Shown here piece after piece: positions 1 to 60,109 of a stretch of 60,109 nucleotides of DNA. The notes beneath the pieces are model-generated. The model ran no database searches. It was given only the letters and a program-made list of their open reading frames with translations, and had not been told where the DNA came from. A program made the position numbers and the translations under genes. The stretch is taken from positions 1 to 60,109 of IMG/VR virus record IMGVR_UViG_3300005842_000013, one strand, 5' to 3'. Origin of the DNA: a virus. Position 1 is the first letter of the stretch. Each line of letters opens with the position of its first letter.

Positions 1-556
1 GCGTCTTGCCGTCTTTCTCGACCACCACCGGATTCCACTCTTCATCCAGGGTGATCTGGCGTTCGAGCAGGCCGACCACCTGTTCGGCGTTGTACGCATT
101 GCCTGCCGCTGCGGCGGCGAGGAGCTTGTTCGTGACGATCTCGATGCGCAACCGTCCGGTCAGGCTGTTGATCCGCTCTTCACGTGTCGCGATCTCGGGG
201 TCGTACTTCTTCTTGAGTGAATCTTCCTGCGCCTTGAGGGCCGCTTCGTACTGGCCCTTGGCCTCGAGGTCCTTACGCTTTAGGTCCTCGCGTTCCTTGC
301 GGGCCGTTTCGAGTTCGGCGCGTTCCTCGGCGGACATCGCGGGATTCTCTGCGAGCCACGCCTTCTTCGCCGACTTCAACGCTGCGCCGATCCGACCCTG
401 GATGACCTTTTCGAGGTCCTTCTCGTCCGACGCCCCAGCACCAGCGCCAGCCGCGCCATCACCAGCCGCACCGGTTGCACCAGCGCCAGCCGCGCCACCG
501 TTACCACCCTGCCCGGCTGCGCCACCGTCCCCGGCTCCATCGTAGAGCGGAGCCAT
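1..556 (-). CDS. Scaffold-like head protein, 3' end cut by window edge
   Basis: The 185 visible codons encode a Gly/Ala-rich, low-complexity N-terminus (about residues 7-42). A long charged helical stretch follows, rich in Lys, Glu and Arg, with KRKDLEAKGQYEAAL and REERINSLTGRLR. This layout is typical of phage scaffold proteins, which guide capsid assembly inside the procapsid. The gene follows the portal and minor head genes, where a scaffold gene is expected, and the major capsid gene would lie next, outside the window. The start is ATG at 556. The fold class is inferred from composition and position, not from a catalytic motif. Confidence 0.75.
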   Translation of the reverse strand, partial: MAPLYDGAGDGGAAGQGGNGGAAGAGATGAAGDGAAGAGAGASDEKDLEKVIQGRIGAALKSAKKAWLAENPAMSAEERAELETARKEREDLKRKDLEAKGQYEAALKAQEDSLKKKYDPEIATREERINSLTGRLRIEIVTNKLLAAAAAGNAYNAEQVVGLLERQITLDEEWNPVVVEKDGKT

Positions 557-636
557 GATCAGCCCGAAGAGATGCGATCGGCGCGAGGACCACAACGGCG
601 CGAAAGAATGTCGGTGCATACAGGCTGGCTGGGAAC

Positions 637-873
637 TTAGGACCGCGTACTGTCCTTCACGGTCTTTTGCACGCCATCAGATACACGTTGACGGATCGTG
701 TCGATGTCATTTTGCGTCAAGCCCAGGAATGGACGTTTAACACGACTTCGGCCGGCGCCTAAGACCTGGTGATACAGCGCTTTCTGTTCGTCAGGGACAC
801 GACGGGATTGCTGGATGAGGGTCGGGCCTTTACCGCGCTTAGCACGCGTCGATACCGCCGCCTTCTTAGCCAT
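637..873 (-). CDS. Small basic protein resembling the C-terminal end of gpG-type tail completion proteins
   Basis: A 78-residue protein with a Lys/Arg-rich N-terminus and the segment RPFLGLTQNDIDTIRQRV. In Mu gpG / HK97 gp10-type virion morphogenesis proteins a segment of this kind (RPFLGLs..D...I) ends the domain. The gene two positions upstream (1153-1449) carries the matching front part and lacks this ending, so the two may be halves of a split gene. It overlaps the preceding gene by 8 bases. The function of the separate fragment is inferred. Confidence 0.6.
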   Translation of the reverse strand: MAKKAAVSTRAKRGKGPTLIQQSRRVPDEQKALYHQVLGAGRSRVKRPFLGLTQNDIDTIRQRVSDGVQKTVKDSTRS

Positions 874-1150
874 TCTGTCCAGCCAGAACTACAGCCGGAC
901 CGAACGGTACGGTATCGATGCCGTACTCGGTACCTGTGTAGTCGATCTGCATGGCAGGGTCATCTGGATTACGGGCGGCGTATTCGCGCCACACATCGTA
1001 TCCGCACGCCTTTGGAACATTGGCAGCATATGCGTTCAGACGATCGCGAAATGACTCTGCTTCAGCGGCATCAGCAAACGCTCGGACAGGCCATTGCTGA
1101 TTGTCTGAATACTCGCCAGTTGTCCCGAACACGACGTAGACGGTATCCAT
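866..1150 (-). CDS. Hypothetical protein between two gpG-like fragments
   Basis: A 94-residue protein not recognised from any family. It begins with a beta strand (MDTVYVVFGTTGEY), then a helix typical of small proteins that take a running residue range (FADAAEAESFRDRLNAYA), and ends with Gly/Val-rich sequence. It starts 3 bases after the stop of the gpG-like N-terminal gene and overlaps the C-terminal-like gene by 8 bases, so it sits like an insertion within an ancestral single gene. Confidence 0.6.
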   Translation of the reverse strand: MDTVYVVFGTTGEYSDNQQWPVRAFADAAEAESFRDRLNAYAANVPKACGYDVWREYAARNPDDPAMQIDYTGTEYGIDTVPFGPAVVLAGQNG

Positions 1151-1152
1151 GT

Positions 1153-1449
1153 CTAGCTGTTCCAGCCCAAAGTCACGCTGTTCTCAGTCACGTCCACGAT
1201 CTGCAGATTCCGCAACATCCCACCGCTGACCGTTAGGTTGACCGGATCCGCGCTGCCGAGTTCCTTGGCCTTGCGTTCTGCATATTTCGCGGAGTAGGGA
1301 GCAAATGAGGCGCCTGTCGCATCCTGACCGGATGTCGTGCGGCGGATGATCAGTTCACGCGCCAACAAGCCAATCTCGCGCATCATTTCGCGATTCGAGA
1401 ACTGGAGTTCAGTGAGGGGGGCAAATGAACGCAGCACTGTGACTGGCAT
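1153..1449 (-). CDS. gpG / gp10-like virion morphogenesis protein, N-terminal part
   Basis: A 98-residue protein containing TTSGQDATGASFAPYSAKYA and VNLTVSGGMLRNLQIVDV. These are the signature segments of phage virion morphogenesis (Mu gpG, HK97 gp10-like) proteins, which act at the head-tail joint or tail completion. It stops at VTLGWNS, about 40 residues before the usual domain end. That missing end resembles the separate gene at 637-873. ATG at 1449, 4 bases after the preceding stop, is preferred over an upstream TTG at 1527 that would overlap the previous gene by more than 70 bases. Confidence 0.7.
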   Translation of the reverse strand: MPVTVLRSFAPLTELQFSNREMMREIGLLARELIIRRTTSGQDATGASFAPYSAKYAERKAKELGSADPVNLTVSGGMLRNLQIVDVTENSVTLGWNS

Positions 1450-1453
1450 TCGA

Positions 1454-1681
1454 TTAACCAATAATCCTGGGAGGCCCCTGCGACCGGCGCCTTTCCGCGT
1501 ACGAAATGGCCTCCTGAAGCGCTTCAATTACAGCACGGACGCCATCAGGATCAATCAACATGAACTTGCCCACGGATATGTGTATATGGCCGGACTCCGT
1601 GACCGAAATAGACATCTCGTCATGATCCGACGTGACAACGGTCTTGTAGCTGACCGTCATCGAATTCTCGACCTTTACCAT
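1454..1681 (-). CDS. Hypothetical protein
   Basis: A 75-residue protein with alternating beta-strand-like sequence (MTVSYKTVVTSDHDEMSISV, GHIHISVGKFMLI) followed by a helix (DGVRAVIEALQEAISYAERR). No family recognised. The start ATG overlaps the TGA of the minor head gene by one base (TGATG), so it is translationally coupled and belongs to the head operon. Confidence 0.65.
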   Translation of the reverse strand: MVKVENSMTVSYKTVVTSDHDEMSISVTESGHIHISVGKFMLIDPDGVRAVIEALQEAISYAERRRSQGPPRIIG

Positions 1682-2541
1682 CAGGCTGCCTTCTGCGTGA
1701 CTTGCTGCACGCGCTTCAATTGATCCGCGATCTCTGGGACACGTTCATCAGTATCGTGCAGGTCGGTCAATTCGCTGAACTTCGAGATGGCGATGAGAGA
1801 ATGGCGACACGCGTACCCGCCCGCAGTCAGAAAGACGTTCGGTAATTGGCCGTTGTCCATCTTGTCTATTTCAGCACGATTGTAGACCTTTCCGACGTGC
1901 TGTTTACAGAATGGCCGGAGACGCGCGTCGACGGGTCCAGCATACAAATACAGGTTCTCCGGATCATCGCCGGCTTTCATCGCTTCTACCTGCCGGCCGA
2001 AAACAGACGTCCCTGTGTCGTACAGGGTGGCGGCCTCCGCCATGTCCTTATCGAGCGCATCGGCGAGATCCTCGATGATGTCGATCGGCTTTCGCTGGCT
2101 GTAGAGTCCTTGCAGCACTGACCGCCACACAGCAATCCCGATCTCATCGCCCTTGGCTAGCACGTCCATACGGGCCAGCTCCTTCAACGCCTCGATGCGC
2201 GTCAGGTCACTGCTGGTGAAGGCCGACACTTGCTGCGCCACCCGCAGATGCGCCATCGCCTCCGTCATGCGCTCCAAGGCGCCCACCGTGGCTGTGTCCG
2301 CGAGATCGTCATAGCCGGCATCTGTCAGCACGCCTCGGATCTGCTTGCGCAGCTTGATGCCTCTGGCGGCCAAGGCAATGGCCGTGCGTGAGCCACCCTG
2401 GACGTCGGTCACCAACCGTAGCAGTTGCCGTTCAAGGTCACGCTGGACGCGGGACAGTTCCTTCGCGAAGGAGGCCGAGAGGCTATCTGCGGTCTTGGCC
2501 ACTTGATTGGCTGCGGCGAGGAGACGCGGGACGTCAGGCAT
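1681..2541 (-). CDS. Minor head protein (SPP1 gp7 / Mu gpF-like)
   Basis: A 286-residue protein. The C-terminal block has YAGPVDARLRPFCKQHVGK (about 203-221), then an Asn-Gly-Gln segment, then GGYACRH (about 243-249). This matches the end of the phage head morphogenesis domain, in which RPFC and GGYxCRH recur. The N-terminal two thirds are helical. In SPP1 the relative gp7 binds the portal and enters the capsid in few copies. It lies downstream of the portal and overlaps the HExxH gene by 8 bases. Confidence 0.82.
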   Translation of the reverse strand: MPDVPRLLAAANQVAKTADSLSASFAKELSRVQRDLERQLLRLVTDVQGGSRTAIALAARGIKLRKQIRGVLTDAGYDDLADTATVGALERMTEAMAHLRVAQQVSAFTSSDLTRIEALKELARMDVLAKGDEIGIAVWRSVLQGLYSQRKPIDIIEDLADALDKDMAEAATLYDTGTSVFGRQVEAMKAGDDPENLYLYAGPVDARLRPFCKQHVGKVYNRAEIDKMDNGQLPNVFLTAGGYACRHSLIAISKFSELTDLHDTDERVPEIADQLKRVQQVTQKAA

Positions 2542-2995
2542 CCTGGATTAGCCCCCGCTTGTAGCCCTGCACGGCGATCTGTCGCGCCATCTGGCCGAGC
2601 CCATAACAGAAGCGCTCTTCACCTACTGAGGCCGAGACCAGCCGGCCACGCTTCTGTTTGGAGTCGAAGGGATCGAATCCGACACGTTGCGACCAGTTCA
2701 GCGCCGCATGCGTGCATTCGTGCGTGATGACTTCCGTGCCCAGATTGCGCACCGTCAACAGGATCTCGCCCATGTCTGGCTGGAGACGCTGTCGGCCGCT
2801 CTCGTCAATCCTGATGCGCAGCCAGTTGGAGCACATCGCTCGGCCATAGTGCCCAAGCGTGCGCGCCACCGGGCCGGACTTGAGATAATGACGCAATGTC
2901 CGTTCCGACTGGAACACACGCACGCGGTAGAACAACCCAGATCCGGCCTCCGGGTAGATCCTAAAGCACGCGAGCTGACCGCGTGGCTGCGTCAT
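2534..2995 (-). CDS. Putative HExxH zinc metallopeptidase-like protein in head module
   Basis: A 153-residue protein with a classic zinc-binding motif, HECTH at residues 92-96, in a hydrophobic helix context (EVITHECTHAALNW). A later helix, GEERFCYGLGQMARQI, could supply a third acidic ligand. The protein is small and has no signal peptide, so it would act in the cytoplasm or within the assembling head. It overlaps the preceding gene as ATGA. Zinc peptidase activity is inferred from the motif only; the family is not the usual U35/S14 prohead protease. Confidence 0.6.
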   Translation of the reverse strand: MTQPRGQLACFRIYPEAGSGLFYRVRVFQSERTLRHYLKSGPVARTLGHYGRAMCSNWLRIRIDESGRQRLQPDMGEILLTVRNLGTEVITHECTHAALNWSQRVGFDPFDSKQKRGRLVSASVGEERFCYGLGQMARQIAVQGYKRGLIQDA

Positions 2996-3255
2996 GCGCT
3001 CACCTTCGTCAACCGATCACGCAATGACGGGTCCGCCATCATCATCGCGGCAGCCACCATGGCTGCGGTGCGGTCAGCCGCGACCAGAACGTGCTGGTGC
3101 TCATCGGCCGGCGTGGGCAAACTAGAATCTCTAGGCAGCCACTGCTCTCCCGGCCACAGTAGCGCGACATGCCGACCTATGCGAGGATCGATCGCGATAC
3201 GACACACAATGCCATGGATGACCACATGCGAAGGACGGATGTCGATCGTGTGCAT
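2992..3255 (-). CDS. Hypothetical protein
   Basis: An 87-residue protein not recognised. It has two beta-strand-like segments (HVVIHGIVCRIAI, HVALLWPGEQW) and an Ala/Met-rich C-terminal helix (DRTAAMVAAAMMMAD). ATG at 3255 overlaps the stop of the methyltransferase gene as TGATG; a GTG at 3276 is possible but would enlarge the overlap. It sits in the head operon between methyltransferase and HExxH genes. Confidence 0.65.
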   Translation of the reverse strand: MHTIDIRPSHVVIHGIVCRIAIDPRIGRHVALLWPGEQWLPRDSSLPTPADEHQHVLVAADRTAAMVAAAMMMADPSLRDRLTKVSA

Positions 3256-3878
3256 CAGCCCACCTTCGTCAACCACCGACTCGTAAAGTAGAACGGCGAC
3301 ATCGGCACCAAAGGCCGCACCGGCGAGAACTCCGACTCGCGCTCATTCGGGGCATACCCCTGTGCGCGGAGCACGCAGCGATCATCCATCAGCCGTGAGG
3401 CGAGGCCCGCATCGTCGTAGACGCGATAGTGCTCGGTCTGCGTCATGGCCGAGGGTGTGTAGGGCACATCGAAGTAGACTAGCCCGCCCACCTTCAGCCC
3501 AGAGATGGCCTGATGCAAGGCTTCGTAATCCTTGAGAGCGCCTCTCGGATCGCCATACCAGCCCAGCCCGAAGTGCTCGATACTGCCGATAGCCACGATG
3601 GCGTCGAACGTGTTCTCCGGCCACACGATTTCGCTCGCATCCGTCGCGATGAACGTATTCCCCTGGAACTCGCCACAATCGCGCGCATCCACGCCGGTGA
3701 TGTGGACATTCGGACGCGCTTCCTTCAGCCACTTCGCCCAGTCGGATTCACAGCAGCCCAATTCGAGCACGCGCGCCCCATCGGGGATGTCGAAGTGCCA
3801 CTGTTCTAGCGCGCGGGTGAACAGCACGATCCCGGGATCACCGTGGGGATATTTCCAGACTTCGTGGAGTTCGCTCAT
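3255..3878 (-). CDS. Class I SAM-dependent methyltransferase
   Basis: A 207-residue protein with the Rossmann motif I ARVLELGCCESDWAKWL (about 34-50), a second-strand acidic residue (ITGVDARD), motif VWPENTFDAIVAIGSIEHF and a later GGLVYFDVPY strand. This is the standard core of small-molecule or glycan methyltransferases, and no DNA-methylase NPPY motif is present. ATG at 3878 is chosen because it overlaps the stop of the upstream small membrane-protein gene as ATGA. The substrate is unknown; the location among head genes may mean virion or host-glycan modification. Confidence 0.75.
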   Translation of the reverse strand: MSELHEVWKYPHGDPGIVLFTRALEQWHFDIPDGARVLELGCCESDWAKWLKEARPNVHITGVDARDCGEFQGNTFIATDASEIVWPENTFDAIVAIGSIEHFGLGWYGDPRGALKDYEALHQAISGLKVGGLVYFDVPYTPSAMTQTEHYRVYDDAGLASRLMDDRCVLRAQGYAPNERESEFSPVRPLVPMSPFYFTSRWLTKVG

Positions 3879-4000
3879 TGCGATAGCGCGGCCAACACAA
3901 CCCACGCAACTAGGACGACAAGAGCAAACAGCCCGATCACGCCCGCCACACGCATGGGCGCTCGTTCATGCATGTAGGGCTGGTTCGAGTTCATCCACAT
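3875..4000 (-). CDS. Very small membrane protein
   Basis: A 41-residue open frame with a short polar N-terminus (MWMNSNQPYMHERAPMRV) and one strongly hydrophobic helix (residues about 18-39, GVIGLFALVVLVAWVVLAAL). Its stop overlaps the methyltransferase start as ATGA, which supports both. Alternative starts exist at the Met residues 3, 10 and 16. Function unknown; it could be a membrane anchor or regulator. Confidence 0.55.
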   Translation of the reverse strand: MWMNSNQPYMHERAPMRVAGVIGLFALVVLVAWVVLAALSQ

Positions 4001-4037
4001 ACGCCATGCACCACGATAAATCGCGGGATCTCGCTGC

Positions 4038-4280
4038 TCATGCCACTCCTGTTTTCACAAAGAATGGATCGCCCTCATCACACCATGAGGCGCATCCGCC
4101 ATCGAACGCGCGAATGACTGGCATCCACAGCTTGCCGTCTTCCAATAACACGCGATCGTCAGCTACCTGCATCATCTCGCCCGTGCGCTCGTTCTGGATG
4201 AGCGTCCCGATCGGCGCGAGGACGTCCAGTGAGATGTATCTCGCGTTCGGGTGGAGCTTCGTCAGATTGCGCGCAGTCAT
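4038..4280 (-). CDS. Hypothetical protein
   Basis: An 80-residue protein with a beta-rich core (RYISLDVLAPIGTLIQNERT, MMQVADDRVLLEDGKLWMPV) and a C-terminal region with two Cys and several acidic residues. Not recognised. It starts inside an ATGA overlap with the preceding gene at 4277-4280. Confidence 0.65.
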   Translation of the reverse strand: MTARNLTKLHPNARYISLDVLAPIGTLIQNERTGEMMQVADDRVLLEDGKLWMPVIRAFDGGCASWCDEGDPFFVKTGVA

Positions 4281-4483
4281 GCGTCCGCCTTGGCCTTCAC
4301 AAACTCACCGCACCAATCATCCTCAGACATCGCTGGTCGTTCAGCCGATGGTAAGCCGGCATTGTCCCTAATCAGGACTGGTGGAAAACGGTGACACCTC
4401 CAATACCCCATACCATCTCGCCTCCCATAGACGCAGGCGCCGCAACGCGCTTCGGTAATGACTTCGTCAAAGGTTGACCCCAT
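4277..4483 (-). CDS. Small Cys-rich (zinc-ribbon-like) protein
   Basis: A 68-residue protein with CGACVYGRR, WRCHRFPP and a late DDWCGEF, giving a C-x2-C plus C...C arrangement that could bind one zinc ion or cluster. Such proteins recur in phage operons without known role. ATG at 4483 overlaps the portal gene stop (TAATG). Confidence 0.65.
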   Translation of the reverse strand: MGSTFDEVITEARCGACVYGRRDGMGYWRCHRFPPVLIRDNAGLPSAERPAMSEDDWCGEFVKAKADA

Positions 4484-6174
4484 TAGGCCGCCTTCTGCCC
4501 AGCCACCGGAGCCGCTGCCGGCGGGATACCCTCTTCCTGCTGCGCCGCCGCCTGTGCGCCAGCCTTGGGCGTCTTGGCAAAGGCGGTGGTCAACTGCTGC
4601 AACCGTGCCGCGCGTTCCTGTTGTGGATCGGGCAGGGCCATCAGTTCCTTGGTGATCGCGCTCAATTGCGTATCATCCAGATTCGGCAGGAACTTCGACA
4701 GCAGGCTCAGCGCGAGTTCAAACAGGAACGTCTTGGACTGCCCCAACGGTAAGGCCAGTGCGGCCTGGGCCTGCTCGAGCATGTCGGCGAAGGGCGTCAC
4801 ATCGAACGTGCGGGTATAGACGATGGACGGTTCGGCGTTATCCCGTTCGCGTTCCCAGTTCGCCTCGCCATACATGGCCCGGAACCACAGCTCCATGATC
4901 TGATACTCAGCGCGTTCCAGCTTGTCCGCGTATGCCGCTAGGAGTTGGTTCATGTCCTCGCGCTTCAGTTTCATCGAGCCTTCGGATTCCGCATCGCGCG
5001 TATCGGATTCCCACGGAACCCCGGCTAGCCGGAAGATGGTCCGCAGGAGCCGCGCGATCTCGGTCTGATAGCTGGTGACGTTCCCCTGATCGGGGCTGAC
5101 GTAGCTGATGGCCGAGCCCGAGAACAGCACATTGGCCGTGCCCACCACCGCGCCCAGCAGTTCCTTGGCCTTCTCGACATCCATCGCCTGATCGCCCGTG
5201 CCTAACGGGACATTCAGGATGGAAAACGCCTGCTTGCGGAACAACTCCCGCAGTTCGCTGGTCAGGTTGTAGTGATCGATGAATAGCTGCGGGTCGAACA
5301 GCACCGACTTGCCGATCACCCGAATCAACGCGCGCTTGTTCGCGTACAGCATGACGACGGGCAACTTGCCCATGCCATGGAGCCCGGTACTGACGCCCTT
5401 CTGCCGCAGCTTGCCGGAGGGTGTCTTCGACTCATCGATCACCGTCCAGTCCGTCTCGGTGAGGTACCGTACTCGCTGGGTCTGCCCAGACTCGCCGCTC
5501 GTGCGCAGATCCGTGCGTCCCACGTATTCGATCAGCTTGACCTGCGTCAGGCAGCCGGTGTCCGTGGTGATCCAGTCCGGCATATCGAGCGGGGTGTAGG
5601 TGCGCAGATACGGCTGATTCAGTAGGACATCCGCTTGGGTTCGCGGAGCCGTCTCCATCTGCGGCTTATCGAGCACGATCGGCGTATGCCCGAAGACCAT
5701 CGCAATCGTCGCCGCATCATGCAGGTAGTCGGTCAGCGCCAGCCCGTCCCCGTCCACGTTCTCGCACCAGTCGAGCCACGCATGTTCACCCCCGCCCTTG
5801 ACCTTGCGCACGGGGGGCTGACGGAACAACGCGGCGACCTTCTGGTCCACAATCGTCGAGGCCACGTTCTCGTAGCGGGCGATGCGACGACGTTCGCGCA
5901 GCTTGGCCGTGGGCCGTGTGGGATTTGGATTCGCGGTATAGCCAGTGATCTTCGGGGTGGTCGGGTTGTCTGGGTTCGGTCCGTAGAGAGCGATCGAGTG
6001 ATCTTCCCACTCGCGCGGATGCGGGATGAGATACCCGCCATCGAGGAAGCCACCCGAGCCTTCGTACACGTGGGCGAGCGCCCGCCAGACCGGTGCCCAG
6101 ATGGAATACAACGGATGTGTCGGACCTAGGGTGGCCTGGTCCCCGGCGGCCACAGTGATCGGTAGATCAGCCAC
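4483..6174 (-). CDS. Portal protein (DUF4055-like)
   Basis: A 563-residue protein. The N-terminus has GGYLIPHPREW and then RIARYENVASTIVDQKVAALF, matching phage portal proteins of the DUF4055 type. Further on come a VGTANVLFSGSAISYVSPD stretch and the helical ESEGSMKLKREDMNQLLAAY region seen near the portal stem. The portal ring is the DNA gateway and binds the terminase. The C-terminus is Ala/Gln/Pro-rich. The start is GTG at 6174, overlapping the previous gene by 8 bases. Position after the large terminase fits the usual order. Confidence 0.88.
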   Translation of the reverse strand: MADLPITVAAGDQATLGPTHPLYSIWAPVWRALAHVYEGSGGFLDGGYLIPHPREWEDHSIALYGPNPDNPTTPKITGYTANPNPTRPTAKLRERRRIARYENVASTIVDQKVAALFRQPPVRKVKGGGEHAWLDWCENVDGDGLALTDYLHDAATIAMVFGHTPIVLDKPQMETAPRTQADVLLNQPYLRTYTPLDMPDWITTDTGCLTQVKLIEYVGRTDLRTSGESGQTQRVRYLTETDWTVIDESKTPSGKLRQKGVSTGLHGMGKLPVVMLYANKRALIRVIGKSVLFDPQLFIDHYNLTSELRELFRKQAFSILNVPLGTGDQAMDVEKAKELLGAVVGTANVLFSGSAISYVSPDQGNVTSYQTEIARLLRTIFRLAGVPWESDTRDAESEGSMKLKREDMNQLLAAYADKLERAEYQIMELWFRAMYGEANWERERDNAEPSIVYTRTFDVTPFADMLEQAQAALALPLGQSKTFLFELALSLLSKFLPNLDDTQLSAITKELMALPDPQQERAARLQQLTTAFAKTPKAGAQAAAQQEEGIPPAAAPVAGQKAA

Positions 6175-6385
6175 GCATGCGTAACTCTGCTTTCAGCGTA
6201 GACGCATGCCCCGGAATGGACGTTAAACGCGCCGCAAGATGGAGACGCAAGGCTTCGCGAATCACGTCGCTCAGCGTCATCTCATCGCGTTCTGCCACCT
6301 GGGAGAGCTGCTCCCACTCTCGATAGTGCATGCGTACGCCGACGAAGCAGGCGCGATAGCCGTCGCGGTAGCCGTCTCGACTCAT
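6167..6385 (-). CDS. Ribbon-helix-helix-like DNA-binding protein
   Basis: A 72-residue protein with a short strand, then two helices (REWEQLSQVAERDE, TLSDVIREALRLHLAARL), the arrangement of CopG/Arc-type ribbon-helix-helix repressors. A perfect AAAGGAGG ribosome site lies 8 bases before ATG 6385. It is placed between terminase and portal genes, so it may regulate late gene expression. DNA binding is inferred from the pattern. Confidence 0.65.
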   Translation of the reverse strand: MSRDGYRDGYRACFVGVRMHYREWEQLSQVAERDEMTLSDVIREALRLHLAARLTSIPGHASTLKAELRMRG

Positions 6386-6463
6386 GACTCACGCCTCCTT
6401 TAAACGCTAGCTCTGCACTCCACGTGAAACGTATCGCCGTATTCCACCGAATTACATAGCTTC
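6386..6463 (-). promoter_or_regulatory. Intergenic leader upstream of RHH and portal genes
   Basis: This 78-base gap contains, on the minus strand, ATACGGCGATACG (two ATACG direct copies 8 bases apart) followed by the strong ribosome site of the RHH gene. A TATGTAAT sequence just upstream could be a -10 element. Direct repeats of this kind are used by ribbon-helix-helix repressors, so autoregulation is possible. No good -35 was seen. Confidence 0.3.
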
Positions 6464-6910
6464 CTAAAGCAGCCCGCGCTGGCCCTTATCAGAACTACAC
6501 TCGTGGCAGAACCTATAGATGCGCCGACTCCACATCGCAACGGCATCTTCTTTGGTCCATTGAGCCGGCACGCAATTCCACATTGATACGTGGCCGCACT
6601 CGTGAGTTTCGACTATAAGCTGGGCTGGGTAGCTCTTGCCTTTACCTACTCGTATGCTTAGGGGCGGCCCAGGAATGGGAGGGTCCTCGTCTGACCATAC
6701 AGCCTGAAGCACGGGAGTCAGAATGCCATTCGCTTCCTGCTGCTGTTCCTGACGCTCTTGCTGGTCGCCCATCTCCTTGAGAGACTGAGCCATCCGCTCC
6801 ATTGAGTGGCGATAGCACTCTCCGTCTTCAGCGCACCGCACCGGATCTGGACAATCCTCGCCAGTCTTCGGACACGGCGGGTAGATGGGCTGAAACTTCA
6901 TGTCCGTCAT
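6464..6910 (-). CDS. Cys-rich hypothetical protein downstream of large terminase
   Basis: A 148-residue protein with an N-terminal Cys cluster (CPKTGEDCPDPVRCAEDGEC), a Gln/Glu-rich coil (about 44-60) and a C-terminal ECGHVSMWNC...AVAMWSRR...CHEC segment. The last part loosely resembles restriction-alleviation (Lar-like) zinc proteins, in which a Cys/His pair precedes an aromatic-Arg-Arg ending; this is weak. ATG at 6910 overlaps the terminase stop as ATGA; longer upstream frames only shadow the terminase. Confidence 0.6.
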   Translation of the reverse strand: MTDMKFQPIYPPCPKTGEDCPDPVRCAEDGECYRHSMERMAQSLKEMGDQQERQEQQQEANGILTPVLQAVWSDEDPPIPGPPLSIRVGKGKSYPAQLIVETHECGHVSMWNCVPAQWTKEDAVAMWSRRIYRFCHECSSDKGQRGLL

Positions 6911-8202
6911 AAGAGATGCTCCATCCACACCGCCCCTGTTGAGACGCGTGGCTTCTGAACCGGCCATTCCTGATGGACCCAGTACCCACCAGCGTCTGAT
7001 ATATGGGTCAGCATGGCGTTCGTGGTTTTGTCGAGATCGCCGTTGTCTTTGAAGATGACCTGCTCGAGATCGGCAATGAGATGCACGCACGTCGGATCCA
7101 CGACCAGATGGCGCTTGCCGTCCATCGTTTCGCAGCGCGCATTGACCGCTGCCACCCGATCACGGACATGCGGGGCCGCATGTGGAATGCACCACGTCGC
7201 GCCCGGGAAGAGCTCGCGCAGGATGGCATGGTCGCTGGGACCGGTCGTCTTGGCAGATTTGCCGGACGGGTCGCCGTAGACGCGTATCTGGCCCGTCCAG
7301 TTCGCCTCCCGCAGTTTCTGCTTCACCGCCACCGCTGCCGCGCGTGTCGCTTCACCGCCGGCATGGGAGACCCACACTTCCCGCCAGAAGCGCGTCTCGC
7401 CGCCTGCGGATTGGCCGATCGTCGCCGTGGCAGGGTTGATGTTGAAGTCGAAGCTGACGGCTACAGGGAGCCCGCTGGTGAGCTGGACGGGGCGTACGTC
7501 GAGTTGTCGGGAGAACGCATAGTAGGCGCGGCCTGAGATTGCCTCGAAGCTTGCCTCCCACTCCTGCCGGAACGTCCGCGGGTCGGTGGTCTGTCGTGCC
7601 TCCTCGATTTCCGCAGGGTCCAGGGTCGGATTGTCGATGCTCCGGAATTGCCATGCTGCCCAGTTCGCCCACTTCGGATCTGGACTCTGTCCTCGCTGGA
7701 ACAGATCGTAGAAGTGATTGAAGCTCTTGGGCGTGCCGATGAACAGGGCGGGCGCCTTCCAGTCCGCGAGTGCCGGCCGGATCGCCTCGGTCCACGTCTG
7801 CGGCTTCATGTCGGCATACTCGTCCAGCACCACATACCTCAGCGCACGGCCGCGTAACGAATCGGGATCCTCCGCCCCGTGGAGGCGAATCTCCTGCCCA
7901 CCCCGCAATCTCACAAACAACTCGGATTCGTTCGGCTTCCCCGCGAGCCACGACGGGTCGATCGCGGCCTTCAGGTCCTCCCAGAAGATGTCCTTGGCGG
8001 ACTTCAGGGTCGGCGCGATGTACCAGTAGCGCCCCGCACCCATCTTCAGCGCCCGGGCGACGATGCCGGTGCGGGCCTTGTGGGTCTTCCCCCAGCGACG
8101 CCCAGCCACCAGCACACGGAACCGTGCCGGCGATTGATAGACCTGCGCCTGCCCCGAATGCAGCGCGAGCCGAACAGGCGGCTCACTGGTCGTCGCCGTC
8201 AC
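6907..8202 (-). CDS. terL: Terminase large subunit
   Basis: A 431-residue packaging motor. The ATPase half shows Walker A GRRWGKT (34-40), Walker B VVLDEYAD (124-131) and coupling motif IGTP (about 155-158). The nuclease half begins at SFDFNINPATATIG (Asp about 252), and VYGDPSGK supplies a later acidic residue. It cuts concatemers and drives DNA into the head through the portal. The start is GTG at 8202, overlapping the small subunit gene by 20 bases. Length is normal for the family. Confidence 0.93.
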   Translation of the reverse strand: MTATTSEPPVRLALHSGQAQVYQSPARFRVLVAGRRWGKTHKARTGIVARALKMGAGRYWYIAPTLKSAKDIFWEDLKAAIDPSWLAGKPNESELFVRLRGGQEIRLHGAEDPDSLRGRALRYVVLDEYADMKPQTWTEAIRPALADWKAPALFIGTPKSFNHFYDLFQRGQSPDPKWANWAAWQFRSIDNPTLDPAEIEEARQTTDPRTFRQEWEASFEAISGRAYYAFSRQLDVRPVQLTSGLPVAVSFDFNINPATATIGQSAGGETRFWREVWVSHAGGEATRAAAVAVKQKLREANWTGQIRVYGDPSGKSAKTTGPSDHAILRELFPGATWCIPHAAPHVRDRVAAVNARCETMDGKRHLVVDPTCVHLIADLEQVIFKDNGDLDKTTNAMLTHISDAGGYWVHQEWPVQKPRVSTGAVWMEHLL

Positions 8203-8488
8203 CCTTCCGCCCTTCGCCTGGCAACAGGAGATCGACCACCAGCGCCCGCATCGGCGTGTTAATGTCGATCGTCTCTTTGGGCTTGCCGTAGGCGTAGTGG
8301 TGGAGCATCGTCACGATAGCGGGATGGAGCCTGCCGCGGCGATATTGCTCGAGCATCTTCTTCTGGCCAGCCGCATCCTCGACGAAGGTTCTCGCCGCCT
8401 CACGAATGACCTGCGTCGCCTTGTTCGGCACCCCAGGAGTTCGCCCCGGAGACCCGCCACGTTTCAAGTTCGCCACATTTCGTGCCAT
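8183..8488 (-). CDS. terS: Terminase small-subunit-like protein
   Basis: A 101-residue protein with a basic Gly/Pro-rich N-terminus (KRGGSPGRTPGVPNKATQVI) and helices ending in LHPAIVTMLHHYAYGKPKE. The pattern GRPxGxPNK...LHPA....YG.P is common in small terminase-like phage proteins that lie directly upstream of terL, as here. It would recognise the packaging site. It overlaps the upstream gene as TAATG. Confidence 0.7.
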   Translation of the reverse strand: MARNVANLKRGGSPGRTPGVPNKATQVIREAARTFVEDAAGQKKMLEQYRRGRLHPAIVTMLHHYAYGKPKETIDINTPMRALVVDLLLPGEGRKGDGDDQ

Positions 8489-8730
8489 TACCGGTCTCTC
8501 TCGGATTCTCTGTCCGATGCGGCCCTCTTCCGACCCTTGGGTTTCTTTACCGCGTCTTCTGGGACCAGCGTGACGTAGAAGCCACCTTCATATTCATCGA
8601 GTCGTTCCAATAGTTTAGCGGCATCCTGTCGTGAGAGGAGGAGCGTCAGTCTTGCTTCGCCATCTCGATCGGAGCCGAGGCAGGTCCGGCCATCGGCTAA
8701 TTGGGCGAGGAAGACGATCGGATCACTCAC
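8488..8730 (-). CDS. Hypothetical protein
   Basis: An 80-residue protein with beta strands (DPIVFLAQLADGRTCLG, EARLTLLLSRQDAAKL, GGFYVTLVPEDAV) and a highly basic tail (KKPKGRKRAASDRESERDR). Not recognised. GTG at 8730 is preferred because it overlaps the preceding stop as GTGA. It is the first gene before the terminase pair. Confidence 0.6.
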   Translation of the reverse strand: MSDPIVFLAQLADGRTCLGSDRDGEARLTLLLSRQDAAKLLERLDEYEGGFYVTLVPEDAVKKPKGRKRAASDRESERDR

Positions 8731-8894
8731 AGGCCCAACCACAAGCGCCACGCCGCACGGGCGAGTCCGTTATAGGCGACCAGCAACCCCAAACCGATCA
8801 CAAGTGCGAGGAGCACGAACGCCGTCGCCGCGAGATCACCGCCTAAGGTGGCGTCTTCCCACATATCACGTAAGCGTTCTAGGAATGTCGGCAT
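8727..8894 (-). CDS. Small single-pass membrane protein
   Basis: A 55-residue protein with one long hydrophobic helix (residues about 20-43, AATAFVLLALVIGLGLLVAY) after an acidic amphipathic N-terminus. ATG at 8894 follows a GGCGG ribosome-site-like sequence; an ATG at 8903 is also possible. It overlaps the previous gene end by 16 bases. No function recognised. Confidence 0.6.
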   Translation of the reverse strand: MPTFLERLRDMWEDATLGGDLAATAFVLLALVIGLGLLVAYNGLARAAWRLWLGL

Positions 8895-9442
8895 AACCGC
8901 CATCGCTTCGATCGCTCGGCTTGGATCTGCTGGGCAGTCAGCCAAATGCAGCCGATTTGATGGCCGCCGTCAGGATCCTCAGCGATGTCTCTCCCTTGAC
9001 CGCAGAAGAAGCAGCGTTCGTCATCGTACATCCCATAGAACTCCCAGGGCGGATTCGCCGCGATCTGAAGCACTGACGCCTTCAGGGCATCCCGCTCCTG
9101 CTCCAATCCGGCGATGCGGCCGGCGGACTCGTTCAGCCGCTGCTCGAATCGAACCGATCGATCCTGTGCCTGCTCAAGCTGCTCGCGTAGGGCTTGGGCT
9201 TCTTTCGGTGAGAGGTAGCCTTCTTCGTGAAGTGCAGCCAACACCTTGTCGGCAGCAGGATCGCATCCACAATGCGGCCAATCGCAGTCTTGTGGCTCGA
9301 CCGGATCGCCACCATGGCGTGCCTTGCACTGGAATGAATCACGTCTGATGGCAGCCAACAGATCGCGACCAAGGTTGCCGTACCCATGGCTGCGCAGGAG
9401 CCTCGCCGCCTGTTCTGCGAGTTGGTCGAGACTGTCGCTCAT
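8879..9442 (-). CDS. Hypothetical coiled-coil protein with Cys clusters
   Basis: A 187-residue protein. Residues about 1-60 carry CDWPHCGCDP, the middle is a coiled coil (EAQALREQLEQAQDR, RIAGLEQERDALKASV), and the end has CFFCGQGRD. The coil-plus-Cys layout is shared with Ea22-like accessory phage proteins, but no family is assigned. Overlaps its upstream neighbour as ATGA. Confidence 0.65.
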   Translation of the reverse strand: MSDSLDQLAEQAARLLRSHGYGNLGRDLLAAIRRDSFQCKARHGGDPVEPQDCDWPHCGCDPAADKVLAALHEEGYLSPKEAQALREQLEQAQDRSVRFEQRLNESAGRIAGLEQERDALKASVLQIAANPPWEFYGMYDDERCFFCGQGRDIAEDPDGGHQIGCIWLTAQQIQAERSKRWRLCRHS

Positions 9443-9996
9443 GACTGTGGCTCCTCAGGTCGTCCCGTGATCCGTACCTGCATGTCATCTGCCGTGAGCT
9501 GTTCGGAGGACGATGCCTCGGCGGCAATTTCATCGGCGATGCCAGCCCAAGCCTGAAGACGGCGCTCACGATCCTCTTGCGGTCTCGGCGGGACCGTGGC
9601 GTCTGGGGCGGCTGGGAGTGGCATCCAGGCAATAGGCTCTGCCGCCCTGTCGAACATGCAGCCGTTCCAGAAATACCAGCCTTCATCAATCGCTGGGTGG
9701 TCCTCAATGCAGTGACCGCCGCGCATGTAGTGCCCGACTAGACAGCAGTGCGGAATACCAGCCCGCGCCTTCACCCACAACACCACTTCAGTTCCATCCT
9801 TCGGCGCGCTCGACATGTCCCGCCGCTGCGACTCTCCCCGGAGCCGATCGATCTCGGCGAGGAGCTTCGGTACGTCCTCCTGAGCCTGCCGCGCAATGGC
9901 GGTCGGCGTCGGATATGGAAGCGTCTGCGGCAACGACGCATCCCATCGCTGCCTCAGCTCCTGCTCCTCCTGCGGCGTCAATCGCTGATCGGTCAT
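9439..9996 (-). CDS. DUF551-containing protein
   Basis: A 185-residue protein. The segment SSAPKDGTEVVLWVKA...WYFWNGCMF...PIAWMPLPAAP (about 62-130) is the DUF551 signature (aPkDgt.vll ... W.p.P.pP), found in many phage early genes with unknown role. Flanking regions are helical. A second DUF551 protein is encoded at 10798-11151. Confidence 0.75.
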   Translation of the reverse strand: MTDQRLTPQEEQELRQRWDASLPQTLPYPTPTAIARQAQEDVPKLLAEIDRLRGESQRRDMSSAPKDGTEVVLWVKARAGIPHCCLVGHYMRGGHCIEDHPAIDEGWYFWNGCMFDRAAEPIAWMPLPAAPDATVPPRPQEDRERRLQAWAGIADEIAAEASSSEQLTADDMQVRITGRPEEPQS

Positions 9997-10208
9997 TGGG
10001 TACCGGCTTTCTCGTCTTCGAACGGATCGTCTTCGCGGTACTCATCATCCGGCTCGCACGCGCAATCGATGTCGTACTCTGGCGAATAGACGTGATGGCA
10101 GACCGCGCATAGCTCCAGCAGCTCAGACCCCGTTCGCATGCAGGTGCCAGAGCCTCGGCATAGATCATCAGGGCACGATTTGAAGTCCTTCGGGCAGATG
10201 GAAGGCAT
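9993..10208 (-). CDS. Small Cys-rich protein
   Basis: A 71-residue protein with six Cys in the order CPKDFKSCPDDLC...C...CAVCHHVY...CAC and a very acidic C-terminus. Two zinc sites are possible. ATG at 10208 follows a GGAGGGG ribosome site. Not recognised. Confidence 0.65.
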   Translation of the reverse strand: MPSICPKDFKSCPDDLCRGSGTCMRTGSELLELCAVCHHVYSPEYDIDCACEPDDEYREDDPFEDEKAGTQ

Positions 10209-10210
10209 CG

Positions 10211-10426
10211 CTACTTCCCCTCCTCCACTTCCCAGTACTCGCAGTCCCATGATTCAGGCGTTCTGAGACCATCGCGCAGCACCCTCACGAGATGCGAATC
10301 TGGGAGCCGGCCATAGCCGACGACCACACCGGTCCGAGGCGTCGTGGAACGCTTGCCGACGATAGCCGCGCATTCCTCCGTCATCCGGACATGGACGCCT
10401 TTCCGGAACTTGTGTCGAGCGTTCAC
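10211..10426 (-). CDS. Small beta-barrel-like hypothetical protein
   Basis: A 71-residue protein, RKGVHVRMTEEC...RTGVVVGYGR...LVRVLRDGLRTPE...WDCEYWEVEE, with a strand pattern like SH3-type or KOW-type small barrels. The start is GTG at 10426, overlapping the preceding stop as GTGA. Function unknown. Confidence 0.6.
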   Translation of the reverse strand: MNARHKFRKGVHVRMTEECAAIVGKRSTTPRTGVVVGYGRLPDSHLVRVLRDGLRTPESWDCEYWEVEEGK

Positions 10427-10797
10427 TTCGAAGCCTCCTCGGTCGCGGTGGGCTGGGGTTCGTGGAAGATACAGCCCCAGTGCGCAGCTTCAGCGGCCAA
10501 TAGACTTCCGCGCACCCCTCGCGGCACACGCACGTTCACACATGACACGACGGCCGAACCTGTCATCGGGTTGATTGCGCGCTTCGAGAACCGACACGAG
10601 TCGCACGTCCCCCGCTTGCTGAGGCGCTCCAAGGCGTCGGCGGCATCCGACATCAGCGTCACGATCTCGGCCATCTCTGGCCATGAAACATCAGGGACAC
10701 AATCCGTGTTCTCAATATTAAGCGCGGGTCCAGGCGCTTCGAATTCCGCTCTGGATCGAAGTCGCTGCACCAGTCCCTGGAGATCCTGATCGGCCAT
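10423..10797 (-). CDS. Hypothetical protein with Cys motif
   Basis: A 124-residue protein. The N-terminal half is helical (DLQGLVQRLRSRAEF, EIVTLMSDAADALERL); the C-terminal half contains CDSCRFSKR...SCVNVRV...WGCIF, a possible zinc site. No family recognised. ATG at 10797 lies immediately after the TAA of the previous gene. Confidence 0.65.
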   Translation of the reverse strand: MADQDLQGLVQRLRSRAEFEAPGPALNIENTDCVPDVSWPEMAEIVTLMSDAADALERLSKRGTCDSCRFSKRAINPMTGSAVVSCVNVRVPRGVRGSLLAAEAAHWGCIFHEPQPTATEEASK

Positions 10798-11151
10798 TTA
10801 CGGCTGCTCCTTCGCTGGCTTTGGAGGCACCGGCATCCAGTGCGACGGATTCCGTGCGAGTCGTTCACCGCTCCACGTTGTCACCCATGACGACGGAAAG
10901 CCATCATCTCGGCTAGCCTCATCACATGCGCTGTATCTGCACAGCACGAGACCGAGCGACGGCGACAGGATCAACACCTCGGTGCCGTCCGTTGGAGCCG
11001 TATCGATTGGGCGCCATCCCTGTTCGGCGGACTCCAGCGCTTCCTTCGCCTTCACCCCGAGATCTCTCATGACGTCTGGTCCGTTATGGCCTGAGGAGTA
11101 GGACTTGGGATCGGCGTAGAAGATCAGGGCATCGAGGATCTGTTGATTCAT
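10798..11151 (-). CDS. DUF551-containing protein (second copy)
   Basis: A 117-residue protein. GWRPIDTAPTDGTEVLILSP followed later by PSHWMPVPPKP is the DUF551 signature, as in the gene at 9439-9996. The N-terminal part differs (MNQQILDALIFYAD). ATG at 11151 sits 5 bases after GGAG; a GTG one codon earlier is also possible. Role unknown. Confidence 0.75.
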   Translation of the reverse strand: MNQQILDALIFYADPKSYSSGHNGPDVMRDLGVKAKEALESAEQGWRPIDTAPTDGTEVLILSPSLGLVLCRYSACDEASRDDGFPSSWVTTWSGERLARNPSHWMPVPPKPAKEQP

Positions 11152-11159
11152 CACAACTC

Positions 11160-11543
11160 CTAGGCGACGATAAGGTTCACTTCGATGCCGCGCTTGTGCA
11201 TCTCGAAGATCACCAGCCGACAGAATGCGCGTCGCATCGCCTCTTTGATGTCCCGCCCGTCTCCGCTACCACTGGCGAGCTGCATGATCTCGGCTGGCCG
11301 ATCGTCCGTCGCTTCGATGATGTTCAGCGTCTTGTCAATGCCGTCCTGATACGCTGCGGCATAGTCGAGCAGGATGTGCGGCTCCGCAAGGTTCGATCGC
11401 TCTCGCTGCACTTCACCGACGATCAGGTTGGGCTGCGACCGCAGTTCAGCGACGACTTCCTTCAGTGCTTCCCACGTCATCCCGGCTCGCTCGATGTGGG
11501 TCAGCGTGCTGTTGTAGCCGATCGAGATGTGGTAGCCGGTCAT
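11160..11543 (-). CDS. Hypothetical protein
   Basis: A 127-residue protein. It opens with YHISIGYNSTLTHIERAGMTWEALKEVV and continues helical, with DGIDKTLNIIEATDDRPAE and REIQ-free, charge-balanced sequence to the C-terminus KRGIEVNLIVA. No family recognised. It lies in the leftward early operon between DUF551 and DUF1064 genes. Confidence 0.65.
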   Translation of the reverse strand: MTGYHISIGYNSTLTHIERAGMTWEALKEVVAELRSQPNLIVGEVQRERSNLAEPHILLDYAAAYQDGIDKTLNIIEATDDRPAEIMQLASGSGDGRDIKEAMRRAFCRLVIFEMHKRGIEVNLIVA

Positions 11544-11553
11544 GACGGTCCCC

Positions 11554-11979
11554 TCAGTAGATTTCGCGAATTCGCACGCCGTGTTCCGCCAACAACCACC
11601 GTTTCCGCATCATGTAGGCTGTGGTGCGGGTATAGGGGCTCTTGACGTCTTCGCAGACAACCTCTCCGGTTTTCACCACGCGATAGCGGAAATCAAGCGT
11701 CACGTGTCCCGCTTTGGCGCCTCCGACCACATGCAAGTCATAGCGTGGCTGACATTGGAGATCCGCGATCTCCCCCGCGGCTTGCAGGATCGCGAGATCC
11801 AGATAGCGCTTCAGTTCACGCATCGAGTCGAACGTGCGGCCCTCATGCTGAACTCGGCGATTCCCGTACTTGTTGCGCTTGGCTGGCCCTGAGACGACTG
11901 CCGACACCTCGGCTTCGCTCATACCGTTCCGTTCGGCGATCGCGGCTTGGAGATGCTTCGGTGGACGCCAGGATGCCAT
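11554..11979 (-). CDS. DUF1064 PD-(D/E)XK-type nuclease
   Basis: A 141-residue protein with NKYGNRRVQHEGRTFDSMRE, then RYLDLAILQAAGEIADLQCQ, then VTLDFRYRV...GEVVCEDVKSP. This is the DUF1064 layout: E of the recognition helix, then the D...ExK-like core (FD, ED-V-K). Family members are predicted endonucleases or Holliday-junction-resolvase-like enzymes in phage recombination. Lies near the helicase and Erf genes. Confidence 0.82.
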   Translation of the reverse strand: MASWRPPKHLQAAIAERNGMSEAEVSAVVSGPAKRNKYGNRRVQHEGRTFDSMRELKRYLDLAILQAAGEIADLQCQPRYDLHVVGGAKAGHVTLDFRYRVVKTGEVVCEDVKSPYTRTTAYMMRKRWLLAEHGVRIREIY

Positions 11980-12396
11980 CTAGCCAACCTCGTCTAGATA
12001 CTCGTATTCGATCCGCGCCACTTCATCTTCGGGCCGGTATGGACGCGTGATTCGGAATCCCTGCATGTTCGGATCGGTTTCGACGATGCGATGCGATTGA
12101 CAGAACATAGCGACGAACTGTTCGGGCGTTAGGTCAGGAAAGCCTTCCTTGATGCATTCTTGGCGGCCATACTCCGGGTCGTCGGTCATGCGGCGTAGCG
12201 GCTCTAGCCGGACGTCCAGCACACGGATCGGGCCGAGGGGGACGACGTGCTCGCCCTGCTTCAGGCCCTGCCCCTTCTCGATGCCGTTCAGGACCTTGCC
12301 AGACTTCAGACGACGCCAGCTATTCCCGGCACGACGGGTCACCGTCTTCGTCCGCGCCTTAAACTGCTGGATCGTCATGGAGAATGCGATGTTCAT
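11980..12396 (-). CDS. ASCH-like protein
   Basis: A 138-residue protein with RTKTVTRR near the N-terminus, then GEHVVPLGPIRVLDVRLEPL and KEGFPDLTPEQFVAMFC. This order (KTVTRR, a basic/hydrophobic strand pair, EGFp.lTpeeF) is typical of phage ASCH-domain proteins, which have a PUA-like RNA-binding fold. The RNA target is unknown. Confidence 0.65.
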   Translation of the reverse strand: MNIAFSMTIQQFKARTKTVTRRAGNSWRRLKSGKVLNGIEKGQGLKQGEHVVPLGPIRVLDVRLEPLRRMTDDPEYGRQECIKEGFPDLTPEQFVAMFCQSHRIVETDPNMQGFRITRPYRPEDEVARIEYEYLDEVG

Positions 12397-12600
12397 CTAG
12401 TCCCCATTCCCCACCCCTAACGGTGCTTTCCCTAGAGACTGTTGTCCATCGCGAGAGGCACGCATCCGATCGGCTTCACGTTCGATCGCCTCATTCAACG
12501 ATTCGCGGTCAAGGCCCAGCCACCAGGAGCCGGCTTTCGGCTGCGGCTTCTGGTTCGCATAAGTCATGCGGGGCATAGTTTTCGAGGGATGACGAGGCAT
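12397..12600 (-). CDS. Hypothetical small protein
   Basis: A 67-residue protein: basic N-terminus, a WWLGLDRESLNEAIEREADRMR helix in the middle and a Gly-rich end. Not recognised. Starts in a TAATG overlap and ends adjacent to the ASCH-like gene. Confidence 0.55.
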   Translation of the reverse strand: MPRHPSKTMPRMTYANQKPQPKAGSWWLGLDRESLNEAIEREADRMRASRDGQQSLGKAPLGVGNGD

Positions 12601-12872
12601 TAGGCTGTCTCCTCCATCTCCCCAGCGCTCTGGTTAGATCTATTTCCACGCGGCGCATACCCGTTGATGACCGCGGTGATGTCGCCGGTGATGACCGCCC
12701 TGGTCACATCGACCATCACGTGATGCCGGATGTCCTTTTCCGCGGCTTCGATCGTCTGAATCAAGAGCGCGGTGAAGATGCACAGGCAATCGCCCATCAA
12801 CATGCCGCGAGCCTGGACCATGCGATCGACTTCTTCGATGTGGCCGTTCAACCGTCCCATGTCCACGTTCAT
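12600..12872 (-). CDS. Hypothetical helical protein
   Basis: A 90-residue, mostly helical protein (NGHIEEVDRMVQARGML, CLCIFTALLIQTIEAAEKDI, VDVTRAVITGDITAVI). Not recognised. ATGA overlap with the preceding gene supports the start at 12872. Confidence 0.6.
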   Translation of the reverse strand: MNVDMGRLNGHIEEVDRMVQARGMLMGDCLCIFTALLIQTIEAAEKDIRHHVMVDVTRAVITGDITAVINGYAPRGNRSNQSAGEMEETA

Positions 12873-13075
12873 GCGGCCACAGCCTTTCTCGCCTGCTCTT
12901 CCACCACTGCTAAGTGATGTGCTGCGATCTCGGTCTCTCTGATCACCAGTTCGAAGTCCTCCCAGTCCACGGGCTCATCGATCTCGATCTGTCGGATCAA
13001 GGGCTTGAGTTTCGCAGCAGCCTTGGTGAAGCTGCGTTTGGCTTCTGCGACGAGGAGACGATGTTGACGAGTCAT
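12869..13075 (-). CDS. Hypothetical helical protein
   Basis: A 68-residue, almost wholly helical protein (RLLVAEAKRSFTKAAAKLK, WEDFELVIRETEIAAHHL). Not recognised. ATG at 13075 overlaps the preceding stop as ATGA, so the longer upstream frame is rejected. Confidence 0.62.
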   Translation of the reverse strand: MTRQHRLLVAEAKRSFTKAAAKLKPLIRQIEIDEPVDWEDFELVIRETEIAAHHLAVVEEQARKAVAA

Positions 13076-13563
13076 GCGGCCTCCGATTTCAACTTGGAAC
13101 GTACCCAGGCTAGGATTCGGTCGTAGCGTTCCTCTGGCGTGATCTCGACACACTTGTTTGCCTGTGCGTCCCACTTGTAGTCGAAATGGATGTCATTCAA
13201 CTCGACGAGCTTCCACGCGACCAACCGAGGCATGCCGGCCTCGATGCCGAGTTCGTCAGTTTCGATATCACATTGGTCCTCTTCGGAGCCCATCTCCGCT
13301 TCGAGCTGACGTTGGGCTTCGTCGACGCTGCCGACTTCCTTGGCTTTCCGCATCAGAAGGAACGCGCCGACCGCGCACACGTCACCATCGCAGGCCACAA
13401 TATGGCTTTGTAGACGCCTATTCGGGAGAGCGACGAGAGCCGCTTCTAGTTCTCGCAATACGGCTTGTCCCTGCTTGCCGGCGATGGAACGTTGACAGTT
13501 CGCTTGCCACAGGTTGAACTGTCCCGGGTAATCTTCTTCCTCGGAATAGCTGATCCTGCTCAT
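13072..13563 (-). CDS. Conserved-type phage hypothetical protein
   Basis: A 163-residue protein. It begins MSRISYSEEEDYPGQFNLWQ and contains RSIAGKQGQAVLRELEAALV and CDGDVCAVGAFLLMRK, a pattern I have seen in many phage early regions with no assigned role. The C-terminal part (PEERYDRILAWVRSKL) is helical. ATGA overlaps on both sides. Confidence 0.7.
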   Translation of the reverse strand: MSRISYSEEEDYPGQFNLWQANCQRSIAGKQGQAVLRELEAALVALPNRRLQSHIVACDGDVCAVGAFLLMRKAKEVGSVDEAQRQLEAEMGSEEDQCDIETDELGIEAGMPRLVAWKLVELNDIHFDYKWDAQANKCVEITPEERYDRILAWVRSKLKSEAA

Positions 13564-13817
13564 GCCGCCGCCTTTCTATCCGTCAACAGATCCGGTGGAT
13601 CATCCTTCCCTGGGTTCTCAGCCGACAGAATCGCTTCCGCTAACGCAATCCGCATGGACACTGTCGCCAGCAACCAGGGCGAGACCTGGGCACCGAGCTT
13701 CGACTCACGACGGATCGACTTCAGCCAGCCGGTATCGATCGCCAGATACGTACGGGCGTTCGCCGACGTGATCGGTTCATGCTTCGAGGAAATGGAGCGG
13801 ATGGGATCAGATCTCAT
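13560..13817 (-). CDS. Hypothetical protein
   Basis: An 85-residue protein with an Ala-rich C-terminal half (LLATVSMRIALAEAILSAEN). Not recognised. It is coupled by ATGA overlap to the helicase gene upstream and to the next gene downstream. Confidence 0.6.
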   Translation of the reverse strand: MRSDPIRSISSKHEPITSANARTYLAIDTGWLKSIRRESKLGAQVSPWLLATVSMRIALAEAILSAENPGKDDPPDLLTDRKAAA

Positions 13818-15202
13818 CGTCGGCGACTCCCGAAGTTGGCCACGCGTTCTTCGGCAACGGCTTCAGGCACACCGAACCCAGGCGCAGGTTCCAGATTCAG
13901 GGTGTGATCGAACCGGAACGCGAATTCATCATCCGGCGGCGACATGTGGCGAGATTTCACGACCAGGCCGAAGAGCACATCCCGGTACCTCTTCCGCACA
14001 TCTTCCGGCAGCGTCTTGCTACGGTCGAAGCGTCTCCATCCGATCAAATAGTCCAGCGCTTCTTCCACCACGCCGGAATCTCGAGCGGAGCCGAGATCGA
14101 GCTGTTGGGACCCGTCGCCACCCTTATCGCGATTGACCTGCACGGCGAGGATCACCGCGACCTTGTGGTCCTTCGCTAAGTCCTTGATGCTGCGGAGCTG
14201 CCGGCTCACGCGGTCGTAGGTGCTGAGTCGTTCATCGCCGCCTATCAGCCCCGTATGGTCGATCGTCACGACGCGAATAGGCTGATCAGGAAACTCGCGC
14301 TGCTGGATCCGCCGCAGCCGTTGCGACATCTGCTCAACCGACAGTCCGGGTTTATCGACGATGCGGAACCGCCTGAACTTCTCGGCGTAGTGCGATGGAT
14401 TTAAGGCCCCAACCTCCAGCCGTTCGAAAACCTGTCGACGCGAGAGGGCGTATTCCGCTTGCACCAACCGCATCGCGATCTGTGCCGCTGGCATTTCCAG
14501 CGAGAAGAACACGTGCGGTTGCTCGCACATGGCCGCCACACGGGCCTGATGGCAAAGCAGTACGGTTTTGCCGATCCCAGGACGAGCCATGAGACCGCAG
14601 ACTTCGCCAGCGCAGACGCCTTCCAACTGCTCGTCGATCGCGCCCAGCCCCAATAGCACGGACCCTTCCCGCCGGCGCGCCGCGTCGTCGGTCAACGCCT
14701 TCCACTGTGCCGCCGGATCGAGCCACGGCGCCGTTGGTGCGTGGCTCAGCCGTAGCGAATCCAACTCCTCGATGAAGGCGTCGAGCGTCCCGTCGACGAC
14801 CGCGTCTGGATTGTGCTGATGGGCGTCGCGGAAACGCTGCTCTGCGGCAGTCAGGCAGCGGTCGCTCCAGAACTCGGTGAGCTTGGCGACGAACCACAGC
14901 ACTTGCGTCTCGTTCGGCCGCCCTGAAACCTCGGCATCCAATTGCCCCAGGTAGACCTTGCCGACCTGTTCCAGCTGTCCAGCGGCGGCGAGATGCGCCC
15001 GCACCATGACGTGGTCTGGATCGGCACCAGCGTCCAGGATTTCCTCGCACGCTTTCCAGATGACCCTGTGCGCTGCGCGGTAAAAGAACTCCTCGCGTAA
15101 CCCGGCATCGCGGAAGCGCGCTGCGACCTTGAAGAGCAGCACAGTGCCTAATACCTGGCGCTCGAGTCGGACGACTTCGTCGTTCAGGCTGCTGTCGGCC
15201 AC
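13814..15202 (-). CDS. DnaB-type replicative helicase
   Basis: A 462-residue protein. The N-terminal helical domain (residues about 1-130) is followed by a RecA-type core with Walker A ARPGIGKT (206-213), FFSLEMPAAQIAMRL (about 232-246), Walker B VVTIDHTGLI (Asp about 315) and AVQVNRDKGG near 360. These are the DnaB-family motifs. The enzyme unwinds DNA ahead of the fork and forms a hexamer. The start is GTG at 15202, overlapping the initiator gene by 19 bases, the standard initiator-helicase pairing. Confidence 0.92.
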   Translation of the reverse strand: MADSSLNDEVVRLERQVLGTVLLFKVAARFRDAGLREEFFYRAAHRVIWKACEEILDAGADPDHVMVRAHLAAAGQLEQVGKVYLGQLDAEVSGRPNETQVLWFVAKLTEFWSDRCLTAAEQRFRDAHQHNPDAVVDGTLDAFIEELDSLRLSHAPTAPWLDPAAQWKALTDDAARRREGSVLLGLGAIDEQLEGVCAGEVCGLMARPGIGKTVLLCHQARVAAMCEQPHVFFSLEMPAAQIAMRLVQAEYALSRRQVFERLEVGALNPSHYAEKFRRFRIVDKPGLSVEQMSQRLRRIQQREFPDQPIRVVTIDHTGLIGGDERLSTYDRVSRQLRSIKDLAKDHKVAVILAVQVNRDKGGDGSQQLDLGSARDSGVVEEALDYLIGWRRFDRSKTLPEDVRKRYRDVLFGLVVKSRHMSPPDDEFAFRFDHTLNLEPAPGFGVPEAVAEERVANFGSRRR

Positions 15203-16065
15203 TGCCCCTCCCGTCGCATCTGTTCCTCGATCATTGAGGCCGCCTCGGCGAGACGCCCAATCGTGCGTGGCTTCCCGTCGAAATGGTCGCCCTTCGCCCG
15301 CATATAGACACGCGTGACGGCTTCAAGTTCGCGGTCGCCGTAGGTGGATACCATCCGCAACGCGTGTGGCCTATCCCGCTCGTAATTGTCCACATAGCTG
15401 GCCCGCCTCAGCTCAAGGTGCAACGTCGAAAACAGGCCCATGAATCGCTCAGCGCGTTCCGAATGCTTTGGGTCTTGCGAATAGTCCGGCGATTCGTCGA
15501 GCGAATGCCTTCGCCTCGGACCGAAGCCATCCACCACAACTCGCCCCCCTTGAGGGGGGTTGGGGGGTGTTAGCTCTTCGGGAACGGTTACGGGAACGGG
15601 GTTCGTGTTTGCTTGCTCATTGCTTAAGCAATTGCTTATCTCTTGCTGAAGCAATTGCTTCAATCTTGCTTGCCGTCTTGCTTCGCCTGACTTCTTGCCG
15701 CCGACACGACCGGCCGCCGACCGCCGCTCCGAGGTCTGCTCGAACTTCTCCCGATCGTTGTGGACGCCGTAGTCGTGGACGCGATAGCCGCCGTCCACAG
15801 ACACGAACAGCCCTGGACCCATGGTTCCATCCGGCCGTCGCACCGGTTGCGCCATAGCACTCGCTACCTTGTTCGGCTGGCGGTCGTGCTTGAAGGTCTG
15901 CACAACACCCGTAGGAAGAAATCCATCCATTCCGTTAGAGTTCGTCCAGCACATGGCTTCTAACCACACCGCGAGCACGCGCCCAGTGGCGTGCTCGCCC
16001 AGCGCGGCGCCGGCTGAGAAGACCTTGCGATGGTCCGGAAACCGATCGTCCACCTTGACCCACAT
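15184..16065 (-). CDS. Replication initiator-like protein (DnaD/O-like position)
   Basis: A 293-residue protein. The N-terminal part MWVKVDDRFPDHRKVFSAG...AVWLEAMCWTNSNGMDGFL is typical of phage replisome-organiser N-domains, which form a winged-helix. A Gln/Asn/Pro-rich linker (about 137-195) follows, then a helical C-domain (ERAERFMGLFSTL...EEQMRREGQW). It lies directly upstream of the helicase gene. The linker DNA holds palindromic iterons, as in lambda O. Function is inferred from layout and context. Confidence 0.72.
   Translation of the reverse strand: MWVKVDDRFPDHRKVFSAGAALGEHATGRVLAVWLEAMCWTNSNGMDGFLPTGVVQTFKHDRQPNKVASAMAQPVRRPDGTMGPGLFVSVDGGYRVHDYGVHNDREKFEQTSERRSAAGRVGGKKSGEARRQARLKQLLQQEISNCLSNEQANTNPVPVTVPEELTPPNPPQGGRVVVDGFGPRRRHSLDESPDYSQDPKHSERAERFMGLFSTLHLELRRASYVDNYERDRPHALRMVSTYGDRELEAVTRVYMRAKGDHFDGKPRTIGRLAEAASMIEEQMRREGQWPTAA
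15543..15560. repeat. GC hairpin with adjacent G-runs
   Basis: Six C, then TTGA, then six G, form a hairpin (15544-15549 with 15554-15559). A second run of six G follows within a few bases (15563-15568), so the plus strand has paired G tracts able to form a quadruplex. The DNA codes for a Pro-rich linker (NPPQGG) in the initiator gene and lies about 60 bases from the iteron-like palindromes. Confidence 0.5.
15606..15690. other. Candidate origin of replication (iteron cluster inside initiator gene)
   Basis: Two near-identical 18-base units, TTGCTTAAGCAATTGCTT at 15620-15637 and TTGCTGAAGCAATTGCTT at 15643-15660, are spaced 23 bases apart. Each contains the palindrome AAGCAATTGCTT. TTGC recurs about eight times in 80 bases, and the stretch is AT-rich for this genome. 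Iterons inside the initiator gene are the lambda-type origin design. Binding by the initiator is inferred. Confidence 0.6.
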
Positions 16066-16067
16066 AG

Positions 16068-16670
16068 CTAGTCTTGTTTAGAAGAATTGGACGCCACAGG
16101 CGACGACACTCGAAGTTCGTGAGCTAGCCCCGCTTCCCATACCCGATGGACCACATCTAACAGGTCGTGCAGACACGAGCTTGGATCCCGTGCGACTTCC
16201 GAGCCCGAAAAATGCAAGACCTTCCAGCCAGCCCCCTGAAGCAATCTGTCGCGCGTATTTCGATACGCGACTTGTTCCTTTGTCCTCTCATGAAAGTCAT
16301 GCCCATCCAGCTCCACGGCCATCCGTGGAATCTCAAAGCCGCAGTCTCGCAGCCTTGCAGCGCGCTCAGAACTGCGCGGCACGACTTCGAAATCGACTCG
16401 ATATACCGTGCCGTTCATAATCACGTCCTGTTGCGGCACCAGTGTCCACGCATAAGGACCATCGTCGCTCATGCCAGCCGAATCAAACAGGTGCTGGAAT
16501 GACACCCACCAGAAGAGAAACACGGCTTCGATCGGACTCTCGCATTTACTTCGCAGTGACGGAAGAATCTTCAAGAGATTGGATTTAAAAACATCGGCGC
16601 AATGACTTGAGGCCTCCTCGATGTTTCGCATCACTAGGTCACAATTGTGCCAATCGTCTCGTAAGGCCAT
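16068..16670 (-). CDS. DUF559/Vsr-like nuclease-fold protein
   Basis: A 200-residue protein. CESPIEAVFLFWW (about 42-54) gives the early Glu, YRVDFEVVP the acidic strand, and VELDGHDFHE, followed by DRLLQGAGWKVLHFSGSEV, matches the Vsr/DUF559 restriction-endonuclease-like fold. These proteins cut or bind DNA; the substrate is unknown. An AAGGAGAG ribosome site precedes ATG 16670. The gene lies downstream of a hairpin at 16776-16797. Confidence 0.72.
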   Translation of the reverse strand: MALRDDWHNCDLVMRNIEEASSHCADVFKSNLLKILPSLRSKCESPIEAVFLFWWVSFQHLFDSAGMSDDGPYAWTLVPQQDVIMNGTVYRVDFEVVPRSSERAARLRDCGFEIPRMAVELDGHDFHERTKEQVAYRNTRDRLLQGAGWKVLHFSGSEVARDPSSCLHDLLDVVHRVWEAGLAHELRVSSPVASNSSKQD

Positions 16671-16775
16671 GCCCGCTCTCCTTGACGGCTCCTGATGTGC
16701 GTCGGCGGGCAGGCGCCAGGAGAAGAGCGCCGATTCAGGCTGCAGACCCTAGCCCGCCGATTTTCGTTCAGCTTC

Positions 16776-16797
16776 TCACGTCCTGTTAGGGACGTGA
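16776..16797 (-). terminator. Inverted repeat between genes, possible terminator or processing hairpin
   Basis: TCACGTCC (16776-16783) and GGACGTGA (16790-16797) form an 8-base stem with a 6-base loop. It begins 6 bases after the stop of the 16803-17087 gene in the leftward direction. No T-run follows, so factor-independent termination is uncertain; it could also be an operator. Confidence 0.4.
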
Positions 16798-16802
16798 TTC
16801 CT

Positions 16803-17087
16803 TCAATCGACAGGCTGATAGACGTTGGCACCAAAGCCGACTGCGCCTGCCGTCGTCAGCCCGTCCTCGATGTCCGCCGCGACATCGTCCGCATGCGCCG
16901 CGATGTTCCAGACCTTGTAGGCCGGCCACAGCAACGACTTGACCATCTGACCGTCCCGCGAGATCTCGATCAGCGCCTTGTCTTTCGGTGCTGTCAGATA
17001 GGTCGCCACGAACTTAAGCCCGCGAGCCTCAGTTTCGAAGGCCACCGTATCTCGAATCACATTGTCCAACTGATGTTGGTCGCTCAT
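16803..17087 (-). CDS. Hypothetical protein
   Basis: A 94-residue protein with beta-rich sequence (GLKFVATYLTAPKDKALIEISRDG) and a short helical acidic part (HADDVAADIEDGL). Not recognised. ATG at 17087 follows an AGGAG ribosome site; the upstream codons are not needed. Confidence 0.62.
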   Translation of the reverse strand: MSDQHQLDNVIRDTVAFETEARGLKFVATYLTAPKDKALIEISRDGQMVKSLLWPAYKVWNIAAHADDVAADIEDGLTTAGAVGFGANVYQPVD

Positions 17088-17109
17088 GCGCTGTCTCCTC
17101 ACCTCAGAA

Positions 17110-17325
17110 TTACGCTGCGGTCTTCTCCCGAACCGGCAACCGGCGACGACGACGCGCCATCTCGCGCTCGTTCTGATGCGGCGCTTTGTATTTCGAGCGC
17201 TTCGCGTTGCGTGGGAGCGGCGGGGCCCCGTCGATCAGCATGATGTCGCTCTCAGGGACACCGGCATCCAATGCGGCCTGCTTCGTCGGATAGGTTCGAC
17301 CTGTTCGCAAATCCATGCGCATCAT
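17110..17325 (-). CDS. Small basic hypothetical protein
   Basis: A 71-residue protein with a segment like small phage proteins that take a Pro/Thr repeat (RTGRTYPTKQAALDAGVPESD), then a basic, Arg-rich tail (REMARRRRRLPVREKTAA) that could bind nucleic acid. Starts at 17325, 17322 and 17316 are close; AAAGG lies best spaced for 17316. Confidence 0.55.
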   Translation of the reverse strand: MMRMDLRTGRTYPTKQAALDAGVPESDIMLIDGAPPLPRNAKRSKYKAPHQNEREMARRRRRLPVREKTAA

Positions 17326-17347
17326 CCTTTCTGACTAGCTACCGAAT

Positions 17348-17477
17348 GGAGTCCCACGGTATCGCCCTGCACCCCATGCAGGCTTTGATCGCGCCTCTCA
17401 ACTTTGGAGTGTCATCCGACCCGCTAGAATCAGGTGACGAGACGAGGCGCGGAGTACCATACCCACCGTAGGACTCC
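17348..17477. repeat. Inverted-repeat-bounded intergenic element
   Basis: GGAGTCCCACGGT (17348-17360) and ACCGTAGGACTCC (17465-17477) are inverted copies with one mismatch. They enclose 104 bases that include a CCTGCA...TGCAGG hairpin near 17365-17381. This is the longest gap inside the early operon and no good small gene was found in it. It may be a structured RNA, a regulatory element or a small mobile remnant. Confidence 0.4.
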
Positions 17478-17491
17478 AAGCTTGTTACGAT

Positions 17492-18076
17492 CTACTCGCG
17501 CATCGGCATCAACGCGCCTTCGATCGCCTCTTCGTCGAATTCGACCCGCGCTCCAAGATGGATAGCTGCGTCTTCCTTCTCAGCGAAGGACAACCGCACA
17601 GCCGTCGCCCCGAGTGCTTTCAGGGTGCGGCCCAGCAGCGTGAGCAATTCCACTGAGACCAGCGTCGAATGCACCGTCGCCGTCGGCTTCTGCAACACGC
17701 TGTCGAACTTAGGCGCTTCCAGAGCGACGGCCTTCGATTCGAATCGCCGCGAGGTGCGGCCATCAACCGTCTCGATGAACGTCCCGCCGCCGTCTTCGCG
17801 CACGATGATCTGATCGCCTTCCCAGGCCCGCAGGAAGTCCACAACGAGATCGCGCGGGAGAGCATGCGACGACAGATCGTCCACGCCTGGCTGATCAGCC
17901 ATGAACAGGTTAGGCTCCTCCTTGACGAGGCCCTTGACCCGCAGGCATAGATGGCCATTGGTAGCGGTCAGCCGACCATCGTTATCGACGAAGACATGCG
18001 TGACAACCGGCGCTGTCTCCTCTTCTGACTTCTCGCAGAGCCGAACGACCTCAAGCGCTGTCCTGTGGATTAGCAT
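17492..18076 (-). CDS. Possible sliding-clamp-like protein
   Basis: A 194-residue protein. VTHVFVDNDGRLTATNGHLCLRV at about 24-46 is like the clamp strand that reads TDG.RL....., and the C-terminus ends ALMPMRE, like the LMPMRL that ends bacterial beta clamps. Length is about half a normal beta clamp. Its place among replication genes fits, but the resemblance is short and only suggestive. GAGGAA lies before ATG 18076. Confidence 0.45.
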   Translation of the reverse strand: MLIHRTALEVVRLCEKSEEETAPVVTHVFVDNDGRLTATNGHLCLRVKGLVKEEPNLFMADQPGVDDLSSHALPRDLVVDFLRAWEGDQIIVREDGGGTFIETVDGRTSRRFESKAVALEAPKFDSVLQKPTATVHSTLVSVELLTLLGRTLKALGATAVRLSFAEKEDAAIHLGARVEFDEEAIEGALMPMRE

Positions 18077-18099
18077 CCCGTTCCTCTCTCAACGTGCGT

Positions 18100-18323
18100 T
18101 TACTTCTCTCGGATCGCCACTGGCATTTCCTCATTGCCCACACCGAAGCGCCAGGAAACGGTCGTAGGATCCTCGCCGTCTTCTACGGTCTGCACGACGC
18201 GGATGTCGCCCCACCTCGGTTGATCAACTGATGCGCCCACAACATGGCATCGGCGCCATTCCGAAACGTGGCTTGCAACCCTTCGCCGTCATGCACTTCG
18301 AAGTCGAGATTATGATCGCTCAT
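18100..18323 (-). pseudogene. Small gene with a -1 frameshift
   Basis: ATG 18323 opens a frame (MSDHNLDFEVHDGEGLQATF...) that hits TAG at 18185-18183 after 46 codons. In the -1 frame, from a G-run (GGTGGGGC) near codon 40, the sequence continues GDIRVVQTVEDGEDPTTVSW... to TAA at 18102-18100. Joined, the product would be 74 residues and read smoothly, so either one base was lost from the G-run (in nature or in assembly) or a -1 frameshift occurs. The start overlaps the previous stop as ATGA. Confidence 0.55.
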
Positions 18324-18466
18324 CGTTCCCATCTCCCGACATATCGACGTCTCACACGTTCCTGTTGATCCAGATCACGTGATCGCTGCGCATTCCGAGA
18401 GAGCAACCACGCGGTGATAGAAGCCACCAGGAGCGACGCGCCAGCGAGGACCCATTCGAGCATCAT
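18320..18466 (-). CDS. Small single-pass membrane protein
   Basis: A 48-residue protein with one hydrophobic helix (residues about 3-21, MLEWVLAGASLLVASITAWL) and a basic cytoplasmic-type tail (RNAQRSRDLDQQERVRRRYV). ATG at 18466 overlaps the HNH gene stop (ATGATG). Not recognised. Confidence 0.55.
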   Translation of the reverse strand: MMLEWVLAGASLLVASITAWLLSRNAQRSRDLDQQERVRRRYVGRWER

Positions 18467-18843
18467 GCTCGCTCCATCGCGATCTGCCACTGCTTCGACG
18501 CCTTGTCCCACTTCTCAACAGTACAAGTCCCGTTCGTGCCGACCTGCGGATCATTCGGGTAGATCTTCAATAGCCCATCGTGCAACTGCTGATGACACGA
18601 GGTCGCTGTCCCAAAGCAGAGCGTCATCATGCGGGCGACGTCGTGCTTCTCTTTCGAGCGTCGCGCCCGTGAGCGAGGAATGACGTGATGCGTGGATAGA
18701 TTCCGCTCTGTCCCACACACCCGACAATGACGATCCCTCGCGCGCACGATCTCGCTGTTGCGGTCGTACTCGCTCTCGTCTGCACGCTTCTTGGCCTTGC
18801 GATCGATGACGCGTGGCTCTGGCTTCGGGCAGGCGACTCCCAT
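18463..18843 (-). CDS. HNH endonuclease
   Basis: A 126-residue protein. CRVCGTERNLSTHHVIPRSR (about 41-60) gives the first Cys pair and the catalytic HH. A later CFGTATSCHQQLHDG completes the metal site. This is a standard HNH nuclease. It is placed in the early region, where such phage proteins may help packaging, recombination or mobility. It starts beside the previous stop (GTGATG). Confidence 0.85.
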   Translation of the reverse strand: MGVACPKPEPRVIDRKAKKRADESEYDRNSEIVRARDRHCRVCGTERNLSTHHVIPRSRARRSKEKHDVARMMTLCFGTATSCHQQLHDGLLKIYPNDPQVGTNGTCTVEKWDKASKQWQIAMERA

Positions 18844-19064
18844 CACGACACGCCATCCTGTGCCTGTATCAGGACTGTCTGTTTATCGAGAAGTTCCTTG
18901 TGCGCATCTCCGAGTGCTGTCGTCACCAGCAGTACTCTCGGACACTCGGAGAAGTCATGGGCTAAGAGGGCGGCGATCCGATCGATGGCGGCGAGCATCT
19001 GGATGCCGCGGTCGTAGTCGGCTGCGGTGCGTTCCTTCTTCTTGGACCAACCCTTGGGCGGCAC
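18843..19064 (-). CDS. Hypothetical protein
   Basis: A 73-residue protein: basic N-terminus (MPPKGWSKKKERTAADYDR), then helices (IQMLAAIDRIAALLAHDF) and a short strand (RVLLVTTA). No family recognised. GTG at 19064 follows the TAA of the Cys-rich gene directly and has a GGAGGG ribosome site. Confidence 0.6.
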   Translation of the reverse strand: MPPKGWSKKKERTAADYDRGIQMLAAIDRIAALLAHDFSECPRVLLVTTALGDAHKELLDKQTVLIQAQDGVS

Positions 19065-19241
19065 TTATCGTCCCTCCTCGATCTCGATGTGATACCGCTG
19101 GTCGGCCTCATCATCACGGTCGTAGCGGTCCTCGGTGGCGCGTTCCGCCTCGCTCAAGTCGTCCTTCTCGGCGCCGACGCAATGCCCTCCGCACCATGTT
19201 TGTCCGCAGCCGGGACAATGGAAGTCGAATTCATCGATCAT
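19065..19241 (-). CDS. Small Cys-rich, acidic protein
   Basis: A 58-residue protein. CPGCGQTWCGGHC (residues 9-21) could bind zinc; the rest is very acidic (DDLSEAERATEDRYDRDDEA). ATG 19241 has a clear GGAGG ribosome site and overlaps the exonuclease stop as ATGA. It resembles other small zinc proteins of phage early operons. Confidence 0.68.
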   Translation of the reverse strand: MIDEFDFHCPGCGQTWCGGHCVGAEKDDLSEAERATEDRYDRDDEADQRYHIEIEEGR

Positions 19242-19912
19242 GCGACCTCCGTCAGCACTGGACGAATGACTGACAGCCGATGGGCGAGCTGCACGACCTG
19301 CGACACATCGGCCTTGGCATGGTCAAGGATGGCGTCCAGATCACCTGCCAGCATGCGTTCGGCTACGTCCTTGCCGGTGATGGCGTCGGGTGCGTCGATC
19401 CCAAATCGGCGGCAGTAGGTGTCCAGTGACTTCCCGTCCACGGTGCCGTGGAACGTCAGCACGTCGTAGAGATCCACCACCTGCCGAGTCCGGTACTTGT
19501 CTAGGCTGATCTCTGGATAGGCGACGCCAAGTAGCTGCGAACGCCGCATCATCAGCGGGAGGTCGTAGGTGCGGATACGGAATCCGATCAGTCGCGTACT
19601 CGCCTTGATCCCGGACCAGAAGTTCTGCAGCATCAACCGCTCTTGCCGCTCATCCTCGATGAACCATGCGGCCGGCGCGGACATGTCATCATCCTGCTGG
19701 CCCAATGCGATGATGCGAGCCAGGTCTATGTCGAGCGCCGCATCTCTGACCGCTTTGGCTGTGCCTTCTTGGATGTAGGCGGCGATCTTCTCGGGATCCT
19801 TGTAGTTAGCTGGGGCCTTCACTGGCTCCAGATACGCTGGAACGTCTTCGATCGCGAATGTTTCCAAGTCGAAGGCGATCCAGCGTCCGCATTCCTCGTT
19901 ATTCATGCCCAT
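19238..19912 (-). CDS. 3'-5' exonuclease (DEDD, PolB-exonuclease-like)
   Basis: A 224-residue protein. FDLETF (residues 14-19) gives exonuclease motif I, IGFRIRTYDLPLMMRR motif II, and HAKADVSQVVQLAHRL motif III near the end. This pattern (D, E, D, D) is that of the predicted 3'-5' exonucleases related to the PolB proofreading domain (PF10108-like). It likely degrades 3' ends during recombination with the adjacent Erf-like gene. ATG at 19912 follows AGGAGG. Confidence 0.8.
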   Translation of the reverse strand: MGMNNEECGRWIAFDLETFAIEDVPAYLEPVKAPANYKDPEKIAAYIQEGTAKAVRDAALDIDLARIIALGQQDDDMSAPAAWFIEDERQERLMLQNFWSGIKASTRLIGFRIRTYDLPLMMRRSQLLGVAYPEISLDKYRTRQVVDLYDVLTFHGTVDGKSLDTYCRRFGIDAPDAITGKDVAERMLAGDLDAILDHAKADVSQVVQLAHRLSVIRPVLTEVA

Positions 19913-19922
19913 TGTTCGCCTC

Positions 19923-20759
19923 CTAGAAAGGAATCGTGTCGTGGTTAACGGACGGCGCGTCGATCGCAGGCGCATCGCTGGAGATGGGCGCCAACTCCAG
20001 GAGATTCAGTAGCGGCTTGCCATCCTTCGTCGTCAACGTCTCGCCGCCAGCCTTCTTTGCCTGCTCGGTCGTGGCGAGGCACAATTGGGCACTCGATGCC
20101 AAACGCTGCGCCAGAGACAGAACCGACTCGCTGAAGGTGGACGCCTTGCGGCCATCGCTGAACTCCACGAATCCAGGCTTGTTGGCATCCCGTGGCGGAT
20201 ACACCTTCACGACACGAACGCTCTCGTCTTCGCCGGTCTTTGGATTCACGCCAGTCGGAACAGTCGGCCTAGCCTGCGCTTGCGTCTTCGACCGCACGTC
20301 CGATTTACGTGCGCCCTTGTCGGGCTTATCCATCTCTGGATCGTCCCCGGTTGGGATCAGGAACGCTTTCATCAGGAAGAACTTCACGGCCCCGGTCATG
20401 GCCTTGTACAGGCCCTTGTCGCTGGAGTCCTCGCCGCGGCCGGCCCACTCGCAGGTCTGGAACTCGCCGCTGTCGCCGTCCAGGAAGGTGAAGGTCATCT
20501 TGATCGTGGTGATCGTCTTGGACTTCTCGCCGCGATCCCCTTTGGTCACGATCGTCTGGTCCGCGTAGGACACGACGGACGGCAGCATCACGACATGGCG
20601 GGCCGCGAGGCCCTTGCGAATGGCCGACGCGATATCGGCTTCGGTTGCGAAGTCGTAGTTGAAATGGTCGTTGTGGCCGCGCTTCGGGACCGCTTCCACT
20701 TCCGCCATGACGGCGGCGAGCTTCGACGCGAGGGACGGCGCCTTCTGTTCGTTAGCCAT
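19923..20759 (-). CDS. erf: Erf-family single-strand annealing recombinase with SSB-like C-terminal tail
   Basis: A 278-residue protein. The N-terminal domain (VMAEVEAVPKRGHNDHFNYDFATEADI..., then GEDSSDKGLYKAMTGAVKFF and LIPTGDDPE, about 110-143) is the Erf signature. The C-terminal half is disordered or linker-like and ends in NHDTIPF, close to the SSB ending DDDIPF. Erf proteins anneal single strands for phage recombination and circularisation. The gene is flanked by an exonuclease gene. Confidence 0.85.
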   Translation of the reverse strand: MANEQKAPSLASKLAAVMAEVEAVPKRGHNDHFNYDFATEADIASAIRKGLAARHVVMLPSVVSYADQTIVTKGDRGEKSKTITTIKMTFTFLDGDSGEFQTCEWAGRGEDSSDKGLYKAMTGAVKFFLMKAFLIPTGDDPEMDKPDKGARKSDVRSKTQAQARPTVPTGVNPKTGEDESVRVVKVYPPRDANKPGFVEFSDGRKASTFSESVLSLAQRLASSAQLCLATTEQAKKAGGETLTTKDGKPLLNLLELAPISSDAPAIDAPSVNHDTIPF

Positions 20760-21028
20760 TACAGCAACCGCCCTTCATTCAGCAGGTTCATGACGTCGAA
20801 CAGGTCCAGATCCGGATCCAGCTCCAACACTTCCCGGATCAACTCGATGCAGCCCTGTCGTACGGCGTCTTTCTTAGCTGAGGCGATCATGCAGAGGTCG
20901 ACGTTTTCAACCGTGTCGGTCGTCACCCGATGGAGGAGTGTGCCGAAGTCCTTCGCCACTCTGGCTTCACGCTGGTAGCGCGGCTCGGCTTGCGTCACAG
21001 ACGATGCTTCGTTTAAGATGGTGGTCAT
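20759..21028 (-). CDS. Hypothetical protein upstream of erf
   Basis: An 89-residue protein, helical (VAKDFGTLLHRVTTDTVENV, QGCIELIREVLELDP) with an acidic end (DLDLFDVMNLLNEGRLL). Not recognised. It overlaps the erf start as TAATG. A hairpin of 8 bp precedes it at 21044-21076. Confidence 0.6.
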   Translation of the reverse strand: MTTILNEASSVTQAEPRYQREARVAKDFGTLLHRVTTDTVENVDLCMIASAKKDAVRQGCIELIREVLELDPDLDLFDVMNLLNEGRLL

Positions 21029-21043
21029 TGTTGACGGTCCCTA

Positions 21044-21076
21044 GGGCCAGCCGGTGTTCACAGCACTAGCTGGCCC
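21044..21076 (-). promoter_or_regulatory. Strong hairpin in intergenic gap of early operon
   Basis: GGGCCAGC (21044-21051) and GCTGGCCC (21069-21076) give a perfect 8-base stem with a 17-base loop. On the minus strand it lies 15 bases upstream of the ATG of the 20759-21028 gene and just after the stop of the previous gene. It lacks a T-run, so it may regulate RNA stability or downstream translation rather than terminate. Confidence 0.4.
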
Positions 21077-21084
21077 GTTTACGT

Positions 21085-21330
21085 TTAGAAGGCCGGCGCA
21101 ATCCCCAGCCATCCTCTCGCCTCGTTCTGCGCCTGCTCGATCGAGGTGCAACCCAAGATGCGCCGCGCGAATGAGTTGGACGCCGCATCGATCAGCTCGC
21201 ATTCGAAGGTCTTGTCGCCGAGCTGTTTCGCGAACGTCTCCAGGGCCTCCTGCTCGCTGAACTCCTCGGCCGGTGGATGCTCTTCGATGTCGTTGAGTCG
21301 CGTGCCTGGTGGTGCATTCCATGGGGTCAT
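21085..21330 (-). CDS. Hypothetical protein
   Basis: An 81-residue protein with PPAEEFSEQEALETFAKQLGD and CELIDAASNSFARRILG, then a short acid-rich end. Not recognised. ATG 21330 follows a GGAGG ribosome site and overlaps the preceding stop as ATGA. Confidence 0.62.
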   Translation of the reverse strand: MTPWNAPPGTRLNDIEEHPPAEEFSEQEALETFAKQLGDKTFECELIDAASNSFARRILGCTSIEQAQNEARGWLGIAPAF

Positions 21331-21545
21331 GACTTCGCTCCTCCACCGATGTAGCGCTTGATTTCCTTCTCGTCGCCGACTTCCACGCGCCAGAGCACGA
21401 GATCAACCGCACCCGCTTCTAACGCTCGCGTCGCGGCCCCAGCCACTAACTCGATCGCCTCTTTATCGGTGAAGGCATAGACCGCTTTCACGAGATAGCC
21501 TTCCCCGGCATGCTTCGATTGCAGTTCGTATCTGTTTTCGCGCAC
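21327..21545 (-). CDS. Hypothetical protein
   Basis: A 72-residue protein. RENRYELQSKHAGEGYLVKA, then a helical Ala-rich part (KEAIELVAGAATRALEAGAV) and a strand (DLVLWRVEVGDE). Not recognised. GTG 21545 overlaps the previous stop as TAGTG, so the longer frame is not used. Confidence 0.55.
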   Translation of the reverse strand: MRENRYELQSKHAGEGYLVKAVYAFTDKEAIELVAGAATRALEAGAVDLVLWRVEVGDEKEIKRYIGGGAKS

Positions 21546-21658
21546 TAGAACCACCCCAGCCACGTATGGCCAAAGTAAACGGCTAACATGATGCCCGCGC
21601 ACAATCCGTAGAAGGCAAGCAACGCACCAGCGAAGTCGCGATCCGCTTTGGATCTCAT
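21545..21658 (-). CDS. Very small membrane protein
   Basis: A 37-residue protein with one hydrophobic helix (residues about 9-29, ending IMLAVYFG). ATG 21658 overlaps the preceding gene as ATGA and its stop overlaps the next GTG. Function unknown. Confidence 0.5.
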   Translation of the reverse strand: MRSKADRDFAGALLAFYGLCAGIMLAVYFGHTWLGWF

Positions 21659-21933
21659 GCCGCCTCCAACGCCTTGATGGCGAGATCTGGTACGCCACCC
21701 GCTTTCATCCAGCGAGCCACGGCTTGCTTCGTGTAGAGACGCTGACGATGCTTGCGACCGAGGCCGAAGTTCGGCGAGGGATCCGGCGTGCATCGAATGC
21801 CAGTTCTCCGCTCCAACGCGATCAACTCTTCGAGATACCGCGGGTTGCGACCGATCAACTTGCAGATGTCTTTGTTGGTCAGCAAGGCATCGTCGGCGTA
21901 GTCGCTGAGCTTCGCGGTGGGCATGCCTCTCAT
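21655..21933 (-). CDS. HTH DNA-binding protein (excisionase/MerR-like)
   Basis: A 92-residue protein. LLTNKDICKLIGRNPRYLEELI resembles the helix-turn-helix of small MerR/excisionase-like phage proteins, and LYTKQAVARWMKAGG completes the wing-like end. It may be an excisionase or a regulator. Coupled by ATGA overlap to the RNA ligase gene. No direct site was identified. Confidence 0.55.
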   Translation of the reverse strand: MRGMPTAKLSDYADDALLTNKDICKLIGRNPRYLEELIALERRTGIRCTPDPSPNFGLGRKHRQRLYTKQAVARWMKAGGVPDLAIKALEAA

Positions 21934-22598
21934 GACACCACCTCAGCTCTGGGCTTGGATCGCGCCTGAGATTTCGGCTCTTCATCCTTTTCGAGTGTTT
22001 TCTTGAAGAGCACGTTTCCGGCTGTGTGATAGATCACGATCCCCTCCGGCTTCATAAAACCCGGAGACGCATGTGAGCCCGTCAGATGCAGATGGTCAAG
22101 AATGTCAGGGCAGTGACCCATGAACGAATCGAACGAGCCGCGGTAGAGCACCGGCACGACATGGCAGCAATCCGGTCTGGCAACCGGGAACTTCACCGCA
22201 TCACGGTCGTCGGACCAGCGTGCGACATTGAATAGGCTAAAGCGCTTCTCACCCTTGGTCAGCCCGTAGCCGCGCTGGATCCCTGATCCCCACCATTCAC
22301 CGAAATGACGCCCCTCGCCGAGATCGAATAGCTCACTCGCGTGTTCGCCGACCCATCTCGCGAATCCGAAGTTGTCATCCTTCGGCGTCAAGTAATGGTT
22401 TCTAGATCCGGCCAGCATCACATAACCGCTCGTCGGATCATGGGCGCCACTCATATTTCGAGCGATCACCAACTCGTCGTCGATGTCAGCGGTCGGCAGC
22501 GTGATAAAAACCTGTGCGTTGGTGCCGTCGATCTTCTCGGTCACAACCACATCTCGACTCAGGCGCGCAATCTTCGCGAACTCTACGAACTCGCTCAT
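21930..22598 (-). CDS. RNA ligase (T4 Rnl2-like)
   Basis: A 222-residue nucleotidyl-transferase-fold protein. Motif I EKIDGTNAQVF (adenylated Lys about 22), motif Ia ARNMSGAH, motif III HFGEWWGSGIQRGYG, motif IV PEGIVIYH and motif V LFKKTLE are all present in the right order, as in Rnl2-type RNA ligases. It would seal nicked RNA through an adenylate intermediate. A phage use is repair of cut tRNA. ATGA overlaps on both sides. Confidence 0.88.
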   Translation of the reverse strand: MSEFVEFAKIARLSRDVVVTEKIDGTNAQVFITLPTADIDDELVIARNMSGAHDPTSGYVMLAGSRNHYLTPKDDNFGFARWVGEHASELFDLGEGRHFGEWWGSGIQRGYGLTKGEKRFSLFNVARWSDDRDAVKFPVARPDCCHVVPVLYRGSFDSFMGHCPDILDHLHLTGSHASPGFMKPEGIVIYHTAGNVLFKKTLEKDEEPKSQARSKPRAEVVS

Positions 22599-23083
22599 CG
22601 CTGGCCTCCAGAGACAGCCTGCAGCTTGCGATCGTTGTTCGCACCGAGTCGCATGCGTTCCGCTTCGATCGCGCCCTGGATGCAGGCCATCGCTTCGCGG
22701 CCTTCTTTCTCCATGCGCGCGAGACGCGTGACGCTGGGCTCACCTTCCGATGCGGCGATCACGAACTCGCCGAACTCACGAATCGATGACCCGATGTCGC
22801 GTCCTGAGGCATAGCGCGCATCTGGGATACGGAAGATGGCGCACTGCGCGAGACCGGCGATGTAGTCAAGCACCGCCAGATTGCGCAGCGCCGGCAGGAT
22901 CGCGAGGAACTTGCGCATCGATGGCCAGTCGGAGGTTGCTTCGTCGGTCGTCGCGCACAGCGAGGAGTGATTCATCCCGGCGATATCGGCGAGCGCTTTG
23001 ATCGACGGCCCGTCCGCATCGTGCAGCGAGGTGAACCATGCCGCTTTGAAGCCTTCCGCTTTCGCCGTAGTTTTCGAATCCAT
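22595..23083 (-). CDS. CII-like regulatory protein
   Basis: A 162-residue protein. IKALADIAGMNHSSLCATTD..., followed by RKFLAILPALRNLAVLDYIAGLAQC, follows the pattern of the phage regulatory protein CII-type family (HTH followed by a helical part). C-terminal residues are helical. First gene after the switch in the leftward operon, as for cII. Function inferred from pattern and position. Confidence 0.55.
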   Translation of the reverse strand: MDSKTTAKAEGFKAAWFTSLHDADGPSIKALADIAGMNHSSLCATTDEATSDWPSMRKFLAILPALRNLAVLDYIAGLAQCAIFRIPDARYASGRDIGSSIREFGEFVIAASEGEPSVTRLARMEKEGREAMACIQGAIEAERMRLGANNDRKLQAVSGGQR

Positions 23084-23098
23084 GTACCGGGTATCCGT

Positions 23099-23124
23099 CT
23101 GCGTTCGCGTTCCGTTACCGTTAG
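23099..23124. repeat. Short tandem repeats upstream of CII-like gene
   Basis: On the plus strand GCGTTC GCGTTC, then CGTTAC CGTTAG, are two pairs of 6-base direct repeats. They lie between the divergent starts at 23083 and 23131 and could be a regulator site. No promoter was clear here. Confidence 0.3.
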
Positions 23125-23130
23125 TGCCCT

Positions 23131-23364
23131 ATGAAACTGGTGCGCCTCGTCCCCGTGTCGCTGACTGACCTCTCACCACCAGATCTCGATCAAGCCCTTG
23201 CGATTGCCCAAGCCCGCGTCCGTGCTCGCCACCGTTCCCTCGTCGATGCAGTCGATTGGATGGAAGCGGTTTATGCGGAGCAGGAACGCCGCGGCCTCAC
23301 GCCACCTGTGACTGCTGATCAGGCGCCGGCACATCTGCCACGGGAAAGATCTCTTCAGCGGTGA
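23131..23364 (+). CDS. Hypothetical small helical protein, uncertain
   Basis: A 77-residue frame: DLDQALAIAQARVRARHRSLVDAVDWMEAVYAEQERRG is a good amphipathic helix. Codon choice looks coding. There is no ribosome site, and the 3' end overlaps the antisense HTH gene by 68 bases, so it may be a shadow. Included with low confidence. Confidence 0.35.
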   Translation: MKLVRLVPVSLTDLSPPDLDQALAIAQARVRARHRSLVDAVDWMEAVYAEQERRGLTPPVTADQAPAHLPRERSLQR

Positions 23365-23548
23365 TGCCCTTGAGCCCCGCACGCTGCAGCGCACGCACGA
23401 TCCGCACGACCGTCTCGTACGCCGGCCGCTTGTTCCGCTTGTTTTCGATCTCGTGGATGGTCCCCTTGGCGAGGCCAGCCAGTCTGTCCAGATCCCGCTG
23501 GTTGAGGCCAGCGAGCAGTCGCGCCCGCTCCAAGCTCAATACGTCCAT
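23297..23548 (-). CDS. Cro-like HTH regulator, head of leftward operon
   Basis: An 83-residue XRE-type HTH protein: LERARLLAGLNQRDLDRLAGLAKGTIHEIENKR is a complete five-helix core start. The protein is the first gene behind the strong leftward promoter at 23555-23583. There is no ribosome site and the A of ATG sits at the expected +1, suggesting a leaderless transcript. Acts probably as the Cro counterpart of the divergent repressor. Confidence 0.78.
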   Translation of the reverse strand: MDVLSLERARLLAGLNQRDLDRLAGLAKGTIHEIENKRNKRPAYETVVRIVRALQRAGLKGITAEEIFPVADVPAPDQQSQVA

Positions 23549-23583
23549 GACGGAATAATACGGATATACAGGCAGCTTGTCCA
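23549..23583 (-). promoter_or_regulatory. Leftward early promoter (leaderless) with operator copy 1
   Basis: On the minus strand TGGACA (23578-23583), 17 bases, TATTAT (23555-23560), then 6 bases to ATG at 23548. Both hexamers match the consensus at 5 of 6 positions. The spacer and -10 hold the operator copy CTGTATATCCGTAT (23558-23571). With initiation about 7 bases after the -10, the transcript would begin at the ATG. Confidence 0.75.
23558..23571 (-). promoter_or_regulatory. Operator copy 1, leftward side
   Basis: CTGTATATCCGTAT on the minus strand. It matches the rightward copy CTGATATATCCGTAT on the plus strand (23661-23675), so the two sites are inverted about the centre of the switch. 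A perfect palindrome with the same TCCGTAT half-site occurs at 28470-28486. Repressor or Cro binding is inferred. Confidence 0.65.
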
Positions 23584-23653
23584 GAGGAAAATGAGGCTTT
23601 GGCAATAAATTATGCGGTTTGGGCGTAACTAGGCGTATATAGGCAACTTAGCC

Positions 23654-23689
23654 TTGCATTCTGATATATCCGTATCGCACAATCTGCCT
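23654..23689 (+). promoter_or_regulatory. Rightward repressor promoter with operator copy 2
   Basis: A weak -35 TTGCAT (23654-23659) and -10 CACAAT (23678-23683) are spaced by 18 bases, with 6 bases to the GTG at 23690. The operator CTGATATATCCGTAT (23661-23675) lies between them. The layout mirrors the leftward promoter: operator in the spacer and a start codon at the expected transcript start. Confidence 0.5.
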
Positions 23690-24148
23690 GTGCAGCATTC
23701 TGTCGGGGCAGTCATCAGGGCCGTGCGTGAAGCCGAACCGTTCTGGAATCAGACGGAGCTGGCGCAGCGTGCTGATGTGGCCATCAGTACGGTGGTGAAC
23801 ATCGAAAAGGGCCGGAATTTCGAGCAGGATTCGCTGCGCAAACTCGTGGCGGCACTGAAAGAAAAGGATCGCGACCGTAGGTTGCAGGCCTTGGTTGCGC
23901 CGGAACCACCCAGAACAGCGATCTCAACTACTGACCTTGTTGCAGCGGGGCGGAACATAGCGACAGGAGTAGCCGAGATGCCAGATGCGGAGGACCCAGA
24001 TTTCCAATTGGTTCGAGCGATCTACATACGCACCAAGGCCCTCGGCCCTGGTGAGCACGAGGAGTTCATGCGACGTGTTCTGGCGGCGGGGAACGTACGT
24101 CGTGTAGAGGGGAAGGAGCGACACGTAAAAAAAGCGAGGAGGCGATGA
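23690..24148 (+). CDS. Phage repressor (XRE-type HTH, no peptidase domain)
   Basis: A 152-residue protein with an HTH (NQTELAQRADVAISTVVNIEKGR, residues about 19-41) and a helical C-terminal part with no S24 protease motif. It is transcribed opposite to the Cro-like gene across a shared operator region, so is the likely lysogeny repressor. GTG 23690 is preferred over the TTG at 23654, which would put the operator inside the gene. Stop overlaps the PAS gene start (ATGA). Confidence 0.8.
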   Translation: MQHSVGAVIRAVREAEPFWNQTELAQRADVAISTVVNIEKGRNFEQDSLRKLVAALKEKDRDRRLQALVAPEPPRTAISTTDLVAAGRNIATGVAEMPDAEDPDFQLVRAIYIRTKALGPGEHEEFMRRVLAAGNVRRVEGKERHVKKARRR

Positions 24149-24594
24149 CCACGCCTTCGTCGACGTTACACGTCATTCGGTGCGGCGGTGGTCGCGGACC
24201 TACATGGACGGGCACATGCAGGCCTGCTGACGCACCGAAAGACGCGATGCTGACGCGGTATCAGTGGACTGCGTCATTGCAGGGGTATGTCTTGTGGATT
24301 GACCCTGCTTGGGAACGGTGGATGGGATTATCTCCAGGCTCGTGGCGCCGGGACGCGTGGGTGCAATCCATCGCGCCCAGCGACCGCGAGCAAGTGGTGG
24401 CGCATCATCTGCGGAGTCTGCGATATCGCGCGGCGGCGACGTTTACCTGTCACGTCGTCCGCAACGGGACACAGCCTCGTGTGCAGATGACGGTGATTCC
24501 AGTCGTACTGGCGGGACGAGTCGCGGGCGCTCGCGGTTGGATCGACGTGGTAGCGGCGTCGATCAGGCAAGAATTTTCGGTCAATCGCGGATAA
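24145..24594 (+). CDS. PAS-domain protein coupled to repressor
   Basis: A 149-residue protein. YQWTASLQGYVLWIDPAWER, then SPGSWRRDAWVQSIAPSDRE, then FTCHVVRNG...VTVIPVVLAG...GWIDVV, is the strand-helix-strand order of a PAS fold, in particular the variant found before histidine kinases. It has no output domain. It overlaps the repressor gene as ATGA. A ligand, redox or partner-binding sensor is inferred; PAS domains are rare in phages. Confidence 0.7.
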   Translation: MTTPSSTLHVIRCGGGRGPTWTGTCRPADAPKDAMLTRYQWTASLQGYVLWIDPAWERWMGLSPGSWRRDAWVQSIAPSDREQVVAHHLRSLRYRAAATFTCHVVRNGTQPRVQMTVIPVVLAGRVAGARGWIDVVAASIRQEFSVNRG

Positions 24595-24627
24595 TCGGGG
24601 TACAGACGTCGATGCTTTGACGTTATA

Positions 24628-24658
24628 GTCAGGTGGGGCACGGTTGCCCCAGTCTGAC
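24628..24658 (+). terminator. Stable hairpin after PAS gene
   Basis: GTCAG (24628-24632), GGGGCA (24635-24640), loop CGGT, TGCCCC (24645-24650) and CTGAC (24654-24658) form a two-part stem. It lies 34 bases after the PAS stop. No T-run follows. It may act with the next hairpin in termination or mRNA stability. Confidence 0.4.
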
Positions 24659-24684
24659 CCCGCTGCACCATTCCACATTCACAC

Positions 24685-24722
24685 GCTGAGGGCTCGTCCT
24701 GCAACGGTCCTCAGCCATTTTT
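24685..24722 (+). terminator. Rho-independent-like terminator after repressor-PAS operon
   Basis: GCTGAGG (24685-24691) pairs with CCTCAGC (24709-24715) and is followed by CATTTTT. The loop is large at 17 bases. It would separate the repressor-PAS unit from the lysogenic conversion genes. Confidence 0.55.
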
Positions 24723-24779
24723 CACTATCTGTCTGAGTGTGCCTGTTTCGCCCACGGCACGCAACCAGAAAGAATACGC

Positions 24780-25013
24780 ATGTCCAAAAACGCGGACGGT
24801 GTCGGGCGGAGTACGCAAACAAAGACCTCAATCCTCGTGGAATCCATTCGCCGGCTGCTGTGGTTCAGCGCAACAATCGGCGCCATCGCATCCGTGGTCA
24901 TTGCGGTCAAGAACGTCGGGCAACCCGATCCATTGACTGGCCTCGTCATCTCGTTTTCGCTCGGGCCCTATGTCGCGGCACGGGCGTGGGATGAACTCTT
25001 TCCTGGAGAATAA
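24780..25013 (+). CDS. Small membrane protein
   Basis: A 77-residue protein with a basic N-terminus, one hydrophobic helix (residues about 26-44, LLWFSATIGAIASVVIAV) and a second weakly hydrophobic part (LVISFSLGPYVAARAW). Not recognised. The next gene begins 3 bases after its stop; it heads the block between repressor and integrase. Confidence 0.6.
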   Translation: MSKNADGVGRSTQTKTSILVESIRRLLWFSATIGAIASVVIAVKNVGQPDPLTGLVISFSLGPYVAARAWDELFPGE

Positions 25014-25016
25014 GAC

Positions 25017-25496
25017 GTGGCTGGACTCTCAGCCTTGGTGTGGCTCTGCGCCATTGGCATCTTCATCGGTGGCCTGGCGCGGATCATTCAGAAGCGCGTC
25101 GTCAACGGCCTGTTGTTGATCGGCGTGAGTGTCGTCATCTGGCTATTCTCGCTCGCCATGTTGGCCGATTCGGCGCCGACGCGGGCGACACAACCGCCTC
25201 GATCAACAATCGCCGATGATCTTGAGGTGGTCACGCCGTCCTGGAAACGTCAGGATGGCCAAGTCATCTGGGATATTACCCTGCATAATAAGAACGCGAG
25301 CGCAGCCTATGCGGATATTCAATACCGGACGACGTATCGTGCGCCATCTGGGACTGAGGTCACCGCCCATCGCGGCACGATCTTCGAAGTCTTGAAACCG
25401 GGCGAGACGCGTCAATGGCGGCAACTGCAGGACGGATTCGTGAATGATCAGGCCATTACGGCGGGTTTCGAGATTGTGAGTGCGACACGACGATGA
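25017..25496 (+). CDS. Membrane-anchored protein with FxLYD-like exported domain
   Basis: A 159-residue protein. Two hydrophobic helices (about 5-23 and 29-52) precede an exported-type beta domain (LEVVTPSWKRQDGQVIWDIT...LKPGETRQWRQL), close in pattern to FxLYD domains of lipoproteins. The start is GTG at 25017. It may be a lysogeny-expressed envelope protein. The function is not known. Confidence 0.62.
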   Translation: MAGLSALVWLCAIGIFIGGLARIIQKRVVNGLLLIGVSVVIWLFSLAMLADSAPTRATQPPRSTIADDLEVVTPSWKRQDGQVIWDITLHNKNASAAYADIQYRTTYRAPSGTEVTAHRGTIFEVLKPGETRQWRQLQDGFVNDQAITAGFEIVSATRR

Positions 25497-25690
25497 GCGC
25501 GCGCATCCTTCCGTTCGCGACGCGCGTGCGACGACGCACAGTCATCCAGCGACGAATCGAACGCACATCACTGCAACTCTCTGTCCAAACGGATGGCACG
25601 GCCTTGACCATTACGGCGCAGGATATCAGCGAGCCTGAGCCCATCTCTTCGGACGATCGCGAGGACTTTCGCCCGAACTTTCGTGACTAG
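25493..25690 (+). CDS. Small basic hypothetical protein
   Basis: A 65-residue protein. Basic N-terminus (RVRRRTVIQRRIERT), a short beta segment (LQLSVQTDGTALTITA) and an acidic end. Not recognised. ATGA overlap with the preceding gene. Confidence 0.5.
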   Translation: MSARILPFATRVRRRTVIQRRIERTSLQLSVQTDGTALTITAQDISEPEPISSDDREDFRPNFRD

Positions 25691-25728
25691 CATTCGGGTA
25701 GTGGCCCATGGGACAGTGGTCGATAACA

Positions 25729-25748
25729 CGATCACAACGCAGTGATCG
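25729..25748. repeat. Inverted repeat in leader of secreted protein
   Basis: CGATCAC (25729-25735) and GTGATCG (25742-25748) flank a 6-base centre, upstream of the SD-bearing hairpin at 25752. It may be a regulator site or an RNA stem. Confidence 0.35.
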
Positions 25749-25751
25749 ATG

Positions 25752-25773
25752 GCTCCCCCAGAAAGGAGGGAGC
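25752..25773 (+). promoter_or_regulatory. Ribosome-site hairpin
   Basis: GCTCCC (25752-25757) pairs with GGGAGC (25768-25773) around a 10-base loop. The ribosome site AGGAGG (25764-25769) is half in the stem. ATG follows at 25779. Folding would mask the ribosome site, so translation could be regulated. Confidence 0.45.
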
Positions 25774-25778
25774 TTCTC

Positions 25779-26339
25779 ATGAAGATGTCCTCGCTTCTCG
25801 TGGCGGCCTCACTTGTCCTGATCTCGAGCACACAGGTCCTCGCGCAGACCGCGCCCTGTCAGGTGCCACCGAATTTCAACCCCTATACCGATGTGGCGCC
25901 CGATAGCTGTCGCAATGACGGCTTCGTGCCGTATCAGGTGGCCGCTGGTGAGTTCGCGCCGGCCGCGTTCATTTTTGCGGGTGGCGTGGTGAACGCCGAG
26001 ACGCTCGCCTATTTGGATCTGACGAACGGTAGTAGCTACGCCCAGCGCGTCGACGTCGAGATCCAGTTGGTGGATAAGACGGTCCTCCGCACCTTCGTCC
26101 TGCCACCAAAGCCGACGCGTCCGTCGCTGTCGCAGGATCCGAGTGCGGCGCCGTTCGCGTCGATCAATCTGAGTGAGGACCCGGCCCTGCGCGGACTGGC
26201 CCTGTCGTTTGCGGTGCAGGTGACCTTCGAGCGGCTGGGGAGCGCCACACTGACCATGCGCCCCGCCGCGGCTCCGTGGTCCTCGGCGATCACGGTCACG
26301 CCGCATATCGTCGATCTCCCGAAACCCGTTCACGACTAA
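25779..26339 (+). CDS. Secreted protein with signal peptide
   Basis: A 186-residue protein. The first 23 residues, KMSSLLVAASLVLISSTQVLA, form a classical signal peptide with likely cleavage after VLA. The mature protein begins QTAPCQVPPNF and is beta-rich. It has two early Cys that could pair (CQVPP, SCRND). No family recognised. It lies just before the glycosyltransferase gene. Confidence 0.68.
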   Translation: MKMSSLLVAASLVLISSTQVLAQTAPCQVPPNFNPYTDVAPDSCRNDGFVPYQVAAGEFAPAAFIFAGGVVNAETLAYLDLTNGSSYAQRVDVEIQLVDKTVLRTFVLPPKPTRPSLSQDPSAAPFASINLSEDPALRGLALSFAVQVTFERLGSATLTMRPAAAPWSSAITVTPHIVDLPKPVHD

Positions 26340-26445
26340 TCGGCCTCAGCGACAAGCCCGCGGGGGCGGGTGGGAGTCGCGTGCATGGTGCCCTGACCAT
26401 CATGTGCGTGGCTCCCCGTCGCTGACGTGCGTCTGAGAGGCGCCC

Positions 26446-27294
26446 ATGACGCCCGATCTGTCACTCATCATCTGCACGCACAACCGTGCGTCCGCGCTCC
26501 GACACTGCCTCCAAGTCCTGACCCATCAGCGGTATAACGCGCGGCGGTGGGAACTGGTCATCGTGGAGAACGCCTGCACCGATGATACGAGCGTCGTTGT
26601 GGCTGAGATCGAAGGCCATCTGGCTTATACATTCGTGCGCGAACCACGGATCGGCCAAGCGCGCGCCCGCAATGCCGGCGTCCGAGCGGCTAGGGCCCCA
26701 ATCCTCGCGTTCACCGACGATGACTGCTACGTCTCGACCGATTACGTGCTGCGCATGATGGACGCGTTTCAGTGTCCGACGATCGGCTACGTCGGTGGAC
26801 AGGTCCAGCTCCATGATCACACCGATGCGCCCGAGACGATCCAGACGCGCCCCTACCCGCTGGAGTTCGGTCCCGGACTGATCATGCATCCCGGTGATAT
26901 CCACGGGGCGAACATGGCCTGCCGGCGAGCGGTGTGGGAGCGGATCGGCGGGTTCGATGAGAGGCTCGGCCCTGGCACCAGGTTCGTCTGCGATGACGTC
27001 GACTTCCTCTGTCGGGCCTCGCTAGCCGGCTACGATGGGCTGTATGATCCACTTCCGCTGGTGCGGCATCATCACGGACGTAAACCTGGACGTGATGTCG
27101 ATCGCCTCCACAGGGCCTACGCACGGGGACGTGGGGCCTACTACATGAAGGGCTGTCTGCATTCTGAGGCACGGCGGGAATTCGCGGCCCATTGGTACTG
27201 GCATCTGCGGACACAGGCGAAGCGTCGGCGCTTCGGCGAGATGGCGCACGAGTTGGTGGCGGCGGCAGAATTCGCAGTGAGGTATCCGTGGTAA
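26446..27294 (+). CDS. Family 2 glycosyltransferase
   Basis: A 282-residue GT-A protein: LSLIICTHNRASALRHCL (5-22), LVIVENACTDDTS, then the metal-binding TDDDCYV (about 91-97) and later FDERLGPGTRFVCDDVDF, the standard GT2 path. No membrane helices, so it transfers a sugar in the cytoplasm, onto lipid carrier, protein or glycan. Placed between a secreted protein and the integrase, it may modify host surface sugars in lysogens. Confidence 0.85.
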   Translation: MTPDLSLIICTHNRASALRHCLQVLTHQRYNARRWELVIVENACTDDTSVVVAEIEGHLAYTFVREPRIGQARARNAGVRAARAPILAFTDDDCYVSTDYVLRMMDAFQCPTIGYVGGQVQLHDHTDAPETIQTRPYPLEFGPGLIMHPGDIHGANMACRRAVWERIGGFDERLGPGTRFVCDDVDFLCRASLAGYDGLYDPLPLVRHHHGRKPGRDVDRLHRAYARGRGAYYMKGCLHSEARREFAAHWYWHLRTQAKRRRFGEMAHELVAAAEFAVRYPW

Positions 27295-28424
27295 CAGCAC
27301 GCGGGAAGCGCACGCTCATCTCTGACGGCCTGTATTCCGACGCGATCGGACTCTCAGCCGTCGTGAAAGTCGGCAAGCGTCAGAAGGAGAAGCGCTTCCC
27401 GAAAGGCACGCCGATCAAAGAGATCCGCGAGTGGCAGACGAACATGCGCGCGGCCCTCACCAAGAAGCGCGGCAAGGCGAGAGGCCCCGTAGGACGCGGG
27501 ACATTCGCCTCAGATGTCGAGCGCTTCCTGACCACCGTGACGAAACGTCCCAGCTATGGATCGGCGCAAGCGTGCTTGAATGCGTGGACGGAAGCCTTCG
27601 GGGATCGGCGGCGATCGACCATCACCCTCGCTGACTATCAAACCGTGATGGATGGCTGGCAACGGACGGAAGAACATCCCGACGGACGCTATTCCGGCTC
27701 GATGTTGAATCACTGCAAGGATTGGCTGGTCGAACTCTATCGCACGCTGGACGAATGCGACGATGCCGACAACGTGGCGACGAAGCTCCGACGACACGCA
27801 CAAGCCCCAGCGGAACCACGCGCCATTCCCGATGAGATCGTCGATGAGATCCTGGACGCGATGCTGCCCAGCAAGGCCAGAGCGTGCTGTAAGGTGCTGG
27901 CGCATGTCGGGATGCCCCCAGCCCGTCAGCGTCGGCTCAAGCCTACGCAGCTCGATCTGAAGAACAAGACGGTCTTCCTCGTCCGCCGACGTAAAGGCGG
28001 AGGCACCGAAGAGAAGACCTTCCCGCTCACCGCAAAAGGTGTAGCGGCCTTCGAAGAGTTCGTGGCGATGAACGCGTGGGGTGGGGTGACCAAAGAATCG
28101 ATCTATACCTGCTTCCTGCGCGGCGTTGGCGCGGCGAATAGGGCGCGCGCGAAGGCCGGGCTCCCGCTCATCCCCCCACTGCGGCCCTACGATCTCCGCC
28201 ACACGTTCGGCGCCAAGGTGTACCGCAAGACGGGCGACCTCGGCGCGGCTGCCGCATTGCTCGATGTGACGCTGGAAACCGCGAAGCGCTACACGCTATC
28301 GGCGGTACCCGTGCGACTTGCCAAAGCCGTTGAAGCACTGGACGACGAGGCCACGCCACCAGCCTCAGAATCCCAGCCAAAAGAACCGGCCAAGCCGGCC
28401 CTGCAGATCGTGTCTAGGCGCTAG
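27288..28424 (+). CDS. int: Tyrosine recombinase (phage integrase)
   Basis: A 378-residue protein. The catalytic domain has RPYDLRHTFGAKV and a C-terminal ETAKRYTLSAV with the likely nucleophile Tyr. The usual first His of HxLRH is Tyr here, and the Gly-His before the Tyr box is Leu-Asp, so this is a divergent member. It integrates phage DNA at attP. GTG 27288 overlaps the previous stop and follows a GAGG site. Confidence 0.87.
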   Translation: MVTARGKRTLISDGLYSDAIGLSAVVKVGKRQKEKRFPKGTPIKEIREWQTNMRAALTKKRGKARGPVGRGTFASDVERFLTTVTKRPSYGSAQACLNAWTEAFGDRRRSTITLADYQTVMDGWQRTEEHPDGRYSGSMLNHCKDWLVELYRTLDECDDADNVATKLRRHAQAPAEPRAIPDEIVDEILDAMLPSKARACCKVLAHVGMPPARQRRLKPTQLDLKNKTVFLVRRRKGGGTEEKTFPLTAKGVAAFEEFVAMNAWGGVTKESIYTCFLRGVGAANRARAKAGLPLIPPLRPYDLRHTFGAKVYRKTGDLGAAAALLDVTLETAKRYTLSAVPVRLAKAVEALDDEATPPASESQPKEPAKPALQIVSRR

Positions 28425-28469
28425 ACGCGAAATAGTCGCGCGACATGTTACGATTCTTCTGGATTTGGC

Positions 28470-28496
28470 ATACGGACATTCCGTATAATATCGTCC
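28470..28496 (+). promoter_or_regulatory. Operator palindrome and leaderless promoter for accessory operon
   Basis: ATACGGA CAT TCCGTAT (28470-28486) is a perfect 7-3-7 palindrome and shares TCCGTAT with the two switch operators. A perfect TATAAT (28484-28489) overlaps its right arm and is 7 bases before ATG at 28497. The -35 is weak. So the transcript would start at or near the ATG, and the switch protein probably controls this operon. Confidence 0.7.
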
Positions 28497-28877
28497 ATGT
28501 CACGCAAGATTCTCTACAGCCCTAACTTCGGCGCTGGCTGGACCACGTGGAATACCGGCCTCCCGATCGAGGCCCAGCGCTACATGTTGACCTATCAGCC
28601 GATCATAGAGGCAGTCGAACGCGGCGAATCGATCGAGCCTGATGGCCACTGGTCTGTCGAGAACGGTGGCGAACAGTCTTTCAGCAGGGGTGGTGGCATA
28701 CACCCGCTCCTTGAACAACTCGGACGCGAGATGCATGAGAAGTTCGGCGTCACGAGTGCGTGCTTCCTCGGCGCCGATGGACTCCGCGTTGCTGAAGTAG
28801 ACGGCGAAGTCCGCATCAATGAGTACGATGGCTCAGAGAGCATCGAGGAGCGTGGCGAGTACCACGGATGGCTCTGA
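28497..28877 (+). CDS. Hypothetical protein behind an operator-like promoter
   Basis: A 126-residue protein. ILYSPNFGAGWTTWNTGL, then a helix (QPIIEAVERGES), then LEQLGREMHEKFG and a strand-rich tail (LRVAEVDGEVRINEYDGSE). No family recognised. ATG directly follows the TATAAT box by 7 bases, so it is likely leaderless. The next HTH gene overlaps its end by 10 bases. Confidence 0.7.
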   Translation: MSRKILYSPNFGAGWTTWNTGLPIEAQRYMLTYQPIIEAVERGESIEPDGHWSVENGGEQSFSRGGGIHPLLEQLGREMHEKFGVTSACFLGADGLRVAEVDGEVRINEYDGSESIEERGEYHGWL

Positions 28878-29068
28878 AACCAGCTTCGATTCAGGCCCTC
28901 CGAAAGAGGCTACGCGAGAACACGGCTCAGTTCGGCGCTAGGTTTGGTCGGTCTGGACGCACAATTGAGGATTGGGAGCAGGGCCGTGCTCATCCAGACC
29001 GACTCGTTCAGCGCTTGATGCAGGAACTCGCCACGGGCCTTGAGAAGAACAAGAAGGGACGACGATGA
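28868..29068 (+). CDS. XRE-like HTH protein
   Basis: A 66-residue protein. IQALRKRLRENTAQFGARFG, then RSGRTIEDWEQGRAHPDRLV, matches an XRE-type HTH in which the third helix reads TIEDWEQGR. The basic tail ends KNKKGRR. It may autoregulate the accessory operon or pair with the upstream gene. Confidence 0.65.
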   Translation: MALKPASIQALRKRLRENTAQFGARFGRSGRTIEDWEQGRAHPDRLVQRLMQELATGLEKNKKGRR

Positions 29069-29850
29069 GCGAACTCGCGATTCCATATCGGCCTATCCTG
29101 CGATCGGTCGTGGGATCAACCGTGCATGGCCTGAACGTCCAAGATGGGATCGAAGATCGCGACGAGATGGCCGTCTGCATCGAGGACTACGACGCCGCGC
29201 AGGGGCTGTCGGCGCCATTCGAGCAGTACATCTACCGGACCGCAGCCATTCGTGAGGGCAAGCATGACGCGAAGTCGCGCGGCGGCGATCTCGACCTCGT
29301 CGTCTACAGCCTGCGGAAATGGCTACGGCTCGCCCTAAACGGCAATCCGACCATTCTGCTCCTGCTGTTCGCTCCGCCGATGGAGAGTGACGCCCGCGGT
29401 TCTCAGCTTCGTGAACTAGCGCCGTCCATCGTGAGTCGTCGTGCCGGCCGCGCGTTCCTCGGCTACCTCGAAGCGCAGCGTCAACGACTCGTCGGCGAGC
29501 GCGGCGGCAAAGACGTCAACCGTCCAGAGTTGGTCGAGAAATACGGCTTTGACACCAAGTACGCTATGCACATGCTCCGTCTCGGTTTTCAGGGCGTCGA
29601 GTTGATGGAGACTGGCAAGTTGACCCTGCCGATGTGCGAGCCAGAGCGATTGTGGCTCCGAGGTGTGCGGACCGGCGAATCCAGTCTTCAGGAAGTGCTG
29701 ACGCGAGCTGGCGAACTCAGGGCACGGCTTGAAGACCTGCTCGACACATCACCATTGCCCGAGAAGCCGGATTACGACCTGGTCGATCGCTGGATGCTGA
29801 ACACCTACTGGGAAACGTGGAAAGCTCGTTCGTTCCAGTTCGCAGCATAA
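29065..29850 (+). CDS. Predicted nucleotidyltransferase (DNA pol beta-like, RlaP-type)
   Basis: A 261-residue protein. SVVGSTVHGLNV, followed by DGIEDRDEMAVCIEDY, is the GS...G...D..D-type core of minimal nucleotidyltransferases, and the layout resembles the RNA-repair-associated group that often accompanies RNA ligases. The C-terminal half is helical. The phage also encodes an RNA ligase at 21930-22598. Substrate is not known. Confidence 0.68.
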   Translation: MSELAIPYRPILRSVVGSTVHGLNVQDGIEDRDEMAVCIEDYDAAQGLSAPFEQYIYRTAAIREGKHDAKSRGGDLDLVVYSLRKWLRLALNGNPTILLLLFAPPMESDARGSQLRELAPSIVSRRAGRAFLGYLEAQRQRLVGERGGKDVNRPELVEKYGFDTKYAMHMLRLGFQGVELMETGKLTLPMCEPERLWLRGVRTGESSLQEVLTRAGELRARLEDLLDTSPLPEKPDYDLVDRWMLNTYWETWKARSFQFAA

Positions 29851-29866
29851 GCAGGAGCCTAGAGCC

Positions 29867-30172
29867 ATGACCGACGACGCCCGTGAACCAGCCAGCGTGT
29901 TCATCCAATGGAAGGGCACCGACGTCTGTCTCGACTTCCACTGCTTCAAGTGCAACACGTTCGCGCATCTCGATGCCGACTTCGCCTACTACCTGAAGTG
30001 CCCGACGTGCGGACAGTACTACGCGATGCCGAGCACGGTCAGCCTGCTGGCGATCGACCCACCAGACTCGCCATGCGTAAAGGTCCCGGATGGGCCTGAA
30101 CAGAATCTCGACGACATGGGCTGGACTGCCCAACCCGCTCGAACCGTGCAGTACGTGGGAGAGGAAGCATGA
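29867..30172 (+). CDS. Zinc-ribbon-like protein
   Basis: A 101-residue protein. CFKCNTFAHLD... and ...LKCPTCGQYY give two C-x2-C knuckles about 20 residues apart, a zinc ribbon. The rest is unremarkable. No function assigned. It follows the nucleotidyltransferase gene by 16 bases. Confidence 0.65.
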   Translation: MTDDAREPASVFIQWKGTDVCLDFHCFKCNTFAHLDADFAYYLKCPTCGQYYAMPSTVSLLAIDPPDSPCVKVPDGPEQNLDDMGWTAQPARTVQYVGEEA

Positions 30173-30669
30173 AGGACGATGAACTCGCCGCGATCAAGGC
30201 ACGGGTAGAATCCACGCCAGAAGGGCCATGGCGCACGTATCCCAATCCGATGCGGTCGGATGGCGTGTTCGTCGCACAGGATCGACCGCCCACGTTCTAT
30301 GCCGGGACAATCCAGCCGACTGCGGTGCCTGACGGCGCATGGGGGCTAAACTGTCAGGTCGAGCCTGCGGTCGGCGAATTCATCGCATCAGCCCGCACTG
30401 ACGTGCCGGCGCTCCTTGCTGAGATCGACCGGCTCAAGGCACATGGTATCCCAGCCCACCAGCGCGAACTCGCCGAACGGCTGGTGAGCATGGGACACGC
30501 GTGGTTCAAGGACGGAAAGACCGGAACGGAGTCACTGATGAACGCCGCTCCGATCTTGAGCGCGATGACCTACCTACTTGATGATTTGGCCCACGGTCGG
30601 ACAGAACCGCGGACCTACTACCAGATCAACGACGACCAGAAAGGGCTGGCAGCCCAGAGTGGCACCTAA
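30169..30669 (+). CDS. Ea22-like/phage accessory hypothetical protein
   Basis: A 166-residue protein. LAAIKARVESTPEGPWR and FIASARTDVPALLAEIDRLKA are hallmarks of the Ead/Ea22-like phage accessory family, which has unknown function. The C-terminal half is helical. ATGA overlap with the preceding zinc gene. Confidence 0.65.
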   Translation: MKDDELAAIKARVESTPEGPWRTYPNPMRSDGVFVAQDRPPTFYAGTIQPTAVPDGAWGLNCQVEPAVGEFIASARTDVPALLAEIDRLKAHGIPAHQRELAERLVSMGHAWFKDGKTGTESLMNAAPILSAMTYLLDDLAHGRTEPRTYYQINDDQKGLAAQSGT

Positions 30670-30698
30670 CTGTTTTGCTAAGGGAATCGCTTGCTACA

Positions 30699-30747
30699 CT
30701 GGCTTCCCAAGCCAGCTAGACGGGTTCGATTCCCGTAGCCCGCTCCA
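30699..30747 (+). other. attP: 3' part of a tRNA-Gly(CCC) gene
   Basis: The sequence gives an anticodon arm CTGGC-TTCCCAA-GCCAG (anticodon CCC), then a variable loop, a T arm ACGGG-TTCGATT-CCCGT, the acceptor 3' strand AGCCCGC and TCCA. The matching 5' acceptor strand and D arm are absent upstream, so this is a 3' fragment, the typical attP core that restores the host tRNA gene after integration. It is 2.3 kb from the integrase gene. Confidence 0.82.
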
Positions 30748-30959
30748 TCCTTTTCGCGCGCACGTCCCAGCGAAAATGCGGCCTTTCCGTCGATATGCCA
30801 GCCTGTTTCTGCCTGAGACGCGGCGCCTACTGTCCACAATTTACTTCCATCTTTTTCCGAACAATTCCTACGATTCCCATTTGCGCGGCCGAAAGATGGT
30901 GGCAATGAGGGATGGCACGGGATGGCAAAACGCGGCGTTTATTTCCGCTGAGGTGTAGG

Positions 30960-31562
30960 ATGGCTGAACAGACGAAGCTCGGAATGATTCTCGAAGGGCT
31001 CCCGCCCGGACGAGACGCAATACATGTCGCGATCGCACCAGTGATTGCCGGCGAAGACCTCCTACCGGGGCAGCATGTCGGCTTTCTAGAAGGCAGGCCG
31101 CTCGATGAGGTCTACCTCACTCACGAGGCACCCAAGATCGGTATCGTGGATCCATTCCTGACGGTGAAGGTGTTCCGTGGGCAACGGTTCTGGGTCTGTC
31201 TCTATCCCGGGCGCACGACGTCGTTGCGGCACGTATGGACGCATCCCGCATTCGACCCGGAGGAAGGCGGCCCCAATGATCGAGAATTCGCGGAGGCATG
31301 GCTGCGAGATTTTGCGCAGCGCGCCGACACGTCGTATACGCGGCTGATTGAGGTAGCGCGAGAGGTCTTCGACGACAAGCGACGCGCGTTGGCTCGTGGA
31401 GAGAAACACTATTGGGTGGACTCAGATATCACGATTCGCCACCACACGGACCTTCCGAGCTTCATGCATGCCGAGGCGCCCATGATGTGGAAGCACATCG
31501 CCGCAGTGACGGGCCTACCGTGCAGCGAAGAAACCGAGTGCTTGTTCTGGTGCAGCTGCTGA
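30960..31562 (+). CDS. Hypothetical protein
   Basis: A 200-residue protein. FWVCLYPGRTTSLRHVWTHP, then REFAEAWLRDFAQRADTSY and IRHHTDLPSF..., ends in Cys-rich CSEETECLFWCSC. It looks like a conserved phage protein but I cannot name a family. ATG at 30960 follows GAGGTGTAGG; the earlier codons of the frame overlap no signal. Confidence 0.65.
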   Translation: MAEQTKLGMILEGLPPGRDAIHVAIAPVIAGEDLLPGQHVGFLEGRPLDEVYLTHEAPKIGIVDPFLTVKVFRGQRFWVCLYPGRTTSLRHVWTHPAFDPEEGGPNDREFAEAWLRDFAQRADTSYTRLIEVAREVFDDKRRALARGEKHYWVDSDITIRHHTDLPSFMHAEAPMMWKHIAAVTGLPCSEETECLFWCSC

Positions 31563-31573
31563 GGTCACTCCCC

Positions 31574-31789
31574 ATGCCCACACCGACTAACTGCGAACGC
31601 TACGGTCATGTCTATTTCGGTGGAGGTTGCTTGCGCTGTGGGTGGAGCGGGTGGATCGTGCATCCCGATGTGCGCGTCACGCTGGTGCCGATCGATGATC
31701 CGACTTCGCTCGCGAAACCGCAGGCCCCACGCGATACCCCAGATCGATCAGGAGAGAGCGCCGAGCAGGCGCTGGAGACAATGCGATGA
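31574..31789 (+). CDS. Small zinc-finger-like protein
   Basis: A 71-residue protein. NCERYGHVYFGGGCLRCGWSG has the pattern C...H...C-x2-C of a small zinc knuckle. The rest is polar. ATG 31574 is chosen since it follows the previous stop by 11 bases; upstream frames overlap it. Confidence 0.55.
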   Translation: MPTPTNCERYGHVYFGGGCLRCGWSGWIVHPDVRVTLVPIDDPTSLAKPQAPRDTPDRSGESAEQALETMR

Positions 31790-32304
31790 GTGAGGACATG
31801 TCGAAGGGGCCATCCAAGATCCTCGCCTTCGATCCATTGAAGCAACGCGCGCCGGAGCCGGTCGATCTTGATACGCCGTTCTTCAAAATAACGCGTCCAG
31901 AATATCCGGCCTGTGATCATCGGAACCGTGGCGTAACGCTCGATACGGGCCGACGAGTGGCGACTTGCCTGTGTGGCGAAGACATCGACTGTTTCGATGC
32001 GCTCTTGATCTATGCGCACGCACAACAGCGACTCGTAAATACCAGGGCCGCAATCGAAGAGCATCACCGCAAGGAAGCTGAAAAGAAGGCCAAGAAAGCG
32101 TTCGTCCGTGACGTGCGTGGATTCACGGCGCGCCTCTCAAGACGAGGTGCCATCATCGGCAACGTTCTCTCGCTGGAATGTGGACATGAGCAGTATTGGG
32201 ATAAGCGAAAACCGCCTCGACGAGCGACATGTGAGACGTGCGTCCGAAACGAGAAGTTCAAGACCACTGGCGTCACATGCACACCTACGAAGTCGGCCCC
32301 CTGA
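31786..32304 (+). CDS. Hypothetical zinc-binding-like protein
   Basis: A 172-residue protein. YPACDHRNRG...VATCLCGEDIDC, then a coiled coil with KEAEKKAKKAF, then CGHEQYW...ATCETCVRN. Two Cys/His clusters flank a helical hinge. Not assigned. ATGA overlap with the previous gene. Confidence 0.62.
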   Translation: MSEDMSKGPSKILAFDPLKQRAPEPVDLDTPFFKITRPEYPACDHRNRGVTLDTGRRVATCLCGEDIDCFDALLIYAHAQQRLVNTRAAIEEHHRKEAEKKAKKAFVRDVRGFTARLSRRGAIIGNVLSLECGHEQYWDKRKPPRRATCETCVRNEKFKTTGVTCTPTKSAP

Positions 32305-32347
32305 GGCGCGCGATGCGGGGGGAGGAGTAGAATCTGAGGCTTACGCC

Positions 32348-32524
32348 ATGTCCGACGAACAACCCAGCACCTCCCTGCCGCTATCCCCCTGCTGTGAGGC
32401 CACCTTCGAACAGCTCCAGCAGGATGGCCAAGCCTTCGCGTGTGCGGAGTGTGGGCGGGCGTACACGTTGCTGCAGATCGAGCGGTTGGATATTCTCGGG
32501 CTCCTGAAGAAGAGCGAGCAATGA
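32348..32524 (+). CDS. Small Cys-rich protein
   Basis: A 58-residue protein. SPCCEATFEQLQQDGQAFAC and ECGRAYTLLQ give CC...C-x2-C, likely a zinc ribbon. ATG 32348; the stop overlaps the next gene as ATGA. Confidence 0.6.
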   Translation: MSDEQPSTSLPLSPCCEATFEQLQQDGQAFACAECGRAYTLLQIERLDILGLLKKSEQ

Positions 32525-32721
32525 CCGACGAAGAGTTGCGGACTGGAGATGCGCTAGACGGACCGTGTACCGGCGGCTGCTTGATGGCGACCTATCGGGG
32601 TGGGCTGCTCTGTGTACGCTGTGGCTTGGAGTTTAGCGACGAGGCGTCATGGCGTGAATCCATGAAGTCTCTTTCGTGGGACATCGCCGTGCATACGCTA
32701 GAAACACCAAAGGCCGGATAG
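32521..32721 (+). CDS. Small Cys-rich protein
   Basis: A 66-residue protein. GPCTGGCLMATYRGGLLCVR then CGLEF gives C-x3-C...C-x2-C. The C-terminal part is helical. Last gene of the rightward accessory operon; a shared terminator hairpin follows. Confidence 0.6.
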   Translation: MTDEELRTGDALDGPCTGGCLMATYRGGLLCVRCGLEFSDEASWRESMKSLSWDIAVHTLETPKAG

Positions 32722-32735
32722 TCTCCTACCCGGCC
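32712..32735. terminator. Bidirectional terminator-like hairpin
   Basis: GGCCGG (32712-32717) and CCGGCC (32730-32735) form a stem between convergent operons, just at the end of the 32521-32721 gene. T-rich sequence follows at 32761-32774 on the plus strand. It may stop transcription from both sides. Confidence 0.5.
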
Positions 32736-32778
32736 CTTCGTGCGACACCGTAGAGCGCTTTCTCTCTTCTCTGCTATT

Positions 32779-33165
32779 CTAGCTCACCCCTACCAGATTC
32801 CGGATGTAAAAGCTCGCGTTATGCCAGTGTTCCCCACCTGAGAACACCACATGGAAGGCGAAGTAGCGCAGCTCCATGGGATTCGATCCCAAGATGACGG
32901 TATCGGCTGGATCCAGCGTGAATGAGAGGATCCCGCCCGTGAGCAGCGTCCCGTTCCCCGTGTTCAGCGCATTCTCGTTCTGCAAGCCGTTCACGATCGC
33001 GCCCACGGAGTCCGTCAACGTCACCGTCAACGCGGAGACGGCGCTCGGGTCAATAGGCTTCACCTGCCCGTCTGTGGTGTCGAGATACTTGAGTACGGCC
33101 CCATAGATGGCGGTGGACTTTTCCGGGATCGCATCACCGGCAGAGAATCGGGTAATCGCTTCCAT
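32779..33165 (-). CDS. Virion-type hypothetical protein
   Basis: A 128-residue beta-rich protein (GAVLKYLDTTDGQVK, ALTVTLTDSVGAIV, GILSFTLDPADTVI, YFAFHVVFSGGEHW). The strand pattern is like small phage tail or Ig-like proteins. It ends the late operon. TGATG overlap with the next gene. Confidence 0.6.
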   Translation of the reverse strand: MEAITRFSAGDAIPEKSTAIYGAVLKYLDTTDGQVKPIDPSAVSALTVTLTDSVGAIVNGLQNENALNTGNGTLLTGGILSFTLDPADTVILGSNPMELRYFAFHVVFSGGEHWHNASFYIRNLVGVS

Positions 33166-33461
33166 CAGATCGGCTCCAAGGTCTCATCACTGAAGGACAG
33201 GGCTGACGTCAGGCTCTCTGCGGAGACCGACAGGGATGGCGCCACGGTCTCAGCCGAGAACGACAGGGCTGGCGTCAGCGTCTCGCCCGTGAAGGTGATG
33301 AAGTCGTAAACGATGAGCTGACCGGCCGACAGCCCCGCGTAGGTGTAGGCGACCTGCTGTCGATCGGCCTGGCTGACCACGCCGTCAGGGGCGGGCAAGA
33401 TCGACAGGGCCGTAAACGCCAGCCCAATCGCCGAGGCGCGCTTATTCCTTGTGTCGATCAT
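33165..33461 (-). CDS. Small virion-type protein with 11-residue repeats
   Basis: A 98-residue protein. The C-terminal third repeats an 11-residue unit E-T/S-L/V-x-P/S-A/S-L-S-F/V-S-A/D three and a half times (33168-33284). The first part is unrecognised. The start ATG overlaps a TGA (TGATG) that ends the remnant fibre frame, which marks the original gene junction before the endonuclease insertion. Confidence 0.62.
   Translation of the reverse strand: MIDTRNKRASAIGLAFTALSILPAPDGVVSQADRQQVAYTYAGLSAGQLIVYDFITFTGETLTPALSFSAETVAPSLSVSAESLTSALSFSDETLEPI
33168..33284 (-). repeat. 33-base coding tandem repeat
   Basis: Three full 33-base units and a partial fourth encode the 11-residue repeats of the 33165-33461 protein. 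The units differ at several bases. A hendecad length is notable since the neighbouring fibre is also rich in short Ser-containing repeats. Confidence 0.6.
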
Positions 33462-33505
33462 CAGGCGAACTCGTCACGCACGAACGTGGTAAACTGCGTA
33501 GCACC
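33461..33505 (-). pseudogene. Remnant 3' end of fibre gene
   Basis: On the minus strand the frame GATQFTTFVRDEFA-stop ends at 33461 and overlaps the ATG of the next gene. It is similar to the actual end of the 34068-36716 fibre, DGTVFTRDQFS-stop. It is the likely original fibre end, split off by insertion of the endonuclease gene. Confidence 0.55.
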
Positions 33506-34087
33506 GTGACTGGACCCAAACCCAAAGATTGGACTGGCATACGTCAAGGACGCTTGACGTTTATCGCATTCTCTCATCGGCGGCCAAATGGTGCCCACTT
33601 TTGGCTGGCCCGTTGTGAATGCGGCAAAACTACGATCACCAGAGCGGGTGGGCACACACAATCCTGCGGTTGCCTGCTTGATGAATGGCGCGAAAGTGGT
33701 CAGGCGCGCGTTACGCATGGCCTTCTTCGTGGTGGCAGGCCGCCCGAATATCACGTCTGGAACAATATGAAGCGGCGCTGTTATGCTCCCAAGACGAGCA
33801 ACTATCATCGATATGGTGGACGCGGAATATACGTTTGTGATCGATGGCGAGAGTCCTTTTCCACATTTCTCAGTGACATGGGCAACCGGCCCTCGGGGCA
33901 TCATTCGATAGAACGCTTGGACAACAGCGGTCCCTACGCACCAGGAAACTGCGTTTGGGCCACCGCAACGACTCAGGCGCGTAACAGGCGAGCCGCTCCG
34001 GCGAGACCATCTCATCCGAATAGCCTGAAAGCTCTTCGCGATCATCAATGGACTCCGGCAAAGAAACTCACGAGAACTGGTCCCTAG
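33506..34087 (+). CDS. HNH homing endonuclease-like protein, antisense in late operon
   Basis: A 193-residue protein. ARCECGKTTITRAGGHTQSC, YHVWNNMKRRCY, YGGRGIYVCDRWRESFSTFL, IERLDNSGPYAPGNCVWATA and QARNRR match the free-standing phage HNH/AP2-like homing endonucleases. It runs opposite to its neighbours and its 3' end overlaps the fibre 3' end by 20 bases. GTG 33506 is preferred; no ribosome site is clear. Mobile intron-less homing gene. Confidence 0.85.
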   Translation: MTGPKPKDWTGIRQGRLTFIAFSHRRPNGAHFWLARCECGKTTITRAGGHTQSCGCLLDEWRESGQARVTHGLLRGGRPPEYHVWNNMKRRCYAPKTSNYHRYGGRGIYVCDRWRESFSTFLSDMGNRPSGHHSIERLDNSGPYAPGNCVWATATTQARNRRAAPARPSHPNSLKALRDHQWTPAKKLTRTGP

Positions 34088-36716
34088 TGAAGACCGTCCC
34101 GTCGTCGCTGGTGACCGCGCTGGCAATCGTATCGTTGTTGGCATCGTTTTTCAGGCGCTGTAAGGTCGCGGTCTGCTCCACGCGATTGCGCGTCAGGGCG
34201 GCCATCCAGTCCACCTTGGCCGCCAGTGTGTCGCCATGGCCCACCACGCCCGTCGGTTCGGTGCCGGTCCGCAGGACGCCATGTGCGGCCACGACGCTCC
34301 GGATATCGCTCATGGACGAGGCCCCGACTTCCACGCCGGCCTGCACTGCCGAGTAGAGGTCCGATTGCACGCCGCTCATGACGCCCAGGTCGCTTGAGAC
34401 GTCGCTCAGCAGGGAGTAGATATCCGAGACGCCCGATTGCGTCACCAGCAGGCGGCTGGCGTTCTGCCGGACCCCACTCAGGATGTCGCTCAGGTTCGAA
34501 GCGATCTCGAGAGCCACCGCCGAGGCTATGTCGCTGATGGCGCTCTGGGTCAGCGTGCCGGCCGCAATAGCTGATCGGATGTCGCTCATGCTGGACGCAT
34601 CCACCGGCACCCCGGCGGCCAGGGCTGAGATGACATCCGAGACCAGCGCGGAGAGCTGCGAGTCCGTGGCCACCCGTTTCGGCACACGTGACTGGAAGTC
34701 GCTCTGCAGGTCCGACAGCAGGCTGTAGACATCCGAGATGCGGCTCTGGTTCAAGAGCACCCGGCTATTCGTCTGCTGGGCGGCTGAGGCCGCATCAGAC
34801 GCCATCGAGGCCACCAGGACCAACTGCGAGCGGCCGGCGGGCTCGAGCGGGATCCGCGAGTTGAAGTTGCTATTCAAGTCCGACAGCATCGAATAGGTAT
34901 CCGAGGCTTGAGACTGAATCAGCAGCACCCGCGAGTTCGCCTGTTGCGCGGCCGACAGAATGTCGCTGAGGCGTGAGGCCAAGACCTGGTCCACCCGGCT
35001 GGCGATGTCCGAGATGTCCGACGTCGTGATCGTGGTCACCGCCGCGGCCACTGCGCTGGCAATGTCGCTGATGTCGGACTGCGTCAGGTTGACGGTCACG
35101 GCCTGAACGGCGGATCGGATATCGCTCATCACGGACGTGTTCAACTGCACGCCCGTCGTCGCGAGGAACGAGAGTAGATTCGACTCCACGTCCGAGAGCT
35201 TCGAGGCCAGATCCGACGCCTGCGACTGGACCACCAGCACGCGGCTATTCCCCTGCTGAGCCGCACTGGCCGCATCCGACGCGGTGGACTGAATCACCAG
35301 AAGCCGCGAGGCATTCTGGCGGATGCCGGAGAGCATGTCGGACACATCAGAGGCCAGCGCGGCCACGACCCTGGATGATATATCGGACATGTCCGACGCG
35401 GAGACCGACGCCGTGATGGCGCCCATTGCGGACTTCAGGTCCGACGCTAGATCTGATAGCTGCGAATCGGTCGCGACGCGCTTCGGGACGCGGCTCTGAA
35501 AGTCGGAGAGAAGATCCGACACCATCGAGTACGTGTCAGAGGCTTGCGATTGGATCACCAGTGCGCGGGAGGCGGTCTGCCTGACGCCTGACAAGATGTC
35601 CGAAATGTCCGACGCCAACGCCGCGACGACACGCGAGGAGATGTCGGACATGTCGGAGGCCGACACCGCGGCAGTCACACCCGCAATCGCCGACTTCAGA
35701 TCGGACGACAGGTCGGAGAGCTGGCTATTGTTGGCGACCAGCTTCGGTACGCGGCTCTGGAAATCGGACTGCATATCCGACAGCATCGAATACGTATCCG
35801 AGGCCTGGGACTGGATCACCAAGGCACGCGAAGCCGTCTGCCGTACTCCTGAGAGGATGTCCGAGATATCCGAGGCAAGAACGGCTTGGACGCGCGAGGC
35901 AATATCCGAAATGTCAGAGACGGTCAGCACACCAGCAGGACCGGCTGTGATGGCGCTACGCAGATCCGAGAGCGACGACGCGTTCAACTGCACGCCTGTG
36001 ACCGTCATCAGCGACAGCAAGTCGGAGAGCAGATCGGACGTGGACGATCGGATGTCCGACAGAAACGACTGCGCAACGAGGAGCCTCGAATTGACCTGTG
36101 TGCCGACCGCGTGTCCCCAGACCTGAGACGCCACGTCAGACATCGCGGAGGTTGTCAGGATCACGCCCGCCACGATCAACGACCGCAGGTCGGAAATCAG
36201 ATCGGACAACTGTGAGTTGTTCGCGATCAATTTCGGTACGCGGCTCTGAAAGTCGCTCTGTAGATCGGAGACATTCGAGCGAATATCAGACAGGAAGGAC
36301 TGCGCCACCAACACGCGGGAATTGACCTGCTGGGCTGCGGACGCCGCATCGGACGCCATGGACTGGATGACCAACAGCGCCGACATGATGTCGCTGTCGT
36401 CATTGTCCACGCAGGACCACTGCATGATCTGCTCAGCGCAGCCCGTCACCCCAGCAAAGCGAGCCTGCATGACGTCGAAGTTGTTCTCCGTCGTCTTGAG
36501 CGTGACCCGGAACACCCCCGATCGGACAAGGCTAGCCAGCTTCGAGATCGCCCCGCTCGTCATCGCCGCAGACGTCCCGGTGTTCATGCCGTAGAACTTG
36601 CGGGTGCCGGCATTGAACTGGCTCGCTGTCACGGCCGACTTGATCGACACGAAGTCGACCGAGTCCACCATGGGAACGAACAGTTGGTGCAGTGCCCCCT
36701 TTTTCGGCGCGGCCAA
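34068..36716 (-). CDS. Long Ser/Asp-repeat tail fibre-like protein
   Basis: An 882-residue protein. The first 110 residues are non-repetitive (likely virion anchor), then about 680 residues with recurring MSDI, SDILS, SRxLVIQSQASD and FQSRVPK elements (the last occurs five times, one degenerate as FNSRIPL), and a 90-residue non-repeat tail. It looks like a trimeric coiled-coil or rod-type fibre. It is very Ser- and Asp-rich. The start is TTG 36716 behind a GGAGG site. Preceded by methyltransferase and glycosyltransferase genes. Confidence 0.78.
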   Translation of the reverse strand: MAAPKKGALHQLFVPMVDSVDFVSIKSAVTASQFNAGTRKFYGMNTGTSAAMTSGAISKLASLVRSGVFRVTLKTTENNFDVMQARFAGVTGCAEQIMQWSCVDNDDSDIMSALLVIQSMASDAASAAQQVNSRVLVAQSFLSDIRSNVSDLQSDFQSRVPKLIANNSQLSDLISDLRSLIVAGVILTTSAMSDVASQVWGHAVGTQVNSRLLVAQSFLSDIRSSTSDLLSDLLSLMTVTGVQLNASSLSDLRSAITAGPAGVLTVSDISDIASRVQAVLASDISDILSGVRQTASRALVIQSQASDTYSMLSDMQSDFQSRVPKLVANNSQLSDLSSDLKSAIAGVTAAVSASDMSDISSRVVAALASDISDILSGVRQTASRALVIQSQASDTYSMVSDLLSDFQSRVPKRVATDSQLSDLASDLKSAMGAITASVSASDMSDISSRVVAALASDVSDMLSGIRQNASRLLVIQSTASDAASAAQQGNSRVLVVQSQASDLASKLSDVESNLLSFLATTGVQLNTSVMSDIRSAVQAVTVNLTQSDISDIASAVAAAVTTITTSDISDIASRVDQVLASRLSDILSAAQQANSRVLLIQSQASDTYSMLSDLNSNFNSRIPLEPAGRSQLVLVASMASDAASAAQQTNSRVLLNQSRISDVYSLLSDLQSDFQSRVPKRVATDSQLSALVSDVISALAAGVPVDASSMSDIRSAIAAGTLTQSAISDIASAVALEIASNLSDILSGVRQNASRLLVTQSGVSDIYSLLSDVSSDLGVMSGVQSDLYSAVQAGVEVGASSMSDIRSVVAAHGVLRTGTEPTGVVGHGDTLAAKVDWMAALTRNRVEQTATLQRLKNDANNDTIASAVTSDDGTVFTRDQFS

Positions 36717-36718
36717 TG

Positions 36719-37381
36719 CTAGCCTCCAGTCACGACGATCAGGCCCTCAGCGAACAAAGGCCGCCCGTTATACCAGCAGAACTCGGCGATGGAATATCCA
36801 GCGCGCTCGAGCAGCACGCTCAGTGTTTTCCAGGAATACCACGCGCAATGGTCACGGTTCACGACCTCTGTCCCGCGTGCGAGCTGAGCGCGCCCAGCTT
36901 CAGCGAATGCATTCGGCACGGTGATGATCACCGGCACACCTTGATAACGTGTGCGCAGACGTCGTAGGAATTGGCCAGGGTTGCTCAGATGCTCGATCAC
37001 CTCACCGCAGACGATCAGCTCGATGCCTTGGTAGAACGGCAGGTGCAGGTCCTGATTGTCCAGATCGATGCCGGTCACGCCCTCGCCATCTTCGCGGTCC
37101 CAGCCGTACGTCTTCGCAGCGACCGCCACGATCCGATCGTGCATAGGGCCGGACGCCCCGACGTCTAGCACCGTGCGGCCCTTACAGCGTTCCAGGATGA
37201 ACTCCGATCGATCGACCACCTCGGCGATCGGCACGGCATGCAGCATCTTCTTGGCGTACGCCTCCGACACGGGCTTGGCCTGTCCGAGTTGGCTGCGGAG
37301 ATCGTCGATCGACGCATACGCCGTAGATAGATGATGATTGACCTCATCACATGGACGAAGCAGGGAGATGTCGTGACTCAC
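36719..37381 (-). CDS. Class I SAM-dependent methyltransferase
   Basis: A 220-residue protein. RTVLDVGASGPMHDRIVAVA is motif I, VTGIDLDNQD the second strand, and ELIVCGEVIEHLSNPGQFLR a motif II-like block, as in the Methyltransf_23 group. Such enzymes often cap glycans by methylation. GTG 37381 directly follows the stop of the glycosyltransferase gene. Substrate inferred only. Confidence 0.78.
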   Translation of the reverse strand: MSHDISLLRPCDEVNHHLSTAYASIDDLRSQLGQAKPVSEAYAKKMLHAVPIAEVVDRSEFILERCKGRTVLDVGASGPMHDRIVAVAAKTYGWDREDGEGVTGIDLDNQDLHLPFYQGIELIVCGEVIEHLSNPGQFLRRLRTRYQGVPVIITVPNAFAEAGRAQLARGTEVVNRDHCAWYSWKTLSVLLERAGYSIAEFCWYNGRPLFAEGLIVVTGG

Positions 37382-38329
37382 CTAGAGATACCTCTCGTAA
37401 ATCGCCGTAGCTTGTCTCACCGTCTCCTGGACATCGTGCTTGCGTTCACCCCATGCCCGGAAGTTGAACTGGCCCTTGGCTTCGTGCGCCTTGATGATCG
37501 CATCAGCCATCGATTCTGGCGTGAAGTCGCAACGGAACTCGTATTCCTCATCCCGGTAGCCGGCACCAATGAACGCCTTCCCTGCCCCGAATGCCTCGAT
37601 GCCCCTGGCGTACAAGGGAAACAGCCCAGAGACCACGATGTCGGCGCGGTTGTACAGGAGGTTCACCTCTTCGTCTTTGACCGGACCCATCAATGATCGC
37701 ACGAACGTATGCCATTTCGCGTGCGCAATCAGCGCGCTGAACGTCTCATACATCCGCTTGTCTTCGACATTAAAAAGATGCATCCGCGCATTCGGCAGGA
37801 CCTGCGACACGCGCTCCATCGCCAGCAACGGAATCAGCGGGTTGCGCTGCCCTCGCCAGTGTTCGCAGTAGAGCACCGCCGGATCGCCAGAGAGCCGTGA
37901 TGCCGGATTCTTCGGATCATGCGCCGGCACGTCCAGAGGCGTGAACCGTTGTAGGTCGATACCCTTCGGTACGACGTACGTGCGCTTGATCGCGTTCCAT
38001 GCTGACCACTCCTCTTTGCGCATGGCGATGAACGCCTCGCAGAGTGGCGCAAGGTCCACGATCGCCTTCATCGACACGCCATTGCCCACGCTTGAGAGCG
38101 GCTCGCCGTGGCAAAACATGAACTTCGGAATCCGATCGTGATACCGCCTGGGGCTGATCTGGCTGTGGATGATATGCACGTCCGGCTTGTCCACACCGCC
38201 ATACAAGACCGTCTCGTCTGGCTGCCTGATCTCGACACCGTGCCCCTGCTGCTCCTCGGCCTTCACCAGTTCTAAAGTGGTGAAAGCCAAACCCGATTTT
38301 TCACGCCGTAAAAAATGGAGCAGATTCAC
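37382..38329 (-). CDS. GT-B glycosyltransferase (family 4-like)
   Basis: A 315-residue protein. It contains TYVVPKGIDLQRFTPLD, DPAVLYCEHWRGQRN, and LYNRADIVVSGLFPLYARGI, followed by EAFGAGKAFIGAGYRDEE. This E-(x)7-like end is typical of GT4 enzymes. It lacks membrane helices. GTG 38329 overlaps the LamG gene (GTGA). It is likely to glycosylate a phage or host product. Confidence 0.8.
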   Translation of the reverse strand: MNLLHFLRREKSGLAFTTLELVKAEEQQGHGVEIRQPDETVLYGGVDKPDVHIIHSQISPRRYHDRIPKFMFCHGEPLSSVGNGVSMKAIVDLAPLCEAFIAMRKEEWSAWNAIKRTYVVPKGIDLQRFTPLDVPAHDPKNPASRLSGDPAVLYCEHWRGQRNPLIPLLAMERVSQVLPNARMHLFNVEDKRMYETFSALIAHAKWHTFVRSLMGPVKDEEVNLLYNRADIVVSGLFPLYARGIEAFGAGKAFIGAGYRDEEYEFRCDFTPESMADAIIKAHEAKGQFNFRAWGERKHDVQETVRQATAIYERYL

Positions 38330-39114
38330 GCAGCAAGCCCCTTCCGAATCCCCAAGTTCGTCCCCAATCTGATCTGATGGATGTTCTTAGATGCCTTGCC
38401 CCCACCGCCAGGAAATGTCAAACTTGGCCCCGTGCTCAACACTGGGGCATCCACCAGTGTGCCCGTGCGCGAGCCGTTCTCGTCGTTCTGATTCGTCCTG
38501 AAACTCGCCCAGAAATCGCCGGTCGTGACATAGTTCCCGATCGACATCCCGGACGCATGGCTGGCGATCGTCCCGTCTGTCACCGCACGTCCGAACAGTA
38601 AGCCCACATCGGCATAGAGCCCATGCGAGAACAAGGTCGGCGAGCCTGACTCTTCGTCGTAGCCGAGACAGAACCTTTGATCATTCGTCCCCAGGCTCGT
38701 CGGAAAATCAGCCGTATTCGAGGCCCACGACGTGATCTCCGTACCGCTGATCCACAACCGCACCCGATCGGTTGCTGAGGCTTGCGTCCCGTCATAGACC
38801 ACCCAAACGGCCGTCCATGTGCCAGTCGAGAGCACACCGCCGTTCGTCACCTTCTCTGGCGTCGACGACCCATTACGGAACGCCAAATAGAGGGCCGTGG
38901 CATCGGAGGCCGGATGTTGCACACCGAATCCGGTCGTATTCCCAGCGCCACTGGTCGCAGCGCCGATACACGACAGGATCATGTCGTAGAACGTCGAGGA
39001 TGTGGAATTGATCCAGAACGCGATCGTCAGCTTCGTGACCCCGTTCAACGAGGAGATATGCGCCCAATTGATCCCGTCGTTCGATCCGTCGAAGTTGTAT
39101 GCGCCGTTCGCCAT
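38326..39114 (-). CDS. LamG-like lectin-domain virion protein
   Basis: A 262-residue protein. NFDGSNDGINWAHIS, then VTKLTIAFWINSTS, TAVWVVYDGTQAS, RLWISGTE and LYADVGLLFGRAVTD follow a LamG/concanavalin-like fold with its jelly-roll strands. The C-terminus has a Gly-rich motif and a basic tail. Virion carbohydrate binding is likely. Overlaps the glycosyltransferase gene. Confidence 0.78.
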   Translation of the reverse strand: MANGAYNFDGSNDGINWAHISSLNGVTKLTIAFWINSTSSTFYDMILSCIGAATSGAGNTTGFGVQHPASDATALYLAFRNGSSTPEKVTNGGVLSTGTWTAVWVVYDGTQASATDRVRLWISGTEITSWASNTADFPTSLGTNDQRFCLGYDEESGSPTLFSHGLYADVGLLFGRAVTDGTIASHASGMSIGNYVTTGDFWASFRTNQNDENGSRTGTLVDAPVLSTGPSLTFPGGGGKASKNIHQIRLGTNLGIRKGLAA

Positions 39115-39121
39115 CCGGTGT

Positions 39122-39409
39122 TTATCCTACGCGGTTCATCAGAGCCAGGAAGTTCGCATCACTGTTCAGCGTCGTGATCAGCGTCGTCATCGCGGTATAG
39201 ACCGTGTTGCCGCTCCCTGATGGAATGCCGAACCGCGTTTCCAGAGTCGTGAACGTGGACCCGTCTGTCAGGTGGGCCATGTGGTTCGTCACCGCCTGCA
39301 GTTGCTGATAAAACGCGAGCGCCGCACGGCTCACGTTGATCGCATCGTTGGAAAAGGGCGCCGTCGTCAGGTTTGAGTTGTCGATCTTAATGAGATCGTT
39401 AGCAGGCAT
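39122..39409 (-). CDS. Hypothetical virion-type protein
   Basis: A 95-residue protein, helical and polar (VSRAALAFYQQLQAVTNHM, YTAMTTLITTLNSDANFLAL). Not recognised. GGGAC lies before the ATG at 39409. Next to the LamG gene. Confidence 0.55.
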   Translation of the reverse strand: MPANDLIKIDNSNLTTAPFSNDAINVSRAALAFYQQLQAVTNHMAHLTDGSTFTTLETRFGIPSGSGNTVYTAMTTLITTLNSDANFLALMNRVG

Positions 39410-39465
39410 CGTCCGTCCCGGTGTGCTGCGTCCCCTTCTATCAGAGGATGTCCAAATTTAGCGAT

Positions 39466-39536
39466 CGGCGAGGCCTCCTCACAGTCAGCAACACACTGAC
39501 CGTCCGCCTTCCCAAGGCACCGAGGTGACCTCGCCG
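39466..39536 (-). terminator. Structured intergenic element, possible terminator
   Basis: CGGCGAGG (39466-39473) pairs with CCTCGCCG (39529-39536), with an inner GTCAG/CTGAC hairpin (39484-39500). No strong T-run follows, so this could be an RNA element. It is a 141-base gap in the late operon. Confidence 0.4.
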
Positions 39537-39550
39537 AATGTCGTTCTGTC

Positions 39551-39862
39551 TTACACCGTCGGCGCTGGCGGGATCGTCGGCACCGGATTGCTGGTGTCCA
39601 CCGCGATGCCGTTCAGCGTGGTCCCAATCGCGTCGAGTCCGGACGAGACCGTGTCGAGTTTCGCCGCTTCCGCCGTCAGCGACGCTTGTGCTGTGGCGAC
39701 TTCCTCGGCCGTCATGGACGTACTGAGCTTGGCACTGAGTGCGGCAACCCGCGTCGCAACGCCATCCACAGCGGTACCGAGCGTGGTGACGTGACCGCCA
39801 AGGGTCGTCGTCGCCGTGTCGACCGCATCGAGCGCGGCCTGGAATTCAGGGTTGGTAGGCAT
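39551..39862 (-). CDS. Hypothetical coiled-coil protein
   Basis: A 103-residue protein: a long helical coiled-coil (AVDTATTTLGGHVTTLGTAV, RVAALSAKLSTSMTAEEVA) with a Pro-rich end PVPTIPPAPTV. Possibly a virion or spanin-related protein; not assigned. Confidence 0.6.
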   Translation of the reverse strand: MPTNPEFQAALDAVDTATTTLGGHVTTLGTAVDGVATRVAALSAKLSTSMTAEEVATAQASLTAEAAKLDTVSSGLDAIGTTLNGIAVDTSNPVPTIPPAPTV

Positions 39863-39873
39863 GGTTAAATCCT

Positions 39874-40089
39874 TTACGTCGTAGTGGCTGGATCCGGCGA
39901 GACCCCGTCGAGTTTGTCCGCTGCTTCGCCGAGCGTAGTGCTGACGTTTGTGATCTTCTCCGCATTGCCTCGCAATCGCGCGATGGCCTCAGCAGAGATG
40001 CTATCGCCGCGGATCAACGCGACGAATGCCGTGAACTCTTCGATGCTGCTGATGACGAGATGAAACCCTGTCCGATCATGGCCGTTCAT
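39874..40089 (-). CDS. Hypothetical helical protein
   Basis: A 71-residue protein, helical (SSIEEFTAFVALIRG, EAIARLRGNAEKI). Not recognised. Starts ATG 40089. Confidence 0.55.
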   Translation of the reverse strand: MNGHDRTGFHLVISSIEEFTAFVALIRGDSISAEAIARLRGNAEKITNVSTTLGEAADKLDGVSPDPATTT

Positions 40090-40092
40090 GGT

Positions 40093-40323
40093 TCATGCCT
40101 TTCCCTGCGCGTGCAGTTTCGCGAGTTCGTCATCCACCCAGTTCTCGCCAGCCTGCGCGCGTGACTTCAATAGGGCAATGACGGCCGCATCGTCCAAGTC
40201 CGGATACGCATTCGGTCGCAAGCCGGTGATCGTCCGGTAGAGCGCGAGCGCTTCCGGGACGGTGGTGTTGAGTTTCGTGAGGATCGTATTGACCAGATCG
40301 ATCACAATTAAGACAGAGCCCAT
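40093..40323 (-). CDS. Hypothetical helical protein
   Basis: A 76-residue protein (VLIVIDLVNTILTKLN, TVPEALALYRTITGLRP, DDAAVIALLKSRAQ). Overlaps the lipoprotein gene end by 16 bases. Not recognised. Confidence 0.58.
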   Translation of the reverse strand: MGSVLIVIDLVNTILTKLNTTVPEALALYRTITGLRPNAYPDLDDAAVIALLKSRAQAGENWVDDELAKLHAQGKA

Positions 40324-40820
40324 GAAGCACCTCCCGGCGTGAACATGTTGGGAACAACGCAGGCGGTGGGTGTCGGCGCCATCGCGGCCGCGATCGTCAG
40401 CAATAGCTTGTTGACGTTGCCCACGAGTTCCGCAATCTTCGCCGCAGCCGGTCCGCCGATATCTGCGGCGACGTTCGGCACCAGCACCGCGAGCGCATCC
40501 AGCGCAGCCTTGACCTGCGTCGCCGTTTCCGTGCCTGCGGATGTGTCGTAGGCCTTGAGTGCATCCGCCAAACGGCCCGCCTGCTGATAGACCACCTTCA
40601 ACTTGACGAGGAAGGCTTCGTACTGCTGATCCGTCAGAACATGGGACTCATGCAGATCATGCGCGGCCTTGCCTGTGGCATCGAGGCCGGACAGCACCTC
40701 AATGCCAATCGTGGCGATCTGCCGCTGGGGAGACTTGCCGTGCAGGGCGCATCCGGTCAGCGTCAACAGGCTGAGCATCAACATGGCGGGGACGATCGTG
40801 AGATATCGAATCAGTCGCAT
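40308..40820 (-). CDS. Phage lipoprotein
   Basis: A 170-residue protein. The first 23 residues give a signal peptide and lipobox LTGC, so it would be lipidated and exported in a Gram-negative-type host. The rest is helical (QYEAFLVKLKVVYQQAGRL, KAALDALAVL) with a C-terminal Pro/Cys end. Position beside the holin suggests a role in lysis or superinfection block; an outer-membrane spanin is possible but long. An AGGAGA site precedes ATG. Confidence 0.72.
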   Translation of the reverse strand: MRLIRYLTIVPAMLMLSLLTLTGCALHGKSPQRQIATIGIEVLSGLDATGKAAHDLHESHVLTDQQYEAFLVKLKVVYQQAGRLADALKAYDTSAGTETATQVKAALDALAVLVPNVAADIGGPAAAKIAELVGNVNKLLLTIAAAMAPTPTACVVPNMFTPGGASWALS

Positions 40821-40828
40821 AGTGTCTC

Positions 40829-41221
40829 CTACGGAGTAGCCGTGGTTTCCGGTTTGGCCTTCGCGCCGAGTGCCGCAGGGACAGGCAGGCCAATCTGTCG
40901 CAAGTTGTCGAGCACATGCCCGACGAGGGCGGCCACGACGAACAGCCAGACCGCATCAGCCAAGGCGCCCGTCACGCCGCTCCATTCAGGAGGCACGGCC
41001 AGGAGCACGAGTTGCAGACTGCCGGCGCCGAGGAAGTAGGGCACCGCCTTGGACAACAAGAAGTTGCCGACCTCCGCGAGCCTGAACTCGCCGTTCTTGA
41101 ACGACACCGCCACACCAGAGAGGATGTCCGCCCCGACGAGCGCCAGCGCGATCCGTACGAACGCATTGCCGAAAATGGCCTGTATCACCGATCCAAAGTC
41201 GTGCCCTGCTAATGCCTGCAT
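40829..41221 (-). CDS. Holin
   Basis: A 130-residue protein. Three hydrophobic helices (about 20-36, 52-73, 85-105), including RIALALVGADILSGVAV, with a basic or polar tail, match the phage holin families (class I/II). It would open the cytoplasmic membrane for the endolysin. AAGGGA precedes the ATG. Confidence 0.75.
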   Translation of the reverse strand: MQALAGHDFGSVIQAIFGNAFVRIALALVGADILSGVAVSFKNGEFRLAEVGNFLLSKAVPYFLGAGSLQLVLLAVPPEWSGVTGALADAVWLFVVAALVGHVLDNLRQIGLPVPAALGAKAKPETTATP

Positions 41222-41243
41222 GCTGTCCCTTCTGTCCTCGTGA

Positions 41244-41708
41244 TTACTGGTGGAGTTGTCGCATCACCACTATGACCACCGACACAATGGAGATCACCGT
41301 CAAGATCAACCCCACGGCCCCGACCGCCCACATCCACCCTGTCTGCATACCAACGCCTTGACCCGCTTGCGCGAATCGTTGCTGCTCCAGGGCGGTGATC
41401 CGCACGTCGATCGAGCGGTTGAGACTCTCCTGTTCGAGCCGCGGCATCAGGATGCGCTCGCGATCGTTCATGGCCTGTCGCCATTCGTTCTGCGCGTCGG
41501 CCTTCTTGGCCGCGGTTTCTTCCGCCTTGGTCGTGGCCTTCTCGGCGGCGGCCAGGGCGGCAACCGTGGCCTTTTCTTGCGCATTGAAGACGGCCGCATA
41601 GCGCTTGTCGTTGCTCTCGACCTTGACATCGATGCCGTCGATCTTCGAGTCCAGATATTCTTTGAGCGTCTCGAAGGTCCAGCCGGAATGTGGATCAACG
41701 GGCATCAT
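41244..41708 (-). CDS. Coiled-coil protein with C-terminal membrane helix
   Basis: A 154-residue protein. Acidic and basic coiled-coil (SKIDGIDVKVESNDKRYAAV, AAEKATTKAEETAAKKAD), then a C-terminal hydrophobic helix (AVGAVGLILTVISIVSVVIV). It resembles phage proteins located near lysis genes. ATG 41708 overlaps the preceding stop. Confidence 0.65.
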   Translation of the reverse strand: MMPVDPHSGWTFETLKEYLDSKIDGIDVKVESNDKRYAAVFNAQEKATVAALAAAEKATTKAEETAAKKADAQNEWRQAMNDRERILMPRLEQESLNRSIDVRITALEQQRFAQAGQGVGMQTGWMWAVGAVGLILTVISIVSVVIVVMRQLHQ

Positions 41709-41890
41709 CGCCTCAGAATGAGCGGCCCTCCGCCATACAGCCCCAAGAACTGCACCAGGATCAGGATGAGAATCAGTACGAAGATGACTTGGACGATGAC
41801 CGGAAAGGGCGGAGGCAACGGCAGTTGCAACACGGCCCAATAGATCAGCCCTAAGATTAAGATGGTGATGAGTAGCCCCACTAAAGACAT
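41705..41890 (-). CDS. Small two-helix membrane protein (Thivi_2564-like)
   Basis: A 61-residue protein with two hydrophobic helices (2-22; 30-51) and a PLPPPFPVIV hinge. The sequence GLIYWAVLQLPLPPPFPVIV is typical of small conserved membrane proteins of unknown function. It may be an accessory holin. GAGGAG before ATG. Confidence 0.68.
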   Translation of the reverse strand: MSLVGLLITILILGLIYWAVLQLPLPPPFPVIVQVIFVLILILILVQFLGLYGGGPLILRR

Positions 41891-41902
41891 CGCGGTCTCC
41901 TC

Positions 41903-43063
41903 TCAGTGAACGATTTCCAAGACGCGGCAACCCGGTAGCCCATAGCTCTCCCCGGTCAGCCGCCAACCCGCGCCGATACTCACGATGCCGGGATCGTCGC
42001 CGCCGACGATCACCACGCCGCCGTTCGATCCGTTGATGCCGGCGTACGCCCGCACGGCTCGTCCTTCATCGAAGTTCTGCACGGGTGACGAGGCCCAGCC
42101 TCCATGTCCGTTGCTGTTCTGGTAGCTACTCCGACGTCCGTGCAAATAGCCATCCATCGTCGTAAAGCCATGCACGAAGGCATCCGCGCTCGCATCCTGT
42201 GTTGGGCCGACTGGGTAGTTGATGTGCAGGCCATCTTCGAAGTGATAGATGGCGCCTACCTCGAACAGTCGCGAGAGTGCGCCCAAGCAGAGGAATGCGG
42301 CCGGATCGTTGAGCCGTTGCCCGGGCGTCCCAGGCTCCGCTGCGCCGATGGGTTCATTGTTGACGACGGCCTTCCCCGTCGCATCGGCAACCGCCTGCAT
42401 CTCGCGCACGCGACGGACTTGGTTCCATATGTCCCGTCCGCGATCGAGATGGACGGTCACGTAGTCGCCACCGCCGAACATGGTCGATTCGTCGTCTTGG
42501 GCGGCCCCGTAGGCAATCAAGCCGGTATACCCAGCGCCACGCGCGATAGCCCTCAGCTCGGCGAGGAAGTTCGCATCGGTCAGCGCCGGATTCTGGGTTG
42601 GGTGATACAACTCGTTCCCCAGCTCAAGCCCGAAGACTTCAGAACGTCCTGCGCAGATGGCCGCCACCATCTCGACATGCTGGCGAATCTCGTCTTTCGA
42701 CATGTTGGCGGTATCGGTGCAGGCGGTGACCTCGCATCGCAGGCCACGCGATTTGCCCATGTCTAGCACGCTCGGTAAGGCTGCGCGGGCCTCTGACGCA
42801 CTGGCCCCATCGAACGTCAGATTGCCGGCGAACACGCGAAAGCCGTTGAAGCCCTTCTTGCGGCCCCAGTCCAGGAACGCCTCGCGTGGCTTGTTGGCGC
42901 CGAGGATCGACAGCGCCGAAAAGAACAGCGGCCGGAACACCCCCCCGTCGTCCACGAACAGCTTGCCCTCGCGACGTACGAAGCCCTTGATAGCAGGCCC
43001 CGACACTATCGACGCACTACTGCCTCGACCGGCGAGCAGCAGGAACAGATCCGCAGCCTTCAC
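41903..43063 (-). CDS. Glycoside hydrolase (GH-A clan-like), candidate depolymerase
   Basis: A 386-residue protein. RPLFFSALSILG (44-55), GFNGFRVFAG (71-80), ELGNELYHPT with the Asn-Glu acid/base pair (150-151), and VNNEPIG with Glu 237 as likely nucleophile. These match a (beta/alpha)8 clan-A glycosidase. It likely cuts host polysaccharides, as virion depolymerase. GTG 43063 overlaps the previous stop (TAGTG). Confidence 0.72.
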   Translation of the reverse strand: MKAADLFLLLAGRGSSASIVSGPAIKGFVRREGKLFVDDGGVFRPLFFSALSILGANKPREAFLDWGRKKGFNGFRVFAGNLTFDGASASEARAALPSVLDMGKSRGLRCEVTACTDTANMSKDEIRQHVEMVAAICAGRSEVFGLELGNELYHPTQNPALTDANFLAELRAIARGAGYTGLIAYGAAQDDESTMFGGGDYVTVHLDRGRDIWNQVRRVREMQAVADATGKAVVNNEPIGAAEPGTPGQRLNDPAAFLCLGALSRLFEVGAIYHFEDGLHINYPVGPTQDASADAFVHGFTTMDGYLHGRRSSYQNSNGHGGWASSPVQNFDEGRAVRAYAGINGSNGGVVIVGGDDPGIVSIGAGWRLTGESYGLPGCRVLEIVH

Positions 43064-43314
43064 TACTGACCTCCGATGATCACGGGCCAGACGTTCCCGC
43101 CAGGCGTGAAGATCAGCAGGTTGCCGTCGCGTTCGCCGGTCTCATACTCCCCCGCTGTACCGGACGCGCGCGTCTGGTAGTCGCCATTCGGCTGCACCGA
43201 CAGCACCGAGCCGTCCGGCGTGCTGACCGTATAGCGGTTGCCGTCTACCTGATTCAGCGATCCGGGCAGGAATCCCGTAATGTCCTTGCCGATCGGCCGA
43301 TTCGAATACACCAT
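43063..43314 (-). CDS. Hypothetical beta-rich virion protein
   Basis: An 83-residue protein with repeating strand turns (YTVSTPDGSVLSVQPNGDYQ, GNLLIFTPGGNVWPVIIG). The Gly-Asp turns are like small tail fibre or spike parts. It is first after the terminator-like element at 43332-43384. TAGGAGAG precedes ATG. Confidence 0.62.
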   Translation of the reverse strand: MVYSNRPIGKDITGFLPGSLNQVDGNRYTVSTPDGSVLSVQPNGDYQTRASGTAGEYETGERDGNLLIFTPGGNVWPVIIGGQ

Positions 43315-43331
43315 CTGTCTGCTCTCCTACC

Positions 43332-43384
43332 GCAAAACAAAAGACCGCTTGGCTCACGCCTCAAAGGCGCAATCCACAGCGGTC
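43332..43384 (-). terminator. Rho-independent terminator (leftward)
   Basis: On the minus strand GACCGC (43379-43384) pairs with GCGGTC (43343-43348), an inner GCGCCT/AGGCGT hairpin lies between, and TTTTGTTTT follows (43332-43342). It divides the endolysin-propeller block from the glycosidase-holin block. Confidence 0.68.
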
Positions 43385-43481
43385 CTGTCTGTGCGGTCCT
43401 TGTAAATTCCCCCGGGCTGGACCTCAGCCCTGCGTCGATCGGTTCATGAGGCCGATCCAGGGGGAACGTCGTTCAATGCGT

Positions 43482-43691
43482 CTACTTGGTCGTATCCATG
43501 AAGGCCTTCGCTTCGGCCCGCAACCTATCGATGCTCGCGCGACTCTCATCTGAGAAGCCACCGAGTCCATCAGGGAACTGTAATTTCACACCACTGGCCC
43601 AAGCCACGACATACCCAAAGGCTTCGACGGGAAGCGCCGCGATGGCCTCGATCAGCTTCTTGCGTCTCGGATCCAACGGCGTCCTTTTCAT
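43482..43691 (-). CDS. Small hypothetical protein
   Basis: A 69-residue protein (RRKKLIEAIAALPVEAFGYV, SRASIDRLRAEAKAFMD), helical. Not recognised. ATGA overlap with the preceding large gene. Confidence 0.55.
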   Translation of the reverse strand: MKRTPLDPRRKKLIEAIAALPVEAFGYVVAWASGVKLQFPDGLGGFSDESRASIDRLRAEAKAFMDTTK

Positions 43692-45526
43692 GCGGTCACC
43701 ACAATTAGTCTCGGCGTTACCGTGCCGTCACTGCCGCCCGGACCAAACGCATCCACACCTATTTCCCAGACTCCCGGCGAGGTGAAGGTAATGGTGGTGT
43801 GCTCATCATCGCTTTTGAGCGTCCACGACTTGGCTCCCTGCTTCCGATAGCGCCAGACGATCGAGCTGATCTTGCCGGTTGTCACTGCCGTCGCCTGCCA
43901 TTCAAGCGGTGCCTTACCTTCCCGCGGCCAGTAGTCCCGGATCGTGATCGTGGGCTTAGCGACGACCTGCCCGCCGATAGACCCGTAGGGCTGCGGCCTG
44001 GGCGCTCCGACGAAGGCTTCCTTACCTGTGGACGGCACTGGCTGCACCGCCCGCACGAGCTGCGGCACGCCGTGATCATCGTCCCGATACTCCTCGAAGC
44101 GCTCTTCCTTCACGCGGCTGTAGAGGCTGCGCTCCAGGAGTCCAGCCTTGCGCGGCTTCAAGGGATCAGGATGGCGCGGATCGTAGGTATGTCGGTAGAA
44201 CACCTCGACACCGCCGTATCGCCCGTAGCCGCTCTCCATCATCACGCGGACGTGCTCATGTGTGCGCGCGCCATCCCGCCAGACGAAGTCGGTGTCGTAT
44301 TCGGCGCTCCAGCCCGATGCGCCTTTCAATGGCATCCAGAGACGTGGCCCATCGAAATACATCCAGTTGATCCGGCCGTCCGGCATCGCCTGTCCCGTGC
44401 TGCTGTCAGCGAGCAGACCCACATTGCCAGCAGCGTCGATATCGAGCCATGCGCCCCAGGGATCGCCTTGCACCGGATCGTTCTTGCGATACCACAGCAC
44501 TCCCGATGCACCGACCTGCGCCTTCGCGGTTGAACTCCCGATCAGGAGCGACTCGACGTCGAATGGCGTCGCCAACGGATCCGATCGCCATGGGATATCA
44601 GGCAGCGTCGTTGGTCCCGGGTCAGGCACAGCAGCCCGCGCCATCGTCACCGGCACGACATGGATTTGCCCCGGAGTCTCGTGGCCCAAATTCGCCGACC
44701 CGGCGACGGTGAAGCTGGCACGGTCCTCCCACCAGCCAACCAGCAGCGAGGTCGCTGGGAATTCAGGCAGGATGATGCACTGCGGATCAGAGACCCACTG
44801 GCCGTCTCGTGAAACCAGCGGGCGCCCGTAGACTTGCGCCTCACCGATCCGGTTGTTGCTGGCGGTCCACGCCCACGTTGATCCGTCCGGCAGATGCACC
44901 AGTCGCGCGGGGCCTTCTTGCCCCCATGGCACGACCGATAGGTTGTGCTGCTTACCGTCTGGGGTGATCAGCCATGACGGGCCGTAGTAGCCCCAGGTGA
45001 TCCAGCCCCAACTCGATACCTGAAACTCGTTCGCGCCGGCCGGCTTGGGTGTGCTCCACCGCAAGATGCCGTCTTCGTAGACTTCGAACGTCACATCGTC
45101 GCGGACCGTCAGGAGATAGCGGCCAGCCATGCGGCAACTGGAACAGCCCGTCGCCAGGACCCGGTTGTCGTAGGCAATACGGCGCGGTGGGGTGCCATCG
45201 AGCAAGGCGCTCGCCCAATACCCGCCAGAGGCTTCGAATTCGTTCCCCGCCACGAGCGACGGATTGTCCTTGGTTGGCACGGGAACAAACGCGCGCAGAT
45301 CACCGATGAATCGCTGCGCGGTGGTATTCGTGATCGGCTGAATCCACGTGACGCGCTCTTCGTCGAGAAACCGCGGCGCACGCCCTGACCCGAGCGGCCA
45401 GATCGCGGACGGGTTCGGGACGTGTACGACCTGTAGCGTCGTGTTCCCAAACGCCACCTTCTGGCCGTCGGGACTCACCGCCTGCACATCGCCTTCCGGC
45501 CCGAATTCGTAGACCTTGGTGCTCAT
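43688..45526 (-). CDS. Large beta-propeller-like protein with C-terminal Ig-like domain
   Basis: A 612-residue protein. Repeating short blades such as GDVQAVSPDGQKVAFG, DGTPPRRIAYDNRVLA, and TPDGKQHNLS suggest a beta-propeller. The last 100 residues (WQATAVTTGKISSIVWRYR...TFTSPGVWEIGVDA) look like a PKD/Ig fold. No signal peptide. Likely a virion-associated adhesion or enzymatic tip. Confidence 0.65.
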   Translation of the reverse strand: MSTKVYEFGPEGDVQAVSPDGQKVAFGNTTLQVVHVPNPSAIWPLGSGRAPRFLDEERVTWIQPITNTTAQRFIGDLRAFVPVPTKDNPSLVAGNEFEASGGYWASALLDGTPPRRIAYDNRVLATGCSSCRMAGRYLLTVRDDVTFEVYEDGILRWSTPKPAGANEFQVSSWGWITWGYYGPSWLITPDGKQHNLSVVPWGQEGPARLVHLPDGSTWAWTASNNRIGEAQVYGRPLVSRDGQWVSDPQCIILPEFPATSLLVGWWEDRASFTVAGSANLGHETPGQIHVVPVTMARAAVPDPGPTTLPDIPWRSDPLATPFDVESLLIGSSTAKAQVGASGVLWYRKNDPVQGDPWGAWLDIDAAGNVGLLADSSTGQAMPDGRINWMYFDGPRLWMPLKGASGWSAEYDTDFVWRDGARTHEHVRVMMESGYGRYGGVEVFYRHTYDPRHPDPLKPRKAGLLERSLYSRVKEERFEEYRDDDHGVPQLVRAVQPVPSTGKEAFVGAPRPQPYGSIGGQVVAKPTITIRDYWPREGKAPLEWQATAVTTGKISSIVWRYRKQGAKSWTLKSDDEHTTITFTSPGVWEIGVDAFGPGGSDGTVTPRLIVVTA

Positions 45527-45654
45527 TGCGCCTCTCGCATCACGATTCCATGCAACTTGAACGCCTCGATCACCGCTTCGCTCTGGCTGTCAGCCTAGAT
45601 CAGCCATACCCGTCCCGAGAACGGAATGGCAATCCACCAATATTTAGTCGTCAT
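45523..45654 (-). pseudogene. Small gene with internal amber stop
   Basis: ATG 45654 opens MTTKYWWIAIPFSGRVWLI, then TAG (45597-45595), then ADSQSEAVIEAFKLHGIVMR... to a TGA that overlaps the ATG of the next gene. A Trp codon (TGG) at the amber position would restore a 43-residue protein. Probably a recent point mutation; amber readthrough is another possibility. Confidence 0.5.
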
Positions 45655-45737
45655 GATCCAATAGGGATTCACATCGAGCGCGCGATATCGACCCCCAAAC
45701 TTAAGTGACGCTCATTCTTTGGTGATCCAGAAAAATC

Positions 45738-46013
45738 TCACCGCGTCACCTGAAAGGCCCTCGTCGCCGCAGTCCGATCCAGGCAGCCTTCCGTCGTTTC
45801 GATCTCGGCCATCCACACGTCGGCACCGAGCTTCGTCGGCTGCGCCAACATGCCCAGCAAGTACTGCAAGCCGCTGCCGGTGATCGTCCACGGGCTCGTC
45901 GGCGGCGGCGTGCTCTTCGGGTACACGCTCACCCGCGTAATCGCCGTGCCGGCCGTGCTGAGAACCGGCGGCGTGACTCGCACCAGGATCGTGACTCGGT
46001 CACCCTGGTGCAC
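45738..46013 (-). CDS. Hypothetical beta-rich protein
   Basis: A 91-residue protein: GDRVTILVRVTPPVLSTAG, then AITRVSVYPKS, then strand VWMAEIETTEGCLD. It is an Ig-like or small beta fold. GTG 46013 is the only near start, but the open frame runs upstream (DHYARITIVDPWPRVVHQG), so a frameshifted extension of the preceding gene is possible. Confidence 0.5.
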   Translation of the reverse strand: MHQGDRVTILVRVTPPVLSTAGTAITRVSVYPKSTPPPTSPWTITGSGLQYLLGMLAQPTKLGADVWMAEIETTEGCLDRTAATRAFQVTR

Positions 46014-46063
46014 GACCCTCGGCCAGGGATCGACGATCGTGATGCGCGCATAGTGATCAGGCC

Positions 46064-46522
46064 CTAGGGCGTTGCCACCGGCGGTACGGCAGCCGGCCGC
46101 GGTGCCTGGTGGCTGGGCTGCCCAAAAGGGTTGCCAGCCGGGTACCTCGCAAACAACCCGGCATCTTCGCCGTTGACCGTCAGCACCGTGATGTACTCCT
46201 GCCCGATGGGCGTCGCAAAGAGCGTCGGGAGCGACGACTTGTTGACGACGATGATCTTGTTGGGCCCGGCGTAACTGGGCTTACCCAGACTCTGCGACTG
46301 CACTGGTGTGCACGTCGCCGCATCGCTGCCCTTGACGCAGTATCCGAGGGTGTAGCCGCTGACGACCGGCGTGCCAAGATCCAGCGCGTCATGATCGGGA
46401 CTCGCGACGAAACAGAGTTGCGTCGGCGACACCACCGTGCCGCTCGGCGCCGCTGGGCAGGTCTGCGCCTGCGCGGTCGCCGTGATCCCCAGAACAATCA
46501 ACAGACAAACCAATCGCTTCAC
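46064..46522 (-). CDS. Secreted protein with shared C-terminal tail
   Basis: A 152-residue protein. The start KRLVCLLIVLGITATAQAQ gives a clear signal peptide. The mature part is beta-rich with several Cys (CPAAPSG, TLGYCVKG, AATCTPVQ). It ends APRPAAVPPVATP. The upstream secreted protein ends APRPATVPPVVTQ, so they share a terminal tail. GTG 46522 follows AAGGAG. Confidence 0.7.
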   Translation of the reverse strand: MKRLVCLLIVLGITATAQAQTCPAAPSGTVVSPTQLCFVASPDHDALDLGTPVVSGYTLGYCVKGSDAATCTPVQSQSLGKPSYAGPNKIIVVNKSSLPTLFATPIGQEYITVLTVNGEDAGLFARYPAGNPFGQPSHQAPRPAAVPPVATP

Positions 46523-46534
46523 GGTTGATCTCCT

Positions 46535-48379
46535 TCACTGCGTGACGACCGGCGGAACGGTTGCGGGCCGCGGAGCCGGCATGGTGGTGGATGTGGAATG
46601 TCCGATCTTCCACACGTAGATTTGCCCGCACGTGCTGTAATTCGGCCCGCCCGTGCAGTCGGTGAAGCTCACGGTCGTCAAGAACTGCTGATGTGCGGGA
46701 TCCGCGCCAGACCAGGACGGCCCTGTGTAGGAGTTTCCCCCACCGCCATTCTGTGCGACGCCGCGCCCTGTCGCCGGACTACCGAACGACGGCATCAAGG
46801 CGCTCGCGTCCACGTCGGCGTAATACGTCGGGAGATCGGGCGTCGCATAGGTGCCGTTGAGCACCTTTGTGTATTCGTTTGGATCGATGATCTGCAACCG
46901 GAACGTCGCGCGCGGAAAGAAGCCGCCGGTGGCGCCGTGGCCGTAAAAGGGGCCGAACCACCACCGCATCCCAGGCACCGGCACATGGTTACCCGTGCTG
47001 AAATCCAGGCCTCCGACCGCATACGTATACGTCGTCGTGCCTGCCGTGGGCGTACTGACCCCCGTGATCGTCATCCACGTCCAGTCGCGGGCGTTCGCCG
47101 TATCACACCCCGGCACCGACGGTGCGCACGTTTGCGCCCACATCACGTCATCAACGTGCGGCACGGCGCCGTCATGCGTATCTACGGCACTGGTCGTCGA
47201 GAAGCTCCCCGTGCCGGTGGCAGCGTTGTAGGAGGGCGCCGGTGTGACCGCGATCGTCCCCGTCGCCCAGCCAGACACGATGCGATAGGGGACCACGACG
47301 CCACGGACCACGCCGTCGTCATACCAGTCCATGCCCCAGGACGTACCGCTGCCCCAGAACCAGCCGTGTCCACCATAGGGATCCCACCAGTACGGGGAAA
47401 ACGTTTGGCTGTAGCCCGTATAGGCGAGCTTCGCCGGAAAGGGATGCGTAGGAGGATTCGCGCTGGTAGAACATCCCAGTAACCCACCACCACACGTCGG
47501 ACCGAGCGCGTTCGCAGCAAACCGTGCGAGCACGGTGCCAGCCGGCGTGAGAAACGGCGTGGTCGTGCCGTTCGTGCAGGCATTACCCGAGGGGACCGGC
47601 ACGAGTTGCAGCGACGGGCCATTGCTCGTAATTTCCACGGTACCCGTCGCGCCCCCGAGTCCCAGCAACCAATAGCCCTTGGCACTCGCCGGCAAGCGCG
47701 CCTGATTCGCGGTGACCCACGACGCGGGCGGAATCAACAGCCCGCCGCCGGTGATCTGCTGATACGTGGCGGGGTTCGCCGCCCAGCACCCCGTCAAGGC
47801 TAGCGTGTGGGCCGTGTTGTTCAACGTCGCCGCCCCGAATCCGTTTTTCCCCCACGTATCAAAGCCGTTGTAGATGGGAAACCACGTTTCGACGAGGAGG
47901 CCATTCGCGTCGTCCCATTTGAGGCCGCCGGGCTTGACTGCCCAGCAGTCCCCCGGCAGGAAGTCCGTGTAATTACCGGTGGCACACGCGCTGGTGCTAG
48001 CGATCGGGAAGGCGCCCCAGTCGGATCCGTTCGCACTCCCGTCAGGACCTCCCCAGCCCCAGGCCGCGGCCTGGGTAAACGGCGTCGTGTTGACCGCCGC
48101 GGTGCAGGCGGCGAGCGTGGTGGGTTCCACGGATTCGAGGACGTGCCCACTCCCCGCGAGGACGTAATAGTGTCGACGCGTATCGCCCGGCACATAGCGA
48201 TAGGTCATGGCAGTCATCCCGCGGGAAAAATCCGCGACGGAACCCTGCGGCACGGAGATGCGAAACGTGCCGACACAGGTGATCTTGCTGGGATCAATGA
48301 GGCCTGCCGGCGTCGTCTGCGCCTGCGCGCGGGCCGCGAGCCCCAGCACGAGCAACATGATCACCAATCGCTGTCTCAT
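46535..48379 (-). CDS. Large secreted Cys-rich protein
   Basis: A 614-residue protein. RQRLVIMLLVLGLAARAQAQ is a signal peptide. The mature part is rich in Gly, Thr and aromatic residues with more than a dozen Cys (CTAAV, GDCWAV, CGGGLLGCST, CAPSVPGCDT, STCGQIYVW), so it is likely disulphide-linked. It ends APRPATVPPVVTQ. No family known. ATG 48379 chosen for the signal peptide; GTG 48391 is an option. Confidence 0.68.
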   Translation of the reverse strand: MRQRLVIMLLVLGLAARAQAQTTPAGLIDPSKITCVGTFRISVPQGSVADFSRGMTAMTYRYVPGDTRRHYYVLAGSGHVLESVEPTTLAACTAAVNTTPFTQAAAWGWGGPDGSANGSDWGAFPIASTSACATGNYTDFLPGDCWAVKPGGLKWDDANGLLVETWFPIYNGFDTWGKNGFGAATLNNTAHTLALTGCWAANPATYQQITGGGLLIPPASWVTANQARLPASAKGYWLLGLGGATGTVEITSNGPSLQLVPVPSGNACTNGTTTPFLTPAGTVLARFAANALGPTCGGGLLGCSTSANPPTHPFPAKLAYTGYSQTFSPYWWDPYGGHGWFWGSGTSWGMDWYDDGVVRGVVVPYRIVSGWATGTIAVTPAPSYNAATGTGSFSTTSAVDTHDGAVPHVDDVMWAQTCAPSVPGCDTANARDWTWMTITGVSTPTAGTTTYTYAVGGLDFSTGNHVPVPGMRWWFGPFYGHGATGGFFPRATFRLQIIDPNEYTKVLNGTYATPDLPTYYADVDASALMPSFGSPATGRGVAQNGGGGNSYTGPSWSGADPAHQQFLTTVSFTDCTGGPNYSTCGQIYVWKIGHSTSTTMPAPRPATVPPVVTQ

Positions 48380-48387
48380 CTCATCCC

Positions 48388-48606
48388 TCACTTCTCTGCC
48401 CCGTGACGCCGCCGATATACCAACCGTTCGGCCCCAGCGCCTCGCCGGAAAGGCCGTCCATCAACCTCGCCATTCACGTAGAGCTGTTGCGCGTACTGTG
48501 TGCGTGGCCCGATCAAAGATGGACTGTCGTGCCCGCCATCCCAGTAGATCACGAGTTCTTCGCCATTGGGACCGTGAACCACATCACCACGCGCCATCCT
48601 CGTCAT
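48388..48606 (-). CDS. Hypothetical small protein
   Basis: A 72-residue protein (ARGDVVHGPNGEELVIYWDG, QLYVNGEVDGRPFRR). It resembles small accessory proteins of lysis regions. ATG 48606 overlaps the endolysin gene as ATGA. Confidence 0.55.
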   Translation of the reverse strand: MTRMARGDVVHGPNGEELVIYWDGGHDSPSLIGPRTQYAQQLYVNGEVDGRPFRRGAGAERLVYRRRHGAEK

Positions 48607-49019
48607 CCAATCAATTCGATATGCGGGCGATCGACCATGGTCCACGATCCGCCCCATGTGAGTCCCACCGCCGAGGCACACGCGCCATAGGCCGCCCATG
48701 GCATCTTGTCGTCCCACGTCGGACGCCCGTTCGCATCCACAAACGCGAGATCAACTGCGTGACCCAGGCCGTCTTCGTGCGGCTGGTGATTCGACTTCTT
48801 CGCATAGCCGTCCGCATTCGTCACGATCTTTCCGGGCTTCGTCCGACCTTGTTCGTAGAGGGCGTGCTGTTCCTCCGCGGTCCTCACGCCATCGGTGACT
48901 ACCATCGGGTGACCGAGCGAGGACATGGCCATCAGGATGCGATGCACCTTGTCGATCAGTTCCGGGTGGACGCCTTCGAGCTTGTTCATCGCAATAAGGT
49001 GGTGGCATTCGGCGGTCAT
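48603..49019 (-). CDS. Endolysin, M15 peptidase (L-Ala-D-Glu type)
   Basis: A 138-residue protein. SNHQPHEDGLGHAVDL (76-91) gives zinc ligands His 78 and Asp 90, and DRPHIEL (130-136) gives the last His. VTDGVRTAEEQHALYEQGR is also typical. Cuts peptidoglycan cross-links. It works with the holin at 40829-41221. Confidence 0.85.
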   Translation of the reverse strand: MTAECHHLIAMNKLEGVHPELIDKVHRILMAMSSLGHPMVVTDGVRTAEEQHALYEQGRTKPGKIVTNADGYAKKSNHQPHEDGLGHAVDLAFVDANGRPTWDDKMPWAAYGACASAVGLTWGGSWTMVDRPHIELIG

Positions 49020-49063
49020 ACGATACGGTTACGCGGTTTCGCACCCTGCCACCTGTTAACGCT

Positions 49064-49489
49064 TTAGTGCTCCGGTCCTCGATCGTGAATCTCCAACCGG
49101 AATCGCCGCGGCTTCATGTTGCGGACGACGTGCATGAAGGAAAAGATCGTGATGGGCTTGATGATATAGCCTGCCGCGCCCAACATCCGCGCCGTGTTCT
49201 CAGATTCTTTGTCTTCAGCCCGTGACAGCACCACGAGTTGCGTCCGATCCAGATACTTGTGATGCTCGCGGATCTCTTTGATCAACTCGAAGCCCGACAT
49301 CCCCGGTAAGACGAGGTCGATCAGAATCAGCCCCGGACGCTCAATCTGTCCGGTATGGAGCCGCATCAACAGTTCTTCCCCACGCGAGAGGTAGGTGATC
49401 GGGTTATCCACCAGGTCCTCGATCTGCGTGCGAATCACCCGACGATCTGAGGGGTCATCATCCACCACCACAATCGGTACTGGCTGCAT
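49064..49489 (-). CDS. Free-standing response-regulator receiver (CheY/Rcp1-like)
   Basis: A 141-residue protein. VVVDDDPSDRR gives the acidic pocket (D10-D12), ILIDLVLPGMSGFEL the phospho-acceptor Asp 58, VVLSRA Ser 89, and YIIKPI Lys 111. No output domain. It matches stand-alone receivers such as Rcp1. GAGGG precedes the ATG. It lies between a membrane coil and the endolysin; no kinase gene was seen. Confidence 0.82.
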   Translation of the reverse strand: MQPVPIVVVDDDPSDRRVIRTQIEDLVDNPITYLSRGEELLMRLHTGQIERPGLILIDLVLPGMSGFELIKEIREHHKYLDRTQLVVLSRAEDKESENTARMLGAAGYIIKPITIFSFMHVVRNMKPRRFRLEIHDRGPEH

Positions 49490-49496
49490 GGTGCCC

Positions 49497-49757
49497 TCAC
49501 TGAGAATCCGAGTCTTCGAAGACTTTGGAACGCCCGACAATGCGGACCAAATCTCGGACACGTTCGCCGTTATCTCGCTTGTATTCGGCGAGTTCTTGCT
49601 GGAGGTGTCCCAACTTGACATTGATAACCTCAACATCCGACTTCCGCTCGGCTTGTGTTTCCTTGACTTTGCCCTCGAGCCGCACTAGCCAGACAACCGT
49701 CGCGATCCCGGCCAGCAGCAGCGTGATGGCTTCCCCGGCCCCGATCTGGATCGACAT
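49497..49757 (-). CDS. Membrane-anchored coiled-coil protein
   Basis: An 86-residue protein. N-terminal helix (AITLLLAGIATVVWLVRLEG) then a coiled coil (VINVKLGHLQQELAEYKRDN). It resembles inner-membrane spanins or haemolysin XhlA-like proteins near lysis genes. The function is inferred from layout. Confidence 0.6.
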   Translation of the reverse strand: MSIQIGAGEAITLLLAGIATVVWLVRLEGKVKETQAERKSDVEVINVKLGHLQQELAEYKRDNGERVRDLVRIVGRSKVFEDSDSQ

Positions 49758-49775
49758 GCGTCATGCCCCTTGACC

Positions 49776-50009
49776 CTATGTCTGCTCCATCCGAACGAAC
49801 TGCTCGCTGGCGTCATCCGGACGCCAGTCGCCTTCGGTCATGTCAATCACACCATCGGCCTTCAACCTCGCAAAGAGCGCAGACAGACGTGCGCTCGTCT
49901 TATTGGATTCCACCAACGCCCTGAGTCGTGCGAGGTCTCCCTCCATGTTCTCACGACGCGCCTGTTCATTGAGCGCCCGTATCTGCCAGTAATCAGCCCG
50001 ATCCATCAT
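49776..50009 (-). CDS. Hypothetical helical protein
   Basis: A 77-residue protein, helical (YWQIRALNEQARRENMEGDL, RLSALFARLKADGVIDM). Not recognised. ATG overlaps the preceding stop (ATGATG). Confidence 0.58.
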   Translation of the reverse strand: MMDRADYWQIRALNEQARRENMEGDLARLRALVESNKTSARLSALFARLKADGVIDMTEGDWRPDDASEQFVRMEQT

Positions 50010-50335
50010 AAGAACTTCGTCCAGCGACTAATGGCGCCGTCATAGATGAACCCGCCCGCCGTATCGGGGTCGATCGTGTGACTGTCGGCGAACCGGTCGG
50101 CGGCCGCGGCCGAGAGGGACTCTCCAACAATGTCCATCGGAATGGTGCGGGACCCACACACGATAAACATGATCCGCCCGTCTACACCGCCAGTCATGCC
50201 GATCAGATCATCGGAGGTCGTGAACCCTGCCAGCCGCACCACTGCATCGGTGTTCGTCAACGTCAAGGTCGCCGGCCCGCTGAAGAGCAGCAGCCTCGAT
50301 TCCAGGACGAAGGTGGATCCGAACTTCTGACTCAC
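50006..50335 (-). CDS. Beta-rich virion protein, paralogue 3
   Basis: A 109-residue protein. GMTGGVDGRIMFIVCGSRTI followed by FIYDGAISRWTKFL. It shares the GG-V-D-G-R strand and an aromatic end with paralogue 2 (50339-50695). Likely a small structural domain at the fibre or baseplate. GTG 50335. Confidence 0.65.
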   Translation of the reverse strand: MSQKFGSTFVLESRLLLFSGPATLTLTNTDAVVRLAGFTTSDDLIGMTGGVDGRIMFIVCGSRTIPMDIVGESLSAAAADRFADSHTIDPDTAGGFIYDGAISRWTKFL

Positions 50336-50338
50336 GCG

Positions 50339-50695
50339 TTAGGCTCCCACCATCTGCCAATACCCAGTCCCGATATAGATCAGGAGCTTCGCCCCGTTGT
50401 CACCGATCGTGTAGGCGCCACTCTCGATCCGGATCCGTTCCGTCTGATCGGCCACGGTCGCTTCGGCGTCATAGTCGTGCGCCACCTTCATGCTCGCCCC
50501 GGAGGCATTCATCAGCACTAAGACCCGGCCATCTACGCCGCCCTTAATCCCGCACAGGTAACTGTTCGCGGCGTCCGCGTTGGCCGTCACCCGCACAATC
50601 GACGCCGACCCTGGATCGATGACGGTGCGGCCGTCCAGTCCCACACTGGTCGGCGTAGCCGGAAACGCCATGAACGTGCCGAGGGTCAGGCTCAT
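50339..50695 (-). CDS. Beta-rich virion protein, paralogue 2
   Basis: A 118-residue protein. GIKGGVDGRVLVLMNASGAS and GAKLLIYIGTGYWQMV match its neighbour 50006-50335. The N-terminus (TFMAFPATPTSVGL) is different. ATGA overlap with paralogue 1. Confidence 0.65.
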   Translation of the reverse strand: MSLTLGTFMAFPATPTSVGLDGRTVIDPGSASIVRVTANADAANSYLCGIKGGVDGRVLVLMNASGASMKVAHDYDAEATVADQTERIRIESGAYTIGDNGAKLLIYIGTGYWQMVGA

Positions 50696-51036
50696 GAGAC
50701 CCCTCGCCAGCGCGCATTCACCGAGTCATAGACAAACATCTTGCCTTTGGCGCCACCCGTTCCCAGCGTGGAGTCCACGTTGCCGTTGAACAGAAACCGA
50801 TTCGTGGTCGTTGATGTCGCGTTATGCGACAACGTCACCGTACCGGTCCGCAACCAGCCCAGAATGCGGAATTGCCCGCTGGCTGGCGTGGCCATGCCCG
50901 TCAACGTGGCCGTCCCGCTCGAGGCCCCGACTCGCGTGTACGGCGCCGTGATCGTCTCGTCGTTGTGGGTAGACGCTGCGGTATACGCCGCGAGGTCGGC
51001 CCGCGAGAACTTGAAGGGGTCCACGCTGGCACTCAC
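50692..51036 (-). CDS. Beta-rich virion protein, paralogue 1
   Basis: A 114-residue protein. GQFRILGWLRTGTVTLSHNA and GKMFVYDSVNARWRGV repeat the layout of paralogues 2 and 3 in a looser form. GTG 51036 overlaps the preceding stop as GTGA. Three such genes in tandem suggest duplication. Confidence 0.65.
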   Translation of the reverse strand: MSASVDPFKFSRADLAAYTAASTHNDETITAPYTRVGASSGTATLTGMATPASGQFRILGWLRTGTVTLSHNATSTTTNRFLFNGNVDSTLGTGGAKGKMFVYDSVNARWRGVS

Positions 51037-52013
51037 GCCGCCGCCCTTTCCTCAGCCGTGGTCCGACGCCACCCAAGATCGTCAAGGTCGCCACCGATGG
51101 CGCGAAAGTGCGCGCCGCCTCGCTGGTCGAAGAACGCCACCACGTCACCGGCAGGGCTAACTAGCGCCATTCCCGGCTCGCCTATGCCAACCTTGTCATG
51201 CTCCGTGAATGCGAACCCATTCCGAAAGGCGATATCTCCGGCGGTCAATGTCCCACCCAACGTGAAGTTGCCGCTGGAGTCCATCGACAACCGTGTGGAG
51301 ATGGTGCCGCTGGCGTTGATCGAGTCCAGTTCCCAGGTCGCGGCCCCGAAGCGCATGAAGCTCCCGCCGATGCTGGTATTGCGCCGCGCACTGCCGCCGG
51401 TCGTGACGCCGTAGTAGTTCATCCCGAAGATGGCATTGCTCACAGAGATGCCAGGTTCGCCCGACATCATCACCGCGATCGAATCCGATGAGGACCCATC
51501 AGAGAGGATGATGCGCGAGCCCAGCACATTCCCCGGCACCGAGATGGTGGGCATGTTCGACTGCACCGAGACACGCGCCGCTTCTTGGCTCAGCGAGTTG
51601 TTCGCGTACATCTTGATCGTGCCAGAGGCGTTGGTATTCGACAGAATCAACCCACCCGATCCCGCCGACCGGATCGCCAACGCGCTCGCCACGATCTCAC
51701 TGACGGTGGTGTAGGTACTCGACGTGGCCAGGAACGCGCCGATATTCCCGCTGTCGTTGTCTAACTGGACCTGCGCGAAATTCGTCGTACCTGCTGACGA
51801 GTTCTTCAGCTTGAAGATGTTGCCGCCCGAGCCGCCAGCCGTGAAATTGTGCGTGCCGAATCCTTCCGCCGAGACTGTAGAGCCGAACGTAATCGCCGCG
51901 GCGAGCACCGCATCGACCTTGTCGTAGATCGAGGATTGCCACAGCGCATTGTTCAACACGGTCCCCGCTGAACCGTCAGTGAGCGTACTGCGCCCGATCG
52001 TCGTCGCGGCCAT
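51033..52013 (-). CDS. Tail fibre/spike-like protein
   Basis: A 326-residue protein. Gly/Ser/Thr-rich strand repeats, for example GGLILSNTNASGTIKMYANN and FTLGGTLTAGDIAFRNGFAF, then a C-terminal part with GAHFRAIGGDLDDLGW. It is like phage fibres with a triple-stranded beta rod. It lies after the tail hub gene. Confidence 0.7.
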   Translation of the reverse strand: MAATTIGRSTLTDGSAGTVLNNALWQSSIYDKVDAVLAAAITFGSTVSAEGFGTHNFTAGGSGGNIFKLKNSSAGTTNFAQVQLDNDSGNIGAFLATSSTYTTVSEIVASALAIRSAGSGGLILSNTNASGTIKMYANNSLSQEAARVSVQSNMPTISVPGNVLGSRIILSDGSSSDSIAVMMSGEPGISVSNAIFGMNYYGVTTGGSARRNTSIGGSFMRFGAATWELDSINASGTISTRLSMDSSGNFTLGGTLTAGDIAFRNGFAFTEHDKVGIGEPGMALVSPAGDVVAFFDQRGGAHFRAIGGDLDDLGWRRTTAEERAAA

Positions 52014-53966
52014 CTACGCAACCCCCAGGAGCAGGTCGGCCAGATTGACCCGTGTCGGTGAGGCCGTGACCTGCCGTTCGAGCCCGATGGTCGTCCCGAC
52101 GACTTTCGATCGTTTCGTCGTCACCACCTGCTGCACACGCAACGTCGCGACCACCGTCGCTGGCTTCGTAATGTTGATGCTCACGGGACGCCCACTGACC
52201 ACATTCACCCCATCGTCGATGAAGTAGCTGATATTACGGACCGCCGTCGAGAGTGACGCCAGATCCGCCGCTGCGCGATTGGTGCATTCCGAAAGGCTCA
52301 ACCGATTGTCGCTGTCGAACGCCACCGCGATCCCGTCACCGCCCATCAGAGCAGCCAGTGCTGTTTGTGCCGCGCTGTCGTCGGCTTGTGCGCGTACGTA
52401 GACCGATTCCCCCTGCGCAATGTCGCGGGTGATGCCGGAACATCCCGTGATGTTGCCAGGGCCCGATGAGGCCGACACGCCCGTGTACGTAATGATGGAT
52501 GTCCCACCGCGAACCGTGCCGCCGCTGCTGCCGTACCAGCCGATCTCGTTGACCGGGATCGTGCTAGCGCCTGCGCCCACGAGACTCGTGGTTTGTCCCC
52601 CACCGCCTTCCCAGATCACCCGCGTCCGCACCTGAGTCAGATCCACGCTGTAGGTAATCTTCCGCTGGTCGGTCGTATCGGTGACGGTCAACGCCGTCCC
52701 GGCCCAGCGCGGATTGTCTTCACTCGCCAGCCACATCGACACGGTCTTGTCGTACTCGCAACTCCAGAACGCCCCACCGGACACTTGATCAGCGATGCGC
52801 GTGATAGCGACGCTGAGCAGTTCATTCTCGAAGCTGATCGCGGTGACGGTGCCCAGTGTGGATGGCAAGTACCCACCAAAGAACCCAGATGGCGCGAAGG
52901 AGGCGAGCAACTGTCGCACGAGCGTATTGACCCCGATGTTCTCGTAGTAGCCCGTCACCCGACTGTGCTGGTCCATGAACCACGTATAGTCTCGAGCCGT
53001 GAAGTCATAGGCGACTTGATCGGCCTTGCGCTGTGATGCCGGCGCCGACGTGACCACATGACCGCAGAAGTAGGGCACGCCGACGTCGATACCGCCGTTG
53101 AAGATCTTGACTTCACTACCTTCGGTGAGGGGAAACCCGCGCGCTTTGCCTTGGAATTGACTGGGCTCACTGCCGAGAATGTCGGTGATCGTCCCCTCAT
53201 CTGACCACATCTTGGTGGTACGATCCGTGCCTGCCACGGTGATCGCGAAGGACTGGACGAAGTCGCCGCTATGCACGTTCCCGCTGTGCGCAACATTGCT
53301 CCTGGCGGTATCGAACACAGGCGCGGTCAACGGCGAGAACGAGGCCATGACAACGCCGAACGTCGTACTGCCCGCCGTCGTCACCGCCATGCTGTACGAA
53401 CCAGCTGGAGTCTTCGGCCCGCCAGAGTCCGCCAGCGAGAGCCCGTTCGCATTCGTGACGCGGACTGTGGATCCAGACCCAGCCGACACCGTGCCGCCCG
53501 ACGTCCGAATAGCCAACACAGTCCATGAGCCATCCGCGATGGTGGTCACACTGGTCGTGATGCTGGAGGTCCCCGTCGCCGAGTTCGTCGTGGACGCCTC
53601 GGGCTGGCCGCTCTGCTTGGCCCCCGTATGCGAGACCGACTGTCCCGCGATCGCGATGGAGGCTGATGCGCTCACCACGACGTTATGCGCGCCCGTGGCC
53701 GGCCCGACGAGTTCAAAGAGGTAGACCCAGCGGTCATTGGCGGGGGTGACGCCGTTCTCCTCGGCAATCTTCCCGACGAGCGTCATCGCCACAGCGTTGT
53801 ACGTCACCCCCGTGATCTTGACGCCGGTCGCGTCTCCACTCACGAGGTCGCCAAAGACCGCGACATGCAGGATCGGGTTACTCCCGGTGACGGTATGCGA
53901 CCACGTCAGAGACGTACCCGGATTGACCAGGCTGCCATCCGTCGCCGTATCGATGGCGATGGCCAT
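52014..53966 (-). CDS. Tail hub / distal tail-type protein
   Basis: A 650-residue protein. The first 200 residues are beta-rich (concanavalin-like), then KMWSDEGTITDILGSEPSQF, then FTARDYTWFMDQHSRVTGYY and NTLVRQLLASFAPSGFF, as in baseplate hub/Tal-type proteins. It is immediately downstream of the tape measure. Confidence 0.72.
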   Translation of the reverse strand: MAIAIDTATDGSLVNPGTSLTWSHTVTGSNPILHVAVFGDLVSGDATGVKITGVTYNAVAMTLVGKIAEENGVTPANDRWVYLFELVGPATGAHNVVVSASASIAIAGQSVSHTGAKQSGQPEASTTNSATGTSSITTSVTTIADGSWTVLAIRTSGGTVSAGSGSTVRVTNANGLSLADSGGPKTPAGSYSMAVTTAGSTTFGVVMASFSPLTAPVFDTARSNVAHSGNVHSGDFVQSFAITVAGTDRTTKMWSDEGTITDILGSEPSQFQGKARGFPLTEGSEVKIFNGGIDVGVPYFCGHVVTSAPASQRKADQVAYDFTARDYTWFMDQHSRVTGYYENIGVNTLVRQLLASFAPSGFFGGYLPSTLGTVTAISFENELLSVAITRIADQVSGGAFWSCEYDKTVSMWLASEDNPRWAGTALTVTDTTDQRKITYSVDLTQVRTRVIWEGGGGQTTSLVGAGASTIPVNEIGWYGSSGGTVRGGTSIITYTGVSASSGPGNITGCSGITRDIAQGESVYVRAQADDSAAQTALAALMGGDGIAVAFDSDNRLSLSECTNRAAADLASLSTAVRNISYFIDDGVNVVSGRPVSINITKPATVVATLRVQQVVTTKRSKVVGTTIGLERQVTASPTRVNLADLLLGVA

Positions 53967-56900
53967 CTAGCCCGCCCTCCGGCCGTATTTCTTCCGATCG
54001 CGCAGCTTCCGCATGATGGCTTCCGCCGTCGCTTCCGGATCGTCGGCGCCGTTGACGATGATCGCGCCCTTCTCGATGTGAATCGATCCGACTGACTCGC
54101 CACGGTTCAAGGCCCCGAGCGCCGACATGCCTCGACGCGAGAGCACGCCTTCCCCGGGCGTCAACATGGCCGGCACGGTATCGGTGCCCCGCGGCCGGAA
54201 GCCCAGCACGCGACCCATCGTCACGCCGCCGCGCGCCAGATACTGCACGCCGAGATCGGTCACGTAGCCACCGCGGGCTGCACCCTCGACGCTCGTACCT
54301 TGTGGGTGATAGCCGATATCGGGAATGTCCGGCATGTCGAGCGAGACGGGGACACGGATCGTGCTCCGTTTCGCGATGTCGCCCATCTGGTCGATCCCAG
54401 CCTGTAAGGCGCCGGTGATGCTGTTCTGGGATTTCCCGGAGAGCACGTCGATCAACTGATGAATCGCGTCCGTCACGGGCTGGAATTCGTCAGCCATCGA
54501 CTTGCCAAACTTCAACTGGCCCAAGTCGGTCAGCTTGACGCCGTTCTGATCCGTCAGCATGCCCATCTGGATCAGATAGGCGATGGGGTCCTCAAGCTCC
54601 GCCGGCAGCTCAGTGCCCAGCTTCATGCTGGCGGACACGAGGTCCTGGAACTTCGGCTTCATACCTTCGAGCACGGCGCCGATATCGGCCCCGCCATCCT
54701 GCAGGACCTTGAAGTCTTTGGCGACCTGTCGGGCATCCTCGGTCAGCTTCGCCGCGTTGAACTTGTCGCCGAGTGATTCCAGCGAGAGGCCGTAGCGCTG
54801 CGCCACGTCCGTCATCGCCTGCATATCGACCGTGCTGCCGCTGGCGAGTCCCAAGAGCTTGTCCCGATTCGCATCGGTGAGCAGCCCCATTTCGTTCATC
54901 TTCTGGAGGAACGGCTCCATCGTGGCCGGCAATTTCGCGCCGGTATCGATCGCCTGCGCCAAGAGCGCGTTGAAGTCCCCGGCCATCATCTTCAACGCGG
55001 CATCGGGATCCATGCCGGCCCCGGTGAGCGCGGCATAGTAGTCCGTCAGCGTCTTGGCGTTGTCCGCCATCTGGTCTTGCGCGGACTTCCCCATCTCCTT
55101 GACTTGTTCGATCGTCAGGCCGTAGTGCTTCAGCGCGCCGTCAAGGTCGTTCCACTTCTTTTCGAAGTCACCGATGACCTGATTGAATTCCTTCACTCCG
55201 GATACACCGCGTCCGATGTTCCCAAAGGCCTTGTCGAGATCAACGCCCACGGCTTGAGCCGCGGCCCTAGCCGCATCGAGACTACCGAACTGCTCTTTGA
55301 TCTGGCCACGGATGTCGACCATCTCGTTGCGGGCGGCTTCGTTCGCTTTATGGGCTCCCCAAGCCCCCATAATGGCCCCCACTGCCGCACCGATAGCCGT
55401 CCCTCCGCCAGGGACCACCGAACCATACAAGGCCCCGGTTCCCGCGCCAGCAAGTGCGCCCTTAGCTGTCGAACCTGTCGCGCGGCCTACTTTGTAGCCG
55501 ACGACGCCACCCGCGATCGACGACCCCGCATAGGCCGCACCAGTCCCAATCGCCGCCGCACTCAGCCCAGAACCACCAACGCCAATGCTCGCTAAGTTCA
55601 CGGCACCGACTCCGCCACCGCCACCGCCACCAGTCCCGCCCGCACCGGACAACGCCGCCCCCGCGAGGGCCTGCGTCCAGCCACCGCCACCGCTCGACAT
55701 GCCCGTCAGCATGCGGACGAGGAACACCTTCTCGTAATAGGCGAGGATATCGGCCAAGATCGACGTCGCCGTATCACGGAGCGCATGCCAGATATTCGTG
55801 AAGCCATCCCCGAAGGACTCCGCCCCAGTGAGCATGGCCGCGACATTGTCGTTGACCGTCTTGCCGAAATTCACGAACTGATCGCGAATGTCTTTGAATA
55901 GATTGATCAACGGATCATGCTGACGCTGCAACGCCGCGATGGCCGTATCCGCTTCCCGATCGATGGCCTCGCGCGCCTTCGCCGCCAGCGCCGAGTCATC
56001 GGCGTACATCTGCTTCTTCGCATCAGCCCCGCGCTTGATCTGATCGACCTGGTAGTCGAGTGACGACATCGTCACCTGACGGATGTTGTCGTCGGCCGAT
56101 TTGTTGGCAGCCACCATCGCGTCGAAGGTGCCCTTGATCTGCTCGTCGAAGCGTTTCGCGCCTTCTTCGGCCTCTTTCAACTGCGCCGCATTGTAGGCAT
56201 GCATCTGATCGATGCTCGACTTGAGCGACATATCCAGTTCGTGCTGGAACTGTTCGGTCTTCTTTACCTCTGCGGCGTACTCACGCTGGGCGGTCGTCGC
56301 GTCTTTGAGGTTCGAGTCATAGAGCTTCACCACGTCGACGGTGGTCCCGGCGGCACGGGCGATGTCCTTGAGGTTGTCATGCAACGCGAGGCCGGATTCG
56401 ATCTGCGCGATCTGCTTGCCGGTCAGGTTGCCTAGCGCCTCGCGCGTCTTGTCGAGGGCGACCGTTAGATCGCCATGGCTCTTCGTATTCTCCTTAACCG
56501 TCCCTTCGTACATCTTGACGGCTGCCTCGGACACCCCGACCGACTTCGCGATGTCCTTGACGTTGTCGCCCATCGCCATGCCGGCTTGGATGTTCGTCCT
56601 CTGCTCATCCGTCAGGTGCGAGACTTCGGCTTTCGTCGCCGCGAGTTGCTCCGCCAGCGATTTGGCTGGAGCCGCCGCTCCCAGCAGGGCTATCCCATGC
56701 TTCTGGGTGTCGGCCGTGGCCTGTTGTACCGGCTGCTGCATGCCCTTGATGGTGTCGGACAAATACTGGCTGTCCTCCCGCATCTTTTGCATGTTGCCGG
56801 AGGTCGTGCCCAGCACCGTGCTCAAGCCAGGAATGTAGGCTTCGAGTTCGCCGATATGAATGCCGAAATCGATGAGGGCCTTCGCGGCCTTCAGCGCCGA

Positions 56901-57785
56901 CAGCACGACATACGTCTCGAATCCCTGCTGCAGCGAGGGCATGACGTTCGTGAGATTCAGGATGGCGCCCTGCTGATCTCCGAACGCCTTGACCAGCGGG
57001 GCCAGGGCCTGCACCATCAAGACCTGACCGGTATGCGTCAGGGAGTCCCACTCATCAGCGAGCGACCCCGTCGCATCCACGACATCCTTCGACATCGCCG
57101 GTAATTGGTCGTAGCGCGCCGCAATATCGGCTAACGTGGGAATCAACGCCCGCCCGCTGCGGCCGAACAGGTCCGTCGCAATATTGGCTTTAAGCGTGGG
57201 ATCGGCGATGCCAGTCACGGCTTCCGCGAGCGCACGCATCTGCTCATCAGGACTCAATTGCCGCAGGCTATCGAGGCTCAGGCCGAGCTTCGCGACCGCA
57301 CTAATCACCGACTTATCACCACCAGCCAATCGGTCCTGGAATAATCCCGCGGCCGTGGCCACGGCCTCCAAATTCGATCCATTCAAGCGCGCCGCCGCAT
57401 CGAATTTCTGGAGGGCGACCACTCCCATTCCCGTCTGTTGGCTCAATTCACCTAGGCGATCGGCATAGTCTGCCGCAGACTTGATGGCGGCGAGAAAGGC
57501 CCCGGCCGTCAAGACGCCGGCGAGCTTCGTCAACACGCCGGTTGTTTTTTCGGCTTCTTTCTGTGCGCTCTGCTGGGCCTGCGCCTGCGCCTTCTCGAAG
57601 CTCGCGACCGACTTTTCCGCAGCCTTGAACCCCGCATCGATACGCTTCGTCGCCGCGTCGAACTGCTCGCCAACCTGCTTCGCGATCTGCTGTTGCGCCT
57701 GCAGATCGTTCTCTAACGCGGCGGCGGTATTTCTCGCCTCCACAGCGTCGAGTTCGATCTTGTATTGCAACAGTTCAACGGCCAT
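53967..57785 (-). CDS. Tail tape measure protein
   Basis: A 1272-residue protein. Long helical coiled-coil (LENDLQAQQQIAKQVGEQFD), then YADRLGELSQQTGMGVVALQ, a Gly-rich stretch (GGTGGGGGGGVGAV), then a glycine-zipper part (VGYKVGRATGSTAKGALAGA), then helical sequence and a basic end KLRDRKKYGRRAG. It sets tail length and enters the tube lumen. Length implies a tail near 190 nm by the usual 0.15 nm per residue rule. Confidence 0.9.
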   Translation of the reverse strand: MAVELLQYKIELDAVEARNTAAALENDLQAQQQIAKQVGEQFDAATKRIDAGFKAAEKSVASFEKAQAQAQQSAQKEAEKTTGVLTKLAGVLTAGAFLAAIKSAADYADRLGELSQQTGMGVVALQKFDAAARLNGSNLEAVATAAGLFQDRLAGGDKSVISAVAKLGLSLDSLRQLSPDEQMRALAEAVTGIADPTLKANIATDLFGRSGRALIPTLADIAARYDQLPAMSKDVVDATGSLADEWDSLTHTGQVLMVQALAPLVKAFGDQQGAILNLTNVMPSLQQGFETYVVLSALKAAKALIDFGIHIGELEAYIPGLSTVLGTTSGNMQKMREDSQYLSDTIKGMQQPVQQATADTQKHGIALLGAAAPAKSLAEQLAATKAEVSHLTDEQRTNIQAGMAMGDNVKDIAKSVGVSEAAVKMYEGTVKENTKSHGDLTVALDKTREALGNLTGKQIAQIESGLALHDNLKDIARAAGTTVDVVKLYDSNLKDATTAQREYAAEVKKTEQFQHELDMSLKSSIDQMHAYNAAQLKEAEEGAKRFDEQIKGTFDAMVAANKSADDNIRQVTMSSLDYQVDQIKRGADAKKQMYADDSALAAKAREAIDREADTAIAALQRQHDPLINLFKDIRDQFVNFGKTVNDNVAAMLTGAESFGDGFTNIWHALRDTATSILADILAYYEKVFLVRMLTGMSSGGGGWTQALAGAALSGAGGTGGGGGGGVGAVNLASIGVGGSGLSAAAIGTGAAYAGSSIAGGVVGYKVGRATGSTAKGALAGAGTGALYGSVVPGGGTAIGAAVGAIMGAWGAHKANEAARNEMVDIRGQIKEQFGSLDAARAAAQAVGVDLDKAFGNIGRGVSGVKEFNQVIGDFEKKWNDLDGALKHYGLTIEQVKEMGKSAQDQMADNAKTLTDYYAALTGAGMDPDAALKMMAGDFNALLAQAIDTGAKLPATMEPFLQKMNEMGLLTDANRDKLLGLASGSTVDMQAMTDVAQRYGLSLESLGDKFNAAKLTEDARQVAKDFKVLQDGGADIGAVLEGMKPKFQDLVSASMKLGTELPAELEDPIAYLIQMGMLTDQNGVKLTDLGQLKFGKSMADEFQPVTDAIHQLIDVLSGKSQNSITGALQAGIDQMGDIAKRSTIRVPVSLDMPDIPDIGYHPQGTSVEGAARGGYVTDLGVQYLARGGVTMGRVLGFRPRGTDTVPAMLTPGEGVLSRRGMSALGALNRGESVGSIHIEKGAIIVNGADDPEATAEAIMRKLRDRKKYGRRAG

Positions 57786-57789
57786 GGCG

Positions 57790-58128
57790 TCAGTTCGTCT
57801 TCTTCGGCGGCGGTGGATACACGGTGTCGTAGATCACGGATAGGCGTTGGAGGAGTTCCAGGCTCTCCTCGGCGTCACATTCTCGGAGCACGGCCGCCAG
57901 CATGGGCGGGGTGGCGTGGAAGTCCACACTAAATCGACACGCGACTTGATGGAACAACGTCCAGGCGGCCATATTCTCCGGCCAGAGATCGTTCATGGCG
58001 TCCATGACCGGGCAGGTCTCGCAATTGAACTCCTCACTGTCCTGCTCGATCGTCTCGTCGTCAGCGTGCTGACAACACGGCTCGTCTTTCAGGCGCAGCC
58101 AGTCGTCACACCACGTGCGCAGATTGAC
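57790..58128 (-). CDS. Tail assembly chaperone T-frame (expressed by +1 frameshift)
   Basis: This frame is open for 112 codons. It begins VNLRTWCDDWLRLKDEPCC and contains CETCP, then MDAMNDLWPENMAAWTLFHQ to its stop at 57790. It overlaps the end of the G frame. No ATG start occurs before 58005, so a +1 shift at TTT-C (58132-58129) would give a G-T fusion of about 239 residues, like lambda gpGT. A shorter product from ATG 58005 is possible. Confidence 0.65.
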   Translation of the reverse strand, partial: VNLRTWCDDWLRLKDEPCCQHADDETIEQDSEEFNCETCPVMDAMNDLWPENMAAWTLFHQVACRFSVDFHATPPMLAAVLRECDAEESLELLQRLSVIYDTVYPPPPKKTN

Positions 58129-58510
58129 GAAACGATTCCGCCTTCTGGGCCGGCGCCTCCTGAATCTGATTCAGCCCAGCCGCATCGAGAATCGCGCTCT
58201 GCCGGCGTGGATCCAGGACGTTTTTGTTCTCTGTGGTGCAGGGCGCGGGCACGCCACCCGCCACGACACCGGACCAGTCCACCAGGGCATAGTCGAGGAG
58301 TTCATCGGACACCGCCTCGTGGTCGGTCTGCTCCTCCATGGCGCGCGTGGCCTTGTTCGGCACCTTCCGCGTATGCCGGCGAATGACCTCGCGATACTTC
58401 GTCTTCGTCAACGCCCGGAGCGTATACGTGGTGTCCTTGTCGCCATCCGCGATGATCTCGCTATCTTTCACCGTCCAGGTGTCGGACGGATTCTGCAGTA
58501 CGACGGCCAT
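58106..58510 (-). CDS. Tail assembly chaperone (G-like)
   Basis: A 134-residue protein between the major tail protein and tape measure. LQNPSDTWTVKDSEIIADGD then TLRALTKTKYREVIRRHTRK is typical of chaperone-like tail proteins. It would bind the tape measure with its frameshift product. It has a likely slippery TTT-C near its end. Confidence 0.75.
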   Translation of the reverse strand: MAVVLQNPSDTWTVKDSEIIADGDKDTTYTLRALTKTKYREVIRRHTRKVPNKATRAMEEQTDHEAVSDELLDYALVDWSGVVAGGVPAPCTTENKNVLDPRRQSAILDAAGLNQIQEAPAQKAESFRQSAHVV

Positions 58511-58537
58511 GAATATTCCACCCTTTGTCGCGTGCGT

Positions 58538-59599
58538 CTAGAACGCCGCGATCGAGTTCTGCAACGTGAGCGTCAACCGGAACGGGTTGATGAACGGCAT
58601 GCCATTCGGCGAGGTCGGCGCGAACTTCGCCATAAACTGCGCCTGCGGCTTGACCTGCTGCGCGCCCTGCGTTGGCGTCTTGAAGTCCTGCAGTTCGAGA
58701 TACGGGAATTGATACATCTCCGTCCAGCGATCCGTGGAATTGATGAACGCGCCGGAGAAGACCCAGTCCGCCTTCATGGGACCCGCGCTGCTGAGCGCCG
58801 TAAAGAGCGAGTTCGCGCTGGTGGTCGTCATGCGTGAGTACGTGACGTTGAACGTAAACGTCGGGAAGCCGTTGTCGGCTGGTTCAATGACGTAGTCCTG
58901 CCCGTAGACGTTCGGCGCATCCTGCGGACGCACCACTTCGAAGCTGGCCGACTCCGCGATCTGGATCGCATCCGCCGCGAGGAGAGAGCCTGCGGTGTTG
59001 GCGTTCATGCGCAGGACGCCATGCTTCCGGAAGATCCGGTTGGCTCGGAGCGCGGGGAACGTCGATCCGTTCACCGTCGATCGAGTATTCGTCGTCGAGG
59101 TGTTGGTGGACTTGGCTCCCATCACTTTGAAGCTGAGATCCATGACCCCGCCATCGCCGTTGGTGACGGAGAAGCCATAGACCTTCGCGGAGATGACTTC
59201 GTCCACGTAGAGGAAGCGATCAATCGCCGCCGTGATGGCCAGCCCGTCGATGTTGGGCGCCAGATCGATGACGTGCTTCCAACTGGTCGTCTGTCCGGTC
59301 GCCGAGGTGGAGATGACCGCCGCGTTGGGCGATCCAATGACCTCCGCCTTCATGAGCAACTGGCCCGAGTCCTCGTAGCGGTTCCGGGTGGACCAGGTCA
59401 GATCGGGCGAGGCGATGTCGCCGACGTCAGCGGGTCCCAGGAAGGCCTGGCCGAAGCTGATGTCATCGACATAGGCTGGTTTGAGCTGTAGGCCGCCATC
59501 GTCGTTGAAGTACACACCCTTCGTGACGGAGGCGGGCGTGCCCCAGGTGTTGCACTTGGCGACGGCCATCGCCATGATTTTGCCGGTGACTCCAGACAT
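58538..59599 (-). CDS. Major tail protein
   Basis: A 353-residue protein. AYVDDISFGQAFLGPADVGD, TSWKHVIDLAPNIDGLAITA, VMGAKSTNTSTTNTRSTVNG and NGFPTFTFNVTYSRMTTT suggest a tail-tube beta-barrel protein with an added domain. Position between the completion protein and chaperones is diagnostic. One ATG start only. Confidence 0.78.
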   Translation of the reverse strand: MSGVTGKIMAMAVAKCNTWGTPASVTKGVYFNDDGGLQLKPAYVDDISFGQAFLGPADVGDIASPDLTWSTRNRYEDSGQLLMKAEVIGSPNAAVISTSATGQTTSWKHVIDLAPNIDGLAITAAIDRFLYVDEVISAKVYGFSVTNGDGGVMDLSFKVMGAKSTNTSTTNTRSTVNGSTFPALRANRIFRKHGVLRMNANTAGSLLAADAIQIAESASFEVVRPQDAPNVYGQDYVIEPADNGFPTFTFNVTYSRMTTTSANSLFTALSSAGPMKADWVFSGAFINSTDRWTEMYQFPYLELQDFKTPTQGAQQVKPQAQFMAKFAPTSPNGMPFINPFRLTLTLQNSIAAF

Positions 59600-59611
59600 C
59601 GTCAGAACCCT

Positions 59612-60052
59612 CTAAGACGACAGAATCGTCTCGTAATTGACCGGGAGCGTGAGTTGTAGCACCGCGTATTCCGCTCCCTGATCCGCGCGAATTTCATACG
59701 CCCGACCTTGATCGGGCACGCTGTAGTCGCCGCTCGTCACGGCCCCGTCTACTGTGACTGCCACCGTCAGACTGTGCATCTGGCGCGTGAGGACCTGCTT
59801 CGCTTCCATGGGCTGGCCGGCGTATTTCTTCGCCACCCAGATCACGACTTGATCCGTGCGCTCCTCGAGAAACCGAAACCCGCCAATCACCGACTGCGAG
59901 CGATCCACGATCCGAAAGCAGCCGTCAATCGCCCCCGTGGGCTGCTGCTTGAACGAGAACGGCTCGGCTGATTCCGTCAGACCCAGTCCCACGCAGACGC
60001 TGCGGACGCGGTCCACAATGACGTCGAGCGTGGTCCCAAACGCGGCACTCAT
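59612..60052 (-). CDS. Tail terminator/completion-like protein
   Basis: A 146-residue protein. Mixed alpha/beta layout (TTLDVIVDRVRSVCVGLGLT, FRIVDRSQSVIGGFRFLEER, VVIWVAKKY) as in tail terminator or completion proteins. It precedes the major tail gene. ATG 60052 overlaps a stop (ATGA). Confidence 0.6.
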   Translation of the reverse strand: MSAAFGTTLDVIVDRVRSVCVGLGLTESAEPFSFKQQPTGAIDGCFRIVDRSQSVIGGFRFLEERTDQVVIWVAKKYAGQPMEAKQVLTRQMHSLTVAVTVDGAVTSGDYSVPDQGRAYEIRADQGAEYAVLQLTLPVNYETILSS

Positions 60053-60109
60053 GCACGCTCCAGCGTCCAGCCGCCATGCGTCACGTCCTCAACGGTCTGC
60101 ACTGCTTCA
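60049..60109 (-). CDS. C-terminal end of a cut structural gene
   Basis: The last 19 codons of an open frame, EAVQTVEDVTHGGWTLERA, then TGA, overlapping the next ATG. The rest lies beyond the window. Expected to be a head-tail connector or similar by position. Confidence 0.5.
   Translation of the reverse strand, partial: EAVQTVEDVTHGGWTLERA

Follow-up and report, generated by a model that had tools for sequence, protein, structure and literature searches.

The timing of induction in prophages whose repressors do not cleave themselves is an open question for most environmental phages. We have investigated this question at a locus in which a phage repressor gene runs into the gene for a PAS protein, an arrangement initially annotated as a lysogeny repressor translationally coupled to a sensor, through which the lysis-lysogeny decision could respond to a ligand, redox or light signal rather than to RecA. 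The window analysed is the entire IMG/VR record IMGVR_UViG_3300005842_000013, 60,109 bases with 61% G+C. The same gene pair is present in one other IMG/VR contig, IMGVR_UViG_3300045391_001905, here termed the relative.

The phage genome

Profile searches detect terminase, portal, DnaB, ERF, tape measure and integrase proteins encoded in the window, indicating that it derives from a temperate tailed phage. Terminase matches are at most 41% identical and are to enterobacterial phages. An RNA ligase (PF09414, 53.7 bits; 21930–22598, minus strand) adjoins the CII-like gene described below and an RlaP-type nucleotidyltransferase (PF10127, 86.2 bits) is encoded at 29065–29850 on the plus strand, which suggests RNA repair by the phage. 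The early region also encodes a DUF559/MTES_1575-type endonuclease (16068–16670, minus strand).

The immunity region and its repressor

The features which identify the lysogeny switch are as follows.

22595–23083, minus strand: CII-like activator gene (phrog_101, CII-like activator, E 1.1e-9)
23297–23548, minus strand: Cro-like HTH gene, divergent from the repressor (HTH_3, 32.9 bits)
23555–23583, minus strand: lytic-side promoter-like site, TGGACA-17-TATTAT (consensus scan, 10 of 12 matches)
23558–23568, no strand assigned: operator-like site 1, ATACGGATATA, overlapping the lytic -10 hexamer
23665–23675, no strand assigned: operator-like site 2, TATATCCGTAT, site 1 in inverted copy
23690–24148, plus strand: lysogeny repressor (HTH_3, 25.4 bits against a cut-off of 23; place in the divergent switch)
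27192–28424, plus strand: integrase (phrog_1, integrase, E 1.3e-18), marking a temperate phage

Together, these features make up the immunity region of a temperate phage. Its predicted layout resembles that of lambda CI, Cro and CII, with divergent repressor and Cro-like HTH genes, operator-like repeats between them, a CII-like gene past cro and, elsewhere in the genome, an integrase. The CII-like gene, which is 82% identical in the relative, also matches Phage_CP76 at 20.6 bits, under the cut-off of 26. In the operator-like sites, TACGGATATA at 23559 recurs in inverted form as TATATCCGTA at 23665, and each occurs once in 60 kb. The consensus scan yielded one promoter-like site against 0.8 expected, making it weak evidence by itself. 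The likely ATG of the Cro-like gene is at 23548, within an open frame that begins with TTG at 23605, and is separated from the promoter-like -10 hexamer by ∼7 nt (23548–23560, minus strand), so that the Cro-like mRNA may be leaderless.

The HTH half of the repressor occupies ∼23717–23860. GTG at 23690 is a possible start and an in-frame TTG at 23654 an alternative, neither having a clear ribosome-binding site. Profile searches returned no peptidase family match for the repressor, distinguishing it from the self-cleaving CI/LexA type with Peptidase_S24, and detected neither Peptidase_S24 nor Peptidase_M78 in the whole record or in the relative, controls being positive. Neither genome thus shows a sign of RecA-aided self-cleavage or of cleavage by an ImmA-type protease. 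Both properties initially attributed to the repressor are supported, the absence of a self-cleavage domain by these searches and its identity as an HTH lysogeny repressor by the HTH_3 match combined with the divergent Cro-like HTH gene, the CII-like gene, the operator-like repeats and the integrase. In contrast to lambda CI, it has no S24 domain, and a PAS gene overlaps the end of its coding sequence. A reading of the locus as a toxin-antitoxin or defence system was rejected, the searches having returned only weak generic HTH matches.

The PAS protein

24145–24594, plus strand: PAS protein (PAS_3; structure model and fold matches)

The PAS core corresponds to residues 37–140 (24253–24564). The PAS_3 match, with 25.7 bits for a cut-off of 25.6, is marginal, and PAS_4 scores 20.6 bits, under its cut-off; the fold was therefore checked with a structure model. 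The model was built on an alignment of 12 phage PAS proteins, a two-sequence version being too poor, and has a mean pLDDT of 69.8, with ∼80–90 over residues 41–120 and low confidence over the first 35 residues. Its strands and helices follow one another as in PAS domains, which are also the best matches in the PDB (Foldseek E 7e-6; VIA Z up to 14.1 over 109 residues), and its best viral fold matches include proteins named PAS domain. The PAS superfamily is recognised by a profile match and by a fold in which a five-stranded sheet has helices between its B and G strands, and the profile match and the model both place the protein in it. The annotated PAS fold, which a profile search could have rejected, is thus supported by profile, model and PDB matches alike, and no output domain was found, also in agreement with the initial annotation. 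By eye, neither the LOV light-sensor cysteine motif nor a haem histidine at the FixL position is apparent, and LOV and FixL-type haem sensing are therefore disfavoured; no ligand-binding signature was identified by eye in the protein. Comparison of the window with the relative indicates purifying selection on the PAS gene, with dN/dS of 0.36 overall and 0.27 in the core.

Heteroimmune exchange within the repressor gene

23921–24148, plus strand: repressor C-terminal domain, 75 residues (∼87% amino acid identity with the relative)

Nucleotide similarity between the window and the relative extends through the CII-like gene to ∼23275, is lost to 23920 and returns at 23921. The dissimilar block, ∼23275–23920, holds the Cro-like gene, the operator-like sites and the DNA-binding half of the repressor. 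In the relative, the block encodes other HTH proteins, the Cro-like counterpart being an unrelated HTH_31 protein and the HTH match of the repressor being weak and below the cut-off, and carries operator-like palindromes of its own, two copies of GGACGCGTCC and a partial copy. As homology resumes inside the repressor gene, the last 75 residues of the repressor, which were found in only these two phages, are common to both, as are the overlap with the PAS gene and the PAS gene itself (65% identical). The two phages are related by a heteroimmune exchange with its breakpoint, as placed by the alignment at 23921, in the repressor linker, and resemble heteroimmune lambdoid phages in the joint exchange of the DNA-binding part and the operators.

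Retention of the PAS gene with the repressor C-terminal domain is consistent with a partnership between the two, although it does not argue for one specifically. The shared block runs past the PAS gene into a gene for a 77-residue protein, which has 89% nucleotide identity compared with 72% for the PAS gene, and since the conserved block extends to this better-kept gene, PAS retention may only mark the end of the recombination tract. The 77-residue protein (24780–25013, plus strand), located directly after the repressor-PAS operon, contains a hydrophobic stretch, has a dN/dS of 0.1 against the relative and has no family match.

Predicted coupling of repressor and PAS expression

24135–24162, plus strand: RNA hairpin, the loop of which begins with the PAS start codon (-13.5 kcal/mol, z -2.2)
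24685–24722, plus strand: terminator-like hairpin with a U-run, at the end of the repressor-PAS operon (-19.4 kcal/mol, z -5.1)

The repressor stop codon, TGA at 24146–24148, overlaps the PAS start codon, ATG at 24145, in the sequence ATGA, confirming the overlap reported initially, and the same ATGA recurs in the second phage. The junction hairpin is the strongest among 55 gene starts, and its equivalent in the relative is predicted at -14.5 kcal/mol, z -4.2. Combined, the overlap in two phages and the strength of the start-site hairpin support the proposal of coupled expression. The pairing of repressor and PAS genes is more than chance, judging from the recurrence of overlap and gene order in a second phage and from the purifying selection on the PAS gene. 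The terminator-like hairpin after the PAS gene is also present in the relative. A further strong hairpin, around GGGGCACGGTTGCCCC, lies between the PAS gene and the terminator (24628–24658, plus strand; -21 kcal/mol, z -3.2) and has a nearly identical sequence in the relative. The Rfam search returned no RNA family match. The junction element itself has three possible readings, a translational-coupling hairpin, a frameshift signal and an antisense terminator.

Proposed role of the PAS protein

In the mechanism which we propose, the plus-strand lysogeny operon would make the HTH repressor and then the PAS protein from an overlapping start codon held in a hairpin, and the location of that codon within the repressor gene and the mRNA hairpin suggests that both proteins are made together in the lysogen. 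The PAS protein would bind the conserved C-terminal domain of the repressor, either as a separate coupled protein or partly as a frameshift fusion, and a small molecule bound by the PAS core would change repressor oligomerisation or DNA binding. PAS control would thereby stand in for RecA-triggered self-cleavage, which the repressor lacks. That the PAS protein senses a small molecule and regulates the repressor as its partner, including the contact, ligand sensing and effect on induction that we infer, is in our estimate about evenly poised between true and false.

Co-expression by itself is not sufficient to imply the direct partnership which the initial annotation drew from it. In lambda, the lysogenic-conversion gene rexA is co-transcribed with cI, and a repressor operon is one of the few phage transcripts made in a lysogen. 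The main rival explanation is accordingly that the PAS gene is a lysogenic-conversion gene which shares the repressor transcript and acts on host physiology or superinfection and not on the repressor, a reading which we regard as possible, at a clearly lower probability than the partnership. Its location in an operon active in the lysogen is as expected for such a gene, the conserved 77-residue gene which follows resembles accessory cargo, and the PAS protein evolves faster than the repressor C-terminal domain. In addition, a generic PAS_3 DNA motif detects approximately nine stand-alone PAS proteins of ∼150–270 residues in other phages, none of which, by eye, has a recognisable HTH gene immediately upstream; the upstream neighbours include a membrane/coiled-coil protein in one case and lipoprotein-like proteins in two. 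Stand-alone PAS proteins thus occur in phages away from an evident repressor, indicating that a phage PAS gene need not serve one. However, the overlapping start codon within a hairpin ties PAS output to completed translation of the repressor more tightly than cargo requires, and a repressor without a peptidase domain needs another inducer.

The pair itself is confined to two phages in the searches performed. Pattern scans of IMG/VR with PAS and C-terminal-domain queries, which reach close relatives, returned nothing or the one relative, and scans of GTDB genomes, GenBank phages and plasmids, with the same reach, revealed no further members. Among 25 further records with the neighbouring exonuclease gene, neither a PAS_3 match over the cut-off nor the C-terminal domain was detected.

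A putative frameshift signal at the junction

24113–24118, plus strand: AAGGAG, Shine-Dalgarno-like, 8 nt before the A7 run (equal spacing in the relative)
24127–24133, plus strand: A_AAA_AAA slippery heptamer in the repressor frame (the only A7/T7 in the window)

The 3′ end of the repressor gene reads GTA AAA AAA GCG AGG AGG CGA TGA. The initial annotation had included neither the A7 heptamer and hairpin located here nor the heteroimmune relative. The PAS frame is the -1 frame relative to the repressor and no stop codon intervenes from the A7 run into the PAS gene. At A_AAA_AAA, programmed ribosomal -1 frameshifting, slippage by RNA polymerase or slipped-strand mutation would therefore convert a share of the repressor into an HTH-CTD-PAS fusion of ∼301 residues, giving two forms, with and without the sensor. 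The parts of a frameshift cassette all appear to be present, namely an in-phase heptamer, an open -1 frame, a 5′ Shine-Dalgarno-like element and a 3′ structure, albeit with atypical hairpin spacing. No other in-frame A_AAA_AAR occurs in the 58 window genes checked, and the 56.8 kb of the relative also contain a single A7/T7, at the same place; one further in-phase A_AAA_AAG occurs there, in an unrelated 151-residue ORF. Moreover, Val-Lys-Lys is encoded at this site by rare codons (GTA, 31 of 707 Val codons; AAA, 74 of 351 Lys codons), a choice with a probability of ∼0.002 by codon usage, and AAA AAA is used by none of the 11 other Lys-Lys pairs in the window.

Several features argue against frameshifting. 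The base of the hairpin is 1–2 nt from the heptamer, closer than the usual -1 stimulator hairpin. All changes between the two phages from the A7 run to the ATG are silent in the repressor frame but alter the -1 frame (SEEA to STKA), the independent ATG of the PAS gene is conserved, and the low synonymous divergence at the junction makes conservation of the element weak evidence. In E. coli, A_AAA_AAA is less shifty than A_AAA_AAG and the stimulatory Shine-Dalgarno spacing is 9–14 nt (PMC5009743), compared with 8 nt here. The junction resembles the -1 cassettes of dnaX and IS elements in its Shine-Dalgarno-like element, A-rich slippery heptamer and downstream hairpin, and differs in having A_AAA_AAA and not A_AAA_AAG, a hairpin which is very close, and a predicted product which is a repressor-sensor fusion. 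Frameshifting of the -1 type is known in a lysogeny regulator gene, cro of phage A2 (PMC5009743); the A2 product is only 12 residues shorter than the standard protein, whereas the putative shift here would add the 149-residue PAS protein. On balance, production of the fusion is possible, with about the same probability as the conversion-gene reading, and it would be compatible with either the partnership or the conversion-gene reading.

In the third reading, which is unlikely, the hairpin together with A7/T7 would act as an intrinsic terminator of minus-strand, antisense transcription and so shield the lysogeny operon, PAS translation being affected secondarily if at all: the minus strand does read as a stem-loop followed by T7, with textbook form in the relative (-17.3 kcal/mol, U7 directly after the stem), and the window copy is listed by the terminator scan, but the minus-strand stem of the window is mismatched (-10.0 kcal/mol compared with -13.5 on the plus strand), regional terminator-like sites are not above chance (3 against 2.3 expected), and the element sits inside two coding frames, which would leave the in-phase A_AAA_AAA a coincidence.

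Relation to known systems

The proposed partnership between repressor and PAS protein has its closest parallels in two systems. In ICEBs1, the repressor ImmR is controlled by a separate partner, the metalloprotease ImmA (PMC6540685). The present pair resembles ImmR-ImmA, found in ICEBs1 and some prophages, in combining an HTH repressor that does not cleave itself with a separate protein encoded by the element, regulation by the latter being proposed here; it is not a member of that module, as the candidate partner has a PAS fold and is not an M78 metalloprotease. VqmA of vibriophage VP882 is a PAS-domain phage protein tied to a lysis-lysogeny decision independent of DNA damage (PMC12802170), and offers a phage precedent for sensing by a PAS domain. 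The likeness to VqmA-Qtip is confined to use of a PAS domain, sensing being presumed in the phage studied here, and VqmA itself contains a DNA-binding domain and switches on an antirepressor gene, whereas here the PAS domain stands alone beside a repressor. In the limited set of papers searched, no phage repressor is described as being coupled to, or fused with, a stand-alone PAS protein.

Implications for lysogeny

In its most extended form, the proposal would have the phage make two repressor forms by programmed -1 frameshifting, a plain HTH protein and an HTH-PAS fusion, with a ligand-sensing PAS domain tuning lysogeny without RecA and immunity types being swapped through the DNA-binding half alone. 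We consider this combination improbable. The partnership does not depend on it, since the PAS protein could act as a separate coupled protein. The arrangement suggests, short of proof, that a chemical signal and not DNA damage may govern whether the host is killed. If this is true, a PAS protein produced together with the repressor, and possibly fused to it, would constitute a compact and portable wiring of lysogeny to a chemical or redox signal.

Follow-up and report, generated by a model that had tools for sequence, protein, structure and literature searches.

Does this phage carry the means to glycosylate its own fibre? The question is raised by a gene block in a viral sequence of 60,109 nucleotides (IMG/VR record IMGVR_UViG_3300005842_000013, positions 1 to 60,109; hereafter the window), in which genes for a glycosyltransferase (GT), a methyltransferase (MT) and a Ser-rich fibre follow one another downstream of a gene for a LamG protein (Table 1). 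The initial annotation proposed that the two enzymes may O-glycosylate and methylate the fibre, which might change host range or shield it.

Table 1. Features of the gene block and of the proteins that it encodes, in window coordinates
Feature	Position	Strand	Evidence
Ser-rich fibre gene, 882 aa, TTG start	34068..36716	-	ORF and homologues
Fibre C-terminal module, about residues 811-882, swappable	34071..34286	-	comparison with relatives
Ser/Asp heptad shaft, residues 105-800; Ser stripe faces away from hydrophobic stripe	34317..36404	-	
Fibre N-terminal domain, residues 1-104, type A (MxxPKKxxLxQ..MVDSxDF)	36405..36716	-	alignment
Class I SAM methyltransferase (MT), Methyltransf_23	36719..37381	-	Pfam and homologues
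Retaining GT-B glycosyltransferase (GT4-like), proposed fibre-shaft O-glycosyltransferase	37382..38329	-	family Pfam matches and model
LamG (concanavalin-like) protein, upstream of GT	38326..39114	-	Laminin_G_3 passes Pfam
Conserved C-terminal tail of LamG protein (GGGGKASKNIHQIRLGTNLG...; family consensus GGRTTKNTRxxPLGxExGM)	38329..38394	-	

Composition of the gene block

The GT, MT and fibre genes are consecutive and nearly touching, as first described, and all three ORFs and their junctions are confirmed. The stop of the LamG gene is shared with the GT start in a GTGA overlap, the TAG of the GT is followed by the GTG of the MT without a gap, and two bases separate the MT from the fibre (TAG-CA-TTG). 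The gene directly upstream of the GT is indeed a LamG gene by its Laminin_G_3 match.

No Pfam profile matches the window GT itself, whereas ten of the fourteen members of its family match Glyco_trans_1_4 (PF13692; best 1.6e-9), which indicates a conserved donor-binding C-terminal half. Its AF2 model (pLDDT 89) has two Rossmann-like domains in a GT-B fold, and the best matches in the PDB are MshA, PimA, GlgM and BshA (E down to 1.9e-15; TM by query mostly 0.65-0.77). K122, R159 and E245 are invariant in the family and occupy what we take to be the places expected for GT4. The GT4-type identity given earlier is upheld by the model, its structural matches and the family's Pfam matches, and the GT is confidently modelled as a retaining GT4 (GT-B) enzyme. 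Similarly, the assignment of the MT to class I is borne out by Methyltransf_23 (37.7 bits, cut-off 27). MT homologues start about 20 codons past the annotated GTG, so that the MT start is uncertain; one contig with 28% MT identity (L009) was rejected as an unrelated MT context. Both enzymes are under purifying selection (dN/dS 0.07 for the GT and 0.11 for the MT), and neither has a transmembrane span (best 19-residue hydropathy 1.5 and 0.9, respectively).

Of the 882 residues of the fibre, 159 are Ser and 75 are Asp, and SD dipeptides number 59; the "hundreds of Ser/Asp repeats" of the initial annotation were an overstatement. The SD dipeptides follow a degenerate heptad (spacings 3, 4, 7 and 21), not a tandem SDSDSD tract. 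In all thirteen SD fibres compared with a polar-residue shuffle null, Ser is enriched at spacings of 3, 4 and 7 and depleted at 1, 2, 5 and 6. All SD fibres tested have their Ser in a heptad stripe turned about 160 degrees away from the hydrophobic one, and Lys and Glu together make up about 2% of the shaft in the window and 0-5% across these fibres. Within the repeats, Ser (95%) and Asp (96%) are more conserved than all non-Ser residues (81%); 57 of 124 conserved Ser use differing codons, with ten TCN/AGY switches. AlphaFold gave no confident model of the fibre (pLDDT 37), so the shaft is read from sequence periodicity, which suggests a long coiled coil. Weak Pfam, PHROG and NCBIfam matches to the fibre (FAP206, DUF496, CcrZ and others) were set aside as low-complexity; they fall below the cut-off where one is given.

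The N-terminal domain of the fibre is 98% identical to that of one relative (L003; dN/dS 0.03), whose fibre carries an unrelated C-terminal module in place of the window's. A module related to the window's forms the end of a protein in Microcystis phage Mvi-Yong1342-1.

Pairing of glycosyltransferase and fibre across relatives

A search for the three-gene block in other phages, as the initial annotation had suggested, recovers about fourteen further lineages in IMG/VR that keep the order of GT, MT and Ser-rich fibre, their GTs mostly 53-66% identical to that of the window. All carriers other than the window are metagenomic contigs. A chance origin of the block is excluded by its conservation across 15 lineages. 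Searching from the GT, we find the MT and fibre adjoining or within a few genes at all 15 loci, with fibres of 15-19% Ser and 33-56 SD. Searching from the fibre (N-domain type A, N-domain type B and an SD DNA pattern), we find the GT on the contig in every case with upstream DNA. Within IMG/VR, no repeat fibre without the GT was found where upstream DNA exists, no GT of the family without a Ser-rich fibre where both sides are readable, and no GT-MT operon lacking a repeat fibre, the counterexample raised by the initial annotation. Two contigs in which the fibre begins at the contig edge were set aside: L058, with a repeat fibre and no GT, and L051, whose fibre matches that of L050. Conversely, the GT is absent beside three proteins that share the fibre's end domains and lack repeats (L056, L057 and Mvi-Yong1342-1; n=3 only). 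Sequence comparison thus points to a strong coupling of the GT to the Ser fibre.

We further note that fibres with type A and type B N-domains are interspersed on the GT tree; fibre and GT therefore appear to have recombined with the pairing retained. This weakens simple shared ancestry as an account of the pairing, although strongly supported branches force only one change and a single origin may still apply. Terminase and tape measure also differ between block carriers. Phage fibres often contain low-complexity repeats, and late operons often carry passenger genes; both would fit an ordinary low-complexity coiled-coil fibre accompanied by an unrelated GT and MT. We consider that reading very unlikely, given that the pair is retained in 15 lineages despite recombination and differing phage backbones and that Ser placement exceeds the shuffle null.

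The GT lies beside the fibre in 17 lineages when those without the MT are included. The MT is missing in two (L054 and L055), both of which keep the GT and a Ser/Thr-rich fibre; methylation would thus be a usual yet dispensable add-on. The initial interpretation is partly supported: the idea of a GT dedicated to the fibre repeats is well supported by GT and fibre genes never found apart where both sides are readable, by repeat-less fibres without the GT and by the Ser stripe, while the MT proves optional. In one lineage (L029) a second methyltransferase gene lies within the block, and the fibre gene is followed by one for a hexapeptide acyltransferase.

Among 50,697 GenBank phage records, mycobacteriophages included, GT queries were unmatched, and fibre, GT and MT queries yielded no real relative; fibre end domains alone matched. 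GTDB genomes scanned with the GT and the fibre N-domain gave no match, and for this reason no host is assigned.

Candidate acceptors of the glycosyltransferase

The LamG protein offers a different acceptor. Its head domain is freely swapped between relatives and its C-terminal tail is retained. Of the 16 lineages in which the DNA upstream of the GT can be read, 15, MT-less ones included, encode a protein with this tail there; in most of these the stop of the tailed protein overlaps the GT start or almost abuts it. Of the earlier link between LamG and the block, the upstream position stands, but the LamG head is no fixed part and only the tail is kept. A tail so retained while heads change could mean that the GT modifies the lectin-like protein through it, with the Ser fibre a mere neighbour. 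This is improbable in our judgement: the tail was not found in L029, which retains GT, MT and Ser fibre; Thr residues are few in the tail, and most of these are lost in the window's copy (KASKNIHQIRLG); and the Ser stripe and the absence of the GT beside non-repeat fibres would be left unexplained. A further match to the tail pattern (L034) was discarded as an antisense chance match.

Phage GTs that modify host surface glycans have a well-established role, and the integrase-like gene of the window phage makes a lysogenic role conceivable. The GT and MT might accordingly act in serotype conversion or superinfection exclusion, like phage gtr clusters. We give this about as little credence as the tail acceptor. 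No gtrA/gtrB-like membrane partners (flippase, bactoprenol GT) were seen in the block, neither enzyme spans a membrane, the genes are packed into a late structural operon, flanked by genes annotated for structure or lysis, and the partner retained across lineages is the Ser fibre. Glycosylation of phage DNA in the T-even style is hardly credible: a viral DNA alpha-GT does resemble the model in fold, but far down the match list, and the best PDB matches in fold are small-molecule, lipid and polysaccharide GT4s; no thymidylate synthase/hydroxymethylase family member (PF00303) was found in the window; and the GT adjoins a fibre.

Proposed mechanism and relation to known systems

We think it probable that the block forms a glyco-fibre module complete in itself, with O-glycosylation of the shaft by the GT and, usually, capping of the sugar by the MT. 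The outer face of the coiled-coil shaft would present a Ser stripe, usually Ser-Asp, in place of the usual Lys/Glu. The soluble GT4-type enzyme would draw sugar from a host nucleotide-sugar in the infected cell and add it, with retention, to many shaft Ser during fibre synthesis or assembly; in most lineages the MT would then O-methylate the sugar as a cap. The outcome would be a bottle-brush, sugar-coated fibre on the virion, its coat presumably protecting or solubilising the fibre or altering adsorption. We infer that the fibre is the GT acceptor, Ser the attachment residue and the sugar the MT substrate, and that the protein is a tail fibre, not a head fibre. A bolder version seems rather unlikely: a module that moves horizontally among uncultivated phages, with a Ser-stripe coiled-coil fibre coated by the GT (methyl- and acyltransferases being optional) and a partner protein whose lectin-like heads are interchangeable and whose conserved C-terminal tail docks to the fibre or its glycan, so that heads and fibre tips could be exchanged on a constant glycan scaffold.

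Both virion glycosylation, in mycobacteriophages, and SD-repeat glycosylation, in staphylococci, are already known. Virions of Che8 and its relatives are glycosylated by phage GTs, sometimes with a methyltransferase, and cluster O mycobacteriophages carry an O-methyltransferase together with three GTs (Freeman et al. 2023, cited in PMC11600133 and PMC11256854). The likeness lies in phage-encoded enzymes that modify virion proteins, as the GT and MT of the present block are predicted to do. The targets described there are capsid and tail tube, with tandem GTs downstream of the O-methyltransferase, whereas here one GT4 adjoins a Ser-stripe fibre. Rhodococcus cluster CB phages are likewise inferred to glycosylate their virions with a GT and a methyltransferase; the two enzymes have distinct genes there (Peregrin 60 and 49), and the available portion of that account describes no fibre linkage (PMC13313380).

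Staphylococcal SdgA and SdgB add GlcNAc to Ser-Asp-rich surface proteins and thereby shield them from proteolysis (PMC3794999). Their substrates are long Ser-Asp dipeptide stretches on cell walls, served by two GTs, whereas the phage fibre is heptad-spaced and coiled-coil-like, with one GT and usually an MT. Indeed, the window fibre has no consecutive SD tract, its 59 SD lying mostly 3-21 residues apart, and SdgA/SdgB are absent among the best 50 fold matches listed for the GT and from the PDB sequence search. In serine-rich repeat adhesins, substrate and GtfA/GtfB are encoded side by side. The present block shares that arrangement but differs in repeat chemistry, and no GtfB-like chaperone or accessory secretion genes were seen at it.

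Phage virion glycosylation has hitherto concerned mainly the capsids and tail tubes of mycobacteriophages. If the proposed glyco-fibre is real, glycans made by the phage would sit on an appendage that probably comes into contact with hosts and environment, which would matter for adsorption, for resistance to proteases and for visibility to the immune system, and the combination of GT4, MT, Ser-heptad fibre and GGRTTKNTR tail may serve as a signature to predict glycosylated virions in metagenomes.

Gene layout and encoded enzymes

The window, an entire IMG/VR record of 60,109 bases, belongs to a tailed phage: it encodes a portal protein, a terminase, a tape measure, minor tail proteins and an integrase-like protein. 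On the minus strand, the tail genes and a holin gene are followed by four packed genes, which encode a LamG protein, a glycosyltransferase (GT), a methyltransferase (MT) and a fibre. The junctions read in the sequence are those of the initial annotation: a GTGA overlap (LamG/GT), TAG-GTG (GT/MT) and a 2-base gap (MT/fibre), with the LamG gene just upstream of GT. The fibre is Ser/Asp-rich as described there, but it has 159 Ser, 75 Asp and 59 Ser-Asp (SD) dipeptides, and "hundreds of Ser/Asp repeats" is therefore too strong.

A PDB sequence search gives no convincing match for GT. By itself the window GT matches nothing in Pfam, but ten out of fourteen family members match Glyco_trans_1_4, and an AlphaFold model (pLDDT 89) built from a 14-sequence alignment (A6) lies nearest to solved structures of retaining GT4 enzymes such as MshA, PimA, GlgM and BshA. 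Both observations support the proposed GT4-type identity. The closest structure to MT is the putative methyltransferase 3cc8 (E 1.2e-11). Both enzymes are under purifying selection, since comparison of the window with its close relative gives dN/dS values of 0.07 (GT) and 0.11 (MT).

Elsewhere in the window, a receiver domain within the tail gene cluster is unusual for a phage virion operon, and a 386-residue protein, glycoside-hydrolase barrel-like by eye, is 94% conserved in the relative. Small endonuclease-like proteins are encoded antisense at differing sites in related phages, carry what we take by eye to be HNH/AP2-type motifs and have no Pfam family above cut-off; their genes are probably mobile.

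Features of the window and of related phage records
Feature	Record	Position	Strand	Remark
LamG protein	window	38326-39114	-	passes Pfam Laminin_G_3
Conserved tail of LamG protein	window	38329-38394	-	about 25 residues
GT	window	37382-38329	-	no Pfam match; GT4-like by family and model
MT	window	36719-37381	-	passes Pfam Methyltransf_23
Fibre	window	34068-36716	-	882 residues
Fibre C-terminal module	window	34071-34286	-	
Fibre C-terminal module	L003	10000-10343		
Response-regulator receiver domain	window	49064-49636	-	PF00072, E 1.5e-17
Barrel-like protein	window	41903-43063	-	no Pfam match
Endonuclease-like protein	window	33449-34087	+	
Endonuclease-like protein	L002	3960-4724	-	
Extra methyltransferase and unknown protein	L029	7098-9330		between GT and fibre
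Hexapeptide acyltransferase	L029	12511-12924		
Tail-bearing genes upstream of GT	L017, L018, L019, L020, L021, L022, L024, L026, L028, L031, L054, L055, L061			

Association of GT with serine-rich fibres

The three-gene block was searched in IMG/VR from each side. Operons with GT and MT but no repeat fibre had been named as evidence against a coupling; all fifteen loci found with GT (alignment A3) carry both MT and a Ser-rich fibre. From the fibre side, one class of N-terminal domain (type A) retrieves six contigs, all with GT and MT, an SD DNA pattern adds one new contig with both genes, and the second class (type B) retrieves further contigs. With near-copies counted once, fifteen lineages (the window's included) have GT, MT and a Ser fibre, and two have GT and fibre only; in L054 and L055, a divergent GT (39% identical) adjoins a Ser/Thr-rich fibre without MT. 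In the group with all three genes, identity to the window GT is 53-66% where measured, except for one 93% relative and apart from L008, whose contig keeps the GT end only. L050 has all three genes, with GT split across the ends of an apparently circular record, and genes intervene within the block in a few lineages (L021, L029, L061). No repeat fibre without GT was found wherever upstream DNA exists, a count outside which L051 and L058 fall because their fibres start at contig edges. The L029 block is more elaborate: a second methyltransferase gene separates GT from MT, and the fibre gene is followed by one for a hexapeptide-type acyltransferase, extras that one would expect in a cassette for decorating glycans.

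Three proteins share the common end domains but lack Ser repeats (in L056, L057 and Microcystis phage Mvi-Yong1342-1, the last of 207 residues), and a GT of the window family is absent in all three cases. The complete Mvi-Yong1342-1 record has no gene annotated as glycosyltransferase; a sugar O-methyltransferase is annotated elsewhere in it. The control set is small, and its backing for the coupling is thus supportive rather than conclusive.

Fibre N-domain types A and B are intermixed on the GT tree, with five label changes needed for all three groups and only one per group forced by well-supported branches. L028 and L020 have fibre N-domains 85% identical and GTs 62% identical. Searches with the terminase and the tape measure of the window detect these proteins in one and four other carriers, respectively, many records being fragments. 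The mixed domain types and differing terminase and tape measure suggest that the GT/fibre pair stays together while other genes change, and make common ancestry less likely as the only cause of the pairing.

Serine stripe of the fibre shaft

Ser spacings of 3, 4, 7, 14 and 21 recur in the shaft. When polar residues only are shuffled among polar positions, 95 Ser pairs are expected at 3/4/7 in the window fibre and 161 are observed, while at 1/2/5/6 there are 28 against 102 expected. The heptad is thus followed by Ser itself, beyond mere polarity. Because tandem duplication of repeats inflates pair counts, the agreement among diverged fibres (same direction in thirteen out of thirteen SD fibres) outweighs the size of the effect. 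Since AlphaFold gave no confident fibre model, we infer a coiled coil from sequence periodicity; in a 3.5-residue helical projection, the angle between Ser and the hydrophobic stripe is about 160 degrees. Lys and Glu together make up 0-5% of the shafts. Between the window and L003 repeats, Ser is 95% conserved, Asp 96% and all non-Ser residues 81%; 57 of the 124 conserved Ser have a changed codon, ten of these by a TCN/AGY switch. This is the pattern expected of exposed acceptor serines arranged in a row.

Candidate acceptors and known systems

The main rival acceptor is the conserved tail of the upstream protein (GGRTTKNTRxxPLGxExGM), which ends that protein in fifteen out of sixteen lineages with readable upstream DNA, the exception being L029. 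The N-terminal head before the tail is swapped: the window and L024 carry a LamG head here, and the other heads scanned have no Pfam family above cut-off. In L003, both this head and the fibre C-terminus are exchanged relative to the window; the fully different C-terminal modules of these otherwise close relatives suggest tip exchange.

Action on the host surface is less likely because neither GT nor MT has a membrane span, and DNA glycosylation is less likely because the window yielded no member of the thymidylate synthase or hydroxymethylase family.

Phage virion glycosylation is already known. In mycobacteriophages it is established and phage-encoded, including systems of GTs with an O-methyltransferase (PMC11600133, PMC11256854), and in Rhodococcus phages it is inferred (PMC13313380). 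In staphylococci, SdgA/SdgB glycosylate Ser-Asp repeats (PMC3794999); their substrates are Ser-Asp-rich, as the window fibre is. We found no report of a fibre-dedicated glycosylation module in the open-access literature. Glycosylation of the shaft itself is the most likely reading, with acceptor, linkage and order of steps inferred: a soluble GT would take a host nucleotide-sugar and O-glycosylate the shaft serines, and MT, where present, would then cap the sugar.
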